From the NCBI GenBank assembly GCA_033391075.1, contig JAWPMV010000001.1, forward strand, positions 1,984,001-2,048,000: a DNA stretch of 64,000 nucleotides, written 5' to 3'. The translations under genes and the position numbers were made by a program. Shown piece by piece: positions 1 to 64,000 of the stretch (the first letter of the stretch is position 1; each line of letters starts with the position of its first letter). The notes under the pieces are model-generated. The model did not search any database and was not told the DNA's origin. It saw only the letters and a program-made list of their open reading frames with translations. Source of the stretch: Bacteroidia bacterium. GTDB lineage: Bacteria > Bacteroidota > Bacteroidia > J057.

Positions 1-1
1 T

Positions 2-397
2 CACCAAAATGTAAGAAAGATCCATTGGGACCCTAAACTCAGGCCCTTTCTGGATTTTAGCGATAAACTGGACATTCTATACAATGTCAGCAATCACAAT
101 ACCAATGTTCTGGCTGAAGAGATCATGAATCTGGGCTTTTCTCCCAGTGAATCAGGCAGTGCACTGGCAGTTGTAAAGTCGCGTATACATCCTATGCCCA
201 GACCTGAAAACCTGGAGCAATCGATCTTTGCCATCATCCAGATGAGTAAGGAATTATTGTCAACTGTGGATGAGGTTTTCTACACTGCTGCTTCCTATGA
301 GGAAGAGCATAGCATGTTCCTGATGAAAACCCTGGCTCAGCAATTGAAGTTTACCATTTGGGTATTTTCAAGTATCAGATCGGCGGTGAGTAATTAG
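2..397 (+). CDS. Dps/ferritin-like domain protein, C-terminal part (cut by window edge)
   Basis: An open frame runs from the first bases of the window to a TAG at 395-397, so the true start lies upstream. The visible 131 residues are almost all helical. The spacing of an Asn-His pair and a Leu-Ala-Glu-Glu-Ile helix near the left end, and a closing helix with Lys-Phe-Thr-Ile-Trp, resembles the second half of Dps-type ferritin-like four-helix bundles (iron storage and DNA protection in the cytoplasm). The metal ligands of Dps normally lie in the first half, which is not in the window, so function cannot be confirmed. The gene is followed by a GT-rich hairpin that separates it from the convergent galK. 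Another four-helix-bundle protein is the main alternative. Confidence 0.45.
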   Translation, partial: HQNVRKIHWDPKLRPFLDFSDKLDILYNVSNHNTNVLAEEIMNLGFSPSESGSALAVVKSRIHPMPRPENLEQSIFAIIQMSKELLSTVDEVFYTAASYEEEHSMFLMKTLAQQLKFTIWVFSSIRSAVSN

Positions 398-403
398 GGG
401 ACG

Positions 404-460
404 TATTCTGGTGTTCTTGTGTTCATGAATTTCCAAGGAGAATACTAGGACACCAGAACA
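404..460. repeat. GT-rich imperfect inverted repeat, site A
   Basis: Arms 404-424 and 440-460 match at 17 of 21 positions when folded back, with a 15-nt loop. The left arm is rich in G and T (core TTCTGGTGT) and the right arm in C and A (core ACACCAGAA). It fills the gap between two convergent genes and probably ends transcription from one or both sides. It resembles two other hairpins in the window, at 56050-56121 and 57041-57118. Confidence 0.6.
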
Positions 461-1624
461 CTATAACACCTCTTCAACCTTCTCCACCCCATTCTCAATA
501 TTGACTTCAATAATCTCCGGCTTCAGGCCGGTTTTCTTTTTATATGCCGCAGCAATTTCTCCTGCAATCTCCAAGGCCTTATCCTTTTTGATAAGATTCA
601 GGGTGCAGCCTCCAAAACCTCCGCCCATCATGCGGGCGCCAATAACTTCATGATGTTTCTTTGCCAAAGAAACCAGGAGATCCAGCTCTGGACAGCTGAC
701 TTCATACTCGATAGATAATCCCTGATGGGTTTCAAACAGGAGTTGACCGAGCTTTTTGATATTGCCATCATTGAGGGCTTTGCCAGCATCTTTTACCCGG
801 GAAATTTCGTCTACCACATAGCGGGAGCGCATCCTTTGTTCTGGAGAGAAATCACGCTTGTACTTAGCCAGGGTTTCTTTGTCAAGATCACGATAAGTCT
901 TGATATGTGGTTCTCCTGCTTGTACAATGGCAAAGGCCCTTTCAGAAGCTTCTCGTCTCCGATTATAGGCACCATCAACCAGGGCATGTTCTACATTGGA
1001 GTTTATCAGGATCAATTGATAATCTCCCAGCTCTGCCGGAAAATAGCTGTGTGAAATTTCATTGCAGTCTAACATGATTACCTGATCTTTTTTGCCAAAA
1101 GTAACGGCATATTGATCCATGATTCCGCACTTTATACCGACGGCATGTTCGGCTGCTTGTCCGGTAAGCACGATATCTTTTTTGCTAAGACCGAGCTCCT
1201 GCATTTCATTTAGAGCAGTCAAAAATCCACAACAAAGAGCAGCCGATGAAGATAGGCCTGCACCGATAGGAAGGTCGGAGGAAAAAGCACAATGAACGGC
1301 AGAGATCTCTTTACCCCTTTTGCTTAATTGATCCAAAAGGGCTTCAAAATATTTGGCCCAGCTGGGAAGGTCGTTTCCTGCCTTTAGTTCAACCCCTGTA
1401 TCATAATCCAGGGAATAGATATAACTATTTTCCTTTTCAGAAGCTGATACCCCAAAATACATGCTCTTATCTATAGCTGCCGGCATCACGAATCCATCAT
1501 TATAATCCAGATGTTCACCGATCAAATTTATGCGACCGGGAGCGCGGTAAAAATTTATCTCTTTACTATTTTCTTTGGAAGAAAAGTAGGCCTGAATTCT
1601 GCTCAGGATTTCTTGATTAGGCAT
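461..1624 (-). CDS. galK: Galactokinase
   Basis: Phosphorylates alpha-D-galactose with ATP to galactose-1-phosphate, the first step of the Leloir pathway in the cytoplasm. The 387-aa length is normal for the family. The galactokinase signature RAPGRINLIGEH is at residues 27-38, the GHMP-kinase phosphate-binding motif LPIGAGLSSSAA at 118-129, and the catalytic-base Asp lies in GIMDQYA near residue 170. A third GHMP motif (GARMMGGGFGG) lies near residue 330. The next gene upstream, a K+ channel, starts about 10 bp away on the same strand, so the two may be co-transcribed without sharing a pathway. galE is at the opposite end of this window, so the Leloir genes are not clustered here. Confidence 0.95.
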   Translation of the reverse strand: MPNQEILSRIQAYFSSKENSKEINFYRAPGRINLIGEHLDYNDGFVMPAAIDKSMYFGVSASEKENSYIYSLDYDTGVELKAGNDLPSWAKYFEALLDQLSKRGKEISAVHCAFSSDLPIGAGLSSSAALCCGFLTALNEMQELGLSKKDIVLTGQAAEHAVGIKCGIMDQYAVTFGKKDQVIMLDCNEISHSYFPAELGDYQLILINSNVEHALVDGAYNRRREASERAFAIVQAGEPHIKTYRDLDKETLAKYKRDFSPEQRMRSRYVVDEISRVKDAGKALNDGNIKKLGQLLFETHQGLSIEYEVSCPELDLLVSLAKKHHEVIGARMMGGGFGGCTLNLIKKDKALEIAGEIAAAYKKKTGLKPEIIEVNIENGVEKVEEVL

Positions 1625-1634
1625 GGATAGCGTT

Positions 1635-2636
1635 TTAATAGGTATTCAAAGGGGCGTCCTGACAGTCGCTGATCTTATCAATCTCAACGACAAAAGTACC
1701 GGATTCATCTTCGTGAAAGTTTTTAATAAACTTCTTCCCCCACAGAAGTTCATCATGGTCATAAGAAACCCGGGAATGTACGCTTTGGGAAAAAGTATCA
1801 TCAAATCCTTTCACAATAACCATAAACTCAGCATTCATATTCTCCAGATCCTTAGGAGTCTTTTTATACAAGGGGCTTTCTTTGGTAATGGGATGAACAA
1901 CGGTCCAGGTTAAGGGAAAGAGGGTAACTTTATCTCTTTCCAATTCCAGGGGAAAGAAAACCTGCTTGGACTCCCCATCTGTTTCTACATGCCCCATCAT
2001 CACCACCTGAACTTCCAGCTCCATCAATTGGTTTTTTCGTTTGTTCACCATTTTAAACATAAAGCCATTGATATCCTGATAGGGCGCAATAACTGCTTTT
2101 TCTGAGTAGGAAATCTTGGCGGTAGGCCTGGAAAATCTCCCATAGAGGACACCTGTTACTACTGCAAAGCCCATGAGGCCAATCATGGCTTCAAAGGTTG
2201 CCAACAAATGGGCAATATTGCTGAGCGGACTTATGGTTCCGTAGCCTACTGTAGTAAAGGTTTGGGCGGAAAAATAGAAGGCATAAGCAAAGCGATCGAA
2301 GAAAGATCCAAATACATGATCCGGTACACTCAGGTTCTCAATTCCTATAGCCATATAGGCAAAGGCGAAGAGCATATTGGTGATGATGTAGGCACTGGTG
2401 ATGAGAAAAAGAAATCTTCCCCAACTCATAGTCAGTAATTCCTGAAACACATTGATTGCATCCAGGCCGCCTCCGGTCTTCCTTACATTAATCAGGCCGT
2501 CCTTACCAATCAGACGGGTATGTTTATTCCCCAGTTTGCTACCCAGTCCCAGGTCCTGGTATTCACGCTCCTGACCTGCCTGACTGGGCTCTTCTGAAGC
2601 CGACATGGAAAGTTTTTTCTCCTCTTGCTCACTCAT
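1635..2636 (-). CDS. Inward-rectifier (KirBac-type) potassium channel
   Basis: A K+ channel of the inner membrane. Numbering from the ATG at 2636 (333 aa), the protein has an N-terminal charged region, TM1 near residues 72-97, a pore helix leading into the K+ selectivity filter TVGYG at about 129-133, TM2 near 141-164, and a beta-rich C-terminal cytoplasmic domain of about 160 residues typical of the Kir fold. An in-frame ATG at 2663 would add nine residues. I prefer 2636 because a TAnnTTTG-like box (reverse complement of 2653-2660, TATATTTG) overlaps the longer start. The two-TM Kir layout separates it from six-TM voltage-gated channels. Only about 10 bp separate it from galK downstream. Confidence 0.9.
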   Translation of the reverse strand: MSEQEEKKLSMSASEEPSQAGQEREYQDLGLGSKLGNKHTRLIGKDGLINVRKTGGGLDAINVFQELLTMSWGRFLFLITSAYIITNMLFAFAYMAIGIENLSVPDHVFGSFFDRFAYAFYFSAQTFTTVGYGTISPLSNIAHLLATFEAMIGLMGFAVVTGVLYGRFSRPTAKISYSEKAVIAPYQDINGFMFKMVNKRKNQLMELEVQVVMMGHVETDGESKQVFFPLELERDKVTLFPLTWTVVHPITKESPLYKKTPKDLENMNAEFMVIVKGFDDTFSQSVHSRVSYDHDELLWGKKFIKNFHEDESGTFVVEIDKISDCQDAPLNTY

Positions 2637-2773
2637 GGGTTCAAAATTTTGACAAATATACACTAAGTCAAAAACATATTTCGACCCCTTTCTCCGAGAT
2701 AATTATATCTATAGCAAGAGAATAAGAAATTTACCTACATGAATGCTGAATCCCTCAAAGGATAGAAAGGCAA

Positions 2774-5700
2774 TTAGATCAGTTCCAGCCTTTTTGATAT
2801 GGTAAACTGAAAGTCTGTTCCTGCTCCCTCGACTGAATCTATCCAGATGCTTCCCCCATGAAGTTCTACAATCCGTTTACATTTAGCCAGACCGATGCCA
2901 CTACCTGGATACTCTGTACTGTGTAGCCTTTGGAAGAGGTCGAAGATTTTGGGTTGATATTCTTCTTTAATTCCTATGCCATTGTCTTTTACAGAAAGGA
3001 TCCAGAAGTCCGGACTGTCTTTATATGAGATGATAACCTGAGGTGCATCAGACTCATTAAATTTTATGGCATTTTCGATGAGGTTCTGAAATAGAATTTT
3101 CCACTGGGCTGGCACTCCAATAAAATTTGGAAAGGCTTCGAAATGAATTTCAGCATTCCGCTCCTCAATCACACTCATGAGGGATTTTTTCAATTCAGCC
3201 AGAATATCTCCGAGATTGAAAGATTCAAACTCCAGGCTTTCACGTCCCAATCGTGAGTAATCGAGCAGGTGATTGATCATTTCATACATTCCCTTCGAAC
3301 TCTCGACGGCGAAGTTCATGGCTTTCTCCTCATCTTTATCCAGACCGGTTCCCAGCTTTCGTTTGAGCAATTGCAAATGCCCGATCACCGTTCTTAGGGG
3401 AGTTTTGAGGTCATGGGAGGCTACATAGGCAAACTGTTTCAAGTCCTGATTGCTTCTATGTAGTTCTTCTATTTTCAAGTTCAACTCATAGGTTTTTTCC
3501 TCTACCGTATCCTCTAGTATGATCCTTTGCCTTTCACTATAAAGGTAGCGGATCAAGCCCAGACCCAAAGCCGCGAAGGTGAAAATAAGCAAGCCCAGAA
3601 ACCACCAGGTTTCGTAGAATTGTGGAGCTACTTCAAAGTTGAATTCAAGTGGTTCCTCTGTTTCCAGCCCATCTCTACTTATGGCCTTTATCCTGACTGT
3701 ATATTTACCTGTTTTTAAGGATTCAAAGCGCAAGGGATTGCTATTGATAGGCATCCAATCCGTTTCATTTAGCCTATATTCAAAACTGAGTTTCCCTCTG
3801 TTTCTGAATGAAATGCCAGTGAAATAAATGGATATATTATTCTCTTCATTGGAGAGCAGGAGATTGTTTTCCGGGAATTCTATCTCTTTGCCATTTCTGG
3901 ATATGCCGGTTATGTAAACGGGAGGTTTGTAAAATTCTTCCTGAATTTTACTTTTATCAAGGATGCTCAGACCTTTTTCGCCTGCAATCCAAATATGGCC
4001 TCCAAATTCATAGACATCCCGAAGCTTGGCTGTATGTAATCCATCATTGGTATCAAACCATTTTACTTCGAATTGATCCTTTTCAAAATCATAGGTATTG
4101 ATTCTCCCCAATCCAGTCTGTGTCGCAATCCACAGTTCTCCACTTTTTTCATCATAGTACAAATCATTGCAAACCAGACCTTCCATGCCATCTTCTTCAT
4201 TGATGGAACTTAGTTCCTCACCTTTTAGGGCAAGCAGGCCACTCCCATTTGTCGCTACCCATAAAATACTATCAGGACTACTAAGCAAATCAAAGGTCCT
4301 GGCTTTTAAAGAATTTTGTCCATTAGGATAGCTAAAGTTTTCTTCTCCCAGAATTCGATACAATCCATTAGGCCAAACTCCCCAAATGATCCCGCTAACA
4401 TCCTCAAGGGTCATTTGAGTGCCTTCTTTACTGTTGATTAGGTTGATTCCTATTTCTTTCTTTTCGAGGAAAGCATCCGCCTGTCCCGGATCACGTAATT
4501 TTAGCAATTCCCCTACATCCAGTCTTATAGTTTTTTCACGGTCATAGGTGAGCAAGAGGCCTCCATTTTTGGCTTTGCTCATGCTGCTAGGGTCAAACAA
4601 ACCGTATAACTCCGACCAACTTTCGTTTTGGTAGGAGAGAAATCTATCTTCCGTTTGTACCAGGATGCTTTTTGGGGAAAGGCAGAGCAAGTCTTTGATT
4701 TCTTCTGAAGGATCGAGCTCCAGGGTGGGAAGTTGATTGATAATGAATCTTCCACTTAGGCTGGAAACCTCATAGACCTGTTTTTTATCTGCAATGAAAA
4801 AATCTCCGCCGATATTTCCATCCATATCCACTACCTCTATTTCCTCCAGAAACTGATTCTTGCTTAGGTTGTGACTCAGTTTTAACTGAGTTTTTCTCAT
4901 TTCAATCGCATTCTTTGACAGGAGAAATAGGCCTTCCTCGGAACTTGAGAACCAAAGGTCGCCTTCTATGTCCTGCATGATATGATTGATCCCGCTTCCC
5001 CGAAAAAGTTGTTCCGTATTTTTATTCTGATCTATTCTGAGGATTCCTTCCGTTTCATGTGCCAACCATAAATCCCCATCCTGATCTTCAAAAATTTGGG
5101 TCAATTCTCCCATATTGAAATTAGCGGGAAAGTCTTCAAAGAAAATTTCATCTTCTCCTCTTGGATTAAAGCGAATCAAACCTTTGGGACTGCTATAGAG
5201 AATGTCCTTGTTTTGACGGAGTAGGATTTGGGAATTGTATCGAGCCAGTTTCGGGAGGTGATCGAAGGGGTATTGAGCCTTGATTTCCTCTCCCTGAACA
5301 ATGATGAGTTGACTTCCATATCGGACATAGACTTCATTGTTCGAATTGACAAACAGGAGACGTGGCAAAGTGCCCAGCTTTTCAGCCTTGATTCGAACTT
5401 CTCCTTGCTTACCGTTTTTATCCAAATAACTTAAAAGGACGGAAGTGCTAAACCAAATTCTGCCTTCCTGATCTTCAAGTATATCTATGACTCTGTCATC
5501 CTTGATAAATTCCAGGGAGTCTAAAGGCGTAATAAAGTTATTGCCATTGAAAACGGAGAGCTCTCTGCGGGTAGGAATCCAGATCCTGGATTGGGAATCT
5601 ATAAAGACTTTACGGATATCATTTCTCGCGATTCCATCTTCTACCGTAAAGTTTTGAAAGTCATAACCATCATATCTACAAAGTCCCGAACGAGTGGCAG

Positions 5701-5863
5701 ACCAAATAAAACCCTGCTTGTCTTGTACACTAAAATAAACCTCATTATTACTTAAACCATCCGCTTCTGTGATGTGTTGAAAATTGCCTAATCTCTCCTG
5801 ACCCTGAAGGAAAAGAGGATATAACAAGAGCCAAAGCAGACATTGTCGGATTAGGTAGTTCAT
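2774..5863 (-). CDS. Sensor histidine kinase with two-component-regulator propeller
   Basis: A 1029-aa one-membrane-span sensor kinase. A signal peptide is followed by many Reg_prop repeats (DxxGxxWxxT-like, residues about 30-640) that form two seven-bladed propellers in the periplasm, then a Y_Y_Y domain (about 655-750), one TM segment near 755-778, a coiled linker, a HisKA domain with the phosphorylated His in SHDLKTPL near residue 815, and a C-terminal HATPase domain with N, G1 (DNGIGI) and G2 (GSGIGL) boxes. Hybrid kinases of this family in Bacteroidota usually continue into a receiver and an AraC domain; this one stops after the ATPase. No response regulator gene is adjacent, so its partner and ligand are unknown. 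Confidence 0.9.
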   Translation of the reverse strand: MNYLIRQCLLWLLLYPLFLQGQERLGNFQHITEADGLSNNEVYFSVQDKQGFIWSATRSGLCRYDGYDFQNFTVEDGIARNDIRKVFIDSQSRIWIPTRRELSVFNGNNFITPLDSLEFIKDDRVIDILEDQEGRIWFSTSVLLSYLDKNGKQGEVRIKAEKLGTLPRLLFVNSNNEVYVRYGSQLIIVQGEEIKAQYPFDHLPKLARYNSQILLRQNKDILYSSPKGLIRFNPRGEDEIFFEDFPANFNMGELTQIFEDQDGDLWLAHETEGILRIDQNKNTEQLFRGSGINHIMQDIEGDLWFSSSEEGLFLLSKNAIEMRKTQLKLSHNLSKNQFLEEIEVVDMDGNIGGDFFIADKKQVYEVSSLSGRFIINQLPTLELDPSEEIKDLLCLSPKSILVQTEDRFLSYQNESWSELYGLFDPSSMSKAKNGGLLLTYDREKTIRLDVGELLKLRDPGQADAFLEKKEIGINLINSKEGTQMTLEDVSGIIWGVWPNGLYRILGEENFSYPNGQNSLKARTFDLLSSPDSILWVATNGSGLLALKGEELSSINEEDGMEGLVCNDLYYDEKSGELWIATQTGLGRINTYDFEKDQFEVKWFDTNDGLHTAKLRDVYEFGGHIWIAGEKGLSILDKSKIQEEFYKPPVYITGISRNGKEIEFPENNLLLSNEENNISIYFTGISFRNRGKLSFEYRLNETDWMPINSNPLRFESLKTGKYTVRIKAISRDGLETEEPLEFNFEVAPQFYETWWFLGLLIFTFAALGLGLIRYLYSERQRIILEDTVEEKTYELNLKIEELHRSNQDLKQFAYVASHDLKTPLRTVIGHLQLLKRKLGTGLDKDEEKAMNFAVESSKGMYEMINHLLDYSRLGRESLEFESFNLGDILAELKKSLMSVIEERNAEIHFEAFPNFIGVPAQWKILFQNLIENAIKFNESDAPQVIISYKDSPDFWILSVKDNGIGIKEEYQPKIFDLFQRLHSTEYPGSGIGLAKCKRIVELHGGSIWIDSVEGAGTDFQFTISKRLELI

Positions 5864-5940
5864 TAAGCTATAGGGCGTCCGGGTTTTCTTTCTAGTGTGT
5901 AATTTTTAAGCTTTGTTAAATATTTGCTTGAAAGTAGCGA

Positions 5941-7359
5941 TTAATCCTGATTAAAGGGACAATTTAACAAAAAAACTCGCGATTCTGCACGAGTAAAAAC
6001 CGTATAGGTCCATCGGGTGTAAGCGGCCAGGTTTTGCCCGTAATCCGGTTCGAAGCCAATGATGGCATTTTCCCATTGTCCCCCTTGAGATTTATGTCCG
6101 GTAATAGCGTATCCATATTTTACCTGGAGGGCATTTACATAGGGATCTGTCCGCATCATAGCTACCGCCTGAGTTTTGGGTAAGGCAGCATATTCATTGG
6201 CCCGATCATATTGGATTTGCCTCATCAGGCCCGGGTCGATCTGAGCCTGCTTTTCTGTAAGCAGATTCAGAACCACCTTGCACTCAACCCGCATAGGTTC
6301 TCCTTTGACATCAATGAATTCTAATTCTACATCCATCCAACTCAGGCCATACCTTTCTTCCAGAGATTCAGGATAAACCTCTCTCACTGTACACATTTCT
6401 CCATTTGCGATAAAAGGCAAACGCTTTTGATCTCCCCAGGCGTAATTATTTTTTACCACCATGAGAACATCAGAGGAAATGAGTTTATCCTCATAGCCCC
6501 ACATTTGGTGTCTGATCGCCTGGTTGATTTTGGTCGCCTGATAGTTGGAATAGGTAATAAATACTACACGATCCAGGTTGCCTTCCTGGAAATACCCCAT
6601 ATAGATTTCTATACCCTCATAGGCATTTTCCAGTATTTGAACTTCTCTGCCAGGTTGAAGCTGGAGGCTCATATAATCCCCCGATAAATAAGCATCTCGA
6701 ATCAAAACGGCATTCTCCAGCACTTCAGAATCTACCAATTGCCTTTTCACCTCTGTAAGGTGTGCATGGGTAAGTTCGAGGAATGAAGCAGCATGTAAAC
6801 TTTTTGGTTCTAGGCCGGGGGATTCCTTATGTCCTATGGGAGGGAGCTGAACAGGGTCTCCAACCAGGATGAGTTTTCTGCTTTCATCTCCCTGAAATAC
6901 GAAGGTCAGCAAATCTCTTAATAGGGAATTGGAGCTGGTTTCATCTCCCTGGTCGCCAATCATTGAGGCCTCATCCACGATATAGACCGTTCGATTAGGG
7001 GCTTTATTTTCCTTTAAAGAAAAATACAGATTCCCCATGGCGTTTTCTTTGGGGCTATATATATGGTGATGAATGGTATAGGCAAGTCTTTTGGTCCTTC
7101 GACTGATTACTTTGGCAGCTCTTCCAGTAGGTGCCAGCAATATCACCTTGAAGCCCATTTTCCTCATGAACTCCGAGAAGATATTGATGAGAAAAGTTTT
7201 TCCTGTACCAGCAGATCCAGTCAGGAGAAAGCTACTACGGTTCTCATTGGAATTGAAAAAATGCAGGAAGTCTCTAAGGGCATCTTGCTGATCGCCACTT
7301 AGTTCGATGTCATCCCTTCCCAGGATATCTCGTATGATTTTTTCTCTTAAATCTTCCAA
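5941..7359 (-). CDS. RecD/Pif1-type ATP-dependent DNA helicase
   Basis: A 472-aa superfamily 1 helicase. Walker A is GSAGTGKT at residues 48-55, motif Ia region follows with APTGRAAK at about 76-83, Walker B/DEAD-like VDEAS is near 128-132, the sensor GDPVQLPP near 163-170, and a C-terminal UvrD_C_2-like segment has TGHKSQGGQW. This is the compact RecD-like form (one helicase unit without RecB/RecC partners or long N-terminal extension) widespread in Bacteroidota. It probably unwinds DNA 5' to 3' in repair or recombination; the polarity is a family property, not visible here. It stands alone between the sensor kinase and a terminator. Confidence 0.88.
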   Translation of the reverse strand: MEDLREKIIRDILGRDDIELSGDQQDALRDFLHFFNSNENRSSFLLTGSAGTGKTFLINIFSEFMRKMGFKVILLAPTGRAAKVISRRTKRLAYTIHHHIYSPKENAMGNLYFSLKENKAPNRTVYIVDEASMIGDQGDETSSNSLLRDLLTFVFQGDESRKLILVGDPVQLPPIGHKESPGLEPKSLHAASFLELTHAHLTEVKRQLVDSEVLENAVLIRDAYLSGDYMSLQLQPGREVQILENAYEGIEIYMGYFQEGNLDRVVFITYSNYQATKINQAIRHQMWGYEDKLISSDVLMVVKNNYAWGDQKRLPFIANGEMCTVREVYPESLEERYGLSWMDVELEFIDVKGEPMRVECKVVLNLLTEKQAQIDPGLMRQIQYDRANEYAALPKTQAVAMMRTDPYVNALQVKYGYAITGHKSQGGQWENAIIGFEPDYGQNLAAYTRWTYTVFTRAESRVFLLNCPFNQD

Positions 7360-7406
7360 ATCCCTCTTTTTTTGGGATTCAAAGGTAGGCTTTATTTAAA
7401 AGAGGT

Positions 7407-7447
7407 AAAAAAAAGGCCGTTTGATAAATTCAAACGGCCTTTTTTTT
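7407..7447 (-). terminator. Rho-independent terminator, probably bidirectional
   Basis: A perfect 10-bp stem (7414-7423 with 7431-7440, AGGCCGTTTG) and 7-nt loop, flanked by a run of A on the left and a run of T on the right, so it could stop transcription in both directions. The gene it best serves is the small one on the minus strand ending at 7469. Confidence 0.9.
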
Positions 7448-7468
7448 AAATTTTTATCCTTTGAGGTT

Positions 7469-7783
7469 TCATGCAAGAATCCTCACTTCCTTAACCTGAC
7501 AGAAAAAACCATCATTTACTTCACAGAAATAAGTTCCGGGTTCCAGGTTCTTAACGGTAAATTCCAGTCTGTCATTTTCCCTGCCAATTCCCTGGTCATC
7601 ATGTAAAATGGTTTGACCTTTGTCATTGGTCATGCGGATGATCGATGCTTCAGGAGCGCGAGAAACCAATTCTACGCGAACCCCTTCAGGTTGATCTGCA
7701 TTTGGGTTGACTGTAAATCCAATGGACGTGCGGTAATTACGAGAGCTGTTTCGGTTGGGTACACGTTTTTCTACGGATATCAT
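7469..7783 (-). CDS. Small beta-rich protein of unknown function
   Basis: A 104-aa protein that I do not recognise. It has no signal peptide or membrane segment. The sequence alternates short hydrophobic strands with turns, and the part from about residue 70 (LEFTVKNLEPGTYFCEV) looks like the end of an Ig-like beta sandwich of the kind found in T9SS sorting domains (residues 'L-x-PGxYx'), but the usual YPNP start is missing and there is no secretion signal. Two cysteines are near the C-terminus. It is a single-gene unit with its own terminator. The start at 7783 gives MISVEKRV; no better start is seen. It may be an intracellular relative of the sorting domain, but this is weak. Confidence 0.7.
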   Translation of the reverse strand: MISVEKRVPNRNSSRNYRTSIGFTVNPNADQPEGVRVELVSRAPEASIIRMTNDKGQTILHDDQGIGRENDRLEFTVKNLEPGTYFCEVNDGFFCQVKEVRILA

Positions 7784-8041
7784 TTGCCGGGTTTTTGCTT
7801 AGCTTTTCTTAGTAGGTAGTATAAATATACCAGGTGTTTCATTTATGATTGGCAAAAACCACGCCATCAGACAAAAGATTGGCGTGATTTGTCAAAAAAG
7901 CTGTCGCGATTGGTAAAGTGTTTCTGTTGAGAAATAATTAATCGACTGGAATAATCGTCCGAAAGAATATAAAATAACTGTATTCAGTCTATAAATATTC
8001 ACTTCTTAATTGCTTCTGTTGTATAATTGACAAATTGAGTC

Positions 8042-10801
8042 TTAAGAAAGTTTTTCTGCCAAGAAACGGGCAGTATGTGATTCTTTGACGGATAATATGC
8101 CTTCTGGTGGACCTTGATACACGATATTACCCCCTTTGTCTCCACCTTCGGGACCTATGTCAATAATCCAGTCTGCACATTTTATAACGTCTGTGTTATG
8201 TTCGATTACGATGATGGTGTTTCCTTTTTCTACCAATTCGTTCATCGCAGCCAGTAGTTTCTTGATATCATCGAAATGTAAGCCGGTCGTAGGCTCATCA
8301 AAGATGAATAAGGCATCTTTATACTGATTCCCCTGGGCCAAAAATGACGCTAATTTTATACGTTGGGCTTCTCCACCAGAAAGGGTACTTGTACTTTGAC
8401 CCATCCTGAGGTATCCCAAACCGACCCGATTCAGAATTTCAAGCTTTACATGAATCTTGGGTTCTTCAGAAAAGAATTCCATAGCCTCTCCGATAGTCAT
8501 ATTCAATACTTCATCAATATTCTTTCCTTTATAAGCAATTTCCAGAATATGACGTTTGAATCTTTTACCCTGGCAAGAATCACAGAGGAGCTTGACATCC
8601 GGCAAGAATTGCATTTCGACCGTAACATATCCTTCTCCCTGACAGGTATCACAACGCCCACCATCTATATTAAAGGAAAAACTACCGGGTTTGATTCCTT
8701 TTAATTTAGAAAGCGGTTGTTTAGCAAAAAGTTCCCGAATATGGTCATAGGCTTTGAGATAGGTAACGGGATTGGAGCGGGCTGATCTACCCACAGGCCT
8801 TTGGTCCACCATCTCTACCTTCTTGATCTGGTTGATTTCTCCTCCCAGTTTTTTCAGATATCCTCCCTTATCCCCAAACTCTCCAAGATGCTTACGAACA
8901 GCAGGGAAGAGTATCTTCTCGATCAGGGTCGATTTGCCTGAGCCAGAAACGCCCGTCACTACAGTAAGGGCATGAAGGGGAAACTCTATGTCCGCACCTT
9001 TTATATTATGCATACGTGCTCCTTCCAGCGAAATCATTCCTCCGCTCTTTCTTCTCTGAGGAGGAATAGGAACTTCATCTTTGCCGGAAAGGTAATTTCC
9101 TGTAAGGGTATCCGCTTTGAGCATAGTTTTGAAATCACCATTATAGACGATCTCTCCTCCCAACTCACCTGCGCCTGGTCCCAGATCAATCAACTGATCG
9201 GCTTTGCGCATAATCCCTTCATCATGTTCAACTACCACTACGGTATTGCCCTGATTTCGCAGGGATTCCAGGACATTGATTAGTTTCTCTGTATCTCTCG
9301 GGTGTAAGCCAATGCTTGGTTCATCCAGGATGTACATAGATCCTACGAGGCCACCTCCGAGGGAAGTCGCCAATCGAATTCTTTGCATCTCTCCTCCTGA
9401 TAGGGTATTGATCTTTCTATTAAGGTGTAGATAGGAAACTCCCACCTTATTTAAATAGCCTAGCCTTTGATTGATCTCTCGCATCAATCTATCAGCGATC
9501 TTGCTATCTCTTTCATCAAACTCAAGTGTGGATATGGTTCTTTCCAGTTCATCCAACTGCATAAATAGTAAATCCCCAATAGAGTAGGGGCCAACCTTTA
9601 CATAGGCAGCATCTTTTCTTACTCTGCTTCCCTTACACTCGGGGCAGCTGGTATATCCTCTGTAACGGGCCAGCATAACCCGATACTGGATTTTGTGCGT
9701 TTTTGATTTCAGGAATTCGAAGAAAGCTCTGATTCCTTTTACTTTACCAAAGCCTTCCCAGAGCATTTCTTTTTCTTTCTCAGTCAGGTCATAGTAAGCT
9801 CTGTGAACCGGGAAATCATTGGCAAAGGCGGGAACCAACCAGTCATCCTGGTATTGACTCATGACTTCGCCACGCCAGGGGGCGACAGCACCTTCAAATA
9901 CAGAGAGACTTTTGTCCGGGATCACCAAATCTTCATCTATTCCCAGGATTCTTCCAAAGCCTTCACATTCGCTACAGGCCCCATAAGGATTGTTAAAACT
10001 AAAGAAATTGACAGAGGGCAATTCAAACTCCATCCCATCTGCTTCAAACTTTTCTGAGAATCTTTTAGGCTTTTCCTCATTCACCTGAATGATGGCTTCT
10101 CCCAGACCTTCCTGATAAGCGGTTTGAACACTATCGCCCAGTCTCCCTCTTATATTATATAGGTCTTCTTTTTTAAGAATGGTTCTATCGATGAGTAAGG
10201 TAAAGGTCTTATGATTCGGAAGTTTTTCCTTTTCGAGTTCTTCCTCAATAAATTTCACTTCTCCATCTTCCCAGATTCGGGTAAAACCTTTTTGCAAAGT
10301 CAGGGCTAATTCTGCAGCATAGCCTTTACTTCTGACCTTGATTTGGGCCAAAACATAGACTTTTGCTCCCTCTTCTTTCTCCAAAATATAGTCTACAACA
10401 TCACTGACTGAGTCGCGGGTGACTAATTTTCCAGACAGGGGACTATACGTTTTTCCGACTCTAGCAAATAAAAGCTTCAGAAAATCGTATACTTCTGTGA
10501 CGGTTCCTACCGTAGATCGGGGATTGGAGGTATTTACCTTCTGTTGGATGGCCATTGCAGGAGCAATGCCCTGAATATAATCCACCTCCGGTTTCTCCAT
10601 TCTTTCCAAAAACTGCCTTGCATAGGAGCTGAGGCTCTCTACGTAGCGTCTTTGACCTTCTGCGTAAAGGGTATCAAATGCAAGGCTTGACTTGCCAGAG
10701 CCGCTTACTCCTGTAACTACTACCAACTTATTTCTGGCAATTTTTACAGAAACATTCTTCAAATTGTTAACTCTGGCATTCTTTATGTGGATATATTCCA
10801 T
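8042..10801 (-). CDS. uvrA: UvrA-family excinuclease ABC subunit A
   Basis: A 919-aa ABC-type ATPase of nucleotide excision repair that scans DNA for bulky damage and loads UvrB. Walker A GVSGSGKSS is at residues 31-39 and a second copy is in the C-terminal half. Zinc modules are visible as CSECEGFG, CPECKG and CDTCQGEG with a matching CDSCQG. ABC signatures read LSGGEMQRI and LSGGEAQRI. The segment SLGGGLVGSMYILDEPSIGLHPRDT and the length below the usual 940-950 aa resemble the second UvrA class (UvrA2-like) found beside the canonical UvrA in many Bacteroidota, so it may be the accessory paralogue rather than the main repair protein. It is transcribed alone, divergent from the sigma factor. 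Confidence 0.9.
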   Translation of the reverse strand: MEYIHIKNARVNNLKNVSVKIARNKLVVVTGVSGSGKSSLAFDTLYAEGQRRYVESLSSYARQFLERMEKPEVDYIQGIAPAMAIQQKVNTSNPRSTVGTVTEVYDFLKLLFARVGKTYSPLSGKLVTRDSVSDVVDYILEKEEGAKVYVLAQIKVRSKGYAAELALTLQKGFTRIWEDGEVKFIEEELEKEKLPNHKTFTLLIDRTILKKEDLYNIRGRLGDSVQTAYQEGLGEAIIQVNEEKPKRFSEKFEADGMEFELPSVNFFSFNNPYGACSECEGFGRILGIDEDLVIPDKSLSVFEGAVAPWRGEVMSQYQDDWLVPAFANDFPVHRAYYDLTEKEKEMLWEGFGKVKGIRAFFEFLKSKTHKIQYRVMLARYRGYTSCPECKGSRVRKDAAYVKVGPYSIGDLLFMQLDELERTISTLEFDERDSKIADRLMREINQRLGYLNKVGVSYLHLNRKINTLSGGEMQRIRLATSLGGGLVGSMYILDEPSIGLHPRDTEKLINVLESLRNQGNTVVVVEHDEGIMRKADQLIDLGPGAGELGGEIVYNGDFKTMLKADTLTGNYLSGKDEVPIPPQRRKSGGMISLEGARMHNIKGADIEFPLHALTVVTGVSGSGKSTLIEKILFPAVRKHLGEFGDKGGYLKKLGGEINQIKKVEMVDQRPVGRSARSNPVTYLKAYDHIRELFAKQPLSKLKGIKPGSFSFNIDGGRCDTCQGEGYVTVEMQFLPDVKLLCDSCQGKRFKRHILEIAYKGKNIDEVLNMTIGEAMEFFSEEPKIHVKLEILNRVGLGYLRMGQSTSTLSGGEAQRIKLASFLAQGNQYKDALFIFDEPTTGLHFDDIKKLLAAMNELVEKGNTIIVIEHNTDVIKCADWIIDIGPEGGDKGGNIVYQGPPEGILSVKESHTARFLAEKLS

Positions 10802-10953
10802 GTTGGAAAAATAAATCTTTACTTAACCGAGTTGCAAGTTACTCAAACAAACTGAACCATGTGTAATCCCCCCTGGCACATTTTCAGTCTTGAAACATCA
10901 CATTATTCTACCCTATATGATGAACATGTACGTGACTCATAAAAACCAATGTA

Positions 10954-11565
10954 ATGCACAAGGCGCTAATTAAGAAGACTCAAGACCGTGAACTTATCAA
11001 AGGCTTCATGGCTGGCAAGGATCATTATTTTGATGAATTGCTATCACGTTACAAGAGCAAAATTTTCACCACCATTTATTTGATCGTCAAGGACAGATCC
11101 ATAGCTGAGGATTTGTTTCAGGATGTGATGATAAAAGTTGTGAGAATGATTCGCTCTGGAAAGTACAACGAAGAGGGGAAATTTTTACCATGGGTTGTAC
11201 GAATTGCTCGTAACCTTGCGATCGACCACTTCCGTAAGGTTCAAAGGAATCCTATCCAAAGGGAAAGCGAAGATTTTGATATCTTTAACTCTGTTACGCG
11301 TGCAGAAGTAAGTTCCGAAGAAAAAATAATAAGGGAGGAAAATGCACGTTATGTTAGAAAGCTGATTCAACAGCTACCCGATAAGCAGCGGGAGGTTCTG
11401 ATAATGCGGAGTTATGCAGACCTGAGCTTCAAAGAAATTGCTGCTTTGACGGATGTAAGTATCAATACAGCTTTAGGGCGTATGAGGTATGCACTGTTGA
11501 ATCTGAAAAAGTTAGCAAACGAGTCAGGTTTACCCCAAGGATATGAAGAGAAACTTCACCGATGA
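10954..11565 (+). CDS. ECF-type RNA polymerase sigma factor
   Basis: A 203-aa sigma-70 family factor with only regions 2 and 4. Region 2 spans about residues 26-97 (AEDLFQDVMIKV, then FLPWVVRIARNLAIDHFR), and region 4 spans about 134-187 (LPDKQREVLIMR, helix-turn-helix FKEIAALTDVSINTALGRMRY). It directs RNA polymerase to a specific promoter set, unknown here. The last 23 bases overlap the next gene, which encodes a short membrane protein, the usual arrangement for an ECF sigma with its anti-sigma factor. The start at 10954 is the first ATG after a divergent 152-bp gap shared with uvrA. Confidence 0.93.
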   Translation: MHKALIKKTQDRELIKGFMAGKDHYFDELLSRYKSKIFTTIYLIVKDRSIAEDLFQDVMIKVVRMIRSGKYNEEGKFLPWVVRIARNLAIDHFRKVQRNPIQRESEDFDIFNSVTRAEVSSEEKIIREENARYVRKLIQQLPDKQREVLIMRSYADLSFKEIAALTDVSINTALGRMRYALLNLKKLANESGLPQGYEEKLHR

Positions 11566-12055
11566 CGAAATAATCTTATTTCTATATGATGAGATGGATG
11601 CTGAGGACAGCAAAGCTTTCCTCGATGCACTCTGCACAGATGAAGATCTATGGCAACGCTATGAGCATTTTCAGGAAGTTGTAGAAGAGCTATCCGATCT
11701 CAAGTATGAACCTTCCAAGCTCTCTGTAGAGAAAGTCAGATCTTTTGTATACAATGGAGAGGTACCCGAAGGTCCCGTCCTGGAAGAAGTTGTTGCACCT
11801 GCCAAGCCAGCTTCCCTTTCCACCGGCAAGCTCTTATCTGTATCTGTCAATTTAAATGCGGTAGTATTAATGGCTGTTCTGCTGTTTGTATCTGTCGCGG
11901 TAACAGGAACCTTTTTACAGCTGAAAAGGGGACTGCCTGAAAGACAAGCGGCTACCGCTCTGCTTCAGGAAGATGCCAGTCATTTTCAATGGGATGATTC
12001 CTATTTAGATGATAGAATTGATCGGATCAGAGAAAAAGTAAAAGGGCTTAAGTAA
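11543..12055 (+). CDS. Putative anti-sigma factor, single-span membrane protein
   Basis: A 170-aa protein with an acidic N-terminal helical domain (about 1-70, starting with a short Asp/Glu-rich helix), a Pro-rich linker, one TM segment at about 101-126 and a short C-terminal tail of about 45 residues. The N-terminal part would face the cytoplasm and could hold the sigma factor encoded just upstream. No zinc-binding HxxxCxxC motif of the ZAS type is present. Evidence for the role is the 23-bp overlap with the ECF sigma gene and the topology. The sequence itself does not match a known anti-sigma family by eye. The convergent plsY-like gene ends 14 bp downstream. Confidence 0.7.
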   Translation: MKRNFTDDEIILFLYDEMDAEDSKAFLDALCTDEDLWQRYEHFQEVVEELSDLKYEPSKLSVEKVRSFVYNGEVPEGPVLEEVVAPAKPASLSTGKLLSVSVNLNAVVLMAVLLFVSVAVTGTFLQLKRGLPERQAATALLQEDASHFQWDDSYLDDRIDRIREKVKGLK

Positions 12056-12069
12056 ATAGCGCCTCCAAA

Positions 12070-12738
12070 TCAAAATCCAATTGTTGACACGCGATGATCG
12101 TCCCCGTATTTGAGGATGCGGAGAAGATTATGTCTATGCGTCAACATCAGCATGCCTGAGAAGAAGAAACTAAATACCAGGGTGGGTAAATAATAGAATT
12201 CTTCAAAACCGGCTTTGCTCAATAACACAAATACAGGCAAGGAAATAGCTCCAGCTACATATCCAAGGTTGGGATATCTGAACATGCCTACAATCAAGGC
12301 TGTAATCAGAACCAGTATAATGCTGGCTAAAGGATTGATCGCAATCAATACCCCTATGCTGGCATGAAAACCCTTTCCTCCTCTTAAACCCGCAAAAATA
12401 GGGAAGATATGCCCGATAATGGCTGCAAGGCCAAAGCACATCTTGAGTATGGGTAACTCAAAGTCTGAAAATATACCGTATTGATTGTGGAAAAAGTAGG
12501 CCAGATTGGCTGCAGCGAAACCTTTGGCTATATCAATAAAGCGAACGAGGTAGGCTGATTTCTTTCCAAGGACCCGGCTTACATTTAGATGAGATGCTGT
12601 TCCGCTACCATGCTCTCTGATATCGATTCCATAATAGAGTTTACTCAACCAGATGCTGGTCGGAATAGACCCAATTAGGTAAGCGAGTAGCGTGCAGTAC
12701 AGGATTTGCAAGTAATCCATATATCCGGGAATCAACAA
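12070..12738 (-). CDS. plsY: PlsY-like glycerol-3-phosphate acyltransferase
   Basis: A 222-aa polytopic inner-membrane protein that by family transfers an acyl group from acyl-phosphate to glycerol-3-phosphate, starting phospholipid synthesis. The three PlsY loops are recognisable: GSIPTSIW plus REHGSG (motif 1), RGGKGFHAS (motif 2) and THRHNLLRIL (motif 3). Motif 1 is unusual: the usual GSGNxGATN reads GSGTASHLN, so the Arg and Ser are kept but the Asn and GAT block are replaced. The glutamate that normally follows motif 3 is also not evident. It is downstream of nuoD by 27 bp, same strand, so probably one transcript. It could be a divergent PlsY with changed specificity. Confidence 0.82.
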   Translation of the reverse strand: MLIPGYMDYLQILYCTLLAYLIGSIPTSIWLSKLYYGIDIREHGSGTASHLNVSRVLGKKSAYLVRFIDIAKGFAAANLAYFFHNQYGIFSDFELPILKMCFGLAAIIGHIFPIFAGLRGGKGFHASIGVLIAINPLASIILVLITALIVGMFRYPNLGYVAGAISLPVFVLLSKAGFEEFYYLPTLVFSFFFSGMLMLTHRHNLLRILKYGDDHRVSTIGF

Positions 12739-12765
12739 TAATCATACAAATATAGGGAAATGCGA

Positions 12766-14070
12766 CTATTTGTCACATTCACCCATCACCGGATCAATAG
12801 ATCCAATGAGTACAACCGTATCGGCGATCATACTACCCTCCATCAGGTACTCCAGAGATTGTAGATTGGAGAAAGAAGGAGAATTTATTTTGCATCGCCA
12901 GGGAGATCCGGTTCCATCCGACTTCAAATGAAAACCTAATTCGCCTTTAGGAGCTTCTATTCCATGATATACTTCTGCTCCTTCCGGAGGGATAACTCCA
13001 ACATCCGTCATCATAAAGTCATGAATCATACCTTCCATTGAGTAATAGATCTCATCTTTGGAAGCATAGGTATGTTTGGCATTGTCAGCACGAATATCTC
13101 CTGCTGGCAATTTGTCAATCAGTTGATCCAGTATTCGGATACTTTGGGCCATTTCATCCATTCGTACCAGATACCTTGCCAGGCAATCTCCTTCCTCACG
13201 GATCGCAATGTCAAACTCCAATTCATCATACACCAAATAAGGCTCGAATACCCGGAGGTCATGCGGAACTCCTGAAGCCCTCAATACAGGACCCGTCAAG
13301 CCCATTTGAATCGCTTTTTCTTTAGAGATGACCCCAACGCCTCTGTTTCTATTTAGCCATATACCATTATTAGCTAAAAGTTTCTTCCATCCTGCCAGTT
13401 CCTTGCGGAAATTGGCTTTCCACTTCTTGATCGCATCGATCGTTTTTTGGTCTATATCAAATTGAACGCCTCCGATGCGGCAATGACTCACTGTAAAGCG
13501 AACCCCTGCAAATTTATCGAAGATGTCGTAAAGGTTTTCTCTTTCTCTGAATGTCCACATGAACATGGAGATCGCACCTGCATCCATAACCATGGTTCCC
13601 ATCCACAACAAGTGAGCAGAGATTCTGGCCAATTCACATCCTATAGTTCGGATATATTGGGCCCTTCTGGGAACTTCTATTCCCACCAATTTCTCTACAG
13701 CCAGACAAAATGCTGTATTGTTAGAATAAGGAGACATATAGTCCATGCGATCTGTATAAGGCATGAACTCCTGATAGGTCTTATTCTCAGCAAGCTTTTC
13801 TATCCCTCTATGTAAATATCCAATGTCTGTTACTGCTCGGGTAATGGTTTCGCCATCCACTTCCAGAACTACACGGAGTACTCCATGCGTAGCAGGGTGC
13901 TGTGGTCCAAGATTGATGATCATTTTTGTACCCAAGGGATCATTTTCAACCTCTACACTGGTGTGTTTATCTTCCAGTCTTTTGTAGACAGCGTCTTGAT
14001 GTTTAGGGAAAAATGCAGGAGTAACTTTGTCTCTTATGGATTGAGGAGTAGGAAATACTTCGTTGCTCAT
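12766..14070 (-). CDS. nuoD: NADH-quinone oxidoreductase subunit D
   Basis: The 49-kDa-type subunit of respiratory complex I, on the cytoplasmic side, lining the quinone pocket with NuoB. The core starts with GPQHPATHGVLR (quinone-pocket His) and IGYLHRGIEKL, continues through MDYMSPYSNN, and ends with the family's characteristic SIDPVMGECDK tail. At 434 aa it is about 20-35 residues longer than most, because of an N-terminal extension of about 45 residues without clear similarity. No other nuo gene is within the window: both neighbours are unrelated. Complex I genes are often split in Bacteroidota, but a lone nuoD next to plsY is notable. Confidence 0.93.
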   Translation of the reverse strand: MSNEVFPTPQSIRDKVTPAFFPKHQDAVYKRLEDKHTSVEVENDPLGTKMIINLGPQHPATHGVLRVVLEVDGETITRAVTDIGYLHRGIEKLAENKTYQEFMPYTDRMDYMSPYSNNTAFCLAVEKLVGIEVPRRAQYIRTIGCELARISAHLLWMGTMVMDAGAISMFMWTFRERENLYDIFDKFAGVRFTVSHCRIGGVQFDIDQKTIDAIKKWKANFRKELAGWKKLLANNGIWLNRNRGVGVISKEKAIQMGLTGPVLRASGVPHDLRVFEPYLVYDELEFDIAIREEGDCLARYLVRMDEMAQSIRILDQLIDKLPAGDIRADNAKHTYASKDEIYYSMEGMIHDFMMTDVGVIPPEGAEVYHGIEAPKGELGFHLKSDGTGSPWRCKINSPSFSNLQSLEYLMEGSMIADTVVLIGSIDPVMGECDK

Positions 14071-14511
14071 GATAAGAATTAACGGGTGTCAGGATTTCCA
14101 ATAGAAGTCCTTATGTATATAATTGAAGAGGAAATTAACAATAATTAGGGGGAATTATCAAAATATCCGAAATCATATTCACTTTTGACAGAGGCTTAAA
14201 TATGTGCGGGATTAACTTTCGGCCTATCTATCGGGTTTAAAATGCAGAAATAGCTAAGAAAGAGAGAAAAATTCAGGTCTATTTCAATAAAATGGATAAT
14301 TGGCCTGATGTTTGGTTTTGCATAATTGTTTCCGCGTCAAAAAAGTGCGTGAAAAGAGAAAAAAGCTTCGGGAATTATATATATTTTCGTGTGAATAGCA
14401 TTTTTTTCGTAAACAATCCGTACTTTTGTTTACAAGATTGTAGACACGACCCAGAAACAAAACGTACTACAGTTCATTTACTTAGTTTAAATACCAGCTA
14501 CTTTAGTCCAG
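14071..14511 (+). promoter_or_regulatory. 441-bp divergent intergenic region between nuoD and nusB
   Basis: No convincing gene. A TAnnTTTG box (TACTTTTG, 14421-14428) lies 84 bp before the nusB start and may be its promoter; a -33 element is not clear. The box is overlapped by an inverted repeat GTAAAC-(13 nt)-GTTTAC (14409-14414 and 14428-14433), a possible operator. A 76-codon open frame from 14292 runs into nusB, but its composition is unlike a Bacteroidota protein and I do not call it. Confidence 0.35.
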
Positions 14512-15030
14512 ATGATAACTAGAAGGCAAATAAGAGCAAAAGTCATGCAGGCAGTCTATGCATGTCTCACCTCAGGACAGGACGAACAGCATGTTTTTGA
14601 TCTGCTGTTAAAAGATATCGAGAAGGAAGTTGGGGAGATTGAGAAGAAAAAACGTCTCACAGGTGATACCCGCCTGCTGAATGCCCTCTATTACGAATCC
14701 ATGAAGAACAGTGAGCTTTATGACTCTTATATAAAGCGCAAAGCTGAAAACTGGGAACTAGAAAGAATTGCCCGTCTGGATCGTATCCTTATGCATATGG
14801 CCATCTGCGAAATGCTCAATTTCGAAGAGATCCCAGTAAAAGTTACCATCAATGAGTACCTGGAATTAGCCAAGACCTATTCCACCCCAAAAAGCAGCAA
14901 GTTTATCAATGGTATCCTCGACAGTCTATATAATGACTTCCGGGAAACAGGTAAGATTGTGAAAAGAGGAAGAGGATTGATAGATCACTCTACTTCAAAA
15001 AATTCCCCGGTTGAGAAAACCAGTAACTGA
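14512..15030 (+). CDS. nusB: Transcription antitermination factor NusB
   Basis: An all-helical RNA-binding protein that with NusE/S10 binds boxA in rRNA leaders and prevents premature termination. The 172-aa form has the RRQIRAKVMQAVYA start and the strongly conserved C-terminal half with LDRILMHMAICEML, IPVKVTINEYLELAKTYSTPKSSKFINGILD. A family-typical insert between the halves accounts for the length above 140 aa seen in E. coli. It opens a tight run of five genes (nusB, DUF1573 lipoprotein, yajC, ybbR-like, coaE) conserved in order in many Bacteroidota. Confidence 0.93.
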   Translation: MITRRQIRAKVMQAVYACLTSGQDEQHVFDLLLKDIEKEVGEIEKKKRLTGDTRLLNALYYESMKNSELYDSYIKRKAENWELERIARLDRILMHMAICEMLNFEEIPVKVTINEYLELAKTYSTPKSSKFINGILDSLYNDFRETGKIVKRGRGLIDHSTSKNSPVEKTSN

Positions 15031-15137
15031 TTTTTCCTGTACATAAGAGTAATGAACAATTGGAATAAGCGATGGCCTTCCCTATATGGCTATTTTTATT
15101 CCTTTTCCTTATTTATCTTTGTAGCCAAATAGAAAAA

Positions 15138-15704
15138 ATGAAAAGAGTTGATATTTTCTTCCTTGCATCAATTTTTTGCTTCCTCATGATCTCTTGTGGA
15201 GAAGGAGGGCAAAAGGAGCAGGATGCTAATCAGGCAAGACTCGATAATAATGCAGAGAGCAATGCACTCAATCTTGAAGGAGGATCCTCTTCTTTATTGA
15301 CTGATGAAGGCTCGACTCCCAATGCTCCAAGACTTCCTCAGTTTCAGGAAAAAGCGCAGTCTTTAGCAAAGACCAGCGTAGTTTTTGAGCAAGATCTTTA
15401 TGATTTTGGAAGTGTAACGGAAGGAACGCCTGTAAACTATCAATTCAAATTCAAGAATACTGGAGAAAATCCCCTTCATATTACCAAAGTAAAACCCTCT
15501 TGTGGTTGTACTACCCCTAAATTTTCAGAGGAGCCAATTGCTCCCGGAGAAGAAGGCTTTATCGATGTGAGTTTTGATAGCCAGGGAAGACCTGGAATTC
15601 AATCAAAAACCATCACCGTAACTGGAAATTTTGAAGGGAAACTAACCCGACTACTAAAACTTAAAGGAGAAGTAGAGCGTGCAGAAAGCAGCTCCTCCGA
15701 ATAA
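15138..15704 (+). CDS. DUF1573 lipoprotein
   Basis: A 188-aa predicted lipoprotein. From the ATG at 15138 the signal peptide is followed by a lipobox ending at Cys20 (LMISC). A low-complexity linker of about 60 residues leads to a DUF1573 Ig-like domain (about 95-180) with the hallmark DFGSVTEGTPVNYQFKFKN and PSCGCTTP motifs. The ATG at 15072 would add 22 residues before a second hydrophobic stretch and break the lipoprotein signal, so I chose 15138. Function unknown; the Cys-Gly-Cys pair suggests metal binding or a structural role in the envelope. Its place between nusB and yajC is typical for the phylum. Confidence 0.88.
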   Translation: MKRVDIFFLASIFCFLMISCGEGGQKEQDANQARLDNNAESNALNLEGGSSSLLTDEGSTPNAPRLPQFQEKAQSLAKTSVVFEQDLYDFGSVTEGTPVNYQFKFKNTGENPLHITKVKPSCGCTTPKFSEEPIAPGEEGFIDVSFDSQGRPGIQSKTITVTGNFEGKLTRLLKLKGEVERAESSSSE

Positions 15705-15725
15705 ACGAAACCTATTCAGGCTCAC

Positions 15726-16061
15726 ATGCAATTACTTACTATTTTTTTACTAGACAGTGCCGCAGGTGCAGAACAGCCAACTGGGCTGGGATTTGAAAAC
15801 ATGATCTTTTTTGCAGGGATCATTGCCATTTTCTATTTCTTCATGATTCGTCCTCAGCAAAAGAGATCCAAGGAAGAACGTGTTTTTAGAGAAGGCCTTT
15901 CAAAAGGTGATAAAGTCTTGACCATTGGTGGGATTCATGGTACCATAGAAAGCCTGGATGATACCAGTGCTTTGGTCAAAGTTGATACAAATACCAAGCT
16001 TCGCTTTGATAAGACAGCTCTGAGAGCTGCTCCGAGTCCCTCGGACAAAAGCAAGAAATAA
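15726..16061 (+). CDS. yajC: Preprotein translocase accessory subunit YajC
   Basis: A 111-aa inner-membrane protein of the SecDF-YajC complex that helps the Sec translocon. One TM segment (about residues 25-42) is followed by the diagnostic FFMIRPQQKRSKEE and a small basic/beta domain (GDKVLTIGGIHGTIESLDD). The N-terminal region before the TM is longer than in E. coli, as in other Bacteroidota. Ten bases separate it from the ybbR-like gene. Confidence 0.93.
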   Translation: MQLLTIFLLDSAAGAEQPTGLGFENMIFFAGIIAIFYFFMIRPQQKRSKEERVFREGLSKGDKVLTIGGIHGTIESLDDTSALVKVDTNTKLRFDKTALRAAPSPSDKSKK

Positions 16062-16070
16062 GCTCCCGTT

Positions 16071-17060
16071 TTGAATCTTCGCATCCGACAACTCATCCGC
16101 TTCCTGCTCTCTCCTGAGACTCGACCTCAGAGAAACAATCGCGGACTGGTCTTTCTGTTTGCATTTTTGAGTGCTTCAGCTTTATGGTTGATCGTTACCC
16201 TCAATGAGGAATACGAAACCAGTTTGAGGTATACAGTAAAATTGCCAGAAAACGTAAAACTGGGTCCCGAAGAAGCCCCCAGCATTCGTATTGATGCCAT
16301 AGGCTCCGGAATCGATCTCATGATGGCAAAATTGAGAAGCAGAAAGGATACCTTGAGCTTTGAGTTTACAGAAGATGAAATCCGCGAAGGCTACCTCATG
16401 GTGAAAAGACATGAGGATCATGTCAAAAATAGCCTGAAGGGAGTTCAGATTGCTGGACTAAAACCAGAAAAGCTGTATTTCAATTATCTGACGGAATTTA
16501 CCAATAAAGTTCCCCTGACCTTTGCTACAAAACTCAATTTGGCTCCTGCCTATCAATTGGAAGAAGAACCTAATCTTAGTCAGGATTCTGTTCTGCTTCG
16601 GGGGCCTAAGGAAGTCATAGATACAATCAAATTCTGGAAGACTGCCGGTAGAATTGATCAACAGATTACGACTGCTGCCAGTTTTGATATTCCAGTCCTC
16701 GATACCCTTGAAGGGATCAATGTCTTTCCTAAAACAGTATCCGTAGAGGTAAAACCCATTAAATACACGGAGATCAAACTCAATATCCCTATTGAGATTA
16801 TTGACCTTCCTTCGGACCTGGACATTCGCCTTTCTCATAATGCTGTTGACTATACTTGTCTCGTTCCCATGGATCAATACAGTAAGGTTGAACGGGAGAT
16901 GAAAGCACTAAAGATTAATATCCCTTTTTCAGAACTAGAGGAAGATATTCCGAGTTTTATACCGGAAGCGGCTTTGCCTGGCTCTTTAAAACTTATTCGG
17001 AAAGTGCCTATGGAAGTTGGCTTTGTCATTATCTACCCTTCATCCCGTGTAAGTCCGTGA
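16071..17060 (+). CDS. YbbR/CdaR-like membrane protein
   Basis: A 329-aa protein starting at a TTG codon (16071), with basic residues, one TM segment (about residues 26-44) and an extracytoplasmic region made of YbbR-like beta domains (about 50-320). Recurrent strand patterns such as VLLRGPKEVIDTIK are typical of YbbR. In Firmicutes the homologue CdaR regulates the c-di-AMP synthase CdaA; no cdaA gene is next to it here, so that role is not supported by context. The 4-bp overlap (GTGA) with coaE indicates translational coupling. No ATG start fits better in this frame. Confidence 0.82.
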   Translation: MNLRIRQLIRFLLSPETRPQRNNRGLVFLFAFLSASALWLIVTLNEEYETSLRYTVKLPENVKLGPEEAPSIRIDAIGSGIDLMMAKLRSRKDTLSFEFTEDEIREGYLMVKRHEDHVKNSLKGVQIAGLKPEKLYFNYLTEFTNKVPLTFATKLNLAPAYQLEEEPNLSQDSVLLRGPKEVIDTIKFWKTAGRIDQQITTAASFDIPVLDTLEGINVFPKTVSVEVKPIKYTEIKLNIPIEIIDLPSDLDIRLSHNAVDYTCLVPMDQYSKVEREMKALKINIPFSELEEDIPSFIPEAALPGSLKLIRKVPMEVGFVIIYPSSRVSP

Positions 17061-17656
17061 GTAAACTGTTGAAAATAGGAATCACAGGTGGGATAGGAAG
17101 CGGCAAAAGTTATATCTGTCGCATTTTTGAAAGCCTGGGCTATAAGATTTACTATGCCGATCAGCAGGCAAAATCCCTGATGTATACAGATGCTCAATTG
17201 GTGGCTGAGGTAAAAGACCTATTGGGGGAAAGGGCCTATACGTCTGATGAGAAATTGGATCGAGCTTATGTCGGAGGAATCGTCTTCAATGATCCGGATA
17301 AACTCAAAGAACTAAATGCCCTCGTTCATCCTGCGGTAGGTCGAGATTTTTACAGATGGTATGCTGAGATATCTGAGGATTATCCTCATTCATTTGTCTT
17401 GAAGGAAGCCGCGATCATGTATGAATCGGGTTCTTATAAAGATGCTGATGCAGTTATTACAGTATATGCACCTAAGTCAGTGCGTCTGGAAAGGGTACTG
17501 AGTCGGGAAAGTATTTCTGAGGAAGCCGTTTTGGCGAGGATGGCTCAACAATGGCCTGAGTCAGAAAAAATGAAACGAGCGGATTTTACCATTATCAATG
17601 ATGGCAAACATCATTTGCTTCCACAGATTCGAGAAATTATAAGAAAGTACAGCTAG
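17057..17656 (+). CDS. coaE: Dephospho-CoA kinase
   Basis: Catalyses the last step of coenzyme A synthesis, ATP-dependent 3'-phosphorylation of dephospho-CoA, in the cytoplasm. The 199-aa protein has the P-loop GITGGIGSGKS (residues 8-18), the YADQQAK segment, LVHPAV, and the lid region with RVLSRE and the QWPESEKMKRADFTIIND C-terminal part. The GTG start overlaps the stop of the ybbR-like gene by four bases. It ends one base from the stop of the convergent SGNH gene, leaving no room for a terminator between them. Confidence 0.95.
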   Translation: MSKLLKIGITGGIGSGKSYICRIFESLGYKIYYADQQAKSLMYTDAQLVAEVKDLLGERAYTSDEKLDRAYVGGIVFNDPDKLKELNALVHPAVGRDFYRWYAEISEDYPHSFVLKEAAIMYESGSYKDADAVITVYAPKSVRLERVLSRESISEEAVLARMAQQWPESEKMKRADFTIINDGKHHLLPQIREIIRKYS

Positions 17657-17657
17657 A

Positions 17658-18977
17658 TCAGGGGAAAACTACGCCAGAGTAACTGATCACATTGACAGGG
17701 GAAATAATAGCCCCAAAGTCTTCCATTCCATTTATCGCTTTGACAAATTCATTGGTCAGTAAGGCATTTCCTCTGGGAGTGAGGTATAGTCCATCCAGGG
17801 AAAAGAACCCGCCAGAAAGGTATTCTGTACTGATATCGAGTCCATCTTCTATTAGACCGATCGTAAGGCCTTGCACTAGCACATCTACCCGAGCAATAGC
17901 TACTCTATCCTCTGGATAGGTATTATTCAGGTCCATTACCAAAGAATCGATCCCGACATTATATTCACTGATTACTTCCTTCAATTCTCTAACCTCATCA
18001 CTATCCAGCACCAGAGCTTCGGGTATCGGACTCTCATTAGAGAGGCCATACTGATTACCTGAAGGAGTTTGTTGGCCTATCAGATAAGAAGTCGGGAGAA
18101 GTATCCTGTCCGTTTCACGAGCCGTTCTAATGCTTCCTGTACGGGTTTGTATATAAACAGACCTTGTCGTGATATTGCAATTTGTTTGGTCTCTCCAAAG
18201 CGGGCCTATGCTTGTGAAAAAAGGAAACTCGCTGATATCTGGTATCTTTCCAACTACTCCCCGTGTTATATCCGGATTGGCCAAAAATGCTGTACGCAAA
18301 AGTTTAGCATATACATTGATGAAGTCAGCACTTGGGATCAAGGGGAAATTGGGATCAGCTCCTCCGCGCATGGCATAGTCCAGAAGATCCCGGCTTCCTA
18401 GATATAAGGTAAAGAAGGTCAGCGAACTTTTTTCAATAAGATCCAGATAGGATTCAGTAGAATCTTGCCTTAGCAATTGGAAAAAGGCATTATTGAGTTG
18501 TGGATTTTCAACCCCTGAAAGTCTAAGTCTGGGGACACTTAGGTTATTGACTTCTGTATTGTCAAAATTTTCTTCCCAATTACTTTCTGCTTCAATCCCT
18601 ATTAGTACAGGTTCAATTTCCTGATCCGTACAAACGGGGATTCGTACTTCTTCCAACTGATAATAACCCGAACCATTTCCTTCCAGAAGTTCCGTTCGGA
18701 AATCTGCAATGAAGGTTGCCTGGTTGAACTGATTGACGAGAAGTTCGGGAAAACTACTTAGCTGTCCTGCAGAATGCAGGCCAATATTACTGTTGGGATC
18801 GAAGATATCGGTATTGCCGAATCCAGCACTATATCCATCTCCTATGGCAACGTAATTATCAAGCCTTAGCACACCCGTCTGTGCGGTGGGTGCTACCAAA
18901 TTTTGCTTACAAGCTCCCCAAAATAAAGAGCTAAGTAAAATAAGGCACAAAATGATGCTTGAGTAAAAATTTCTCAT
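17658..18977 (-). CDS. SGNH/GDSL-type lipoprotein lacking catalytic residues
   Basis: A 439-aa outer-membrane-type lipoprotein: signal peptide with lipobox WGAC (Cys23), then an SGNH-hydrolase-like domain filling the rest. Block I reads IGDGYSAG (46-52), where the nucleophile Ser of GDS/GNS is Gly. The block III Asn (usual GNND) reads GSRD, and the C-terminal DxxH reads DGLY followed by TPRGNALL. So Ser, Asn and His appear lost while the fold remains. It lies 249 bp upstream of nothing else on this strand except FadL, the usual neighbour of such genes in Bacteroidota, and probably works with it in lipid handling. The replacement of active-site residues makes hydrolysis unlikely. Confidence 0.85.
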   Translation of the reverse strand: MRNFYSSIILCLILLSSLFWGACKQNLVAPTAQTGVLRLDNYVAIGDGYSAGFGNTDIFDPNSNIGLHSAGQLSSFPELLVNQFNQATFIADFRTELLEGNGSGYYQLEEVRIPVCTDQEIEPVLIGIEAESNWEENFDNTEVNNLSVPRLRLSGVENPQLNNAFFQLLRQDSTESYLDLIEKSSLTFFTLYLGSRDLLDYAMRGGADPNFPLIPSADFINVYAKLLRTAFLANPDITRGVVGKIPDISEFPFFTSIGPLWRDQTNCNITTRSVYIQTRTGSIRTARETDRILLPTSYLIGQQTPSGNQYGLSNESPIPEALVLDSDEVRELKEVISEYNVGIDSLVMDLNNTYPEDRVAIARVDVLVQGLTIGLIEDGLDISTEYLSGGFFSLDGLYLTPRGNALLTNEFVKAINGMEDFGAIISPVNVISYSGVVFP

Positions 18978-19226
18978 TCAATAATATCTCCGTTTCCTCT
19001 TGTGTGTATAACTAACGATTCGAATCTGAAATTCGCACCGCAAAACAATTAAATTCTTCTGGTTTCTCAAATCTATTTTAACATCTATTGCCCAAATATT
19101 TAATGATACTTAAACAAAAAGGCTCACTTGTTAAAAAGCTGTCAAGAAAACCAGCGCTCTTTCACTAATAATATCGAATATGTATTGCAAAGCGTTTGCC
19201 ATCCTTTCAGAAATAATTCAATTTTT

Positions 19227-20477
19227 TTAGAAAAGGTAGCCTATGCCTATGCCAAGACTGGAAGTCGTAGATAAATATTTGCCAGCAAAGCCCGCTTCAA
19301 TGAAGGAGGAAGTTCTTTCTCCGGTAAAATCATAGGTATAAGAAATATCTACATTGAATTTCTGTAAAACCCGATAGCCCAGACCCAGGCTGAAACCAAT
19401 CCGATCAGCATCCGGAAATTCAGGAGTAACATATTGACTGGGTACGGGAGAACCATCGTAATAAATTCCTCCTCTTAGCAAGAATGACTCACTAAGGGCG
19501 TATTCCCCTCCTAATCGGAGGCTTACACTGTTTGTATAGTTGCGAGTTGGGAAGCTGCTTACAAGATCAGGATCCTCCAATACCAGATCGAGGCTATCAA
19601 ATACCTGCCATCCGGTAAAAATGAGGTCGATTGCAAATTGGGTTCTTTCGTCGGGTTTATAGCCCAGGCCTATTGATAAAACCCGGGGGAGGGTAAATTC
19701 TGTTCGAAAATTTTGATCTGGAAAAGCTTCTTCCAGGGAAGGGGGAACTGTAAATTGGGTAAGGCCCTCTTCAATTTCGATATTCATGGCGGTGCGATAA
19801 CTGACTCCCAGACTTACTTCTTTGGTTGCCTGGGCAAACAGGCCAATATTGAAACCCTGAGCAATGCCCGATCCTGTAAACTGGACAGAACCTTCGCCAA
19901 TATCTGTATTAAAGGCCTTTCTGCTTAGTAAATTGACTATGCCGTAGGTAAAACCTGCTCCGATACCGATATTTTCTGAGAGTTGGTAGCTAATGGTCGG
20001 CTGGAGGAAAAAGGTATTCATGGAAAATTCTCTCGAGATATTCTTTCCAAGCCAGTCATCTGCCCATTTTACTGTTCCTCCAAAGGGGTTATTCAGGCTT
20101 ACCCCAAAACTGAAATTCTCAAAGGCAGTTCCTTCCTTTCCATTAAAACCTGCATAGAGGTAAATCGGTGTGATTACAAATCTTTCTGTTGAATCAAGAT
20201 AATCACTGGGGGGCGCTTCTAAAAAGATGGTTCTTGGTGCCAATACATTGCTACCCAGCATGACGCCTCCCTGATAATTGAGTGCAAGTGCACCAGGATT
20301 GAAAAACACACTGCTTGCATCCAGAGCGAGTCCTACTCCCGCATTCGCCATCCCTGTTTGTCTTTGTCCCTGATAATTGATCTGTAATCCTCCAGCATAC
20401 ATAAAATAAGGGGAGAATAGGAGGCCAAAAAGAATAGGAACAGATTTCTTAATCAAGAGCAAATAATGGCTTAACAT
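19227..20477 (-). CDS. OmpP1/FadL-family outer membrane transporter
   Basis: A 416-aa outer membrane beta barrel of the FadL type, which by family lets hydrophobic compounds such as long-chain fatty acids enter. A signal peptide ends near residue 29, followed by the N-terminal plug-like segment AGGLQINYQGQRQTGMANAG and the conserved NPGAL motif (ALDASSVFFNPGALAL), then alternating amphipathic strands to a terminal aromatic residue (YLF). The start at 20477 gives a good signal peptide. Upstream of the degenerate SGNH lipoprotein on the same strand. The beta-oxidation genes at 52.7-56 kb could act on its substrates, but they are far away. Confidence 0.9.
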   Translation of the reverse strand: MLSHYLLLIKKSVPILFGLLFSPYFMYAGGLQINYQGQRQTGMANAGVGLALDASSVFFNPGALALNYQGGVMLGSNVLAPRTIFLEAPPSDYLDSTERFVITPIYLYAGFNGKEGTAFENFSFGVSLNNPFGGTVKWADDWLGKNISREFSMNTFFLQPTISYQLSENIGIGAGFTYGIVNLLSRKAFNTDIGEGSVQFTGSGIAQGFNIGLFAQATKEVSLGVSYRTAMNIEIEEGLTQFTVPPSLEEAFPDQNFRTEFTLPRVLSIGLGYKPDERTQFAIDLIFTGWQVFDSLDLVLEDPDLVSSFPTRNYTNSVSLRLGGEYALSESFLLRGGIYYDGSPVPSQYVTPEFPDADRIGFSLGLGYRVLQKFNVDISYTYDFTGERTSSFIEAGFAGKYLSTTSSLGIGIGYLF

Positions 20478-20534
20478 GTGAATTTTGCGTCTAGTTTGAA
20501 ATATCAGTAATTTGCCCGCCAGTTACAAATACCT

Positions 20535-21314
20535 ATGGTTAGGGGAAAAAAAGTTGTCGTAGTGATGCCGGCATATAATGCCGAAAAGACCCTGGAAGTT
20601 ACCTTTCAGGAGATACCGCAAGATCTTGTGGATGAAGTTATTCTTGTTGATGATAAAAGCAGTGACCAAACTGCTAAGAAAGCAGAAGAACTTGGAATAC
20701 AAAAGGTAATAATTCATCCCCGAAATCGAGGATATGGGGGCAATCAGAAAACCTGCTATCAGGCGGCACTTGAGTCTGGAGCAGATGTGGTAGTGATGCT
20801 ACATCCCGATTACCAGTATACTCCCAAACTGCTGGAAGCTATGATCTATCCCATTGCAAATGGGTTATTTCCGGTAATGTTGGGTTCCCGAATTTTAGGT
20901 ACAGGAGCTTTGAAGGGAGGAATGCCGATGTATAAATACATTGCTAATCGATTCCTGACAGCCTTTCAAAATATCCTGATGGGGCAAAAATTAGCAGAGT
21001 ACCATACCGGATACCGGGCTTTCTCCAAAGAAATCCTCAACTCCCTGCCATTAGAAGAAAATAGCGATGACTTTGTATTTGATAATGAAATGCTGGGGCA
21101 GATTGCCTATGCAGGCTTTATCATAGGAGAAGTAACTTGTCCTACCAAATATTTCAAAGACGCTTCTTCCATCAATTTCAAGCGGAGTGTAAAATACGGA
21201 TTAGGAGTATTGCGGGTATCGATTTTGTTTAGACTCAATCGCTGGGGATTGGTGAAATCGAAGATTTTCGACCTCGAAAATGGAGAAAAACTTCCTCAGG
21301 CTTTACACGCCTAG
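20535..21314 (+). CDS. Family 2 glycosyltransferase (dolichol-phosphate-mannose synthase-like)
   Basis: A 259-aa GT-A fold enzyme. The N-terminal VVVMPAYNAEKTL, EVILVDDKSSDQT and RNRGYGGNQKTCYQAAL followed by HPDYQYTPKLL are hallmarks of the DPM1/polyprenyl-phosphate sugar transferase group, with the metal-binding DD and PDY region near residues 38-40 and 91-95. No C-terminal TM anchor is evident. It probably moves a sugar from a nucleotide donor to a polyprenyl phosphate or other lipid on the cytoplasmic face. It is divergent from fadL (57-bp gap) and 49 bp ahead of the DUF3352-like gene. Confidence 0.9.
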   Translation: MVRGKKVVVVMPAYNAEKTLEVTFQEIPQDLVDEVILVDDKSSDQTAKKAEELGIQKVIIHPRNRGYGGNQKTCYQAALESGADVVVMLHPDYQYTPKLLEAMIYPIANGLFPVMLGSRILGTGALKGGMPMYKYIANRFLTAFQNILMGQKLAEYHTGYRAFSKEILNSLPLEENSDDFVFDNEMLGQIAYAGFIIGEVTCPTKYFKDASSINFKRSVKYGLGVLRVSILFRLNRWGLVKSKIFDLENGEKLPQALHA

Positions 21315-21363
21315 GCATTTTCCCCGTATATTATAGACACACACCCGAATTAATGCTAGACTC

Positions 21364-23034
21364 ATGAAGCGCGCGCTCAGAATCTTACTGCTCCTGATAT
21401 TGCTGGCTCTTGCTGCGGTGGGAGGATATTTCTTTATAGAAACCGACAATACCCAGGAAGAACTCTTCGCTTTTGTCCCAACGGATTTTATTTATGCCAT
21501 CGAATCAAATGAACCGGTAAAAGACTGGCAGAATTTGAGTAAAACCGAGATTTGGCAATTCCTGAAGGGAAGCCCCTATTTCGCTGAAGTAAGTGAGAAT
21601 GCAGACTATCTGGATTCCTTACTCAATGCAAATTCTACCCTGGTCGATTTTGTGGAATTGGGAAATATGGTCATCTCTTCTCATATGATTTCTCGTCAGG
21701 ACTATGATTTTGTGATCCTGGTAGATTTGCTGGGGAAAGGTCGGAAACTTACTAAGCTGGATCCGGTTATGGTTAAGCTCTTTGAAAGCCTGGAATACCA
21801 GGTGAGTAAAGAGAATTACATAAATAATCCCATCTATAATCTCTATGATACCAAGACCAAAGAGACCTTGTCGATTTCGGTAGTGGCCAATGTAATGATC
21901 GCTTCTTACACCAAAAACCTGGTGAAGAAAGCCATCATGCAGTCCGGAAATCCCAGTATCACTACGAATCAGGATTTCTTTACAGTACGAGAGAATACGG
22001 ACCGGGATGATCTCTATACCATGTACCTCAATTATAGCAATTTCAATAGCTTTATTGGGGCCTTTACAACCGAAATCCCGGAATTGATGGCTGACTTTCA
22101 GGAAGTTCTGGCCTTTTCCGGTTTTGACCTTCATTTAGATGATGAGTCTGCAGAATTTGAAGGCTATACCAAACAGCTGGATTCTGCTCAATCTTACCTC
22201 AATGTTTATAAAGAAGTAGGGCAGGGGAGAATCAATGCTCATAAAGTCTTGCCTGCTACAACTGCTATGTATAGCAGCATTGGCTTCGATGATTTTTCGG
22301 AATTGTATCGCCGTTATGTTGATTATTCTTCCGCTACCGATCCGGAGGCATATGAAGAAATGCAGAAGAATATCCGTAGAGTAGAGAAGCTGTTGAAAAT
22401 CAATTTTGAGGAAGATTTTTTTTCCTGGATGACTGAAGAAGTCTCAACGGCTGTGGTTCCGGTTCCGGATAGAAATAATCAATACAGTTACTTGGCTTTG
22501 ATGCATTTTGATGATTATGAACTGGCAAAGGAAAAGCTGGAATACCTCATGAAGCAGGTAAAAAAGAGAACTCCGGTCAAATTCAAGGTTCATGAGTACC
22601 GAGGCTATGAAATTAATTATCTCGCCTTAAAAGGCTTCTTTAAACTGTTCTTCAAACGGCTGTTTTCTCGTATAGAGCAGCCTCACTTTACTGTCATAGA
22701 TGAATATGTGGTATTCTCCAATGATACAACTTCCTTGCAGTATGTGATACAGTCTTATCTGGAGCAAAATACCCTTGATGAGAATGATAACTTCCAGGTA
22801 TTCTGGGACAATTTCGAAAGCAAGGCCAATATTCATACCTATTTGCAGACAGAGCCTCTCTTCAATTTTGTTAAAAGTAATCTGGATTATGAAGCGCGAA
22901 AGGATATTGAGGAAGATAAGCCCTATGTCATGAGTTTCCCTCAATTGGGTTTCCAGATGTATCCGGGCGAAGGCATGTACAAGACTTATATGTATGGAGA
23001 ACACAAATCTGTGCAAGAGGAAGAAATTCCCTAA
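21364..23034 (+). CDS. Membrane-anchored DUF3352-like protein
   Basis: A 556-aa protein with an N-terminal signal anchor (residues about 5-25) and a large extracytoplasmic domain. The opening FAFVPTDFIYAIESNEP and repeated two-lobed beta/alpha pattern resemble DUF3352-type proteins, where a first domain begins with a line about values 'PxDxxxxxE'. No catalytic motif is visible. A bidirectional terminator follows. It may form one unit with the glycosyltransferase upstream, 49 bp away. Function is unknown; family assignment is by overall look only. Confidence 0.75.
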   Translation: MKRALRILLLLILLALAAVGGYFFIETDNTQEELFAFVPTDFIYAIESNEPVKDWQNLSKTEIWQFLKGSPYFAEVSENADYLDSLLNANSTLVDFVELGNMVISSHMISRQDYDFVILVDLLGKGRKLTKLDPVMVKLFESLEYQVSKENYINNPIYNLYDTKTKETLSISVVANVMIASYTKNLVKKAIMQSGNPSITTNQDFFTVRENTDRDDLYTMYLNYSNFNSFIGAFTTEIPELMADFQEVLAFSGFDLHLDDESAEFEGYTKQLDSAQSYLNVYKEVGQGRINAHKVLPATTAMYSSIGFDDFSELYRRYVDYSSATDPEAYEEMQKNIRRVEKLLKINFEEDFFSWMTEEVSTAVVPVPDRNNQYSYLALMHFDDYELAKEKLEYLMKQVKKRTPVKFKVHEYRGYEINYLALKGFFKLFFKRLFSRIEQPHFTVIDEYVVFSNDTTSLQYVIQSYLEQNTLDENDNFQVFWDNFESKANIHTYLQTEPLFNFVKSNLDYEARKDIEEDKPYVMSFPQLGFQMYPGEGMYKTYMYGEHKSVQEEEIP

Positions 23035-23057
23035 AACATATAGAAAGAATACATTAA

Positions 23058-23098
23058 GAAAAGGCTACAATCCTGGATTGTAGCCTTTTCTTATTTTG
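23058..23098. terminator. Bidirectional Rho-independent terminator
   Basis: A perfect 15-bp stem (23058-23072 with 23076-23090) with a 3-nt loop and a T-rich tail (TTATTTTG) on the + side. It lies between the convergent ends of the DUF3352-like gene and the secreted hypothetical gene. Confidence 0.9.
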
Positions 23099-23099
23099 T

Positions 23100-23633
23100 T
23101 CATTCCTTTATGCTGATCTGATCTTCAAACAGATCGATCTCATAGTAATAATCTTGTTTCGAAATCATGGGGCCAAATTTCCGACTGACCGAGGTAAAGG
23201 TCAGGGTTTTGCTTTTGGCATGTTCGATAATAAAGAGTTTGATAACCCGACTGTCAGTAATAACTGTATGGCAGGTAACATTCTCATTGTTTATTTCTTT
23301 GATTTCCTCTGAGCCGGTAACCTGCATATATTCCAGGCATTTTCTCTCGACATTCTTCGCCGATTTTTTGTCTGAATAATTGCGGGTTACAGAAGTAGCG
23401 TATAGTTGGCCTTTTTCAAAGACATACTCTACATGCTTATCTTCTTCAAGAACAGCACGCAGGCTACTCATTTTTTGATCTTCTATGATGTCACTGACAT
23501 AGTCTCTGGAATTCAAAAAATCCCGGACTTCAGCCTTGCTTTGACCGAATGGAATGAATAAATGATTCTGGCTATAAGCCTGGTAAAAGAAGAGCAAGGA
23601 AATAATGAGACAGTATAGATGTTTCATGAGCAC
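23100..23633 (-). CDS. Secreted hypothetical protein
   Basis: A 177-aa protein with a signal peptide (about residues 1-21, cleavage after AYSQ) and a small mature domain that I do not recognise. It starts with FIPFGQSKAEVRDFLNSRD, a pattern seen in small Bacteroidota periplasmic proteins in which a short helix follows a 'fGqskxeV' strand. Two cysteines (KCLEY and TCHTV) could form a disulfide. It is a single gene between the terminator and the M23-like lipoprotein. No function assigned. Confidence 0.8.
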   Translation of the reverse strand: MLMKHLYCLIISLLFFYQAYSQNHLFIPFGQSKAEVRDFLNSRDYVSDIIEDQKMSSLRAVLEEDKHVEYVFEKGQLYATSVTRNYSDKKSAKNVERKCLEYMQVTGSEEIKEINNENVTCHTVITDSRVIKLFIIEHAKSKTLTFTSVSRKFGPMISKQDYYYEIDLFEDQISIKE

Positions 23634-23767
23634 TTGCTAATTGGTCTGAATTTGCAAGAGAAACACAATGTCTGGCAGGCTTACATGCTTGCCATTTCCT
23701 ATTGAATGACAAAAATAAGGCCCATGCCTTTAGAATAAAAATGAAAGCGACTCTTTTCGGGAAATAC

Positions 23768-25033
23768 TTAGTAGGATGATAAGAGCTGCTTATCCAGAGC
23801 TGAAAGGGGAATACGTGCTAAACGTAAGATCAAATTTTCCTTGAATAATTCAAAATCTTTACGCTCGCTTTCCTCTATGGTGTTGTCTTCCTCTTCTAAA
23901 GAAAGCTCTGATCGGTCTACACTCTTGTTTTTACGGAGAAAGTTTAAGGTGATTTTATTTTCACCTACATAACCAATTAAATCTCCTTGCTTGATTCGAT
24001 TTCCTTTTTTGAGGCCCTTGGCAAGTCTGGCAAGCTGGCCGTATTGAGTGGAATAGGGATAGGTATGTCTTATGCTTAATTGATAAGCAGAATTTTTTCG
24101 AATTTTTGTGATCACGCCACCACCCAGGGCATAAACCGGACTGCCTGCCGGAGCTTCGTACTTTGCTTCTTTTTGATCGGATTTTAGTCCTTTGCTCCCT
24201 TTTTTGAAATTATAACGAACGGGTGCTTGAAGGAAAGTGGTTTTTACATTGTTGCCGTGCTGATCGAAGTAGGAAAAATCATTTCCTTCTCCAAAACGGA
24301 AGGCATAATAATCTTCTCCATCATGATGGAACTGCGCTGCAAGAATTTGGGTAATCCCCAGCGAGGCATCATCTACATATTCTTCTTTATAGATTACTTT
24401 GAAATAGTCGCCTTTTTCCAAATGAAAAAGATCTACTGACCAGGCAAAGACATCTTCCAGCATTCGGGCCAGTTGCTGATCCATCTTTTGCTCAGTGATG
24501 GTCTCATAGAGAGAATTTTGGATCACTCCTGCCAATTCCTTTTCCTCTGCATCCGTTTTATTTCTACCCTCATATATCTTGACGCTGTCTCTGAGGTCAA
24601 AAACGACATAATCGGCTGGATTCTTTTCATATATAAAATAGTCTACCTGCTGATCCTCATTTTTCAGCAGAGTAAAGGCATTACCTGCACGCATTCTTCT
24701 TACGTCAAAGATATGCTCGGACTTTTTGGCCAGTTTATCTATGGTTTCAGGCGCCACATTATGGGCACTAAGAATATCCGTGAGGAATTGATTTTCTTCA
24801 AAATTTGCTTGAACAATGGTACGAGAATCCATCTCAATCCCATATTGATTTTGGGACATCCTTTTGAGGCTGGGAGCCGGTAGTCTACCTATGCTGGCTT
24901 TGGGATCATTTTTTTGTGGAGAGTCGCAAGCTGATACCAGAAAGAGGAAGCATAATGAGAGCAGGAAGGAGCCAGTTCTTATCACTAATTTAATTATTTT
25001 TTCTTTGGAAATTTTGATTTGCTTAAAAGGCAC
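23768..25033 (-). CDS. M23 (LytM)-like lipoprotein without zinc ligands
   Basis: A 421-aa lipoprotein (lipobox VSAC, Cys36). The N-terminal half (about 75-265) resembles the OapA/LysM-like region that precedes M23 domains, with RRMRAGNAFTLL and LEKGDYFKVIYKEEYVD. The C-terminal part (about 268-372) has the M23 fold landmarks APAGSPVYALGGGVI and IKQGDLIGYVG, but the HxxxD zinc motif is Q287...K291, the His of YAHL is Q333, and HLH is replaced in ITLNFLR. All metal ligands are gone. This is like the inactive LytM proteins EnvC and NlpD, which activate amidases; that role is inferred. A charged tail of about 50 residues follows. Confidence 0.85.
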   Translation of the reverse strand: MPFKQIKISKEKIIKLVIRTGSFLLSLCFLFLVSACDSPQKNDPKASIGRLPAPSLKRMSQNQYGIEMDSRTIVQANFEENQFLTDILSAHNVAPETIDKLAKKSEHIFDVRRMRAGNAFTLLKNEDQQVDYFIYEKNPADYVVFDLRDSVKIYEGRNKTDAEEKELAGVIQNSLYETITEQKMDQQLARMLEDVFAWSVDLFHLEKGDYFKVIYKEEYVDDASLGITQILAAQFHHDGEDYYAFRFGEGNDFSYFDQHGNNVKTTFLQAPVRYNFKKGSKGLKSDQKEAKYEAPAGSPVYALGGGVITKIRKNSAYQLSIRHTYPYSTQYGQLARLAKGLKKGNRIKQGDLIGYVGENKITLNFLRKNKSVDRSELSLEEEDNTIEESERKDFELFKENLILRLARIPLSALDKQLLSSY

Positions 25034-25107
25034 TTAAAGGTAGAAAAAATTATCCACACCTAAAAGATAAAATGTGGATAAGTTTGAGAAAATCAAGCAA
25101 TACTGCT

Positions 25108-27504
25108 TTATTTCAATATTTTCTTTGAAGCAATCCTACGTCCGCTTTTCAAAATTTGTGCCAGATACAAACCCGATGGCCAGGGGAATTCAAACTGGTA
25201 TTGTTCTCTTCCTTCGTTTAATTTTTGTTCATAAATCTTTCTTCCCTGGATATCGCGAATTTCGAAGCTAAGCTCTCCTCTTGCATCCGCTTGAATCTCA
25301 GAAATATCTATAAAGAGCTGCTCGCTAACCGGGTTGGGATACAACTTGAAAGAAATGGAAGGTAATTCCGGGTCGATAGGAGTGGTATTACTTTCGACTA
25401 CCCTGAATCCATCGAGTCCAGCTTCAACTGCATCCTGATTATCATCTTCGAAATCCTGGGTATAAAGCAAGAATTTGACAGCTGTATTCTGCAGGTCGAA
25501 ATACTTTTGGAAAAAGAATCGACTCTCTTCTGTCCAGGTGGTATCAAAGGGACCAGTATAGCGCTTGATTTCTATAGTATCTATCCCATCAGTTATGGAG
25601 GCAGAGAGAAAGTCATTGCCCGGCTGATTTCTTGTACCTTGTCTCAGGGACCAATTGACAAACCAGTAATGATAATTGATAACGGGTTCATTGTATTCAC
25701 TCAAATCCATCCAGGGAGAACTCAGCAGGACATAACCATTATCAACGTCATAGCCAAAAGCCCCGTCATCCTGATTATCAGTTACGAAAGCCTGATCTCC
25801 GATATCTGTATCCAGATCAAATTCGGGCGCATAAATGTTCCCGTTTCTATAGGTTCCATCCGGCTCAGCGATTTCCCAATCACCTTTGGAAGCTGTGCTG
25901 CTTGTTTCCCATCCAAAATCAAGGGAAAAGTCATCATAAAAACCTTTCTCCAGAAAAAAAGTGATGCTGGTATCATTTTCAGATGGCTCAATAAATGCCT
26001 CTTGTGTGATATAGCCCCATTTGCCAACTATGAGTTGATAGGGATTGATCACAAGTCTTGACTCTTGCAATAGACCATTGGGATCTGTCAGATAATTGAA
26101 CTTCGTTTGACTTCCGTCTGCAATGGCCAGGACTTTCGCTTCGGGGATCAGATTTCCACTTTCCAGTTCCCTCACTTCCACGGTGAGATTTATTCTGTTT
26201 AGGGAGATAAGGTCAACATCCCTGATTGTTAATACCCCATTGCTTAAGGCCACGCTTATTGTGTCCGCTTCATAGCCAAATTTTGAAAAGGCGACTTCAT
26301 AGGTTCCACTTAGCCCAATACCAGTAGCATAGCTACCGTCATCCTGACTTCTGTCTTGTATCTCTTCTCCAATAATTTCGATCTCAACATCATCCAGTAC
26401 AACTCCACTAACCAAATCTCTTACGGTGCCTTCCAGATAACAGCCCCTTACATAGGTAGGAGAAAGAACAAACAATCCGTTTTCAATATCTGAAGCCAAA
26501 ATGAGTCCTGAAGGCAGGAAGGGATAAGCTCCCCAACTTCCATTAAATCCGCCATTGGCGAGGGTATCAGAAGTGTCATAATAGCCCACTTCGATCAGGT
26601 TATTGGGACGACTGGCATCCGCAATATGTATCCCATCTCGATAATAAGAACTGATGAGGTAATCATTGCGCACATGAACATTATGAGGAGCAGCCGAACC
26701 CCCACTTAAGGAGGAGCGAATGCGATCGATTTCTTCTATCTTCCCCGGATCAGAAACATCCCATGCCCGTACATATGCTCCGCCGTACTCATCTGTTGTA
26801 AAGACCACATTGGAGGCATCATTCAACCAGGTATTGTGGGTGAAAGCCCCCTGGTAGCCGGTTTGGCCAATTAATTCAGGTTGAGATTTGTCAGACAGGT
26901 CTACAATGCTGAGTCTCCGATCTGATATCTCTGCAGTATAGGCAATGCTATTTCTTACGTAAACATCATGCACGTATCTCAGGGTATATGCTCCCCTGAA
27001 AATGGGATTCCAGGGGTCTGTGGTCAAATCGAAGATGACCATTCCTCCATTAAAATTATCCGTACCCGTTACATAAAGATATCCTTCATCCACATAGAGA
27101 TTATGTGCTGTGTTGATGGAAGCCAGCATGGTATCTTTGTAAGTTACTTCTCCCGGCAAATTGCTCAGGTCAATGATCCGAATTCCATCTCCGGTTTCAT
27201 TGCTCACAAAGGCAAAATTATCGTGGGTTTTTAAGTCTCTCCAGGCAGATCGTACTCCCGGGAGGAAGTCTCGCTCTACAGGATTGGAAGGGTCAGAGAG
27301 ATCGACTATGGAGACGCCATTCCTTAGCCCGACAAGCGCATACTCATTTCCTGTATCATCAACGTATCCCCAGATGTCATTGAGTTTCTCTGTATAGTTG
27401 ATCTGAGAAACAAAACTCAGGTTTTGATTAGCTGCTTGTGAGAGTGCGTGAATGTAGACGATTAACCATAGACCAAGGAAAATGAATGTCTTTTTCAATG
27501 GCAT
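25108..27504 (-). CDS. Choice-of-anchor-B protein with T9SS sorting domain
   Basis: A 798-aa secreted protein. A signal peptide precedes a propeller of the choice-of-anchor-B type (about residues 30-350) with repeated VSIVDLSDPSNP, IRIIDLSN and HNVHVRNDYL motifs. Two carboxypeptidase-regulatory-like beta domains follow (about 360-520), then a jelly-roll-like region with WEIAEPDGTYRNGN and YVLLSSPWMDLS, and a C-terminal type A T9SS sorting domain starting with YPNPVSEQLF (about 725-798). It is secreted through the outer membrane and probably kept on the surface. Function unknown; the propeller suggests protein or ligand binding. Confidence 0.9.
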   Translation of the reverse strand: MPLKKTFIFLGLWLIVYIHALSQAANQNLSFVSQINYTEKLNDIWGYVDDTGNEYALVGLRNGVSIVDLSDPSNPVERDFLPGVRSAWRDLKTHDNFAFVSNETGDGIRIIDLSNLPGEVTYKDTMLASINTAHNLYVDEGYLYVTGTDNFNGGMVIFDLTTDPWNPIFRGAYTLRYVHDVYVRNSIAYTAEISDRRLSIVDLSDKSQPELIGQTGYQGAFTHNTWLNDASNVVFTTDEYGGAYVRAWDVSDPGKIEEIDRIRSSLSGGSAAPHNVHVRNDYLISSYYRDGIHIADASRPNNLIEVGYYDTSDTLANGGFNGSWGAYPFLPSGLILASDIENGLFVLSPTYVRGCYLEGTVRDLVSGVVLDDVEIEIIGEEIQDRSQDDGSYATGIGLSGTYEVAFSKFGYEADTISVALSNGVLTIRDVDLISLNRINLTVEVRELESGNLIPEAKVLAIADGSQTKFNYLTDPNGLLQESRLVINPYQLIVGKWGYITQEAFIEPSENDTSITFFLEKGFYDDFSLDFGWETSSTASKGDWEIAEPDGTYRNGNIYAPEFDLDTDIGDQAFVTDNQDDGAFGYDVDNGYVLLSSPWMDLSEYNEPVINYHYWFVNWSLRQGTRNQPGNDFLSASITDGIDTIEIKRYTGPFDTTWTEESRFFFQKYFDLQNTAVKFLLYTQDFEDDNQDAVEAGLDGFRVVESNTTPIDPELPSISFKLYPNPVSEQLFIDISEIQADARGELSFEIRDIQGRKIYEQKLNEGREQYQFEFPWPSGLYLAQILKSGRRIASKKILK

Positions 27505-27560
27505 GTTGTAATCAGGCTTTTATTTAGGTGTAACGGAATGTAGAACTCCCTAAGGCGAAA

Positions 27561-28019
27561 TTAGTTCTTACTGAGTTCGTAAGCTTCATCTATATGATCC
27601 GGTGCTTGTTTTGCAGCTGTTGTTGCCAAGAGATCGCAGCGTTCATTTTCCGGTATGCCTGCATGTCCTTTAACCCATTGTAGGCTTACCCTGTGTTTAC
27701 GATAAACCCTAAGAAATCGAATCCAGAGATCAGGATTCTTTTTGTCCTTGAATCCCTTTTTTTCCCAGTTAAAAAGCCAACCCTGCGTAACAGCCTGTTG
27801 CACATATTTTGAATCTGTATAAATCAATACTTCAACCCCATCTTTCTTAAGCGCTTCCAGTGCTACAATTACTGCCAACAATTCCATACGATTATTGGTT
27901 GTTTTTCGAAAACCCTGTGCAATTTCTTTCCTGTGTTTGCCATATTTCATGACTACTCCAAATCCTCCGGGACCGGGATTTCCAAGGGCTGCACCGTCTG
28001 TATAAACAATTACTTTCAT
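27561..28019 (-). CDS. rnhA: Ribonuclease HI
   Basis: Degrades the RNA strand of RNA-DNA hybrids. Starting at the ATG whose complement is 28017-28019, the 152-aa protein begins directly with VIVYTDGAALGNPGPGG and has the catalytic residues of the DEDD set: the Asp in YTDGA, Glu in NNRMELLAV, Asp in YTDSKYVQ, and Asp near the C-terminus in ENERCDLLA. The basic helix KKGFKDKKNPDLW is that of type 1 RNase HI. An upstream start at 28076 would add 19 residues with no similarity and is not used. It is divergent from rlpA with an 83-bp gap. Confidence 0.94.
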   Translation of the reverse strand: MKVIVYTDGAALGNPGPGGFGVVMKYGKHRKEIAQGFRKTTNNRMELLAVIVALEALKKDGVEVLIYTDSKYVQQAVTQGWLFNWEKKGFKDKKNPDLWIRFLRVYRKHRVSLQWVKGHAGIPENERCDLLATTAAKQAPDHIDEAYELSKN

Positions 28020-28102
28020 TATTTTGCAAGATAGGCATTTTATTTGTTCTGGTATGTTTAGGAAATGAAACATCAAATCGGTAAAACCTACTATCTAGAG
28101 AT

Positions 28103-29026
28103 ATGAAAAACTCATCAAACACAGTAAAAACAGCATTTTTCCTATTGAATGCAGTAGCATTCCTGTTCATTCTTTCTGCTTCAACTCCCGTCTATGGTCA
28201 AAATCAGACCGGAATAGGTACCTATTATGCGGATAAATATCACGGTCGTAAGACTGCGAGTGGTGAAATTTATGATAAATATGATTTCACAGCTGCACAT
28301 CAGACTCTGCCTTTTGGTACCTGGGTGCGTGTGACTCGTTTAGACAATGGTCGGGTGGTAAATGTGAAGGTCAATGATAGAGGTCCCTGGACAAAAGGGC
28401 GAATAATAGATCTGTCCCGAGCAGCTGCAGAGTCTTTGGATATGATAAGAAGTGGAGAAGTTAGGGTAAGGGTTGAAGTGATTTCCGGGAACGAGAATTC
28501 AGGGGATATAGTAATAGAAGATATTCCTCCCAAACCAGAAGCAAATCCGAATAGAGACCTCAATTCTCTACCTTTAGTTGACTATAACGGAAAACCGGCC
28601 AACGGAAATAGCCGATATACCGTAATAGAGGAAGAAGATTTGGCAGATTATAGAGAAGAGTCAAGAGAATATAGAGAAGAAGCGAGGGAAGAAATTCCTG
28701 AAATTGAAGAGGAAGTGGTGAATCCTGATATTGCAAAATACACCCCCCAGCTTTTTAGCTTCAAGGCCTTTAAGGCACAGGCAGAAGGATTTGGGGTACA
28801 AGTGGGAGCTTTCTTTAATTTTTATAGATTGCTGGAAGCTTTGGATGATTTGAAGAGAAAGGGAATTGAAGACACATTGGTACAAAGCAGCAGTAAGGAC
28901 GGAAAGTCGATGTTCAGGATTATTGTGGGGCCTTATGCAAATAGAGCAGATGCGAATTTAGCGAGAAAGAACCTAGCTAAGAAAAAGTACAAAGGAATCA
29001 CCGTTAACCTCGCTGAGCTATATTGA
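28103..29026 (+). CDS. rlpA: RlpA-family lytic transglycosylase with SPOR domain
   Basis: A 307-aa secreted envelope protein. A signal peptide (about residues 1-32) precedes the double-psi beta-barrel: GIGTYYADKYHGRKTASGE, LPFGTWVRVTRLDNGRVVNVKVNDRGP and IIDLSRAAAESL, which contain the Glu and Asp residues of the active RlpA enzymes. An acidic, Glu/Arg-rich linker follows, and a C-terminal SPOR domain (about 235-307) binds denuded glycan strands at the division site. Cleavage of peptidoglycan by RlpA is known from Pseudomonas; here it is assumed. It sits 23 bp before the unknown secreted 522-aa gene. Confidence 0.92.
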   Translation: MKNSSNTVKTAFFLLNAVAFLFILSASTPVYGQNQTGIGTYYADKYHGRKTASGEIYDKYDFTAAHQTLPFGTWVRVTRLDNGRVVNVKVNDRGPWTKGRIIDLSRAAAESLDMIRSGEVRVRVEVISGNENSGDIVIEDIPPKPEANPNRDLNSLPLVDYNGKPANGNSRYTVIEEEDLADYREESREYREEAREEIPEIEEEVVNPDIAKYTPQLFSFKAFKAQAEGFGVQVGAFFNFYRLLEALDDLKRKGIEDTLVQSSSKDGKSMFRIIVGPYANRADANLARKNLAKKKYKGITVNLAELY

Positions 29027-29049
29027 TAACGAGAACGAAGATGTTATAG

Positions 29050-30618
29050 ATGAAGCTAACTCACGCTTATTTCATTCTGATTTTAACCTTGCCTGCTTGC
29101 CTATTGGGTCAGGGCTCCGACTTCATCATGGGGGATCTGAACCAGGTTACGGGAACAAGAATTGTAGAGCCGGAAAAGAAATTTCCTGTTCACTCTGCAG
29201 TTCAGGTTTACAGTGATGGAACTTACTTGAGTGTAGCTATAAAAGTCATCGATCCCAGTATAAATAATGACCCGAATCCTGCTTATGCAGATCGGGTCGA
29301 TGTTTGGCTCGCCTTACCGGAATTTGCCTTTCCCAAAAGCTATCAATATGGCTTTCACCCTCGACTGTTATCTGCACCAGCAGTAAGAGAAAGAGGTATG
29401 GATACAGGTGTTAACCGACTCTTTAGTCTAAATGAAGAATCTGCTGCGAATCTGACAGCCAGAGGTTTTACCCGGAATTTCAATTATCCCGACCGGGAGG
29501 AAATTCGTGATAAAAATCTCAATCTCCCATATCCCGGAAGTTTCCGAGAGGTACTTATGCCCTTTGGCATCACGCAATTCAGTTTCTTTAGAGACGGGCG
29601 TGATCCAATTCATGCAAATGAATATGTCTTACGTGATTTGGAGGATCACCTGGGACGCAAACTTTCGCCCCTGACAGATGGAGTCCGTTATACCTCAGAC
29701 CCTACAGAAAGGGAAGATGGGTATATCATCAACATTGAATTTTCTATTGAGGCTTTTGGCTTTGTCATCTTACCGGAGATGCAAGGAATCAACCTGATGG
29801 TTGATGTGGTAAATGCCAATCCCGGGCAAAGAGGGAGAATCGTAAACTCTACCGCAAATACACGTAGCATTCATCCCCTCAACTTCCAGTACGTATCTTT
29901 CCAAAGGCCTATAAAGACTAATTATACAGATCTCTCGGATGAAGTTTTTACAGAGAATGATTTCTACCCTCTCATGTGGTACAGTGAAAATGATTGGGAA
30001 GGATTTGGGATAGATGTAGATGGTCTGGTCATGGAAAATGGCCAATTGAGTGAGGACCTTCTGGAGGTCAAAGTCTATGAGCAAAGCTTGCTCTTCGAAA
30101 ATTTTGAATTTGAAGGCTATGAAATAGACTTGATCAAAACCAATCTTGACTTTGTCAATCGAGTCGGAGTTGAAAAAGACATCATTAGAGCCAATGGCCA
30201 AAATATCATTGCCGAAAAAGTCCGAAGAAATAACAGAGGATTGAAAGCTGAGATTGAGGACCGATGGTTCCTATTTGAAGACGGTACCCTCGGCTTGATT
30301 TATGAAGAAAGCATTCCCCGCCACTCCTTCGGCTGGGGAAATTGCGGAAGCTGCCGAATAGAAACTATCAATATCACCCGCATATCTGAGGCGGCCGTTT
30401 GGGACATCCTGGAAATCGAACAGGAAGAAGGATCGAATGGCTATTGCCAAATCAAAGATTTAAGCTACCAAAACTTCTATGTATCCAATTTTGACTGGGT
30501 AGATGAAGGAAGTCGATTGATCCTGAGACTCAAACACAGAAGCACGCGTGAGAAAAAACGTGTTGAAGTCAGCTGGGATGAATACGGTACCTCATTGGAG
30601 GTGAAAGAGCTGGAGTAG
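29050..30618 (+). CDS. Secreted protein of unknown function
   Basis: A 522-aa protein with a signal peptide (about residues 1-19). The N-terminal region (about 35-280) has the pattern of carbohydrate-binding family 9-like sandwiches, with VAIKVIDPSINND and ADRVDVWLALP resembling the strand that reads 'DSVEVFLD' in that family. The C-terminal 240 residues (GFGIDVDGLVMENG, NCGSCRIETINITRISEA) are beta-rich with a CxxC pair near residue 430 and match nothing I know. It has no T9SS sorting domain, so it is probably periplasmic or outer-membrane associated. It follows rlpA closely and may share its transcript. Confidence 0.75.
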   Translation: MKLTHAYFILILTLPACLLGQGSDFIMGDLNQVTGTRIVEPEKKFPVHSAVQVYSDGTYLSVAIKVIDPSINNDPNPAYADRVDVWLALPEFAFPKSYQYGFHPRLLSAPAVRERGMDTGVNRLFSLNEESAANLTARGFTRNFNYPDREEIRDKNLNLPYPGSFREVLMPFGITQFSFFRDGRDPIHANEYVLRDLEDHLGRKLSPLTDGVRYTSDPTEREDGYIINIEFSIEAFGFVILPEMQGINLMVDVVNANPGQRGRIVNSTANTRSIHPLNFQYVSFQRPIKTNYTDLSDEVFTENDFYPLMWYSENDWEGFGIDVDGLVMENGQLSEDLLEVKVYEQSLLFENFEFEGYEIDLIKTNLDFVNRVGVEKDIIRANGQNIIAEKVRRNNRGLKAEIEDRWFLFEDGTLGLIYEESIPRHSFGWGNCGSCRIETINITRISEAAVWDILEIEQEEGSNGYCQIKDLSYQNFYVSNFDWVDEGSRLILRLKHRSTREKKRVEVSWDEYGTSLEVKELE

Positions 30619-30630
30619 CGGCCTTTTCCA

Positions 30631-30683
30631 ATACTATTAGAAGGGAACAAAAATGTGCAGGGCGTTTTTGTTCTGCAATCCTA
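30631..30683 (+). terminator. Terminator-like hairpin before the CHAT operon
   Basis: A perfect 9-bp stem (30645-30653, GAACAAAAA with 30665-30673) and 11-nt loop, with a second partial pairing further out. The T-rich strand is inside the stem rather than after it, so it may act in either direction. It separates the unknown secreted protein from the six-gene CHAT operon. Confidence 0.5.
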
Positions 30684-30761
30684 ATATTTGGTATTTCTGA
30701 ATATTTTTAATATACTGGTTATAACTCCTGTCAATAATTTTTTCTTTTCAAGTTGTAGTTC

Positions 30762-32561
30762 ATGGCCCGCAAACCCGTGGTGTTCTTGTCATTTGCAAAT
30801 GACGAGGATGCATACCTTTCTAATATTGAGTTAGAGGAGGATCAAATTTACCAGAAACTTCAGGATGTCCACGATAATGGATTTATCGAAATCTATAATC
30901 GTGGCAGGTCGAGTATTGAGGATATCTTTTTTCAATTCACTCGCTTCAGAGATCGAATTATAATCTTCCATTATGGAGGACATGCCACAGGTACCCACCT
31001 TCAACTACAAAATCAGGATGCCAATGCTAAAGGCCTAGCCAAACTTATGGGCCAACAGAATGAGCTGAAATTGGTATTTCTAAACGGCTGTTCCACTTTA
31101 TCTCAGGTAAAGGCACTGCAAGACGCTGGAGTTAAGGCCATTATAGCGACCTCTGTTCCCATCAAGGATAATAAAGCTCGAATATTTGCGGTTCAATTTT
31201 ACGATAGTCTGGCAAATGGAGCAAGTCTAGAACAAGCATTCAATGATGCTGTTTCTAAATTGGAAACCATAGAATTGTCAAAAACGGACGAGATCAAAAT
31301 TCATCGGGCGATTGACCTTTCCTTCCTGAAAAAAGGGGAAGAAGAAGATGAGATACCCTGGGGACTATTTGTAAAAAATGATAAAATCCTTAAATGGACA
31401 TTACCCAGTACTAATAAGACCATTTATTCTGATCCTTGGGTAGGGGTGAAAATAGAGAGCCAGGAAGTAAATAAACACATTGTTTTACCAGTCTTTGAAG
31501 CCATCTCAGAAGTTAACCCTGTTTTTGAGGAACAACTGAGTTTTTACCGTATTTCTAAAAATCAGGCGACAATTGATTTACTATTTCGCCAGATGATGGA
31601 TACGATTATTAAGCATTTTCCCTGGCCGATTGGGATAAAATTGCGGACCTTATTCAGCAACCATGACTCCATGATCCGTAAATCTCGTGAAAGGTTAGAA
31701 CAATTGATCAGCACCTACATTAGGCTTAGCAAGTTTTTCCTCTTTTCTCTCCTCTCTCAACTTTGGGACGAGCTACATAAAGCAGAAGGTTTTGACATTC
31801 CGGAAAACTATTTTGATGAGCTTTCAGACTTTTTGGGAATGGATTTGAATGGAGCACTGAATTTTAGTTATGCTGGTTTCCTGGGAAGAATTACGCGGGT
31901 TTTCGATGAAAATCAGGTTACGCCCTTTATCGAACAATTAGAAGGCCTACACTTACGACTTGAGAAAGAAGATGGAATTGCTAAAGCATATTTATACTTC
32001 GAAGAAGTCCGGACCGCCATTTTATCCGGGAACCTTGAAGGGGGGGATCTGGCTCAATTATGTGATAAAGCAGAATATAGTTTAGGAGAATTGCTAAGCT
32101 TTTCGGCTTTTCTGGTTGATTACAAATTGGTTTCGATAAAAGATATTGGTGTCTCCAAACAAAGGAGATCTCTACCACTTTTCAAACATCAAATGGGTGT
32201 ATTGGCAGGGGTTGCAATTGAGGTAATGGAAGGTTCTCCCAAAGATTACAGCAAATTTACTGACAGCCATTCCATTCTTTTGGTAAAGGGGATAGACCAG
32301 GTAGATAAATACGTGAACCTTTCTCCTTTTCTTATGGATGAAAATGCTTATAAGAGCCTCAATGCTCCCAAAATCTACATGTACATGTTTAATCGGGAAT
32401 TTGAGGAGATCTATTATGAGCATGTAGATAATGACACAGTATTTATCAATCCTCAAAGTGCTGGTAAAAAACTGGAGATGAAGTCAAATGAACATGAAAA
32501 TCCTTCTTTAGTAGAAGAACTCAGACTTTTCCGAAAAGATCTATTAAAGCAGATAAGATGA
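30762..32561 (+). CDS. CHAT-domain protease (caspase-like), first gene of a six-gene operon
   Basis: A 599-aa cytoplasmic protein. A CHAT (caspase HetF associated with TPRs) fold fills about residues 1-205, with the catalytic pair His74 in FHYGGHATG and Cys110 in LNGCST at the usual spacing, and the conserved strand AGVKAIIATSVPI after it. No N-terminal TPR domain is present. The C-terminal 390 residues (about 210-599) are mostly helical and of unknown type, ending in a charged helix. CHAT proteases elsewhere act as regulated proteases (Craspase; gasdermin activators). Here the STAND gene starts inside its stop codon (ATGA overlap), implying the two proteins work together. No CRISPR or gasdermin gene is near. 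Confidence 0.9.
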   Translation: MARKPVVFLSFANDEDAYLSNIELEEDQIYQKLQDVHDNGFIEIYNRGRSSIEDIFFQFTRFRDRIIIFHYGGHATGTHLQLQNQDANAKGLAKLMGQQNELKLVFLNGCSTLSQVKALQDAGVKAIIATSVPIKDNKARIFAVQFYDSLANGASLEQAFNDAVSKLETIELSKTDEIKIHRAIDLSFLKKGEEEDEIPWGLFVKNDKILKWTLPSTNKTIYSDPWVGVKIESQEVNKHIVLPVFEAISEVNPVFEEQLSFYRISKNQATIDLLFRQMMDTIIKHFPWPIGIKLRTLFSNHDSMIRKSRERLEQLISTYIRLSKFFLFSLLSQLWDELHKAEGFDIPENYFDELSDFLGMDLNGALNFSYAGFLGRITRVFDENQVTPFIEQLEGLHLRLEKEDGIAKAYLYFEEVRTAILSGNLEGGDLAQLCDKAEYSLGELLSFSAFLVDYKLVSIKDIGVSKQRRSLPLFKHQMGVLAGVAIEVMEGSPKDYSKFTDSHSILLVKGIDQVDKYVNLSPFLMDENAYKSLNAPKIYMYMFNREFEEIYYEHVDNDTVFINPQSAGKKLEMKSNEHENPSLVEELRLFRKDLLKQIR

Positions 32562-33613
32562 GCAATCCGCAGAGTCCATTTAAGTTTTTGGATGCATATG
32601 GGAAAGATGAAATGCATTCCTTTTTTGGTAGGGACCAGGAAATTGAAGCTTTGTATTCGCTGGTTTTTCAAGGGAAATTGATTCTCTTGTATGGAGCCAG
32701 TGGAGTAGGTAAAACCAGCCTGATTCAGTGCGGTCTTGCCAATAAATTTCACCCCACCCAATGGCAGGAGCTCTTTATCAGGCGCAGGGATAATATCAAC
32801 GGATCTATACGAGAAGTTGTGAATAAGGCGATTGGTGAAAGTAATCCAAAAGGTCAGACTGAAATACCAGAAGATTTGCACGATTCTCTTCATCTGCTCT
32901 ACCTCTACAATTTTAAACCTATTTACCTCATCTTCGACCAATTTGAAGAGCTCTTCATATTTGGAACAGAAGAAGAGCAGATACAATTCTTTGAATTTGT
33001 AAAAAAGATTCTTTCTTCGGAACTCTCTTGCAAAATTCTTCTTTCTATGCGGGAAGAATACCTTGCTCATCTTTCCGAATTCGAAAAAATAGTCCCCAGT
33101 ATTTTTGACCACAGATTTCGTGTGGAACGGATGAACCGGAAAAATCTTTCTGAGGTGATTCAAAAAACAGCAGACTTATACGAAATAGAGATTCCCAAAG
33201 CCGAATCCGTTATCGATCAGATGCTGGAAAACCTTAGCGATAAAAGAGGAGTGGATTTGACGAATCTTCAGGTGTATATGGACCGCCTGTATCGGGAAGA
33301 TCAGAAAAGAGAATCATTTCGAAGAGAAGGCCCCAGGTTTGACAAGCAACTTATCAATTCTGTGGGAGAACTTAAAGATGTAATGGGTTCATTCCTTGAG
33401 GAACAGTTGGGCATATTAGAATCTGACTTAGGCAAAAAGGATATCCCCTTAGATATACTTTTTTCTCTGGTCTCGGACGAAGCCACAAAGCGAAGCATTG
33501 AGATCGATGATATTAAAGAATCTTTGTACAGAAGGAAAAATATAAGCGCAGAAGATATCGACTACTGCATCCAACGATTTTTTGAGTTAAGAATCTTCAA
33601 AGAGGTTAACTGA
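32558..33613 (+). CDS. STAND-type NTPase (nSTAND1-like)
   Basis: A 351-aa P-loop NTPase. FFGRDQEIEAL (about 22-32) opens the STAND NTPase, Walker A is GASGVGKTS (46-54), Walker B is YLIFDQFEELF (123-133) with the acidic residues typical of nSTAND1. Helical and winged-helix-like segments fill the C-terminal half (about 190-351). STAND proteins act as switches that assemble when triggered. The gene stops just where the usual fused protein would go on into an E-L-A-H-D-S-L-A segment; that segment begins the next gene instead (TGATG overlap). The CHAT protease is the likely client or effector. Confidence 0.9.
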   Translation: MSNPQSPFKFLDAYGKDEMHSFFGRDQEIEALYSLVFQGKLILLYGASGVGKTSLIQCGLANKFHPTQWQELFIRRRDNINGSIREVVNKAIGESNPKGQTEIPEDLHDSLHLLYLYNFKPIYLIFDQFEELFIFGTEEEQIQFFEFVKKILSSELSCKILLSMREEYLAHLSEFEKIVPSIFDHRFRVERMNRKNLSEVIQKTADLYEIEIPKAESVIDQMLENLSDKRGVDLTNLQVYMDRLYREDQKRESFRREGPRFDKQLINSVGELKDVMGSFLEEQLGILESDLGKKDIPLDILFSLVSDEATKRSIEIDDIKESLYRRKNISAEDIDYCIQRFFELRIFKEVN

Positions 33614-35490
33614 TGAAAGTAGAACTTGCTCATGATTCACTGGCCTTAAAAATTTATGATAAGGTTTCTGCGGATGAAAAGACCCTGCGTAAAGTGGAAA
33701 AATTCATCTCAGATAGCTATGCCTATTATAAGTCTCGAGGAGCACTTTTGACTAAGGAGGATTTTGAATATATAAATCCCTATCTCGAAAAGATTGATAT
33801 TTCCCGGGATGAGCATGACTTTATTTTGAAAAGCCGCAGGTCTCTGAGGAGGAAAAGGAATGCACTTATCATGCTGATCTCAGCTATCTTTTTTATAGTC
33901 AGTGCAACTGCTGTTTATGCTTTGGTACAAAAAAACAATGCAGAAAACAGTAAAGAACTTGCTATCCAAAACGAAATAAAAGCGAAGGAGAATGAAAAAA
34001 GAGCAGAAGCTAAGGCTGTAGAAGCATTGGAGGAAAAGGCCCGGGCCCTGAAGCAAAAGAACCGAGCAGACTCCCTACGTGGCATTGCAGAGATTGAGAA
34101 AAAGAATGCACAAACAAATTTGGCAAGGGCAAAACTAGCAGAACAAAAGGCTATAGATAGTACCAGAGCAGCCATAATTGCACGAGCAGATGCAGATAGT
34201 GCTCGTGCCGATGAATATGTTGCCAAACTAGCAGCACAGAAAGCATTGAGGGCAGCGCAGGAAGAAAAGAATAAGGCGGATATCGCTTACAAAAGAACCT
34301 TAATCCAATACCTGGCAGCTAAGTCTCTTCAAATAAAGGATACGACTTTAAAGGCTTTGCTTGCATTGCAAGCGTATACGTTTTTGAAAGATGTCCAACC
34401 CAATTACCATGATCCTTCGGTTTATACGGGTCTATATCAGGCCTCAAAAAGCCTGCTTGGTCCCGAATTCAATGAATTCATAGATAAATCAAAAGCTCAT
34501 AAAGGAGCTGTACGGTCCATGCTTTTTAATAAAGATGGCAAAATCCTGTACTCTACAGGAAGTGATGGTTCTGTTTTAGAATGGAAACTAAAAGAATTAG
34601 GAGAAACGGTCGCGCCAGAAATACTTGATAAGGATGCGGCTGTGAATCGATCCATGAGTCCTGATAAAACCCAAATTATGGTGAGTCGGGGACCAGGCCC
34701 CAAAGTAGAGATCAATAAGAGCGGAACTGCCAAGTGGACGCCTGACCTGACTAATCCGGAAATTATTGATCTTGGCCTGGATAGCACACAGTATTTAGCG
34801 GGTAATTCTCCTGAAATTAGTTTCTTCAGCCTACAGGGGACCAATCGCTTGTTCTTTATTAAAGAGAACAGTTTGCCAAAGGGACACTTTCTCAGAAATA
34901 GCCGGGAATGGTTGCTCGGACTCAACTACAAATCTGAACTTTTGCTCTGGAACCTGGAAGAAGAAACTTTTTCAGAAATTCCATCACAGGATTCTCTAGG
35001 TAGCCAAATTTTTTCCCTGGCTTTAAACATGAAGGGAGAAACCCTTGCAGTCGGAGACGAAAAAGGCACTGTCTGGATTTGGCAAATACAAGAAGGCGAT
35101 GATGCAAATTCCTTGAAAAGAAGAGGAATAGAGCTAAGTGGGCACAAAGCACGGGTCAGCGATCTTGAATTTAATATTAATAATCAATTGGCTTCTTCCA
35201 GTTATGATGGAAGCATTCAGGTATGGGATTTAAGTTCCAGTGATTTTCAAGGTAAGTTACCCTTGATTCTGAGCGACCATGACAATTGGATCATGGATAT
35301 TGTCTTTTCTCCAAATGGCCAAGAATTGATCTCTGGAAGTAGAGAAGGCGAAATAAAAAGATGGCCCATAGAGCTTCAGAAGTTATCAGAATTAATAGGC
35401 GAGCGTTTGGAAAGAGAGTTGACTGCCGAAGAATGGAAATTATACATTGGTAGTGAAATCTCACAAACTAAGAATTCTCAAATCAATTAG
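33613..35490 (+). CDS. Single-span membrane protein with coiled coil and WD40 propeller
   Basis: A 625-aa protein. Residues 1-75 continue the STAND winged-helix end (VELAHDSLALKIY), followed by a basic stretch (KSRRSLRRKRN, 73-83) and one TM segment (about 84-105). By the positive-inside rule the first part is cytoplasmic and the rest periplasmic. An Ala/Lys/Glu-rich coiled coil spans about 107-225, then a helical linker, and WD40-like repeats from about 290 to 600 (HKGAVRSMLFNKDG, GSDGSVLEWKL, SYDGSIQVWDL, GSREGEIKRWPI) as a periplasmic propeller. It starts on the ATG that overlaps the STAND stop codon, and ends 2 bp before the TPR-barrel gene. Confidence 0.88.
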   Translation: MKVELAHDSLALKIYDKVSADEKTLRKVEKFISDSYAYYKSRGALLTKEDFEYINPYLEKIDISRDEHDFILKSRRSLRRKRNALIMLISAIFFIVSATAVYALVQKNNAENSKELAIQNEIKAKENEKRAEAKAVEALEEKARALKQKNRADSLRGIAEIEKKNAQTNLARAKLAEQKAIDSTRAAIIARADADSARADEYVAKLAAQKALRAAQEEKNKADIAYKRTLIQYLAAKSLQIKDTTLKALLALQAYTFLKDVQPNYHDPSVYTGLYQASKSLLGPEFNEFIDKSKAHKGAVRSMLFNKDGKILYSTGSDGSVLEWKLKELGETVAPEILDKDAAVNRSMSPDKTQIMVSRGPGPKVEINKSGTAKWTPDLTNPEIIDLGLDSTQYLAGNSPEISFFSLQGTNRLFFIKENSLPKGHFLRNSREWLLGLNYKSELLLWNLEEETFSEIPSQDSLGSQIFSLALNMKGETLAVGDEKGTVWIWQIQEGDDANSLKRRGIELSGHKARVSDLEFNINNQLASSSYDGSIQVWDLSSSDFQGKLPLILSDHDNWIMDIVFSPNGQELISGSREGEIKRWPIELQKLSELIGERLERELTAEEWKLYIGSEISQTKNSQIN

Positions 35491-35492
35491 CC

Positions 35493-36596
35493 ATGAAAAA
35501 CTTAATTGATTATAAGTCCAGGATTATTTCAGCTATTACTGTAATTCTCTTGTGGGTTTTTCACACTGGCACAATGCATAGCCAAAACTGCAATTCGCAA
35601 CTTGAGCGAGCGGAAAGACTTTTTCAGCAAGGTTATCCTATACAAGCAGCTCACATACTGGAACCTTGTATAGATCGCTTAAACGATGAAAACATTGTAA
35701 GAGGTCTCAGGCTGTTAACCATTATTTATTTACTTGAAGACAAGTCAAGAGCAGATACAAGTTTTCAGAAGTTACTGGATATAGATCCTGAATTTAGATT
35801 GGATCGCTACAAAGGAACAGATCCCCCCGAGTTGATTTATCTGTATGATAATTTTAGGACACGGCCCGTTCTTTTTGTAGGAGCAACAGCTGGTGGAGGG
35901 AATAGTTACTTTTTATCTCAACAGACTTATTCAGTAGATAATGCCCTTTTATCCAATAAGGAGTATAATCCAGAAAACATCTTATACCTGGGGTTACAAA
36001 TTAGTAAACCTCTATTGCATCGAAATCTTCGATGGGGAATAGGATTCTTTTATTCACAGGCTAATTATAGTCTGGAGCATTCCCAAAAACTTCTGGGAGA
36101 TGCTGAACAAAGAGATGTATTTAAATTGGAGTTCACAGAAAAGCAGCGCCTATTATCTATTCCAGTATTTCTTGATTATAACTTTGATACCTGGAGTGAG
36201 AACAACTACGATCGCAAAACCTGGATACCACATTTATTTGTGGGAGTGTCAGGTATTCTTGTCCAAAGCGCAGAAATTTTTAACATCAGTAGATCAAATC
36301 AGCTGGGAGGCATAGAAAACGGGCTGGAAAATTCGGACCTCAATCCTCAACGTTCTGACTGGAATTCCGAAATCTTTCTGGGTTTTGGGCTAAAACGAAA
36401 AATCCGGAGAAACTACTTTGCCGTCGATTTAAGGTATGGTAGATGGTTGCAAAATTCCGTCACTCCCAACAATAGATATGGTAATCAGGAGCTTGTGTTT
36501 CGATATGGACATGTGGATGATGACTTCACTTTTCAAAGCTTGAGCCTAATGTTTTCTTACGAAAGAGCTATCTATTCACACAAGAGAATCAAATAA
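35493..36596 (+). CDS. TPR plus outer-membrane beta-barrel protein
   Basis: A 367-aa protein. Signal peptide about residues 1-30 (cleavage near MHSQN), a TPR-like helical region about 32-120 (SQLERAERLFQQGYPIQAAHILEPC, then the segment LLDIDPEFRLD... PPELIYLYDNFRT), then about 245 residues of alternating hydrophobic strands with aromatic caps that fit an outer-membrane barrel, ending SYERAIYSHKRIK. The TPR part should face the periplasm. Its position 2 bp after the WD40 gene and 1 bp before the lipoprotein gene puts it in the same operon, so it may contact the WD40 propeller across the periplasm. Its exact family is not known to me. Confidence 0.8.
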   Translation: MKNLIDYKSRIISAITVILLWVFHTGTMHSQNCNSQLERAERLFQQGYPIQAAHILEPCIDRLNDENIVRGLRLLTIIYLLEDKSRADTSFQKLLDIDPEFRLDRYKGTDPPELIYLYDNFRTRPVLFVGATAGGGNSYFLSQQTYSVDNALLSNKEYNPENILYLGLQISKPLLHRNLRWGIGFFYSQANYSLEHSQKLLGDAEQRDVFKLEFTEKQRLLSIPVFLDYNFDTWSENNYDRKTWIPHLFVGVSGILVQSAEIFNISRSNQLGGIENGLENSDLNPQRSDWNSEIFLGFGLKRKIRRNYFAVDLRYGRWLQNSVTPNNRYGNQELVFRYGHVDDDFTFQSLSLMFSYERAIYSHKRIK

Positions 36597-36597
36597 T

Positions 36598-37806
36598 ATG
36601 CGAACAGTTTTTCTATATAGTCTGGCTATTTTGGGCATTTTTTATGCTTCTTGTGAAGAAGTCAGAAAGCTTGGGCCAAATCCTGAGGAGGTATTCGTGA
36701 AATATTATGGGGGAGGGTATGATCAATCTGCAGTGGATTTAGAAATCGAAGAAAATGGGTTTGTCATTCTGGGTAATACGAGGCTTAATAGTCTCTCAGA
36801 AACCCCAGAACCTATTCTGATTTGGACCGATAAAGGAGGAAATGAGCTTACTAGTCGAAAACTTGCTTCTCCCTTAGCTGTCGATTTCGTTTTGTCCTCT
36901 GCCTTGAGAGTAAAAGATGATAATTACTTTATCGCCGGGACTGCATACAAAGGAGATGATAGGGATGTTTGGGTTTCCGTCCAAAATCGAGAAGGTAACC
37001 CTACTCTGGCAAACGACTTTATTTTCGGTACGGATGATTACCTTGAGGAGGCAGCCGATGTACTCATATTAGAGGACAATTCATTTCTTATCCTAGGCTC
37101 AACAACTAATATTGATGAAAATAAATGGAAGGGAGTTGTTGATGCAAATGACTCTACAGATATACTTTTACTTAAAGTAAATAGTCAAGGTAACTTGCTT
37201 TGGAGGAAGAGACTTGGATATGGAGGAAAAGATGTGGGTGTTAAAATTGAAAAAATGGAGAATGGAAATTTTGCCATTCTTGGGAATAGTAAAATAGGGA
37301 CGGATTTTGAAATCTTCATTGCACTGTTAAATCCAGATGGAAATGTGTATAACACTAGAAATCTAAAGCCCGGACGGCAAAACAAAGCCTTGGGACTAGA
37401 TTATAAAAATGGACTTCTTTCCCTCAGTGGTTCTGCAGATGGAGTTGCATACCTGGAAAGCCTGGATCAAAGCTTAAATACACAGTCAGAATTTTCAGCC
37501 AATAGCATTTTTTCTACTGAAATATCTTCAGAAATAAATTCGGTTATATCAACAGAAGAAGGAACCTTATTGATAACTGCTACCTGGAGTAAGGAGAACA
37601 GAGAAAAAGATGCTTCAGTTTTGTTGCTTGGTGCAAATGGGAAAAAAATTTGGCAGGACCCACTTTTTTTTGGTTCTGAAGAAGATGATCAAAGTGTGAT
37701 GGCTCTTCCTCTGGATCAAGATAAATATTTGCTGTTGGGAAATTTTAAATTCGGCTCAAATACTATGATGGGATTACTGAAAATTTCAGAGATAGGACTT
37801 AAATAA
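36598..37806 (+). CDS. Lipoprotein with beta-propeller-like repeats
   Basis: A 402-aa lipoprotein (lipobox YASC, Cys19). The mature part has six or so repeats with the pattern 'FxVxGxTxS...' (for example GFVILGNTRLNS, NSFLILGSTTNIDENK, GNFAILGNSKIG, KYLLLGNFKFG), which looks like a propeller of the kind found in Bacteroidota surface proteins with YGG-type motifs at the beginning (KYYGGGYDQSA). No enzyme motif is visible. It lies one base after the TPR-barrel gene and 43 bp before the beta-helix gene. It probably sits in the outer membrane with those two. Confidence 0.8.
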   Translation: MRTVFLYSLAILGIFYASCEEVRKLGPNPEEVFVKYYGGGYDQSAVDLEIEENGFVILGNTRLNSLSETPEPILIWTDKGGNELTSRKLASPLAVDFVLSSALRVKDDNYFIAGTAYKGDDRDVWVSVQNREGNPTLANDFIFGTDDYLEEAADVLILEDNSFLILGSTTNIDENKWKGVVDANDSTDILLLKVNSQGNLLWRKRLGYGGKDVGVKIEKMENGNFAILGNSKIGTDFEIFIALLNPDGNVYNTRNLKPGRQNKALGLDYKNGLLSLSGSADGVAYLESLDQSLNTQSEFSANSIFSTEISSEINSVISTEEGTLLITATWSKENREKDASVLLLGANGKKIWQDPLFFGSEEDDQSVMALPLDQDKYLLLGNFKFGSNTMMGLLKISEIGLK

Positions 37807-37849
37807 AGGGGCTTACTCAGATTAATTCTTTTGTTTTTAATTGTATTTC

Positions 37850-40800
37850 ATGAAAGCTTGTACAATCCTAATCATATTCGTTCTATTCTCTCACCAGACT
37901 TTTGGTCAAGGAAGCAAATTATTTGTGGACTCCGCGCAAGTAAACATTGTAGGAGATGGTCTGAGTTGGTCTACTGCCTATGTTGATCTTGAATCAGCAT
38001 TAGATTCAGCCAAGCCAGGGGATAGTATATTCGTAGCATCAGGTGTCTATAGAAATCCAACTAATTCGAGGGATGAATATTATGAATTAAAGGATTCCCT
38101 TGTAATCATGGGAGGCTTTGTAGGATTAGGACATCCTCCATTGGATAGCTTACAGCTTGATACGATAGAGACTGTGTTAAGTGCAGATATAGGTGTAGAG
38201 AATGATCCTTTTGATAATACTTATCAACTCTTTCGAGCTACTGCAATTACTCATGTTGAATTTCATAGAATTACTTTTACCGATGCAAATGCTGATTTAT
38301 CTGGGACCCCAAATAATTTTGATAGGGGAGGTGCTTTTTTTCTGAAAAAAAGCTCAATAACATTCCGGAATTGTCGATTTGTTAAAAATAGATCGAGTTT
38401 ATTTGGAGGAGCAATTTTTGCTGATGATGCAAGTAGTCTATTTTTTGAATCCTGTGATTTTGCTGAAAACATCGCCGCTCCTGGAGTAAACTCAATTAGA
38501 AACAGATCCAGAGGTGGTGCCATTTACACAAATTCCAGCTCTTTAGACCTAAAGCAATGTCGTTTCTTAAGGAACAGGACAGATGAGTTGGGAGGCGCAA
38601 TAACGGCATTAACGAACAGTATATTAACATTAGATGCCTGTGAATTTATTGATAATAAGGTTGAAGCGGCTTTAAATCAGCTGGCAATTCCCCAGGGAGG
38701 TGCTATCTGTAGTTTTGGTTCCATATATAAAATTTCTGATTGCATCTTCAGGAATAATGCATCGGTAGGGACCGATGCTAGGGCTGGAGCATTCCGAGAC
38801 GGTACATCTTTCCAATCTTTTGTAGAGAATTCTACATTTGAAAATAATAGTGCTGAGCGAGGAGGAGCGATTTATTATGGTATTAGTAATCCAATTTTAA
38901 AAAATAGTCTGATCAAGGATAATACAGCTGCATTAGGGGGAGGAATATTTTTTGAGACAAGTGATCCTGAATTGGATAGTTGTATTCTGCTCTCAAATTC
39001 TAGCACTCAGCAAGGAGGAGGGGTTTATATAGAAAGTAGCAGTCCTTCATTTAGCAAAAGTGTATTTTTCGGTAACACTACAACACAAAACGGGGGAGGA
39101 ATCTACATGAAAGCTGGCAGCAATCCCTCAATCAACCGAACTGTATTTGCAGAAAACCAGGCAAGTTTAAGTGGGGGTGGAGTTTATTGTCTTAATGGGT
39201 CTAATCCCAAAATAGTAAAGTCTTTATTTATAGATAATCTTGCAAGAAATGGAGGAGGAGCGTTTTTTGAAGTCTCTTGCGATCCGGAAGTAAATTTTAA
39301 TCTATTTCAACACAATATTGCTGCTCAAAATGGAGGGGCTATATATAGTCAATCGGGAAATAGTAATCCCCGAATAATGGCAAGTTCATTTATCAATAAT
39401 CGTGCAGAAGGAACATCAAGTGGTGGAATAGGGGGAGCTGTTTACAATGGCCTTCAGAGTATCATGCTATTTCAAAACTCTACGTTATATAGAAATCATG
39501 CTAAACTAAAAGGAGGGGGACTTTTTAGCGAGAATGAATTGGATATTTACCATAGTACTATCAGTAATAATACAATAGATGTTAGCACAGAGGGACAACA
39601 ATTATTCTTGGATGGAAATACTCGTATTAAAAATACGATTGTAGCTGAGATTGAGGCAGACAGTTTAAGAGATATTGCATTGGAAAATGGAGCAAATTTA
39701 ACTTCTCAAGGATATAATTTTTTTCGGGATTCTATTCCTCAATTGCATGAGACAGATATTATCAATTACAATCAGTCAATATTTGCACAAAATATGGCTC
39801 TTTCTAATAATGGTATTCCTATAGGTATAGACCTTGATACTTTTGACCTTATGCAGCCTCTACCTAGCTTGGCCATAAAAGCGGATGGAATAATCGTTAA
39901 TAACGGTGAACCGATTACCGAAAACACAATAGATTTTGATACTCGTGGATATTCTCGAGTGATTGGAGGAAGAGAGTTTGAAAGAATTGATATTGGTGCG
40001 TATGAAGTCCAACATCTATTTTCCATGAACCCTGTCTCCGAATTCTGTTCCTCAGATACAAGGTTTTTGGAATTGAAAGATATTGTAATCTGGGACAGTA
40101 CAGGGGGAGCCTTGAGAATTGGGGATTCAATGTATTATCAGATAGCTATCCCGCAGGGCATGGAAATTGATATTAGCAATGGGGAAGTTGAATCCTCACT
40201 GCCAAGCTTCATTCCTCGAAACCTAAATTTCGAAAATGGAATACTCAGTTTTTTCTTTGATAAATCATATGCGGATTCCATTCATGAAATCCGTATTTCT
40301 GGTCTGACTGCTAGGTCTACAAATACCAATAGAGATTCCCTGTTATTTATTTCATCTACTGTCCTTCAGGATGAATTGGATCAAACAAATCCCTTATCTC
40401 ATATTATTATCGGATCCTTCCCCACATATAAAATCAATACTGATTTTCCCTATGATGAAAACTTTGAAAATGGACCAAGTATTTGGCTGAGCTCAGATCA
40501 ACGGGAAGGCTGGTCTCTTCAAATTCCAAATGGGAATGTCATTGATACTGCGTATTCAGGAACAAATGCTTGGACACTTAAATTAGATTCTACAGAAAAT
40601 TATTTCGCAAATAAAGATGTTTTCCTTATCAGCGAATGCCTGGATTTATCAGAATTAGAAAAACCGATGATTGAAGCTGCAGTTTGGACTGACACAGAAG
40701 AAGGATTTGATGGAGTTGTCCTTGAATACTCAATCGATGCAGGAAAAAACTGGAATGTCTTAGGTGAAAAAGAAACAGGTGTAAATTGGTACAATTCAAA

Positions 40801-41920
40801 TAATATCATTGCTATTCCTGGAGACCAACCATCAGGTGAATTATTGGGCTGGACAGGAAAAAGTAGCACATGGATTTCTATTGCTAATAGAATGGATCAA
40901 TTGCCATTGGATAATTTACTCCGTTTTAGATTTGCTTTTTCCAGCGTTGGATTGATTGATCAAAGTCAGGAAAAAAATGGCTTTGCAATAGATGATATTT
41001 TTATTGGGGAAAGAAGCCGAAATGTCCTACTTGAGGACTTTGGAGATCCGAATGAGTTACAAGATATGGAAGATTTTCTATCAGACATGGATAAAGAGGT
41101 CTTTCAAATAAGGTATGAGCTGAAAAGCAGTGAATTTGATGCCTCAGAAGCAGGACCTCGTACACGAGCGCTTTTCTATGGCATAGATCAGCCGGGACCG
41201 ATTGTCTATGGAGGAAATGGCTTTTTAGGATCAGCTGGTGAAATGGACCAGGAAAGTTTTGATGCAGAATTACTTGAACACGCTCTATTCACAATTTCCA
41301 TCGATTCAACTTTGTTCGAACCCATCCAAATAAAGGCACTTAAATCAACTGAAAATGAAATTCTGGTTTATGCGGCCATTGTAGAGCTGCTAAAAGAAAA
41401 ATGGATGTTTCGGAAATTTCTGCCGGATCCAGCTGGCATCTCTTTTATGGGATGGCAGGCAGAGGAAAGCAAATCTTTGGTGCTCAATTGGGACACAGAA
41501 GATTTTCCTGCACCCAATATTGTTAATGAGTATGACAGCTTACGACTACTGGTATTTGTTCAGGATTTATCCAGCAAAAAAGTATTTCAGGCTGCCATGT
41601 CTCCGGTATGGGAATCTCTGATAAAAAGGTCTGATGTAGAAAAACGAGGAAATTTAGCTGAAGATATACAAGGGGATTTGAAGATGTATCCCAATCCAAC
41701 CAATGGGAGATTGTTTTTGGAAATTCCTGAGGATTTGGAAAAACCCTTCAATTTTAAGTTGTACAATAGTTTTGGACAAGTCATTTATCAAGACGAATTG
41801 CCAGAAAATTCCCGAATAATTCAATTGGACCTTAGCCATATTTCGAAAGGATTATACCATGCAATCCTTAGCCATAAGGGAATAATTCAGCAAAGGAAAA
41901 AGATCTTTTTTATCCATTAA
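37850..41920 (+). CDS. Large T9SS-secreted beta-helix protein with Omp28-like region
   Basis: A 1356-aa surface protein using the ATG at 37850 (a TTG at 37841 would add three residues before the signal peptide). After the signal peptide (about 1-20), residues about 40-640 form a right-handed parallel beta helix with repeated GGAI/GGGI steps of about 25 residues (Pmp-like). Then beta domains, a MAM/jelly-roll-like region (about 860-1060), an Omp28-like thioredoxin-type region (about 1060-1270; VLLEDFGDPN, YGIDQPGPIVYGG) without its Cys pair, and a C-terminal type A sorting domain from YPNPTNGRLF. Last gene of the CHAT operon, 43 bp after the lipoprotein. It probably displays a ligand-binding surface outside the cell. 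Confidence 0.85.
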   Translation: MKACTILIIFVLFSHQTFGQGSKLFVDSAQVNIVGDGLSWSTAYVDLESALDSAKPGDSIFVASGVYRNPTNSRDEYYELKDSLVIMGGFVGLGHPPLDSLQLDTIETVLSADIGVENDPFDNTYQLFRATAITHVEFHRITFTDANADLSGTPNNFDRGGAFFLKKSSITFRNCRFVKNRSSLFGGAIFADDASSLFFESCDFAENIAAPGVNSIRNRSRGGAIYTNSSSLDLKQCRFLRNRTDELGGAITALTNSILTLDACEFIDNKVEAALNQLAIPQGGAICSFGSIYKISDCIFRNNASVGTDARAGAFRDGTSFQSFVENSTFENNSAERGGAIYYGISNPILKNSLIKDNTAALGGGIFFETSDPELDSCILLSNSSTQQGGGVYIESSSPSFSKSVFFGNTTTQNGGGIYMKAGSNPSINRTVFAENQASLSGGGVYCLNGSNPKIVKSLFIDNLARNGGGAFFEVSCDPEVNFNLFQHNIAAQNGGAIYSQSGNSNPRIMASSFINNRAEGTSSGGIGGAVYNGLQSIMLFQNSTLYRNHAKLKGGGLFSENELDIYHSTISNNTIDVSTEGQQLFLDGNTRIKNTIVAEIEADSLRDIALENGANLTSQGYNFFRDSIPQLHETDIINYNQSIFAQNMALSNNGIPIGIDLDTFDLMQPLPSLAIKADGIIVNNGEPITENTIDFDTRGYSRVIGGREFERIDIGAYEVQHLFSMNPVSEFCSSDTRFLELKDIVIWDSTGGALRIGDSMYYQIAIPQGMEIDISNGEVESSLPSFIPRNLNFENGILSFFFDKSYADSIHEIRISGLTARSTNTNRDSLLFISSTVLQDELDQTNPLSHIIIGSFPTYKINTDFPYDENFENGPSIWLSSDQREGWSLQIPNGNVIDTAYSGTNAWTLKLDSTENYFANKDVFLISECLDLSELEKPMIEAAVWTDTEEGFDGVVLEYSIDAGKNWNVLGEKETGVNWYNSNNIIAIPGDQPSGELLGWTGKSSTWISIANRMDQLPLDNLLRFRFAFSSVGLIDQSQEKNGFAIDDIFIGERSRNVLLEDFGDPNELQDMEDFLSDMDKEVFQIRYELKSSEFDASEAGPRTRALFYGIDQPGPIVYGGNGFLGSAGEMDQESFDAELLEHALFTISIDSTLFEPIQIKALKSTENEILVYAAIVELLKEKWMFRKFLPDPAGISFMGWQAEESKSLVLNWDTEDFPAPNIVNEYDSLRLLVFVQDLSSKKVFQAAMSPVWESLIKRSDVEKRGNLAEDIQGDLKMYPNPTNGRLFLEIPEDLEKPFNFKLYNSFGQVIYQDELPENSRIIQLDLSHISKGLYHAILSHKGIIQQRKKIFFIH

Positions 41921-41974
41921 GCAGAATTGAAATTTGATAAGTTCTTATTCTTTTTTACGCAAAAGAATTTTCCC

Positions 41975-41997
41975 TTTACATAAATAGACTATATTTG
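41975..41997 (+). promoter_or_regulatory. Possible promoter of nhaD
   Basis: A TAnnTTTG box (TATATTTG, 41990-41997) lies 36 bp before the nhaD start. The matching -33 element is poor. It would separate nhaD from the CHAT operon, which has no clear terminator in the 112-bp gap. Confidence 0.3.
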
Positions 41998-42032
41998 CCT
42001 CCTATACTTACTAAAAGCTAAACTCGAACTAC

Positions 42033-43403
42033 ATGTTTTTCGCAATTATCGCATGCTTTGTACTGGGCTATCTCGTCATAGTATTTGAGCATCCGCTTAA
42101 ATTGGACAAAACAGTGCCAGCCCTCATCATGGGTGCAATGTGCTGGGCGCTGCTCTCCACCGGTTTTTATAACGCCATTCTCGAAGTCATCGATTCTCAT
42201 GGACACATCTTCTCCTTTCTGGGAGAAATGAGCCATGAAGAAGCCGAAGAAGGCTTTATCAATACCCTTCTTCATCATCTTGGGAAAACCGCAGAAATTC
42301 TGGTCTTCCTGATTGGTGCCATGACGATTGTGGAGATTATCGATTTGCACAGGGGATTCGAAGTACTGAAGAGCTATGTAAAGACTAAAAAGAAAAAGAA
42401 CCTTCTATGGATTCTTGGTGTTTTGGCCTTTATCCTCTCAGCTATCATCGACAATCTTACGGCAACGATCGTATTAGTTACCCTCCTGAGAAAACTATTC
42501 ACAAGTAGAGAGGATCGTATCTGGTTTGCCAGTATGGTTGTTATTGCAGCCAATGCAGGTGGAGCCTGGTCTCCTATCGGGGATGTGACGACTACCATGC
42601 TTTGGATCGGTAAAAAGGTAAGTACTTTTGGCCTGATCGAATGGTTGGTGATCCCTTCTATTGTTTGTTTTGTGGTTCCTTTCTTTGTGGCAGGATTCCT
42701 CAAACCTTTCCAGGGAGAGATTGCTCCTAAAAAACAAAAAGATACAGAAGAAGCCCAGTCCCTGTTGAGTAGCAGAACTATGCTGTTCTTAGGACTCGGA
42801 GCCATTGTTTTTGTTCCCATTTTCAAAACGGTAACGCATCTTCCTCCCTATGTGGGTATGATGCTCAGTTTGGGAGTCGTATGGCTGGTTTCTGAATATA
42901 TACATCCTGAAGAGGATTTCACTGCGGAAAGAAGGGCTCAATACTCAGCTCACAAGGCATTGTCCAGAATTGAGATGTCCTCAATTTTATTTTTCCTCGG
43001 GATCCTTATGGCTGTTGCCGCTCTGGAAAGTTTGGTAGCTGGAGGTGTAGGAACCCTCAGATATGTTGCAGAGTCTATTGAGACAGCTATTCCGAACCAG
43101 GATATAGTGGTAATACTTTTAGGTATTTGTTCAGCAATCATTGATAATGTACCGCTCGTTGCTGCCTCTATGGGTATGTACACCGATGTTATGGATGCCA
43201 AAATCTGGCACTTCATTGCTTTCGCAGCAGGAACAGGTGGAAGTATGTTGATTATTGGTTCTGCGGCAGGTGTTGCAGCAATGGGAATGGAGAAGATTGA
43301 CTTTATCTGGTACTTGAAGAAGATAGCCTGGTTGGCCTTTATCGGATTCTTTGCAGGATGTATGACCTTCCTGGCTATGTACAGTCTTTTGGGAGGTGCA
43401 TAG
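42033..43403 (+). CDS. nhaD: NhaD-type Na+/H+ antiporter
   Basis: A 456-aa inner-membrane antiporter of the ion-transporter superfamily that exchanges cytoplasmic Na+ (or Li+) for H+ and helps marine and alkaline growth. About eleven or twelve TM segments are visible. Family landmarks are LIGAMTIVEIIDLHRGF, AFILSAIIDNLTATIV, IAANAGGAWSPIGDVTT and the symmetry-related CSAIIDNVPLVAA and AAGTGGSMLIIGSAAGVAA. The two SAIIDN motifs are the repeated core that crosses the membrane halfway. It is a single-gene unit, bounded on the right by a strong terminator shared with the convergent phosphatase gene. Confidence 0.94.
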   Translation: MFFAIIACFVLGYLVIVFEHPLKLDKTVPALIMGAMCWALLSTGFYNAILEVIDSHGHIFSFLGEMSHEEAEEGFINTLLHHLGKTAEILVFLIGAMTIVEIIDLHRGFEVLKSYVKTKKKKNLLWILGVLAFILSAIIDNLTATIVLVTLLRKLFTSREDRIWFASMVVIAANAGGAWSPIGDVTTTMLWIGKKVSTFGLIEWLVIPSIVCFVVPFFVAGFLKPFQGEIAPKKQKDTEEAQSLLSSRTMLFLGLGAIVFVPIFKTVTHLPPYVGMMLSLGVVWLVSEYIHPEEDFTAERRAQYSAHKALSRIEMSSILFFLGILMAVAALESLVAGGVGTLRYVAESIETAIPNQDIVVILLGICSAIIDNVPLVAASMGMYTDVMDAKIWHFIAFAAGTGGSMLIIGSAAGVAAMGMEKIDFIWYLKKIAWLAFIGFFAGCMTFLAMYSLLGGA

Positions 43404-43465
43404 GAAGTAAGAACAAGGATTGGAGAAATCAGAAGTGATTTTCTGCTTCTCTTCTCTAAGAAAAT

Positions 43466-43500
43466 AGAAAAGGGGCCCGAATTTTCGAGCCCCTTTTTGC
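43466..43500. terminator. Bidirectional Rho-independent terminator
   Basis: A stem of nine pairs (43468-43476, AAAAGGGGC with 43489-43497) plus an inner CGA/TCG pairing, with A/T tracts on both sides. It lies between the convergent nhaD and phoD-like genes. Confidence 0.85.
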
Positions 43501-43516
43501 TATTATAGGTTTGCTT

Positions 43517-44989
43517 TTACTCGAGCTTTTGGAGCTTCACTCCTCCTGACAGGACTTCAAAGGCAACAGAGGGCTTCATCTTCTTCGTCCTTTCCCGGTT
43601 AGTCTCGACAAAATGAAAACGGGCTTTGGCTTTCTCCTGACTTAGTTCCAGCATCAAATAGCCGTGGTCCCGCATATTGGTGAATTTCAAATGGGGATTT
43701 AGCTCGGAGTTCACAATATTGCTTTCGTGTAGCTTGATGGCAGCTAGTGGTATATCTCTTTCGTCTGAATTGGCAGAGTTCACACTCATGGCTCCAAATT
43801 CTACGGCAAATGCTCCATTCGAATTTGCAGGGTCGTACGACTTGGGTTTATTGGTCGCTTCTATGGCCCAACTGGTATGGGTATCTCCCGTTAAAAAGAC
43901 TACATTTTCAATCTTATTATCCTGAATAATTCGAGCTACTTTTTCCTGTTCAACCGGATAGCCATCCCATCCATCCATATTTAGCCTAAAGGTTTCATAA
44001 CCCCAATCCAGATAAGAATAAATCACCTGATTACCGATCAATTTCCATTTGGCTGTGGAGGCTTTCAGATTTTCTTCAAACCATTGCAATTGCTCTTTCC
44101 CAAGCATACTCATTTCCTCCATATCCCTTCGTGGATCACTGGTACTATCTGCTTGCTGAGTACGTCCGGCCAATCTTTCATCCAACATCAATAAATCCGC
44201 AAGGCCTCCAAAGGAGAATTTTCGATAATGGGTTTCACTTTCTCTAATCGGCAACCATTCATAATAGACTTGTTTGGCGATAGCTTTCCGATCTTCATAA
44301 GAACCTTCGTCTTCCTGATGGTTTTGCGCACCGTCTTTATAGGAATTATTGGTGATCTCATGATCGTCCCAAATGGCAATAAAGGGATGAGCTGCATGAA
44401 CCGCCTGTAGATCCGGATCGAGACGATATTGTGCATAACGATCCCGATAATCCTGCATGCTTACAATTTCATGCGCGGGAATATTGATCCTGCCGATAGT
44501 AGTATCTCCATACCTTCCAGGGCCATATTCATAAATGTAATCTCCCAAATGCAAGACAGCATCCAGGCCTTTTTCTTCTGCAATACGAGCATAGGCATTG
44601 AAATAACCCCATTCGTAATTGCTGCAGCTTACTACAGCCATTTTAAGGGCTTCTGCATCTGTACTAGCTGTTTTGGTATGGCCGGTTGGAGAAGTACTCC
44701 TTAATGCGGAAAAGCGATAGTAATACTCCTTGCCAGCTTCTAATCCTTCAACATCTACTTTGACAGTATAGTCTCTTTCTGGTCCGGTTTCAAACACTCC
44801 TTTATTTGCCGTTTGTAAAAATTCAGCATCCTCTGCAATCTCCCAGCTTACTTCAACTTTGGGTAACTGAGTTTCAGGAGTTAACCTTGTCCAGATAATG
44901 ACCCGATCAGGAAGGGGATCACCGGAAGCAACTCCATGATAAAATGGTTTCATAGATACATCCTGAAGAGAAGTAGTATTTTCTTTCAA
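43517..44989 (-). CDS. phoD: PhoD-family metallophosphatase; signal peptide appears frameshifted
   Basis: A phosphodiesterase/alkaline phosphatase D. The body (490 aa from TTG at 44989) has PhoD signatures: HGVASGDPLPDRVIIWTRL, SCSNYEWGYFNAY, LHLGDYIYEYG, IWDDHEITNN, and FLTGDTHTSWA near the C-terminus, carrying the metal ligands. No signal peptide is in frame. In the next frame, an ATG at 45063 opens MKYLAVIFGLSFLFLS and would join the body through CKPKVEYPP if one T were added at about 45016, recreating a lipobox (LFLSC). So the true gene likely runs 43517-45063 as a lipoprotein, with a one-base deletion or error. The upstream permease gene is about 65 bp further on. Confidence 0.88.
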   Translation of the reverse strand: MKENTTSLQDVSMKPFYHGVASGDPLPDRVIIWTRLTPETQLPKVEVSWEIAEDAEFLQTANKGVFETGPERDYTVKVDVEGLEAGKEYYYRFSALRSTSPTGHTKTASTDAEALKMAVVSCSNYEWGYFNAYARIAEEKGLDAVLHLGDYIYEYGPGRYGDTTIGRINIPAHEIVSMQDYRDRYAQYRLDPDLQAVHAAHPFIAIWDDHEITNNSYKDGAQNHQEDEGSYEDRKAIAKQVYYEWLPIRESETHYRKFSFGGLADLLMLDERLAGRTQQADSTSDPRRDMEEMSMLGKEQLQWFEENLKASTAKWKLIGNQVIYSYLDWGYETFRLNMDGWDGYPVEQEKVARIIQDNKIENVVFLTGDTHTSWAIEATNKPKSYDPANSNGAFAVEFGAMSVNSANSDERDIPLAAIKLHESNIVNSELNPHLKFTNMRDHGYLMLELSQEKAKARFHFVETNRERTKKMKPSVAFEVLSGGVKLQKLE

Positions 44990-45128
44990 AGGCGGATATT
45001 CAACTTTCGGTTTACACTCAAAAAGAGAAAGCTTAGCCCGAAAATTACAGCAAGATATTTCATGTCTTTTTGCTAAAGTATGTGATGGATATTTGAGGGA
45101 GAATAGGCTGGCGAAAATTCATCAAAAC

Positions 45129-46466
45129 TTAATTTTTGCTTCTTATCAAAAACCAGTATGCACCATATGAAATCCCCATAATCAGGAAAAAAATCAGAGC
45201 GAGATTCAAGTTGTAAATCGTAATGGCCAAGAGTGCAACTGAGGCTATTATGAGTGCAAGCGCTGGGAAAATAGGATATAAAGGGACTTTGAAAGGGCGA
45301 TCGAGATCAACCTCCTTTTTCCTTAAAGCAAAAAGGGAAAGCATAGAGATAATATAGAGTACTAAAGCACCAAAACAGGCAATGGTAATGATTTCTCCGG
45401 TTTTTCCCGTAAGCAGGGCGATGATACCAATCAGCATATTCAGTAGCAGTGCATTGGCGGGAGTTTGAGTTTTGGGATTTACTTTGCCCAAAGCCGGAGG
45501 GGCATATCCGACGCGACCAAATTCAAAGCTTGCTCTACCTGCTGCCAGGATGATACCATGGAAAGAAGCTACCAGACCAAACAGGCCAATGATGATGATA
45601 CTCTTATAGATCCAGTGATTTTCTCCTATCACCTGTGCGATGGCTAAAGGAAGGGGAGCATCTGAAGTAGTTGTCGAACCCGCTTCATAAACCACTGGTT
45701 CCCATCCTCCCACACCAACTGAAGCAGAGAACGTAAGGATACAAAGGATGACCAGGGTTAGTATTGCAGAGCCAAAACCGATGAGGACATTTCTTTGAGG
45801 ATTGATGGTTTCCTCTGCTACATTGGCGACTCCTTCTATAGCGAGATAAAACCAGATAGCAAAGGGAATGGCTGCAAAAATACCTCCCATACCATTAGGG
45901 AAAGCATTGTGGCTGAGGTTTTCCCATTTGACTTCCGGTAGAGTCGTGCCTGCGAAAAGTAGCAAACCGGCAACAGCAATGATGGTGATGAATAGTTCAA
46001 ATTTTGCTGCAGCTTCTACGCCTGAGATATTAAGTCCTGTAAAAATGAAATAGGCTAAAATCGCTACCCAGGGGAGCTCATACCCTCCAATAGCTAAACT
46101 GGGTACCTCAAAGAAGAGTTCGACATAGGCTCCAATGGCAAATGCTATGGCTGGGGGAGCGAAAATGAATTCAATATTTTGGGCCATTCCTCCAATGAAG
46201 CCCCAATCTTTTCCTAATGCTCGGGTCGCATAATCAAACGCTCCTCCTGCTTTGGGAATGGCGCAGGCCAGTTCTGTATAGCTGAAGGTAAAGGTGATAT
46301 ACATGAGAGTGATGAAAACTGTGGCTATGGCCAATCCGCCACTTCCTCCTACGGGAAGCCCCAGATTCCATCCGAAATACATGCCTGAGATTACGTAGCC
46401 TACTCCGAGTCCCCATAAAGTAACAGGACCCAGGCTACGCTTGAGTTCTTGTGTAGTAGAGTTCAT
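45129..46466 (-). CDS. Ethanolamine-type amino acid/polyamine permease (APC family)
   Basis: A 445-aa inner-membrane transporter with about twelve TM segments. The start LGPVTLWGLGVGYVISGMYFGWNLGL is close to the ethanolamine permease branch of the APC family, and FTFSYTELACAIPKAGGAFDYATRALG carries the usual TM3 motif. Later the IEGVANVAEETINPQRN motif and RASFEFGRVGYAPPALGKVNPKTQTPANAL match APC proteins. No ethanolamine lyase genes are near, so the substrate could be another amine. It is a single-gene unit upstream of the phoD-like gene on the same strand. Confidence 0.87.
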   Translation of the reverse strand: MNSTTQELKRSLGPVTLWGLGVGYVISGMYFGWNLGLPVGGSGGLAIATVFITLMYITFTFSYTELACAIPKAGGAFDYATRALGKDWGFIGGMAQNIEFIFAPPAIAFAIGAYVELFFEVPSLAIGGYELPWVAILAYFIFTGLNISGVEAAAKFELFITIIAVAGLLLFAGTTLPEVKWENLSHNAFPNGMGGIFAAIPFAIWFYLAIEGVANVAEETINPQRNVLIGFGSAILTLVILCILTFSASVGVGGWEPVVYEAGSTTTSDAPLPLAIAQVIGENHWIYKSIIIIGLFGLVASFHGIILAAGRASFEFGRVGYAPPALGKVNPKTQTPANALLLNMLIGIIALLTGKTGEIITIACFGALVLYIISMLSLFALRKKEVDLDRPFKVPLYPIFPALALIIASVALLAITIYNLNLALIFFLIMGISYGAYWFLIRSKN

Positions 46467-46619
46467 GGATTAAATATAAGATTATTTCCATGAGAGTCTG
46501 GGGCAGGTAGAATTAAACTACAAACTGCATTGTCATTGTGAGCTCAAACCTTGAGCGAAACAATTCCCTTGAATCTAGATTGCTATTGTTAGCCAAGGGG
46601 ATTGCTTGTTGGTGTTTGG

Positions 46620-47159
46620 CTAATCAATCAACAGACCCATGGCATAGGAATCAGAAAATTTCCCATCCAGAAATAAGGATCTCCGGATGGTACCTTCTAT
46701 TTCAAAGCCGAATTTTTTGTAAAGAGCAATAGCAGAGGGATTATCGGTCAATACTTCCAGATTGATTTTGCGAATGATAGGATTTGCTTTCGCCCAATCA
46801 ATCATCGCTTTCATCAGCAAACTACCGATCCCGTAGCCCCAGTATTTCTTCTGAACGGTGATCCCAAAAGTGCCTATATGTTGCATGCGGGCTTTTGCTC
46901 CAGCATTTACATTCAAAATCCCCGCTATTTCTCCCTCGATTTCTGCAATAAGAAAAATACGGTTCAAAGCCCGTCGATGATTTTCAATAATGGCTTCTTC
47001 TTCTTCGACTGTTTTGCTGAATTCGCCTCCTCCAAAGGTCAGGAAATCACTTTCGCCCCCGACCTGATTGACGTAAGTGATCAGGGAAGCGGCGTCGGAT
47101 TTTCGCGCTTCCCTGATTTCTACGATTTCACCGGATGATAAGCTTATGCTATGTTTCAT
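46620..47159 (-). CDS. GNAT-family N-acetyltransferase
   Basis: A 179-aa acetyltransferase. The acetyl-CoA binding motif QKKYWGYGIGSLLMKAMIDWAK (Q/RxxGxG/A-type) is at about residues 100-120, preceded by the strand GTFGITV, and the C-terminal strands have LEVLTDNPSAIALYKKFGFEIEG, typical of ribosomal-protein and protein/small-amine acetyltransferases. It lies 3 bp downstream of proS and so is probably co-transcribed. Substrate unknown. Confidence 0.9.
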   Translation of the reverse strand: MKHSISLSSGEIVEIREARKSDAASLITYVNQVGGESDFLTFGGGEFSKTVEEEEAIIENHRRALNRIFLIAEIEGEIAGILNVNAGAKARMQHIGTFGITVQKKYWGYGIGSLLMKAMIDWAKANPIIRKINLEVLTDNPSAIALYKKFGFEIEGTIRRSLFLDGKFSDSYAMGLLID

Positions 47160-47162
47160 GAT

Positions 47163-48932
47163 TTATTCCTCTTCCGGGCGCATGCGTTCTTCCAATCTGA
47201 CATTAAGTTCCAGTATACGCTTTTGTACTTCTGCAACAATCTGATCTTTGGGAATCAAATCTCCTTTACCTTCTCCTCGTCTCATTTTCAATTCGAATGC
47301 TCCCTCTTTCAAGGATCGCTTGGAAGCTGTCAGCCTGATGGGAATGCCAATCAATTCTGCATCCCTGAATTTAACGCCGGCCGAAGCAGATTTACTATCT
47401 CTATTGTCATAGATTACTTCTATGCCTTCTGCCCGTAGGTCACGGTATAATTCTTCTGCAGCTTTAGCTACTTCCTCATTGTCCAAAAGCCCAACTATGA
47501 TTACTTCATAAGGGGCGATGCTGATAGGCAGGTAAAGGCCCTGTTCATCATTGTATTCTTCAGCCAGGCAGGCAAGCATTCGCCCAATTCCTATACCATA
47601 TGAACCCATGAATATGGGCTTTGATTTGCCATCAATATCATTGTAAAAGGCTCCCATAGCTGAGGTATAGCGCGTGCCCAATTGGAAGATATTTCCAATT
47701 TCAATTCCTCGGACAGAAATGAGTTTCTGATCTCCTTCGGAAATAGGGCAGGGGGCACCTTCATAAGCTGATACGATGTCTCCAATAGAATCCGCTTTGT
47801 AATCCCTGCCGTAACAAGAATTCAGATAATGAAAATTGAGCTCATTTGCTCCGGTAACCAAATTATTGCTATTAGCAATCCAGTCATCCACGATCACAAG
47901 AGCTTTATCCCGATCTATACCAATAGGAGAGGCATAACCCGGAACTGCCTTCACCGCATGAATCTCCTCTGTCGTTGCAGTTCTCATATTTTTTACTCCC
48001 AGTATATTCTGAATTTTGTTGGGATTGGCTTCCATATCTCCTCTAACTACCGCCATGATAAGCTTATCTTCTTCTTGCACATTCCCATAAAAGAAAACAA
48101 TTTTGGCTGTATCCTCTTCTTTTACTCCAAGAAATTCTGCGAGATCTGCAATGCTTGATTTTTCCGGAGTGAGTACCTTTTCTATTTCTTTAGGCAGCTC
48201 CTTTTTATAGGTTTTCCGAAAGGCAGCAACTTCCTTATTGGCCATATATCCACTTTGCTCGCAAATAAAAATGGTGTCCTCTCCAATAGGTGTCAGGTAC
48301 ATATATTCATGAGCCTTTCTTCCCCCCATTATTCCTGTATCACTCAAAATGGCCACAGAGGGCAAACCCGCTCTTCTAAAGATTCTGAAATAGGCTTCGT
48401 AATGAGCAGCGTATTGCTCCTGAAGTCCTTGCATATCTCTATCCAAAGAATAACTGTCCTTCATGGTAAATTCCCGAACCCGAATCAAACCTCCTCTGGA
48501 TCGGACTTCATCCCTGAACTTGGTATATATCTGATACACCATTTTGGGCAATTGCTTATAGGTTTCGATTTCTTTGCTGGCTAAAGTTGCGACTACTTCT
48601 TCATGCGTCATTGCCAGGACCATGTCACGATCTCCCCGATCTTTAAATCGAACCATGGATTCGTCTATGTCATACCAGCGTCCTGTTTTCTGCCAGATCT
48701 CTGCCGGGTGCACAATCGGCATCACAATTTCGTCTCCACCAATCGCATCCATTTCCTCTCGAATAATGGCTTCGATTTTTCTCATACTTTTTTGGCCGAA
48801 ATGCAGATAGCTGAAAATACCGGAGGCCAATTGCCTCACGTATCCAGCCCTGAGCAGTAAATTGTGGGAGACCACATCCGCCTCTCTCTGATCATCACGG
48901 AGGGTCCTTCCAAATAGGTTGCTGAATTTCAT
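47163..48932 (-). CDS. proS: Prolyl-tRNA synthetase, bacterial type with editing domain
   Basis: Charges tRNA-Pro with proline. The 589-aa protein is the long bacterial form: class II motifs (SGIFSYLHFGQKSMRKIEAIIREEMDAIGG region, RFKDRGDRDMVLAMTHEEVV, FRDEVRSRGGLIRVREFTMKDSYS), a YbaK-like editing insertion at about residues 230-380 (with LAEFLGVKEEDTAKIVFF and GIDRDKALVIVDDWI), the motif 3 GSYGIGIGRMLACLAE, and the anticodon-binding C-terminal domain. Many Bacteroidota instead carry the shorter archaeal/eukaryotic-like form of about 490 aa, so this type may be of other origin. The divergent tRNA gene lies about 190 bp away. Confidence 0.94.
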   Translation of the reverse strand: MKFSNLFGRTLRDDQREADVVSHNLLLRAGYVRQLASGIFSYLHFGQKSMRKIEAIIREEMDAIGGDEIVMPIVHPAEIWQKTGRWYDIDESMVRFKDRGDRDMVLAMTHEEVVATLASKEIETYKQLPKMVYQIYTKFRDEVRSRGGLIRVREFTMKDSYSLDRDMQGLQEQYAAHYEAYFRIFRRAGLPSVAILSDTGIMGGRKAHEYMYLTPIGEDTIFICEQSGYMANKEVAAFRKTYKKELPKEIEKVLTPEKSSIADLAEFLGVKEEDTAKIVFFYGNVQEEDKLIMAVVRGDMEANPNKIQNILGVKNMRTATTEEIHAVKAVPGYASPIGIDRDKALVIVDDWIANSNNLVTGANELNFHYLNSCYGRDYKADSIGDIVSAYEGAPCPISEGDQKLISVRGIEIGNIFQLGTRYTSAMGAFYNDIDGKSKPIFMGSYGIGIGRMLACLAEEYNDEQGLYLPISIAPYEVIIVGLLDNEEVAKAAEELYRDLRAEGIEVIYDNRDSKSASAGVKFRDAELIGIPIRLTASKRSLKEGAFELKMRRGEGKGDLIPKDQIVAEVQKRILELNVRLEERMRPEEE

Positions 48933-49047
48933 GAATAAAAAAATTGCTTTTCAAGGCTTAAATATGCCCTGAAAAGGATAATTAGATAAAATTTTGAGAG
49001 GTGAAACACAAAGAAAAGCAATTAATCTTAATTACCTAACAATTTTC

Positions 49048-49079
49048 CTTGCTAAAGATAATTTCAGCATATACCTTTG
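49048..49079 (+). promoter_or_regulatory. Putative promoter of tRNA-Leu
   Basis: TTG at 49049-49051 and TACCTTTG at 49072-49079 are spaced by 20 nt and match the Bacteroidota -33/-7 consensus (TTG ... TAnnTTTG). Transcription would begin about 35 bp before the tRNA. Confidence 0.5.
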
Positions 49080-49120
49080 CTGAACTTTTGTGAAAAAGTA
49101 CACGTTATTTGTGTTTTAAA

Positions 49121-49204
49121 GCCCAGGTGGCGGAATTGGTAGACGCGATGGTCTCAAACACCATTGGGGTTAAACCCGTGTCGGTTCGAGTCCGACCCTG
49201 GGTA
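49121..49204 (+). tRNA. tRNA-Leu(CAA)
   Basis: An 84-nt cloverleaf. Acceptor GCCCAGG pairs with CCTGGGT followed by discriminator A. The anticodon arm is ATGGT, loop CTCAAAC, ACCAT, giving anticodon CAA, which reads TTG. The long variable arm (TGGGGTTAAACCCG) is typical of class II tRNA-Leu. The T arm is GTCGG, TTCGAGT, CCGAC. The 3' CCA is not encoded. A hairpin follows. Confidence 0.96.
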
Positions 49205-49213
49205 CTGGCTTAA

Positions 49214-49243
49214 GATCCCTGTAGATAATTATCTGCAGGGATC
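49214..49243. terminator. Hairpin between tRNA-Leu and formyltransferase gene
   Basis: A 13-bp stem (49214-49226 with 49231-49243) with one G-U pair and an AATT loop. It probably ends both the tRNA and the convergent formyltransferase transcript, whose stop codon overlaps it. The T tail is weak (TTCATTTTC). Confidence 0.6.
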
Positions 49244-50240
49244 ATTCATTTTCATAGATATCGAAGCCGCCAAATGCATTGCGGGGAAAAACCTTTTTTT
49301 CTTCTAATCCCTGATTCAATATTTCTCCTTTCTCAGGACTAGCTTTTCCTTCAAATTCATGCACCAGTAAAAGTCCTCCATAGCATTTGACCAGGAACTT
49401 TCCATTGGGAAATACTTCCAGAATTTTCCCGGAGGTCTCCTGACTGTAGCCAAAATCCTGATGATCGAATACATTGGCGCGTAGGATTCGGATTTTATTT
49501 CCATTCAGAAAAGTATAGGCTCCATTAAAAGGAGGGGCCACTGCACGAATAAAACGTTCGATTTGGTACACATCCTCTCCCCATTCTATCAGGCTATCGG
49601 TTTCTGTACGTTTGGGATAATAAGATGCAGGAATGTCTGGCTGTTTTTCCAGGCTGAAATTGCCACTGATGAGACGATCCATATTCTTGAGGATAAGATG
49701 CTTCATCGAAAGGGTATTTTTGAAGTGCATCGTTTCGCCCGTATCGTATTCATTGATGCTAAATTTGTAGCTATCCAGTACCGAACCTGAATCTACTCCT
49801 GCATCATACATGAACAGATTAGTGTAGAACATCTTTTTACCTTCTATGATGGACCAGTTCATGGGAGAACGCCCTCTTCCCAAGGGTAAATTCATGGCGC
49901 TTCCATGCATGCCAAAAGCTCCTGTACTGAAAGTCTTGAGGATGTTTTCAGGAATGAGTCTTTGCCAACCGACCACAAAGGCAATATCGATCTTCCTTTC
50001 TGCCAGAAAAGAATGGTCCTCCTCTGATTTGAGGCTGTATTTTTTTGCCTGATAAAAATCGATGCCCTGAGATGCTGCATAGGCTTGCAAATCCTGGTAG
50101 TCGGCCACTTTCATATGCTGGCCTTTCTCTCTGTCAATACTTATCAGGCAATCTACGGAATACTTCTCCTGTAAGGCTTCCAGGATAAATTGTGTGGTAG
50201 ATTTACAGCCAAATACTGCAATCTTTTTAGTCGAGTTCAT
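49242..50240 (-). CDS. Formyltransferase-family protein (sugar or amine formyltransferase)
   Basis: A 332-aa enzyme with a formyltransferase catalytic domain, using N10-formyl-tetrahydrofolate by family. The core is FGMHGSAMNLPLGRGRSP... with the catalytic His in GMHGS and the Asp in DAGVDSG. In Fmt and ArnA the pattern is NxHxS; here the Asn is replaced by Gly, a variant seen in some sugar-modifying members. A C-terminal Fmt-like barrel follows (IERFIRAVAPPFNGAYTFLNG, ANVFDHQDFG). It overlaps the upstream deacetylase-like gene by 14 bp, so the two act together, probably on a surface sugar. Confidence 0.82.
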   Translation of the reverse strand: MNSTKKIAVFGCKSTTQFILEALQEKYSVDCLISIDREKGQHMKVADYQDLQAYAASQGIDFYQAKKYSLKSEEDHSFLAERKIDIAFVVGWQRLIPENILKTFSTGAFGMHGSAMNLPLGRGRSPMNWSIIEGKKMFYTNLFMYDAGVDSGSVLDSYKFSINEYDTGETMHFKNTLSMKHLILKNMDRLISGNFSLEKQPDIPASYYPKRTETDSLIEWGEDVYQIERFIRAVAPPFNGAYTFLNGNKIRILRANVFDHQDFGYSQETSGKILEVFPNGKFLVKCYGGLLLVHEFEGKASPEKGEILNQGLEEKKVFPRNAFGGFDIYENE

Positions 50241-51051
50241 TCGCGATCTGGATGAATGGCAAACAGTTGTCGGAGTAATGCTTTTTCAGCTCGTCCTTTT
50301 TTACCTGATAATAAGATTTGAGTTTGTTGAAATTGTCTTGCCCTTCGATGACCCACCAGATAGGATGAATGAGAACATGCAGGCTTTTGCTGAGCTTGAA
50401 TGCTTCTGAATTAAAAGGATGACCAAAGCGCCATAAACCGGTAGAATCTGAGAAGTAATCGAAATCCTTGAAGTATTTCTGCATATAGGTATGCTCAACT
50501 CCACTGAATTTTTGGTCAAATTTCAGGAAAAACTCATTGGGTCGATGCAGGGAGATTATATCAATCTTCGTTTGAAAAAGTGTTTCAAAAATAGCCTTCT
50601 CCTGCTCAAAACCCTGCTCAAAATCCTTATAGATGGTCGGGTCAAAATGAATAGAGATCGTATGCCCCAATTCCTTTATTTCCAGAATACGTTCCATATT
50701 CTGTTTGGAAAGAGGATTGTAACTGTCATTGGAAAGAAGGAAGAAATAGGTAGAAGCTATATCCAGCTTATGTTCAATTCGGGCCAAATCCAAAGCCGCC
50801 TGACAATCAAAATCGATGTCGTGCCGCATTACGATTTGTTTATATGGCTTGTTTAGCTGCTGGAAGTTTACAAATTCGTATTGCTTATCCAGAAATTGCT
50901 CCAGAAAGTCCTGATAATTTTCCAGATGGTTATTTGAATACATGTTTGGGTTGTCTGATTTAGATAACTGAGCTTTCAACGCAAATTTATCGAGAATATG
51001 ATAGTATCTGAAGGGGTGGAAATCAATTTCCTGCTTCTTTAAAGGATCCAA
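50227..51051 (-). CDS. Polysaccharide deacetylase-like protein (WbmS-like)
   Basis: A 274-aa protein. The segment YKQIVMRHDIDFDCQAALDLARIEHKLDIASTYFFLLSNDSYNPLS resembles NodB-type deacetylases and their WbmS branch, in which RHDxD holds the metal and HFDP-like residues follow (here HTISIHFDPTIY). SLHRPNEFF near residue 160 gives a further His. No signal peptide is seen, so it would act in the cytoplasm, consistent with a nucleotide-sugar or lipid-linked substrate. The downstream formyltransferase overlaps by 14 bp. The metal ligands DxD/H look complete, but the family is hard to pin down by eye. Confidence 0.75.
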   Translation of the reverse strand: MDPLKKQEIDFHPFRYYHILDKFALKAQLSKSDNPNMYSNNHLENYQDFLEQFLDKQYEFVNFQQLNKPYKQIVMRHDIDFDCQAALDLARIEHKLDIASTYFFLLSNDSYNPLSKQNMERILEIKELGHTISIHFDPTIYKDFEQGFEQEKAIFETLFQTKIDIISLHRPNEFFLKFDQKFSGVEHTYMQKYFKDFDYFSDSTGLWRFGHPFNSEAFKLSKSLHVLIHPIWWVIEGQDNFNKLKSYYQVKKDELKKHYSDNCLPFIQIANELD

Positions 51052-51430
51052 CCATTATTCAGTAGGCAAATTGGGATATAAAATCTGATTTTACGAAAGA
51101 AAAATCAGACGATTCTCTAAGGATTCTTTCATACTTCTTTTGGAAGTTGATGAAACAGAGATTGAATTGTTAGGGTTCTCCGTAGTAAAGAATCCCCAAA
51201 AACAGGAGTGCTGGAATGAGAGGAGAAGGTTTAATTTTAGGAGAAGAAAGTTAGAAGCTGAGCGAGGATGTTACTCGCTTTCATTATAAATCATGTAAAA
51301 TTTTCCCCTTCAGGTATATGAAATTCGGATTATCTTATGGAAAAATATACCAATTTGTTGAATAAATTTCGCTTAATGTGTTTATTTTGAAGAGATTAAG
51401 CTAAATAAAACTAACCCAGACGTACTCAAT
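51052..51430. other. 379-bp divergent intergenic region
   Basis: No gene seen. A small hairpin (51261-51266 with 51274-51279) is present. A possible promoter for the DUF2235 gene has TTG at 51358-51360 and a one-mismatch -7 box (TTATTTTG, 51382-51389). No repeat, RNA gene or other structure is recognised in the remainder. Confidence 0.35.
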
Positions 51431-52474
51431 ATGCGCAATACATTCAAACCAGATTTCAGAGTCAATACCAGGACACTGCCCCGCAGATTGATTTTTTGCT
51501 TCGACGGTACCTGGAATGATCCTTCCGATGCCTATGAAAAGGGATCTGATGTAACCAATATTTTTAAGACCTATGAAGCCGCTGTTGATGATGATCAACA
51601 GAAGAAGTTTTATTATGAAGGAGTAGGGACAGGCGGAGAGTTTGACAAATATTTGGGAGGTCTTACAGGCAAAGGGGCTGATCGAATCAAGAATGAAGCC
51701 TTCATCGATTTGGTACATAACTTCAAACCCGGAGATAGAATCTTTATCACAGGATTTAGTCGAGGAGCAGCAATCGCTCGTATGTTTGCCCAACTCATCC
51801 ACAAAGAAGGTATACCCGAGGAATTGAGATTTACCAATAAGAAAAGAAAGTTTAAAACCAAAGGGAATGTCATTGCCCGTCCCAAAGTTGAGATGATGGG
51901 GATTTATGATACCGTTGCTTCTTTTGGTCTTCCTAGTGATATCGCTGGTATTCCATTTCAGCAAATCAACCTGTTCAAAAACTTCGACATCAGCAGCACC
52001 ACCCAAAAGGTTGTCCATTTGCTCGCAGTCCATGAGGGGCGTAATACCTTTAAGCCGACTCTTTGTAATCATAGGGAAGGAGTTGAGGAAATTTGGTTTC
52101 CCGGCGTTCATGCAGATGTAGGGGGAGGATATGCAGATAGAGGAATTTCTGATATTGCCCTGGACTATATGCTCAATAGTTTTAAGGATTTGGGAGTGAA
52201 ATTCCAGACTGAAAAGCTGAAAGAGGTAAAGCCCAATCTTACCGGCAATATTCATGACAAAGTGAAGGAAGAATATGCTTTGAAATTGGTCCATCGTGAA
52301 ATCGAAGTTTGGGAGAAGGGCAAAACGAGTTCACTTCCTCCTAAAGTTCATCAAAGTGTTTGGGACAGGATCAAAAGATTTGGAGAGAATGTACCTTCCC
52401 ATGTTAAAAAAGTTGAAACTAACTTTCTCGCTGTAGGAGAATCGCCCAATGTCTCCACGGCAAATATGAGTTAA
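51431..52474 (+). CDS. DUF2235 alpha/beta hydrolase (Tle1-like phospholipase fold)
   Basis: A 347-aa protein beginning RRLIFCFDGTWNDPSDAYEKGSDVTNIFK, the DUF2235 start, with the nucleophile motif GFSRGA (Ser110), an acidic MGIYDTVASFG segment that can supply the Asp, and HADVGGGY for the His. This family includes T6SS phospholipase effectors Tle1 as well as stand-alone hydrolases. No T6SS genes, VgrG or PAAR are near and there is no signal peptide, so the effector role is not supported. It is a single-gene unit between the 379-bp region and a terminator. Confidence 0.86.
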   Translation: MRNTFKPDFRVNTRTLPRRLIFCFDGTWNDPSDAYEKGSDVTNIFKTYEAAVDDDQQKKFYYEGVGTGGEFDKYLGGLTGKGADRIKNEAFIDLVHNFKPGDRIFITGFSRGAAIARMFAQLIHKEGIPEELRFTNKKRKFKTKGNVIARPKVEMMGIYDTVASFGLPSDIAGIPFQQINLFKNFDISSTTQKVVHLLAVHEGRNTFKPTLCNHREGVEEIWFPGVHADVGGGYADRGISDIALDYMLNSFKDLGVKFQTEKLKEVKPNLTGNIHDKVKEEYALKLVHREIEVWEKGKTSSLPPKVHQSVWDRIKRFGENVPSHVKKVETNFLAVGESPNVSTANMS

Positions 52475-52498
52475 GCATAAACATAAGAAAAGCAATGA

Positions 52499-52533
52499 AC
52501 CCGGATAATCCGCTTGAGATTATCCGGGTTTAA
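52499..52533 (+). terminator. Rho-independent terminator
   Basis: A perfect 12-bp stem (52499-52510 with 52518-52529) and 7-nt loop followed by TTAATTATT. Ends the DUF2235 gene. Confidence 0.85.
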
Positions 52534-52567
52534 TTATTGTCTTTGTTTAATCTATTAGTCTTTTATA

Positions 52568-52581
52568 TTAAACATGTTTAA
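52568..52581. promoter_or_regulatory. 14-bp perfect palindrome upstream of the beta-oxidation operon
   Basis: TTAAACATGTTTAA is a perfect palindrome 84 bp before the thiolase start, in a region with AT-rich promoter-like sequence (TACCTTTA at about 52602-52609). It may be the operator of a TetR/FadR-type regulator responding to acyl-CoA. The regulator gene is not in this window. Confidence 0.45.
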
Positions 52582-52665
52582 CAAAACGAGCAGTTTATTT
52601 ATCTACCTTTAATTTCGACCGCCCAAGGTCATTTCATTTCTAACATATTCAACACTACTCGATAT

Positions 52666-53868
52666 ATGGAAGCTTATATTTATGATGCCATTCGTACGGT
52701 ACGTGGCAAAGGCAATAGAAAAGGTGCGTTAATCGGATTTACGCCAACTTATTTGGCTACTAGTCTGCTTACTGAGCTTAAAGAAAAGCATGATCTTGAC
52801 ACCGAATTGGTCGAAGATGTCATTCTGGGATGTGTAACTCAGGTGATGGATCAGGGAGCAAATATTGCTAAAACTGCTGCCCAACAATCTGGCTATGGGG
52901 ATCATCTTTGTGGAGTTAGTTTGAACCGCTTTTGTGGTTCCGGTTTAGAAGCGATCAATCAGGCTGCAGCTTCAGTAAGAGCGGGCTTTTCTGATCTGTT
53001 GGTTGCTGGTGGAGTCGAAAGTATGTCACGTGTGAAAATGGGTTCTGATGGAGGAGCTTTATTGATGGATCCTGCGGTTGCATTGCCCGGTCATGCTATT
53101 CCTCAGGGAATCTCTGCGGATCTGATTGCCAGTAAATATGGTTTTAATAGAAATGATGTAGATGAATTTGCCTATATCTCTCAAATGAGAGCTACCGAAG
53201 CAGAAAAAGCCGGCAGATTTACCTCTAGAATTCCGATTAGAGACATCAATCATGTAACGGTTCTGGATACGGATGAAAATATTCGTCCTCAGACTACGGT
53301 AGAAGCTTTAGGAACACTTAAGCCTTCTTTTGAAATGATGGGCCAAATGGCTGGCTTTGATGCGGTAGCGATAGATAGGTATCCGGAAATTGAGCGAATC
53401 AATCACGTGCACCATGCCGGAAACTCTTCGGCTATTGTAGATGGTGCGGCAGTCGCACTTATCGGAAATAAAGAAGCGGGAGCTAAAATTGGATTAAAGC
53501 CTCGTGCCCGTATCAGAGCAGCAGCAGTATATGGAACTGATCCGACGATGATGTTGGTGGGACCTGCTCCTGCAAGTCGCAAGGCTCTCAAGCAGGCTGG
53601 AATGAATAAAGAGGATATCGACCTTTTTGAGGTAAATGAAGCCTTCGCGGTTGTACCCATGCGTTTTATGCAAGATTTGGGTGTTTCGCATGATAAGGTA
53701 AATGTAAATGGCGGAGCGATTGCACTTGGACACCCACTGGGAGCTACTGGATGTATGCTCATGGGTACCTTGATTGACGAATTGGAACGTCAGGACAAAT
53801 CAACCGGCCTCGTAACCCTTTGCATTGGTGGAGGAATGGGAATCGCAACAATTATTGAAAGGGTTTAA
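52666..53868 (+). CDS. fadA: Acetyl-CoA C-acyltransferase (thiolase)
   Basis: The 400-aa thiolase of fatty acid beta-oxidation, cleaving 3-ketoacyl-CoA to acetyl-CoA and a shorter acyl-CoA. Catalytic residues are in place: nucleophilic Cys in LNRFCGSGLEAINQAA (about residue 91), NEAFAVV, His in GGAIALGHPLGATG, and the second Cys in CIGGGMG. Length and motifs fit degradative thiolases. The next gene, the multifunctional FadB/J protein, starts 24 bp later, so the two form one operon. The palindrome at 52568-52581 may regulate both. Confidence 0.95.
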   Translation: MEAYIYDAIRTVRGKGNRKGALIGFTPTYLATSLLTELKEKHDLDTELVEDVILGCVTQVMDQGANIAKTAAQQSGYGDHLCGVSLNRFCGSGLEAINQAAASVRAGFSDLLVAGGVESMSRVKMGSDGGALLMDPAVALPGHAIPQGISADLIASKYGFNRNDVDEFAYISQMRATEAEKAGRFTSRIPIRDINHVTVLDTDENIRPQTTVEALGTLKPSFEMMGQMAGFDAVAIDRYPEIERINHVHHAGNSSAIVDGAAVALIGNKEAGAKIGLKPRARIRAAAVYGTDPTMMLVGPAPASRKALKQAGMNKEDIDLFEVNEAFAVVPMRFMQDLGVSHDKVNVNGGAIALGHPLGATGCMLMGTLIDELERQDKSTGLVTLCIGGGMGIATIIERV

Positions 53869-53892
53869 TTTATCTCAAAATTTAGCTAAAAC

Positions 53893-56043
53893 ATGTCAAC
53901 TACAGCTGTAAAAAACGACGTATTATCATATAGTGTTGATTCGGATGGAATAGCAACCATTACCATTGATATGGTAAACCATCCGACCAATTTATTCTCA
54001 GAAGATTTTTTCAATGCTTACCTTCCGGTTGCTCGCCAGGCGATTGCTGATGCGGGAGTAAAAGGAGTCATCGTAACCTCTGCACAACGCATGTTCATGG
54101 CAGGAGGAGACCTCCGAGTATTGGGAAAAGAAGTAACGGATGCTGATGCTTTTTTCAAAGGCATGATGCAGGTTCATACCGGATTTCGTGAATTAGAAAC
54201 CGGAGGCAAACCTTTTGTTGCTGCCATCAATGGTAATTGTTTGGGGGGAGGAATGGAACTTGCCTTAACTTGCCACCATAGAATTGCTTTGAATAGTTCC
54301 CGTACAAAACTGGGATTTCCTGAAGTAAAAGTTGGCCTTCTACCTGGAGGCGGTGGAACGGCAAAGGCTCCTTATCTCATGGGGTTGCAAAATGGTTTAC
54401 TTTACTTACAAAAAGGTACAGAAGCTCGCCCTCCCAAAGCTTTAAAAGATAAATTGATAGATGCCCTTGCAGAAACGCCAGAAGAAATGAAGGCTGCTGC
54501 CAGGCAATGGATTCTGGATAATCCCAATCCCGTCCAGCCCTGGGATAATAAGAAACATCGGATTCCTGGTGGAGGAATAATGACTCCAGGTGGTGTGCAA
54601 GTGATGATGGGAGGAATCGGGAACCTACGTAAAATCACCCACGGTAACTATCCCAATGCTCAACATATCATGAGTGTTGTATATGAAGGTATGCAAGTGC
54701 CTATCGATCGTGCCCTGGAAATCGAAGCTCGTTATTTCACCAAATGTGTGATGAGTCCTGAAGCCAAGAACATGATCCGTACCGGATTCTTTGCCATACA
54801 GGAAGCGAGTAAGGGAAAAGCAAAACCTAAGGGATATGAAAAATTCCAGGTAGGTAAGCTGGGCATCCTTGGAGCGGGAATGATGGGAGCAGGTATAGCC
54901 TTTGTTTCTGCGAAAGTAGGAATGGATGTTGTATTGAAAGATGTGACAGCAGAAGGAGCTGAGAAAGGCAAAGATTATTCCAGAGCCCTTCTGAAAAAAC
55001 GCATCAGCAGAGGCTTTATGAGCCAGGAAAAAGCAGATGCCTTATTAGAGAAGATTGAAACCACCGCTGATCCCTCTGCTGTAGAAGGAAGCGATTTGAT
55101 TATAGAAGCAGTATTTGAAAATGTAGACTTGAAGGCCAGGGTGACGAAGGAATCCGAGTCTGTTTTGGCTGATGACAAGATTTACGCTTCAAATACTTCT
55201 ACCATTCCGATTAGTTTGTTAGCAGACGCTTCGGAAAGACCTGAGAATTTCATTGGGATCCACTTCTTCTCTCCGGTTGACAAAATGCCATTGGTAGAGA
55301 TCATCAAAGGGGCAAAGACAAATGATCGTACGGTTGCAGCAGCTATCGATTATGTAACTGCCATCAAAAAAGTACCGATTGTTGTGAATGATTCCCGAGG
55401 ATTCTTCACTTCTCGTTGTTTTGGCTCTTTTACTTCTGAAGGAGTTTATCTCCTGGAAGAAGGAGTTCCTGCTGCAATGATTGAAAACATTGCCCGCACC
55501 AAAGGGATGCCCGTAGGACCCCTGGCAGTAAGTGATGAAGTAAGCCTAACACTTGGATTGCATGTCATGGAAAGTGATCCACGTCTGAAAGACAATGAAG
55601 ACTTGCAACGCAACTATCGCATCACAAAAATGCTGGTAGAAGAACATGGCAGAAAAGGAAAGAAAGAGGGAGCAGGCTTCTATGAGTATCCAGAAGATGG
55701 GAAGAAATTTCTCTGGCCTGAGCTAAGCAAAATATTTACCTCCAATATAGATACCCTCGACAAAGAAACCATCGGAAAGCGTATCCTGCATCGTCAGGCG
55801 CTTGAAAGCTACCGTTGCTATGACGAAGGAGTATTGATGACTACCAAAGATGGAGACATCGGATCTGTTTTGGGTTGGGGATTCCCGATCTACACAGGCG
55901 GAGCCTTATCCTATATTGATTATGTAGGCGTACAGCAATTCGTCGCAGACTGTGATGACTTCACTCAGCGCTTTGGTGCGAGATGGACAGTTCCTGATAG
56001 CTTGAGAAAGCTTGCTGAGACAGGAGGGAAGATTAATCAGTAA
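53893..56043 (+). CDS. fadJ: Multifunctional enoyl-CoA hydratase/3-hydroxyacyl-CoA dehydrogenase
   Basis: A 716-aa fused beta-oxidation enzyme, in the cytoplasm with FadA. The N-terminal enoyl-CoA hydratase domain (about 1-300) has the oxyanion-hole and catalytic-Glu segments FMAGGDLR, NGNCLGGGMELALTCHHRIA and LGFPEVKVGLLPGGGG. The 3-hydroxyacyl-CoA dehydrogenase domain (about 320-600) has the NAD motif GILGAGMMGAGIAFVSAKVG and the catalytic segment FIGIHFFSPVDKMPLVEII with NDSRGFFTSRCF, and a second helical C-terminal domain follows. Symbols fadB and fadJ cannot be separated by sequence alone. The operon ends at a long GT-rich inverted repeat. Confidence 0.94.
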   Translation: MSTTAVKNDVLSYSVDSDGIATITIDMVNHPTNLFSEDFFNAYLPVARQAIADAGVKGVIVTSAQRMFMAGGDLRVLGKEVTDADAFFKGMMQVHTGFRELETGGKPFVAAINGNCLGGGMELALTCHHRIALNSSRTKLGFPEVKVGLLPGGGGTAKAPYLMGLQNGLLYLQKGTEARPPKALKDKLIDALAETPEEMKAAARQWILDNPNPVQPWDNKKHRIPGGGIMTPGGVQVMMGGIGNLRKITHGNYPNAQHIMSVVYEGMQVPIDRALEIEARYFTKCVMSPEAKNMIRTGFFAIQEASKGKAKPKGYEKFQVGKLGILGAGMMGAGIAFVSAKVGMDVVLKDVTAEGAEKGKDYSRALLKKRISRGFMSQEKADALLEKIETTADPSAVEGSDLIIEAVFENVDLKARVTKESESVLADDKIYASNTSTIPISLLADASERPENFIGIHFFSPVDKMPLVEIIKGAKTNDRTVAAAIDYVTAIKKVPIVVNDSRGFFTSRCFGSFTSEGVYLLEEGVPAAMIENIARTKGMPVGPLAVSDEVSLTLGLHVMESDPRLKDNEDLQRNYRITKMLVEEHGRKGKKEGAGFYEYPEDGKKFLWPELSKIFTSNIDTLDKETIGKRILHRQALESYRCYDEGVLMTTKDGDIGSVLGWGFPIYTGGALSYIDYVGVQQFVADCDDFTQRFGARWTVPDSLRKLAETGGKINQ

Positions 56044-56049
56044 AAGAAA

Positions 56050-56121
56050 GGTGTTAGTGTGTTAGATTGTGAGTGTGTTAGGGTGAAATCCTAAACGCTA
56101 ATACTCTAACACACTAACACC
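56050..56121. repeat. GT-rich inverted repeat, site B
   Basis: The outer 16 bp of the arms pair perfectly (GGTGTTAGTGTGTTAG from 56050, with its complement ending at 56121), and the inner part pairs partly. Left arm G/T rich, right arm C/A rich, as in sites A and C. It lies between fadJ and the MoxR ATPase gene and can serve as a terminator. Confidence 0.65.
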
Positions 56122-56140
56122 CAAATACATAAAACATTTT

Positions 56141-57031
56141 ATGGCCAACACTAGCATTTGGACTGGTTCAGAAAAATACCTTTGCGACATGGAACTGGCG
56201 CAGGCATTTCATATGTCTCGCGTTTTGGGGATGCCCTTACTGATTGAAGGCGAACCTGGAACCGGGAAGACAGAATTGCCGATTCAATTTGCCAATGATC
56301 TTGAATTAGAACTGCACGTATACCCTGTAGGATCTAAAAGTTCTGTGGAGCAGTTTGTCGCAAAATTCGATCACGTAAAGTACCTAAGAGATTCTCAAGT
56401 TGAAGTGCTCAATGCCAGTCGGGAAGAAAAAGGCCTGGAAGGTTTGAGTACAAGTGGTAGAAATACCGAGCATTTGGAGGATTATGTGATGAAAGGGCCC
56501 GGAGCTTTGTCCTTTGCTTCAAAAAATGCAGTTCTCCTCATTGATGAGATCGACAAAGCCCCTCGTGAATTCCCCAATGACCTTTTGTATGCCTTGAGTC
56601 ATAGAAAATTTGTCATGCCAGAATCAGGAGAGGTGATTGAAGCGAATGAAGATGATATGCCTGCCATCGTGATTACCAGTAATCGCGAACAGGAATTACC
56701 TACGGCTTTCAAAGGAAGATGTATCTATCATTACATCACTTTCCCGGAGCCAGCAATGATGCAAAAGATTGTAAGCAAGCATTTCCCGGATGCCGATCAG
56801 GATTTGGTAAATCGCTGCATGAATATCTTCTATCAATTGAGAAGAGCTGGTATGGAAAGAGCTCCATCTACTCGAGAATTATTAAATTGGCTCAAATACC
56901 TTCAATCTATTGATAAGGACCTGGCAATGGAAAGGCTGGATAAAAAAGAAGGCCTGGGTGTTTTGGTAAAAACCGAAAAAGACCTCGAAAAAGCCAAAGC
57001 CATGGTGCTTGAATTTGGGAAGAAAGAGTAA
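56141..57031 (+). CDS. MoxR-family AAA ATPase
   Basis: A 296-aa AAA+ protein of the MoxR group. Walker A GEPGTGKTE (37-45), Walker B LLIDEID (132-138), then sensor 1 VITSNREQELPTAFKGRC with the arginine finger. MoxR ATPases act with a von Willebrand factor A protein as chaperones that assemble or activate enzyme complexes; the gene after it encodes such a protein. Sites B and C flank this gene on both sides, so it may be transcribed alone. The substrate complex is unknown. Confidence 0.9.
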   Translation: MANTSIWTGSEKYLCDMELAQAFHMSRVLGMPLLIEGEPGTGKTELPIQFANDLELELHVYPVGSKSSVEQFVAKFDHVKYLRDSQVEVLNASREEKGLEGLSTSGRNTEHLEDYVMKGPGALSFASKNAVLLIDEIDKAPREFPNDLLYALSHRKFVMPESGEVIEANEDDMPAIVITSNREQELPTAFKGRCIYHYITFPEPAMMQKIVSKHFPDADQDLVNRCMNIFYQLRRAGMERAPSTRELLNWLKYLQSIDKDLAMERLDKKEGLGVLVKTEKDLEKAKAMVLEFGKKE

Positions 57032-57040
57032 GAAAGAAAA

Positions 57041-57118
57041 GCGTATTGGCGTGCTGGTGTATTGGAGTCAGAATCTAGATAAACTACAACACACCAACAC
57101 TCACCAACTCTAACACGT
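57041..57118. repeat. GT-rich inverted repeat, site C
   Basis: Left arm 57041-57068 (GTATTGGCGTGCTGGTGTATTGG) and right arm 57083-57118 (CAACACACCAACACTCACC) pair with one gap and a few mismatches. It lies between the MoxR gene and its VWA-like partner. Same design as sites A and B. Confidence 0.5.
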
Positions 57119-57122
57119 TCAT

Positions 57123-58454
57123 ATGTTCCAATCCCTCCCACATCATTTTCGCGAGCATAAGCTCAATGCAGATGTAAGAACTTTACTCCTGCTGAGGAAA
57201 GCTATGGACAAAGGATTGGTAAGAACACTGGGAGATCTCTATTTGACTTTACGTAGTATGGTGGCCAAAGATCCTAAGGATTATGGTCCCTTTACGGTGG
57301 CATTCTATGAATATTTTCTGGCCATCGATATAAAGCATGGGGAAAGTCTGGAAAGTGCTGTGATTCGTTCTGAGAGTTTCAAACAGTGGAGGAAAATGAT
57401 CCTGGATGAGGAGAAGCCAGAGGAAGAGCCTGATGTAAAGGAAATGTTGAATCGCTATCTGGATGAAGTTCATCTTAGCAGCTTTGATATTCAAAAAATC
57501 TTATCTGGTGAGGAGATTTTCAGGAAATCTGATGCCAGTCGCCCAGATTTGAATCCAGATGATAATTCAGCTCCGCCAGATAGTATAGATACTATGGCCG
57601 ATTACCAAAATATCTCCATGGAAGATATGATGAAGCGCTTGGAGGAAATTTCAAAGAGGCAGAGAGGAAAGCATCGCGGAGGGAGTCATTGGATCGGGAC
57701 GAATGGGCGCTCTGCTTTCGGAAATAATGGAGCCGCTTTGGGAGGAATCAGAGTAGGGGGTAGTGGAGGATCCAAAGGGGCACGCGCAGTTATTGGGGAT
57801 AAGCGTTTTTATCCGGTTGATAAAGAAAAGACCCTGACCGATGATGGAATTGATGTCGCACTCGCCGCGCTGAAAGGAATAGAAGAGGAATCATCTGAAG
57901 AATACCTGGACATTCCCATAACCATAAAAGAAGGCCTCAAACAAGGAGGAATCTTTCTTCCCTATATCAAAGAAAAGATCACTCCTAAAATACAGGTAGC
58001 TCTTTTTATTGACAATGGAGGGATGTCGATGCTTCCTTATGTACGTCTGGTCAATAAGCTTTTTTCGAAAATGAAAAAACGCTTTGCCCATGATCTCAAA
58101 ACTTATTACTATCACAATACGCTTTATAAAGGGGCTTATACTGATGAAAGAAGGCGAAAATTTGAGAGCATGGACAAAATCTGTAGTCTCGATAAAAACT
58201 ATAGTGTTTTCATTATCGGAGATGCGGATATGGCTCCTTATGAATTGAGCACTACCAGTCGTGAAAGCTGGCAAAAACTCAAGGATAGATTCGAACGGAT
58301 CATTTGGCTCAATCCCATGAATGAAAAATACTGGTATGCCTCGGATACCATACCGATTTTGAAACAGATAATTCCTATGGAACCTTTGAGCCCTAAAGGA
58401 ATTGAAAAAGCGGTTGAAGAAATGAACCGTAAAAGGAAGTACTCCAAGATCTAA
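57123..58454 (+). CDS. VWA/CoxE-like partner of the MoxR ATPase
   Basis: A 443-aa protein. The N-terminal half (about 1-140) is helical. A Gly/Ser-rich linker (about 180-225) follows, and a VWA-like alpha/beta domain (about 285-440) contains VALFIDNGGMS (Asp297), FIIGDADMAPYEL and RIIWLNPMNEKYWY. The metal-ion site DxSxS reads DNGGM, so both serines are replaced and metal binding is doubtful. The ATPase encoded just before it is the expected partner. A CoxE-type protein is the best match; its activity is unknown. Downstream genes follow within 10 bp. Confidence 0.8.
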   Translation: MFQSLPHHFREHKLNADVRTLLLLRKAMDKGLVRTLGDLYLTLRSMVAKDPKDYGPFTVAFYEYFLAIDIKHGESLESAVIRSESFKQWRKMILDEEKPEEEPDVKEMLNRYLDEVHLSSFDIQKILSGEEIFRKSDASRPDLNPDDNSAPPDSIDTMADYQNISMEDMMKRLEEISKRQRGKHRGGSHWIGTNGRSAFGNNGAALGGIRVGGSGGSKGARAVIGDKRFYPVDKEKTLTDDGIDVALAALKGIEEESSEEYLDIPITIKEGLKQGGIFLPYIKEKITPKIQVALFIDNGGMSMLPYVRLVNKLFSKMKKRFAHDLKTYYYHNTLYKGAYTDERRRKFESMDKICSLDKNYSVFIIGDADMAPYELSTTSRESWQKLKDRFERIIWLNPMNEKYWYASDTIPILKQIIPMEPLSPKGIEKAVEEMNRKRKYSKI

Positions 58455-58462
58455 TTTTCCAG

Positions 58463-58888
58463 ATGTCAAATCTCATCCTTACCTATCAGGGAGCTGTTCA
58501 AAGTTGGGAACTGGACTCCAATGATCATATGAACGTGATGTTCTACATCAATAAGTTCGAATTGGCCGGTAGAAATCTTGGACATGAAACCGGAATGCAC
58601 AATGACTTTCTCAAAAAGAATAATTGGGGAGTAGCTGTGGTGGAGCAAAATATCCAGTACATGCAGGAAGTTCTGGAAGACGAACTGATTCGGATTGAAT
58701 CTGGCATTAGCCGTATAGGGAATAAGTCCTTTTCTGCTATTCATAAAATGATTTCTCGTGATCGGAATGAAGTAGTAAGTATCATGAAAATCAGTTTGGT
58801 CTTGCTTGATAAAACGGCTCGGAAATCAGTCCCTATTCCTGAGGAGTTCAAAGAAAATATGAAAGCTCTTTTAGTTGAAGCTTCCTGA
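58463..58888 (+). CDS. Acyl-CoA thioesterase (4HBT fold)
   Basis: A 141-aa hot-dog-fold thioesterase. WELDSNDHMNVMFYINKFE is the 4-hydroxybenzoyl-CoA thioesterase motif (the usual VxxxDxDxxGHVNNxxY), with the catalytic Asp at about residue 20. It probably hydrolyses an acyl-CoA and may help recycle CoA. It starts 8 bp after the VWA gene and ends 5 bp before the DsbA-like gene. Confidence 0.82.
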   Translation: MSNLILTYQGAVQSWELDSNDHMNVMFYINKFELAGRNLGHETGMHNDFLKKNNWGVAVVEQNIQYMQEVLEDELIRIESGISRIGNKSFSAIHKMISRDRNEVVSIMKISLVLLDKTARKSVPIPEEFKENMKALLVEAS

Positions 58889-58893
58889 ATTCT

Positions 58894-59514
58894 ATGCCTA
58901 AGAAAATAAAAATAGACCTGATCATGGATGTGATCTGTCCCTGGTGTTACCTGGGACATGCGCATTTGAAAAAGGCTATGGCTGAACGGGCAGGCGAGTA
59001 TCCCTTTGAGGTTTCCTTCAAACCCTTTCTCCTCTATCCTCATATACCAGAAACCGGCATAGCCAAACAGGATTTTAAGACCCATCGGCGTCCGGGAATG
59101 GGGCGATTACTTTTGCAAGAGGCTGAGTCTGTAGGCCTTGAAATAGATTATAAGAAGATCGACCTCATCCCCAATTCTTTGGAGGCCCATAGATTCTTGT
59201 ATTTGCTCCCTGATTATGAAGAGCAGCTGGCCTTCGGAGAAAGGATTTTCGAAGCCTATTTCTCTCTCGGACAGGATGTGGGCGATAAAGAGGTGCTTCT
59301 GGATCTTGCCTTGGAATCTGGTATCAATACTCATAGTATCGGCAAGTTCCATACGACTACAGAGGGTGCTCAGGAAGTAGAAGAACTGATCCAGCAGTAT
59401 CGGGAAGAAGGCATAAGTGCTGTTCCCGGATTTCGCTTCAATGATGAACATCTGATTCAGGGAGTCCAGCAAAGCTCTGCTTTCATCCGCTACTTTGATC
59501 GATTGCAGAAATAA
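58894..59514 (+). CDS. DsbA-family oxidoreductase (FrnE type)
   Basis: A 206-aa DsbA-like thioredoxin-fold protein without signal peptide, so cytoplasmic. CPWC at residues 15-18 is the active site, followed by YLGHAHLKKA; the helical insertion and the C-terminal VPGFRFNDEHLIQGVQ strand fit the FrnE/2-hydroxychromene isomerase branch. It ends on the base before the stop of the convergent gene. Substrate not known. It is the last gene of a run starting at the MoxR ATPase. Confidence 0.88.
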   Translation: MPKKIKIDLIMDVICPWCYLGHAHLKKAMAERAGEYPFEVSFKPFLLYPHIPETGIAKQDFKTHRRPGMGRLLLQEAESVGLEIDYKKIDLIPNSLEAHRFLYLLPDYEEQLAFGERIFEAYFSLGQDVGDKEVLLDLALESGINTHSIGKFHTTTEGAQEVEELIQQYREEGISAVPGFRFNDEHLIQGVQQSSAFIRYFDRLQK

Positions 59515-60237
59515 CTAGTCATTGGCAAAAAAAGATCGCCTGTCGTCAAAGAGTATTTTCAGGGTACTAGGAGCATGCAAAACAGATTCAAAGCCTTTTT
59601 CCTGCCAGAGAATTTCTCCCGCTAATTCCATTACTTTCCACTTTCTGAGGGGATTATCCAGATCCTGGGCTAAAGCCATAAGAGCTACAGCTGCATCATA
59701 GCGATCGAGGGTCTGGCTTCTGCGTATTCTTCTGCCATAAATTCCTAAAGGATTCAGACCTCGTTTATCTTCTTCAGAAATATAATGACTGATCAATTGT
59801 TTACGATCCGGATGTGGCAATATGGGAGTCAACATAGCATCCAAATGGTTCAGGCTGATGGGGTTCTTCCCTTTTTTCGCTTGTTTGAATTTTAAGCCCC
59901 ATTCCTCCATATGATGCAGCTTTAGGGTTTCTATATGGGAAAATAATTCAATTACAAAACCTTCGAGCTCATGGGCAAAGAAATCCTTGCTACGCCCAAT
60001 TTCAGGCTTTAAGGCTCCATTTTGGCAGACTTGTCGGAATACAAAGCTTCTTAACTTAAGCTTTTTGTTTTCCCAGAGGATGGCTACACCCCCATTAATA
60101 GAATCTTTAGACTGGATACCGGATTCGATGGGTAAGATAGCGCAGTGAAATTCGGTTTCTCCCTGCTTGCAGCTATCGATAATCTTACCGCCTTTTTCTT
60201 CAACAAGGTTTTGGAAGTGGAAGAGAAATTCAACCAT
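59515..60237 (-). CDS. Hypothetical protein, weakly DUF932-like
   Basis: A 240-aa protein without signal peptide or membrane segment. The segment GGVAILWENKKLKLRSFVFRQVCQNGAL resembles the DUF932 segment with VCxNG, often found in phage or plasmid proteins, but the resemblance is short. The C-terminal half is helical (YDAAVALMALAQDLDNPLRKWKVMELAGEILW). Neighbouring genes do not look mobile. It ends next to the DsbA-family gene on the opposite strand. Function unknown. Confidence 0.65.
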   Translation of the reverse strand: MVEFLFHFQNLVEEKGGKIIDSCKQGETEFHCAILPIESGIQSKDSINGGVAILWENKKLKLRSFVFRQVCQNGALKPEIGRSKDFFAHELEGFVIELFSHIETLKLHHMEEWGLKFKQAKKGKNPISLNHLDAMLTPILPHPDRKQLISHYISEEDKRGLNPLGIYGRRIRRSQTLDRYDAAVALMALAQDLDNPLRKWKVMELAGEILWQEKGFESVLHAPSTLKILFDDRRSFFAND

Positions 60238-60507
60238 AATACGTGCATTGTTTGTGTTGGAAATTGCGCGTCTTCCTGTAAGTAGATATCGTATGCCTTA
60301 AAGTAAATAAATTTATGTGCAGATAAAATTTATTAATTGGATTAAATGGTGGGGAGAAGAAAGTTTTGCCAGCTAATTCGATGAAAAGAAGACTAAGCTT
60401 TGACTATGAGGGGATTGTAAGAAGAATATGCCCCATTTTCAACATGGGAATTGATGATTTAAGAATGTTGGGTTAGAAGTCTTTTTGTTTTCGGAAGAAA
60501 ATCGAAT

Positions 60508-61752
60508 TTACTCCATTTCCTCTGGATCACTAAAAAGGAGAGAGTCTGCTTCAAAGCTGAGATTTAAGGGAGCGGGTGCTTTTTGAGTACTATCTGGCTT
60601 ATTTTCGGTAAACTTAACCTGACTATCTATAGGTTCAGGATTATAGAATAAAGTGTCCTGGCAAACCGTATCTGGTAGACTGGCCATAAGCTGGTCCAAC
60701 TCGAGGAAAGAAGCTAAAGCAACCTGAGAATAATTTTGGGAAGCATTTTTGAAGCCTTTGTATTCGGTTCTCCATACACGAGTCATCAAATCCATACCTC
60801 CTTGCTTAGGCGCAATTTTTTCCAAAACTCCATCTACGTTTCCTGCTCCTGCATGATAAGAATGGAGTACCAAAAGGCGGAACCACAACTCATCCTCTCT
60901 GAAGGGGATGTTTCGCTTTCTCAGCATCCATCTAGTTTGAGGGATACAACGCCTGGCTAATAACTTGGCTGCGGCTCTTGCGGCTTTACTGAGGTCTTCA
61001 CGCTCATCTATGCTATCGTTCACCACCAATCCATATTCCTCCGCGACTCCTTTCATCAATTGGAAGGAACCATAAGCTCCTACCGGAGAATATTGAAGTG
61101 CTGCAGGGCTTTCGATCAGCAGGATTGCCTGAGCATACCAGGGATCGACATTCATCCCTTTGAAAATATGAAGCGCTTTGCCAATATGTGGAAGGACCTT
61201 CTGGAAATCATAATAATGATTCTTACCCGGAGTGATGTATATCTGGGTGTTCATTGGAAGGTCATTCGCTACAATAATGCTGTCTTTATAGTAGTTCTTG
61301 AGACCCTCAGATTTCTTATCCCAGGCTCTTAAACTGATTTTATCCAACAACCTTCTACTCTGTGCGATATTTACAATGGCAGAGTCTCTTCCCATTTGCA
61401 TGATCTTTCTCCAAAACACGGGTTGACTCAGGGTATCCCATTGTTGGGCATACAAAAGAGAGTCCCAAATGATATGCATGCAGGAAAGGTCTACAGGAAA
61501 AACCTCAAAACTATAAGAAACCTGGGTGGTATCCCAAACTTCTTCCAGCCTTGCAATCGTTATATCTGCTAGACTATCATTGTCAAAAAGAGAAAATTCA
61601 ATATGGTTTGGAAAAGGGTATTCGTCTGGGAAAGAAGCAGCCATAGCACGGAAGTCAGGCCGTTGAGTGGATGTCAACGCCTTCAGGGAGATGACCAATA
61701 CGAGAACAAGGAGGACTCCCAGGCCAGCCAGAATGCTAGGTTTTACTTTCAA
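60508..61752 (-). CDS. Lytic transglycosylase, SLT family, tandem copy 1
   Basis: A 414-aa envelope enzyme cleaving the peptidoglycan glycan chain. An N-terminal TM/signal anchor (about residues 8-28) leads to a linker and the SLT domain (about 185-360). The catalytic Glu214 lies in LLIESPAALQYSPVGAYGSFQLM, and the YHAGAGNVDGVL segment is the usual substrate-groove motif (typical NxGxG). An acidic tail follows. It shares its domain order and many motifs with the next gene upstream (RFWRKVM, WDTL, ASQNYSQVALAS), so the pair arose by duplication. Both transcribe in the same direction with a 168-bp gap. Confidence 0.88.
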   Translation of the reverse strand: MKVKPSILAGLGVLLVLVLVISLKALTSTQRPDFRAMAASFPDEYPFPNHIEFSLFDNDSLADITIARLEEVWDTTQVSYSFEVFPVDLSCMHIIWDSLLYAQQWDTLSQPVFWRKIMQMGRDSAIVNIAQSRRLLDKISLRAWDKKSEGLKNYYKDSIIVANDLPMNTQIYITPGKNHYYDFQKVLPHIGKALHIFKGMNVDPWYAQAILLIESPAALQYSPVGAYGSFQLMKGVAEEYGLVVNDSIDEREDLSKAARAAAKLLARRCIPQTRWMLRKRNIPFREDELWFRLLVLHSYHAGAGNVDGVLEKIAPKQGGMDLMTRVWRTEYKGFKNASQNYSQVALASFLELDQLMASLPDTVCQDTLFYNPEPIDSQVKFTENKPDSTQKAPAPLNLSFEADSLLFSDPEEME

Positions 61753-61920
61753 GACGATCAGATAAACTAAGAATACAGATTCCCCAATCTGATTAGCTTA
61801 AAAGTACAATATCGGGGCCAAAAAAAATCTGCATTTCTCGCCTTCCGTTTAAAGTGAAGGTTCAAGCAGCTTTGTTGGAGGATCAACGGAAAAGCGTAAT
61901 TTATGTAGCACAGAAGGGTT

Positions 61921-62877
61921 TTAGCGAATAGGGGGACAGAGGACATTACATTCCCTGCGAATAATTTCCTCTAATTCTAACAAGGAGGCCAATGCCACTT
62001 GCGAATAATTTTGTGATGCATTGCGAAAATATCTATTCCGGGTTTGCCAAAGAGATTGAATCAGAGCCATTCCTCCTTTACGAGGGCGAATAAGTCTAAG
62101 CGCAGATCTCACGTTTCCAGAACCGGCGTGATAGACGTGCAGGACCATCAAGCGAAACCAAAGATCGTCTTCTTTGAAACTCAGTCGGTAGGAACGGAGA
62201 ATATCTTTGGTCTCGGGTATGCACACCTTTTTGATAAATCTTGCAGCGGCGCGGGCGGATTTCTCAAAGTCCTCTCTTTCGTCCACTTCTCGATTAACTT
62301 TCAAGCCCATTTGTCGACCCACTCCAGGCATCAATTGAAAATGTCCCACGGCTCCCGTAGGCGATTTTCTGAGCTGGCCCGGACTTTCTATCAAAAGAAT
62401 GCTTTGGGCAAACCAGGGATCTGTGCCTTCTGCCTGAAAGTGTCGAATACCTGCATCAATACTCGGAAGAACTTCTCTCAACTTATAGAAATCACTTTTG
62501 CCATAGGTAACATATAGTCGAGTGTTGGAGGGTAGCTCACAAATTTGCAGGATCGAATCCTTGAAGCTTCTTTTCAAGGGATCTTCAAGGGTATCATAAT
62601 AAGCCGTTTGAAAAGTATTCAACACATTGCGGGTATCAGCGATATTCAGCACGCTATACTCGGGAGGTAGATTCATCACTTTGCGCCAAAAACGCACCTG
62701 GGCCAAAGTGTCCCATCTCTCTCGATGTAAATCCTTATCAAGAATCACACGTTGTACGCTGCTATCATTGATTCTGACAATCTCAATAATCTCCTCAGAA
62801 AAACTATCCTGGGAGAAAGCAGAGGCTAATGATACGACAAGAAGAAGGAGTGATCCGAAAAGGTAACGCAACATCAA
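61921..62877 (-). CDS. Lytic transglycosylase, SLT family, tandem copy 2
   Basis: A 318-aa secreted SLT-type transglycosylase with a signal peptide (about 1-22) instead of an anchor. The catalytic Glu164 is in LLIESPGQLRKSPTGAVGHFQLM, the YHAGSGNVRSAL groove motif and ASQNYSQVALASLLELEEI end match copy 1. The copy lacks the tail of the first. Two similar enzymes side by side may act at different stages or in different substrates. It is upstream of copy 1 on the same strand. Confidence 0.88.
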   Translation of the reverse strand: MMLRYLFGSLLLLVVSLASAFSQDSFSEEIIEIVRINDSSVQRVILDKDLHRERWDTLAQVRFWRKVMNLPPEYSVLNIADTRNVLNTFQTAYYDTLEDPLKRSFKDSILQICELPSNTRLYVTYGKSDFYKLREVLPSIDAGIRHFQAEGTDPWFAQSILLIESPGQLRKSPTGAVGHFQLMPGVGRQMGLKVNREVDEREDFEKSARAAARFIKKVCIPETKDILRSYRLSFKEDDLWFRLMVLHVYHAGSGNVRSALRLIRPRKGGMALIQSLWQTRNRYFRNASQNYSQVALASLLELEEIIRRECNVLCPPIR

Positions 62878-62987
62878 TCTTTAGAGCTTTAGGTTTGTAT
62901 CCGTAATTTACAATAAATTATTATTACGATACATAAAAAATATAAATTTGAAATACCCGAACGTTTGTACTTTAAAACTAGCAAATA

Positions 62988-63030
62988 AAAAGCAAATCCG
63001 ATGAAGCTATGTAAGTTCCTTCATCGGATT
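62988..63030 (-). terminator. Terminator of galE
   Basis: A perfect 12-bp stem (62995-63006 with 63019-63030) with a 12-nt loop. On the minus strand it is followed by a T-rich stretch, which suits a terminator for galE. Confidence 0.75.
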
Positions 63031-63073
63031 GAAAAATATACAATTAAGTAATTTCCGTTTTTGTATTAGAAAA

Positions 63074-64000
63074 TCAGGATTTTGATGCCAATCTTGATTC
63101 GTTCAGATGAGTCTGCCATTTCCATGCAGTAGCCATCATTTCATCAATCCCATATTTTGGAACCCAACCGAGGCGCTCTTTGGCCAGACTACTATCAGAG
63201 TAAATCTTCTCAACATCTCCCGGTCTGCGGGGACCTACTTCAAAATTCACTTTCACCCCTGTTACATTTTGGAAAGCATGGATCGCTTCGAGAACAGAAA
63301 CCCCTTCTCCTGAACCGAGATTGTAGCGCTCATAAGCTTCTTCATTTTTATCCTTAAGAAGGTAATCCATAGCCTGTAAATGCGCAATAGCGATATCTAC
63401 TACATGAATATAATCGCGTATGCATGAACCATCGCGGGTATCATAATCTCCGCCGAATACTGTGATTTTGGGAAGTATTCCAGAAGCGGATTGAGTAATT
63501 ACAGGAACGAGATTGCTCGGGCGATTGATTGGATCTTCCCCTATCAAACCAGATTCGTGAGCTCCAACTGGATTGAAATATCTAAGCGCAATTCCTTTTA
63601 CCGAATCGGCCGCTTTTATAAAATCCTGGATGATGCGCTCTCCATAAAGTTTGGTGCAGCCATAAGGAGAGGGTGCTTCAGTGGTTGGAGTTTTTTCTGT
63701 CACCGGGATGTCAGAAATATCTCCATAAACTGTACAGGAGGAGGAAAAGATAAAATTAGAAACCTCATACTTTTCACAACAATGAAGCATATTCAGAAGG
63801 GAGTCAAAGTTGTTGCGATAATAGAGTAGGGGTTTTGCAACAGATTCTCCTACTGCCTTTAAAGCTGCAAAGTGGATCACACCTACGATATCTGTGTGCT
63901 TTTCAAATATGTTTTCAACTTCCGTGAGATTGCAAAGGTCTACTGAATAATTCAGCATTCTTTTTCCTGTGATTTCTTCTATTCTGTCCAAAGTTGTCAG
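63074..64000 (-). CDS. galE: UDP-glucose 4-epimerase, C-terminal part (cut by window edge)
   Basis: The frame stays open to the last base, so the start lies beyond the window. The visible 308 residues begin just after the NAD-binding fold start and include VIHFAALKAVGESV, the YxxxK pair in SPYGCTKLYGER, IALRYFNPVGAHESG, and RDYIHVVDIAIAHL, GEGVSVLEAI, RRPGDVEKIYSD. It interconverts UDP-glucose and UDP-galactose, serving both galactose use and cell-surface sugars. galK is at the other end of the window. Confidence 0.95.
   Translation of the reverse strand: MTTLDRIEEITGKRMLNYSVDLCNLTEVENIFEKHTDIVGVIHFAALKAVGESVAKPLLYYRNNFDSLLNMLHCCEKYEVSNFIFSSSCTVYGDISDIPVTEKTPTTEAPSPYGCTKLYGERIIQDFIKAADSVKGIALRYFNPVGAHESGLIGEDPINRPSNLVPVITQSASGILPKITVFGGDYDTRDGSCIRDYIHVVDIAIAHLQAMDYLLKDKNEEAYERYNLGSGEGVSVLEAIHAFQNVTGVKVNFEVGPRRPGDVEKIYSDSSLAKERLGWVPKYGIDEMMATAWKWQTHLNESRLASKS

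Follow-up and report, generated by a model that had tools for sequence, protein, structure and literature searches.

A predicted Csd3/ShyA-type lipoprotein of Bacteroidia without the zinc site of its M23 domain and with its gene retained

The window, a stretch of 64,000 nucleotides of a Bacteroidia genome (GCA_033391075.1, contig JAWPMV010000001.1, positions 1,984,001 to 2,048,000), carries on its minus strand the gene of a degenerate M23 lipoprotein, located between a gene for a secreted-looking protein and a larger gene with LVIVD repeats. These genes and the parts of the central one are the following; the last line, a paralog found elsewhere in the same genome, is in genome coordinates.

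23768..25033, minus strand: gene of the degenerate Csd3/ShyA-type M23 lipoprotein (421 aa, GTG start)
24926..24937, minus strand: lipobox VSAC with the predicted lipidated Cys36, preceded by a signal sequence
24854..24880, minus strand: PAPxLKRMS-type motif behind the lipid anchor (from the alignment column table)
24554..24856, minus strand: domain 1 (residues 60-160), counterpart of inhibitory domain 1 of Csd3/ShyA
24197..24547, minus strand: domain 2 (residues 163-279), Pfam Csd3_N2 (PF19425), 52.8 bits with a cut-off of 27
23954..24163, minus strand: degenerate M23/LytM domain (residues 291-360), Pfam Peptidase_M23 (PF01551), 45.8 bits with a cut-off of 28.7
24173..24175, minus strand: Gln287, replacing the His of HxxxD in the alignment
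24161..24163, minus strand: Lys291, replacing the Asp of HxxxD in the alignment
24035..24037, minus strand: Gln333, replacing the catalytic His in the alignment
23100..23633, minus strand: 177-aa secreted-looking protein, next gene downstream after a gap of 134 bp
25108..27504, minus strand: upstream gene, 798 aa, with LVIVD repeats, a carboxypeptidase-regulatory-like domain and a Por secretion tail
C1:2942924-2944225: paralog B (L073), with the same architecture and a lipobox, 33% identical to the window protein

An earlier note on this DNA, made from the letters and their open reading frames, had placed the protein at 23768-25033 without naming a strand. Its frame of 421 aa stands, and it is read on the minus strand, from 25033 down to 23768 (C1:2007771-2009033 in the coordinates of the genome, G000); the plus strand offers only a 136-aa frame over the same interval. 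Hereafter A designates the window protein and its orthologs in the family, B the paralog of HLD type, and dead or live a protein whose catalytic site is lost or intact. The lipobox column holds Cys in all seven dead proteins, and likewise in three live A, three proteins of the genus g9 and four B proteins. Live and dead A orthologs alike share the form of the PAPxLKRMS-type motif, which was not seen in B; a strict version of the pattern missed L019, L023 and L035, because the first P differs there. A frameshift or assembly error behind the degenerate site was rejected, since six orthologs in other genera are also degenerate; the other two frames of the same strand, inspected by eye, have no HxxxD/HxH block.

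The N-terminal half had been described as OapA-like, a likeness that was not recovered: Pfam gave no OapA match at E<=1, and this half is of the Csd3/ShyA/NMB0315 type. Domain 1 reached 15.0 bits with the Pfam family NMB0315_dom_I, against a cut-off of 27, and the region is spanned by profile alignments to NMB0315 and ShyA. Among NCBIfam models the nearest were ShyC, MepM and ShyA, with scores under their equivalog cut-offs (94.6 of 700, 83.7 of 341 and 53.4 of 700, respectively), and the nearest solved proteins were a gonococcal M23 protein, NMB0315, ShyA and Csd3. The profile matches to NMB0315 and ShyA cover nearly the full length. The one to Csd3 begins behind domain 1, and for this reason no counterpart of Glu74, the zinc-capping residue of Csd3 domain 1, could be assigned in the window protein. 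An AlphaFold model built from four sequences (mean pLDDT 69) gave, over residues 65-418, Foldseek E values down to 2e-19 and VIA-align Z scores of 15-17, with 16.9 over 319 residues for the open form of ShyA, 15.5 for NMB0315 and 15.1 for Csd3. Many M23 structures, including the LytM domains of EnvC and DipM, were matched at Z ~12, and no long helix appeared in the model besides the signal helix and the C-terminal helices. As modelled, the three-domain fold of Csd3/ShyA is kept in the window protein.

What has disappeared is the zinc site. MAFFT alignment of the window protein with 60 homologs places Gln287, Lys291, Gln333, Lys360 and Thr362 where the others have the five residues of HxxxD, H and HxH, so that none of the five catalytic positions is kept. 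The loss of all zinc ligands had been proposed in the earlier note, with Gln287, Lys291 and Gln333 numbered as here, and an alignment had been suggested as the check, with conserved ligands elsewhere as the refuting outcome; the alignment confirms the loss. The neighbouring motifs called intact are indeed present (EAPAGSPVYA and IKQGDLIGYVG) and, taking alignment, Pfam Peptidase_M23 match and lipobox together, the description as a degenerate M23 lipoprotein with no zinc site was correct. The loop just before HxxxD, which forms a wall of the active site in Csd3 (loop I, in the portion of PMC4356371 that deals with it), is shorter by 4-9 residues in six of the seven dead orthologs, the window protein being nine residues shorter. 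Because the zinc site is missing, we infer that peptidoglycan DD-endopeptidase activity is absent.

The live proteins have a peculiarity of their own at the third zinc-ligand position. Among 129 of them (e.g. L020, L017, L027-L046) this residue is Cys in 113 and Asp in 16 (46 and 8 in the first set, 67 and 8 in the second) and His in none. The other M23 proteins of the genome (L001, L003-L006) keep HLH, as do Csd3 and NMB0315. From these alignments, the Cys or Asp seems to reflect the exchange of a zinc ligand throughout the class, of which we found no report in the open-licence literature.

To follow the loss across the family we used 61 sequences, namely the query, its relatives at E of 1e-20 or better in the searched genomes, and two loci from a contig search with the single window protein, which had found only three; the N-terminal fragment G062:C84 was left out. 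The positions H, D, H and H are intact in 54 sequences and lost in seven, the window protein and its orthologs in G003, G004, G005, G006, G007 and G009, which come from seven different genera of a single family and make up 7 of the 20 sequences of that family. Their reading frames, 414-464 aa long, are all open. Of the 28 cells that these four positions make up in the dead proteins, 8 keep the residue: no protein has the first His, two have the Asp, five the catalytic His and one the first His of HxH. The third ligand is lost in 7/7. A search with only the N-terminal part, covering 395 genomes of the class, matched 152 of them at 1e-15; from the upper part of this match list another 75 proteins were inspected, and all were intact. 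Outside the family, therefore, none of the 116 homologs examined (41 from the first set and these 75) is dead.

The nearest orthologs of the dead group, in G001, G002 and G010, keep the site (live A). In the whole-protein tree, for which three fragments shorter than 300 aa were set aside, the seven dead proteins form one group (100/99), next to which come live A and then the genus g9 (G008, G011, G012). The tree built without the M23 domain needs a single change (92/97), but in it the three live g9 proteins share an unresolved fork with the dead ones. The RpoB tree comprises 12 of the 13 family genomes (G011 is missing and G009 is only 21% filled); it places the seven dead-A genomes together (89/92, below the starred level), followed by G001, then G002 with G010, then g9. 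Several independent losses are not favoured by the whole-protein and RpoB trees, while the tree lacking M23 has live g9 in the fork of the dead proteins. The simplest reading of these phylogenies would be one ancestral loss transmitted by vertical descent, after which the remaining ligand positions drifted separately. The initial loss was perhaps that of the first His and of the third ligand, neither of which is left in any of the seven.

A way to see which parts of the protein still matter is to compare the domains of dead and live proteins. Of the columns common to at least 90% of the live proteins, those in the N-terminal part are kept by the dead ones in 77 of 84 cells, those of M23, catalytic positions excluded, in 139 of 301. 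Among live pairs M23 is the domain with the highest mean identity (77% for the three live A, 72% for B, 68% elsewhere); among dead pairs it has the lowest, 30%, domain 1 having 49% and domain 2 41%. In the same four genomes (six pairs), the mean identities of domain 1, domain 2 and M23 were ~44, 37 and 31% for dead A and ~48, 68 and 73% for live B. Domain 1 is thus held in dead A about as well as in live B (44 vs. 48% in these species-matched pairs). Agreement at codon positions 1, 2 and 3 in the dead proteins was 58, 72 and 33% for domain 1 and 45, 54 and 27% for M23, and in every domain the first two positions are conserved over the third. Judged by codon positions, the gene is kept under purifying selection, and the M23 remnant, given its 45, 54 and 27%, is not neutral either. 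In the alignments, domain 1 and the PAPxLKRMS motif close to the anchor are conserved most, and the former active site is eroded.

The genome has other M23 proteins, among them paralog B. Unlike the window protein, B has its catalytic residues intact (its third ligand is Asp) and M23 is its best-conserved part. It lies ~0.93 Mb from the window gene (C1:2942924 vs. C1:2007771), beside a LysM-domain gene; frames with similar starts adjoin B in G003, G006 and G007. We found B in five of the seven dead-A genomes (G000, G003, G006, G007 and G009) and in none of the six live-A ones. G004 and G005, whose assemblies are 91% and 90% complete and fragmented into more than 1000 contigs each, yielded no B, and a second match in G004 (L053) was rejected as one because in the whole-protein tree it clusters with L055, on long branches. 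A rule by which A dies only where B is present was left as a correlation, B not having been found in those two genomes. G075 has an HLD-type paralog and a copy of the other type, both intact, so that coexistence with an HLD-type copy does not by itself kill the other. Another degenerate M23 protein of G000, L009 (431 aa), has a long N-terminal part that is probably helical (by eye). Other frames were also noticed by eye: L012 (G000:C1:4541319-4541615) belongs to a 1011-aa frame combining an M23 domain with what appear to be phosphotransferase-type and class III aminotransferase-type domains, and in L001 (G000:C1:6971051) and L004 (G000:C5:360097) the M23 domain stands in one frame behind N-termini like BlaR1/M56 membrane metallopeptidases.

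Strong orthologs of the 177-aa downstream neighbour (E no higher than 2e-42) occur in the seven dead-A genomes and in G001, and in each of these eight the gene adjoins A on the same strand. The gap between the two genes is ~134-410 bp across the eight loci, long for a simple operon. Pfam gave a 17-bit match below the cut-off for this protein, and PDB no fold match at E<=0.001. Since G001, a live-A genome, also has the neighbour, its arrival seems, from this distribution, to have preceded the loss of catalysis. On the upstream side, a homolog of the LVIVD-repeat gene adjoins A also in G003, G004 and G007; beside the dead A of G003, L068:2065-6850 holds two tandem overlapping frames that resemble it. 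Farther away, an RlpA-type protein (DPBB and SPOR domains) is encoded at 28103-29026 of the window on the plus strand, ~3 kb from the gene, with a homolog at a like distance in G004 only among the loci compared. A run of plus-strand genes occupies 30762-37806, and the start of its first protein resembles a CHAT-type caspase-like domain (by eye).

As far as its sequence tells, the window protein is a former peptidoglycan endopeptidase of the Csd3/ShyA/MepM type with a lipobox. With the zinc site gone and the gene retained, we infer a non-catalytic role, and we consider it reasonably probable that this is a lipid-tethered protein that binds or regulates some component of the machinery for cell-wall hydrolysis. 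Catalysis being lost, it would act through domains 1 and 2, and the lipid anchor would tether the protein where it holds or regulates its client. The likeliest candidates for that client would be paralog B, as a live endopeptidase of like type, the 177-aa secreted neighbour, or both; unless it was missed in G004 and G005, B would not be an obligatory one, as it was not found there. Domain 1 of Csd3 covers that protein's own active site. In the dead proteins domain 1 stays though its cleft has decayed, so it should have another job, such as binding a partner or peptidoglycan. A tentative and rather doubtful version is that a self-inhibited endopeptidase has become a stand-alone inhibitor, with domain 1 capping live endopeptidases such as B in trans; a signal, perhaps conveyed by the 177-aa neighbour, would then release the tethered domain.

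Two known ways of using a degenerate LytM domain have to be weighed against this. The window protein could activate amidases as EnvC, NlpD and ActS do, its degenerate LytM groove binding an N-acetylmuramoyl-L-alanine amidase and relieving autoinhibition. The genome has four Amidase_3 genes (C1:2283987-2284556, 2432253-2432906, 2639236-2639868 and 5824655-5825095), and NlpD and ActS combine a degenerate M23 domain with a lipoprotein, as here. The earlier note, which saw the pattern of the EnvC/NlpD regulators, had held a lipoprotein to be unusual among them; in the passages of PMC8360153 that cover them, however, NlpD and ActS are outer-membrane lipoproteins. It had also proposed a search for amidase linkage, which we ran: none of the four genes is linked to C1:2007771-2009033. 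There is, moreover, no LysM match at E<=1 in Pfam, and the structural match to EnvC and DipM is not specific, because many active M23 domains also reach Z ~12. M23 is the least conserved part, with its loop shortened in 6/7. The residues around the degenerate site of EnvC are needed for amidase activation (PMC5053510, in its part on EnvC), and the reading is weaker for it, since the part that EnvC uses is the one eroded here. L009 is the better EnvC candidate in this genome. The likeness to these regulators is thus left unsupported, and an amidase activator appears unlikely to us. No likelier is a pseudo-partner of the Csd2 kind, whose degenerate LytM domain would pair with that of a live M23 protein as a heterodimer, stabilising or positioning the live partner. 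The Csd1-Csd2 pair of Helicobacter pylori, an active and a degenerate M23 protein, is a solved precedent (PMC5053510 and PMC9662197, in what they give on this pair), and a live paralog exists in 5/7 genomes; that paralog is not adjacent, however, and it is precisely the M23 domain, not the rest, that is eroded here.

The remaining alternatives concern the loss itself. The fast divergence of M23 (30% mean identity among dead orthologs) could be taken as a sign of a decaying pseudogene or of a sequencing artefact, but 7/7 frames of 414-464 aa are open, codon positions 1 and 2 stand far above 3 in all domains, the conserved N-terminal positions are kept (77/84 cells) and no M23 block is hidden in other frames. 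The pseudogene was rejected on the open frames and codon-position bias, and we regard either version as very improbable. An enzyme still active through a relocated or different catalytic site is hardly credible: some orthologs (G004, G009) still carry the Asp and one or two of the His, but there is nothing of the kind in the window protein, with 0/5 catalytic positions and a loop nine residues shorter before HxxxD. We return, then, to the tethered, non-catalytic binding or regulating protein as the preferred reading.

Degenerate M23 proteins are familiar from the literature (PMC9662197, PMC5053510 and PMC8416486, in the parts devoted to them), and their known roles are those of amidase activators and of partners in shape complexes. 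A degenerate protein of the Csd3/ShyA type, with an eroding catalytic domain and the inhibitory domain kept, was not found reported in the open-licence literature. The family provides a series of ready-made controls, with A live and no neighbour (G002, G010, g9), live with the neighbour (G001) and dead with the neighbour (seven genera). These address the role of the non-catalytic part of Csd3/ShyA-type enzymes and whether domain 1 works in trans.

In its three-domain architecture the window protein is the same as Csd3 of H. pylori, ShyA of Vibrio cholerae, NMB0315 of Neisseria meningitidis and MepM of Escherichia coli. All four are zinc endopeptidases that carry HxxxD, H and HxH; in the window protein the five residues are absent and the active-site loop is shortened. 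With EnvC, NlpD and ActS it shares the degenerate LytM domain, and with the latter two, as far as the literature cited above describes them, the lipoprotein nature; yet neither the coiled coil of EnvC nor the LysM domain of NlpD and ActS is seen in it (Pfam, model), its conservation lies in the N-terminal domains and not in LytM, and it has no amidase link. Csd2 is the other parallel, a degenerate M23 protein beside a live relative, as in this genome. Csd1 and Csd2 dimerise in a solved complex of their C-terminal parts (PMC5053510, in its section on the complex), whereas here M23 is what erodes and the live paralog lies ~0.93 Mb off.
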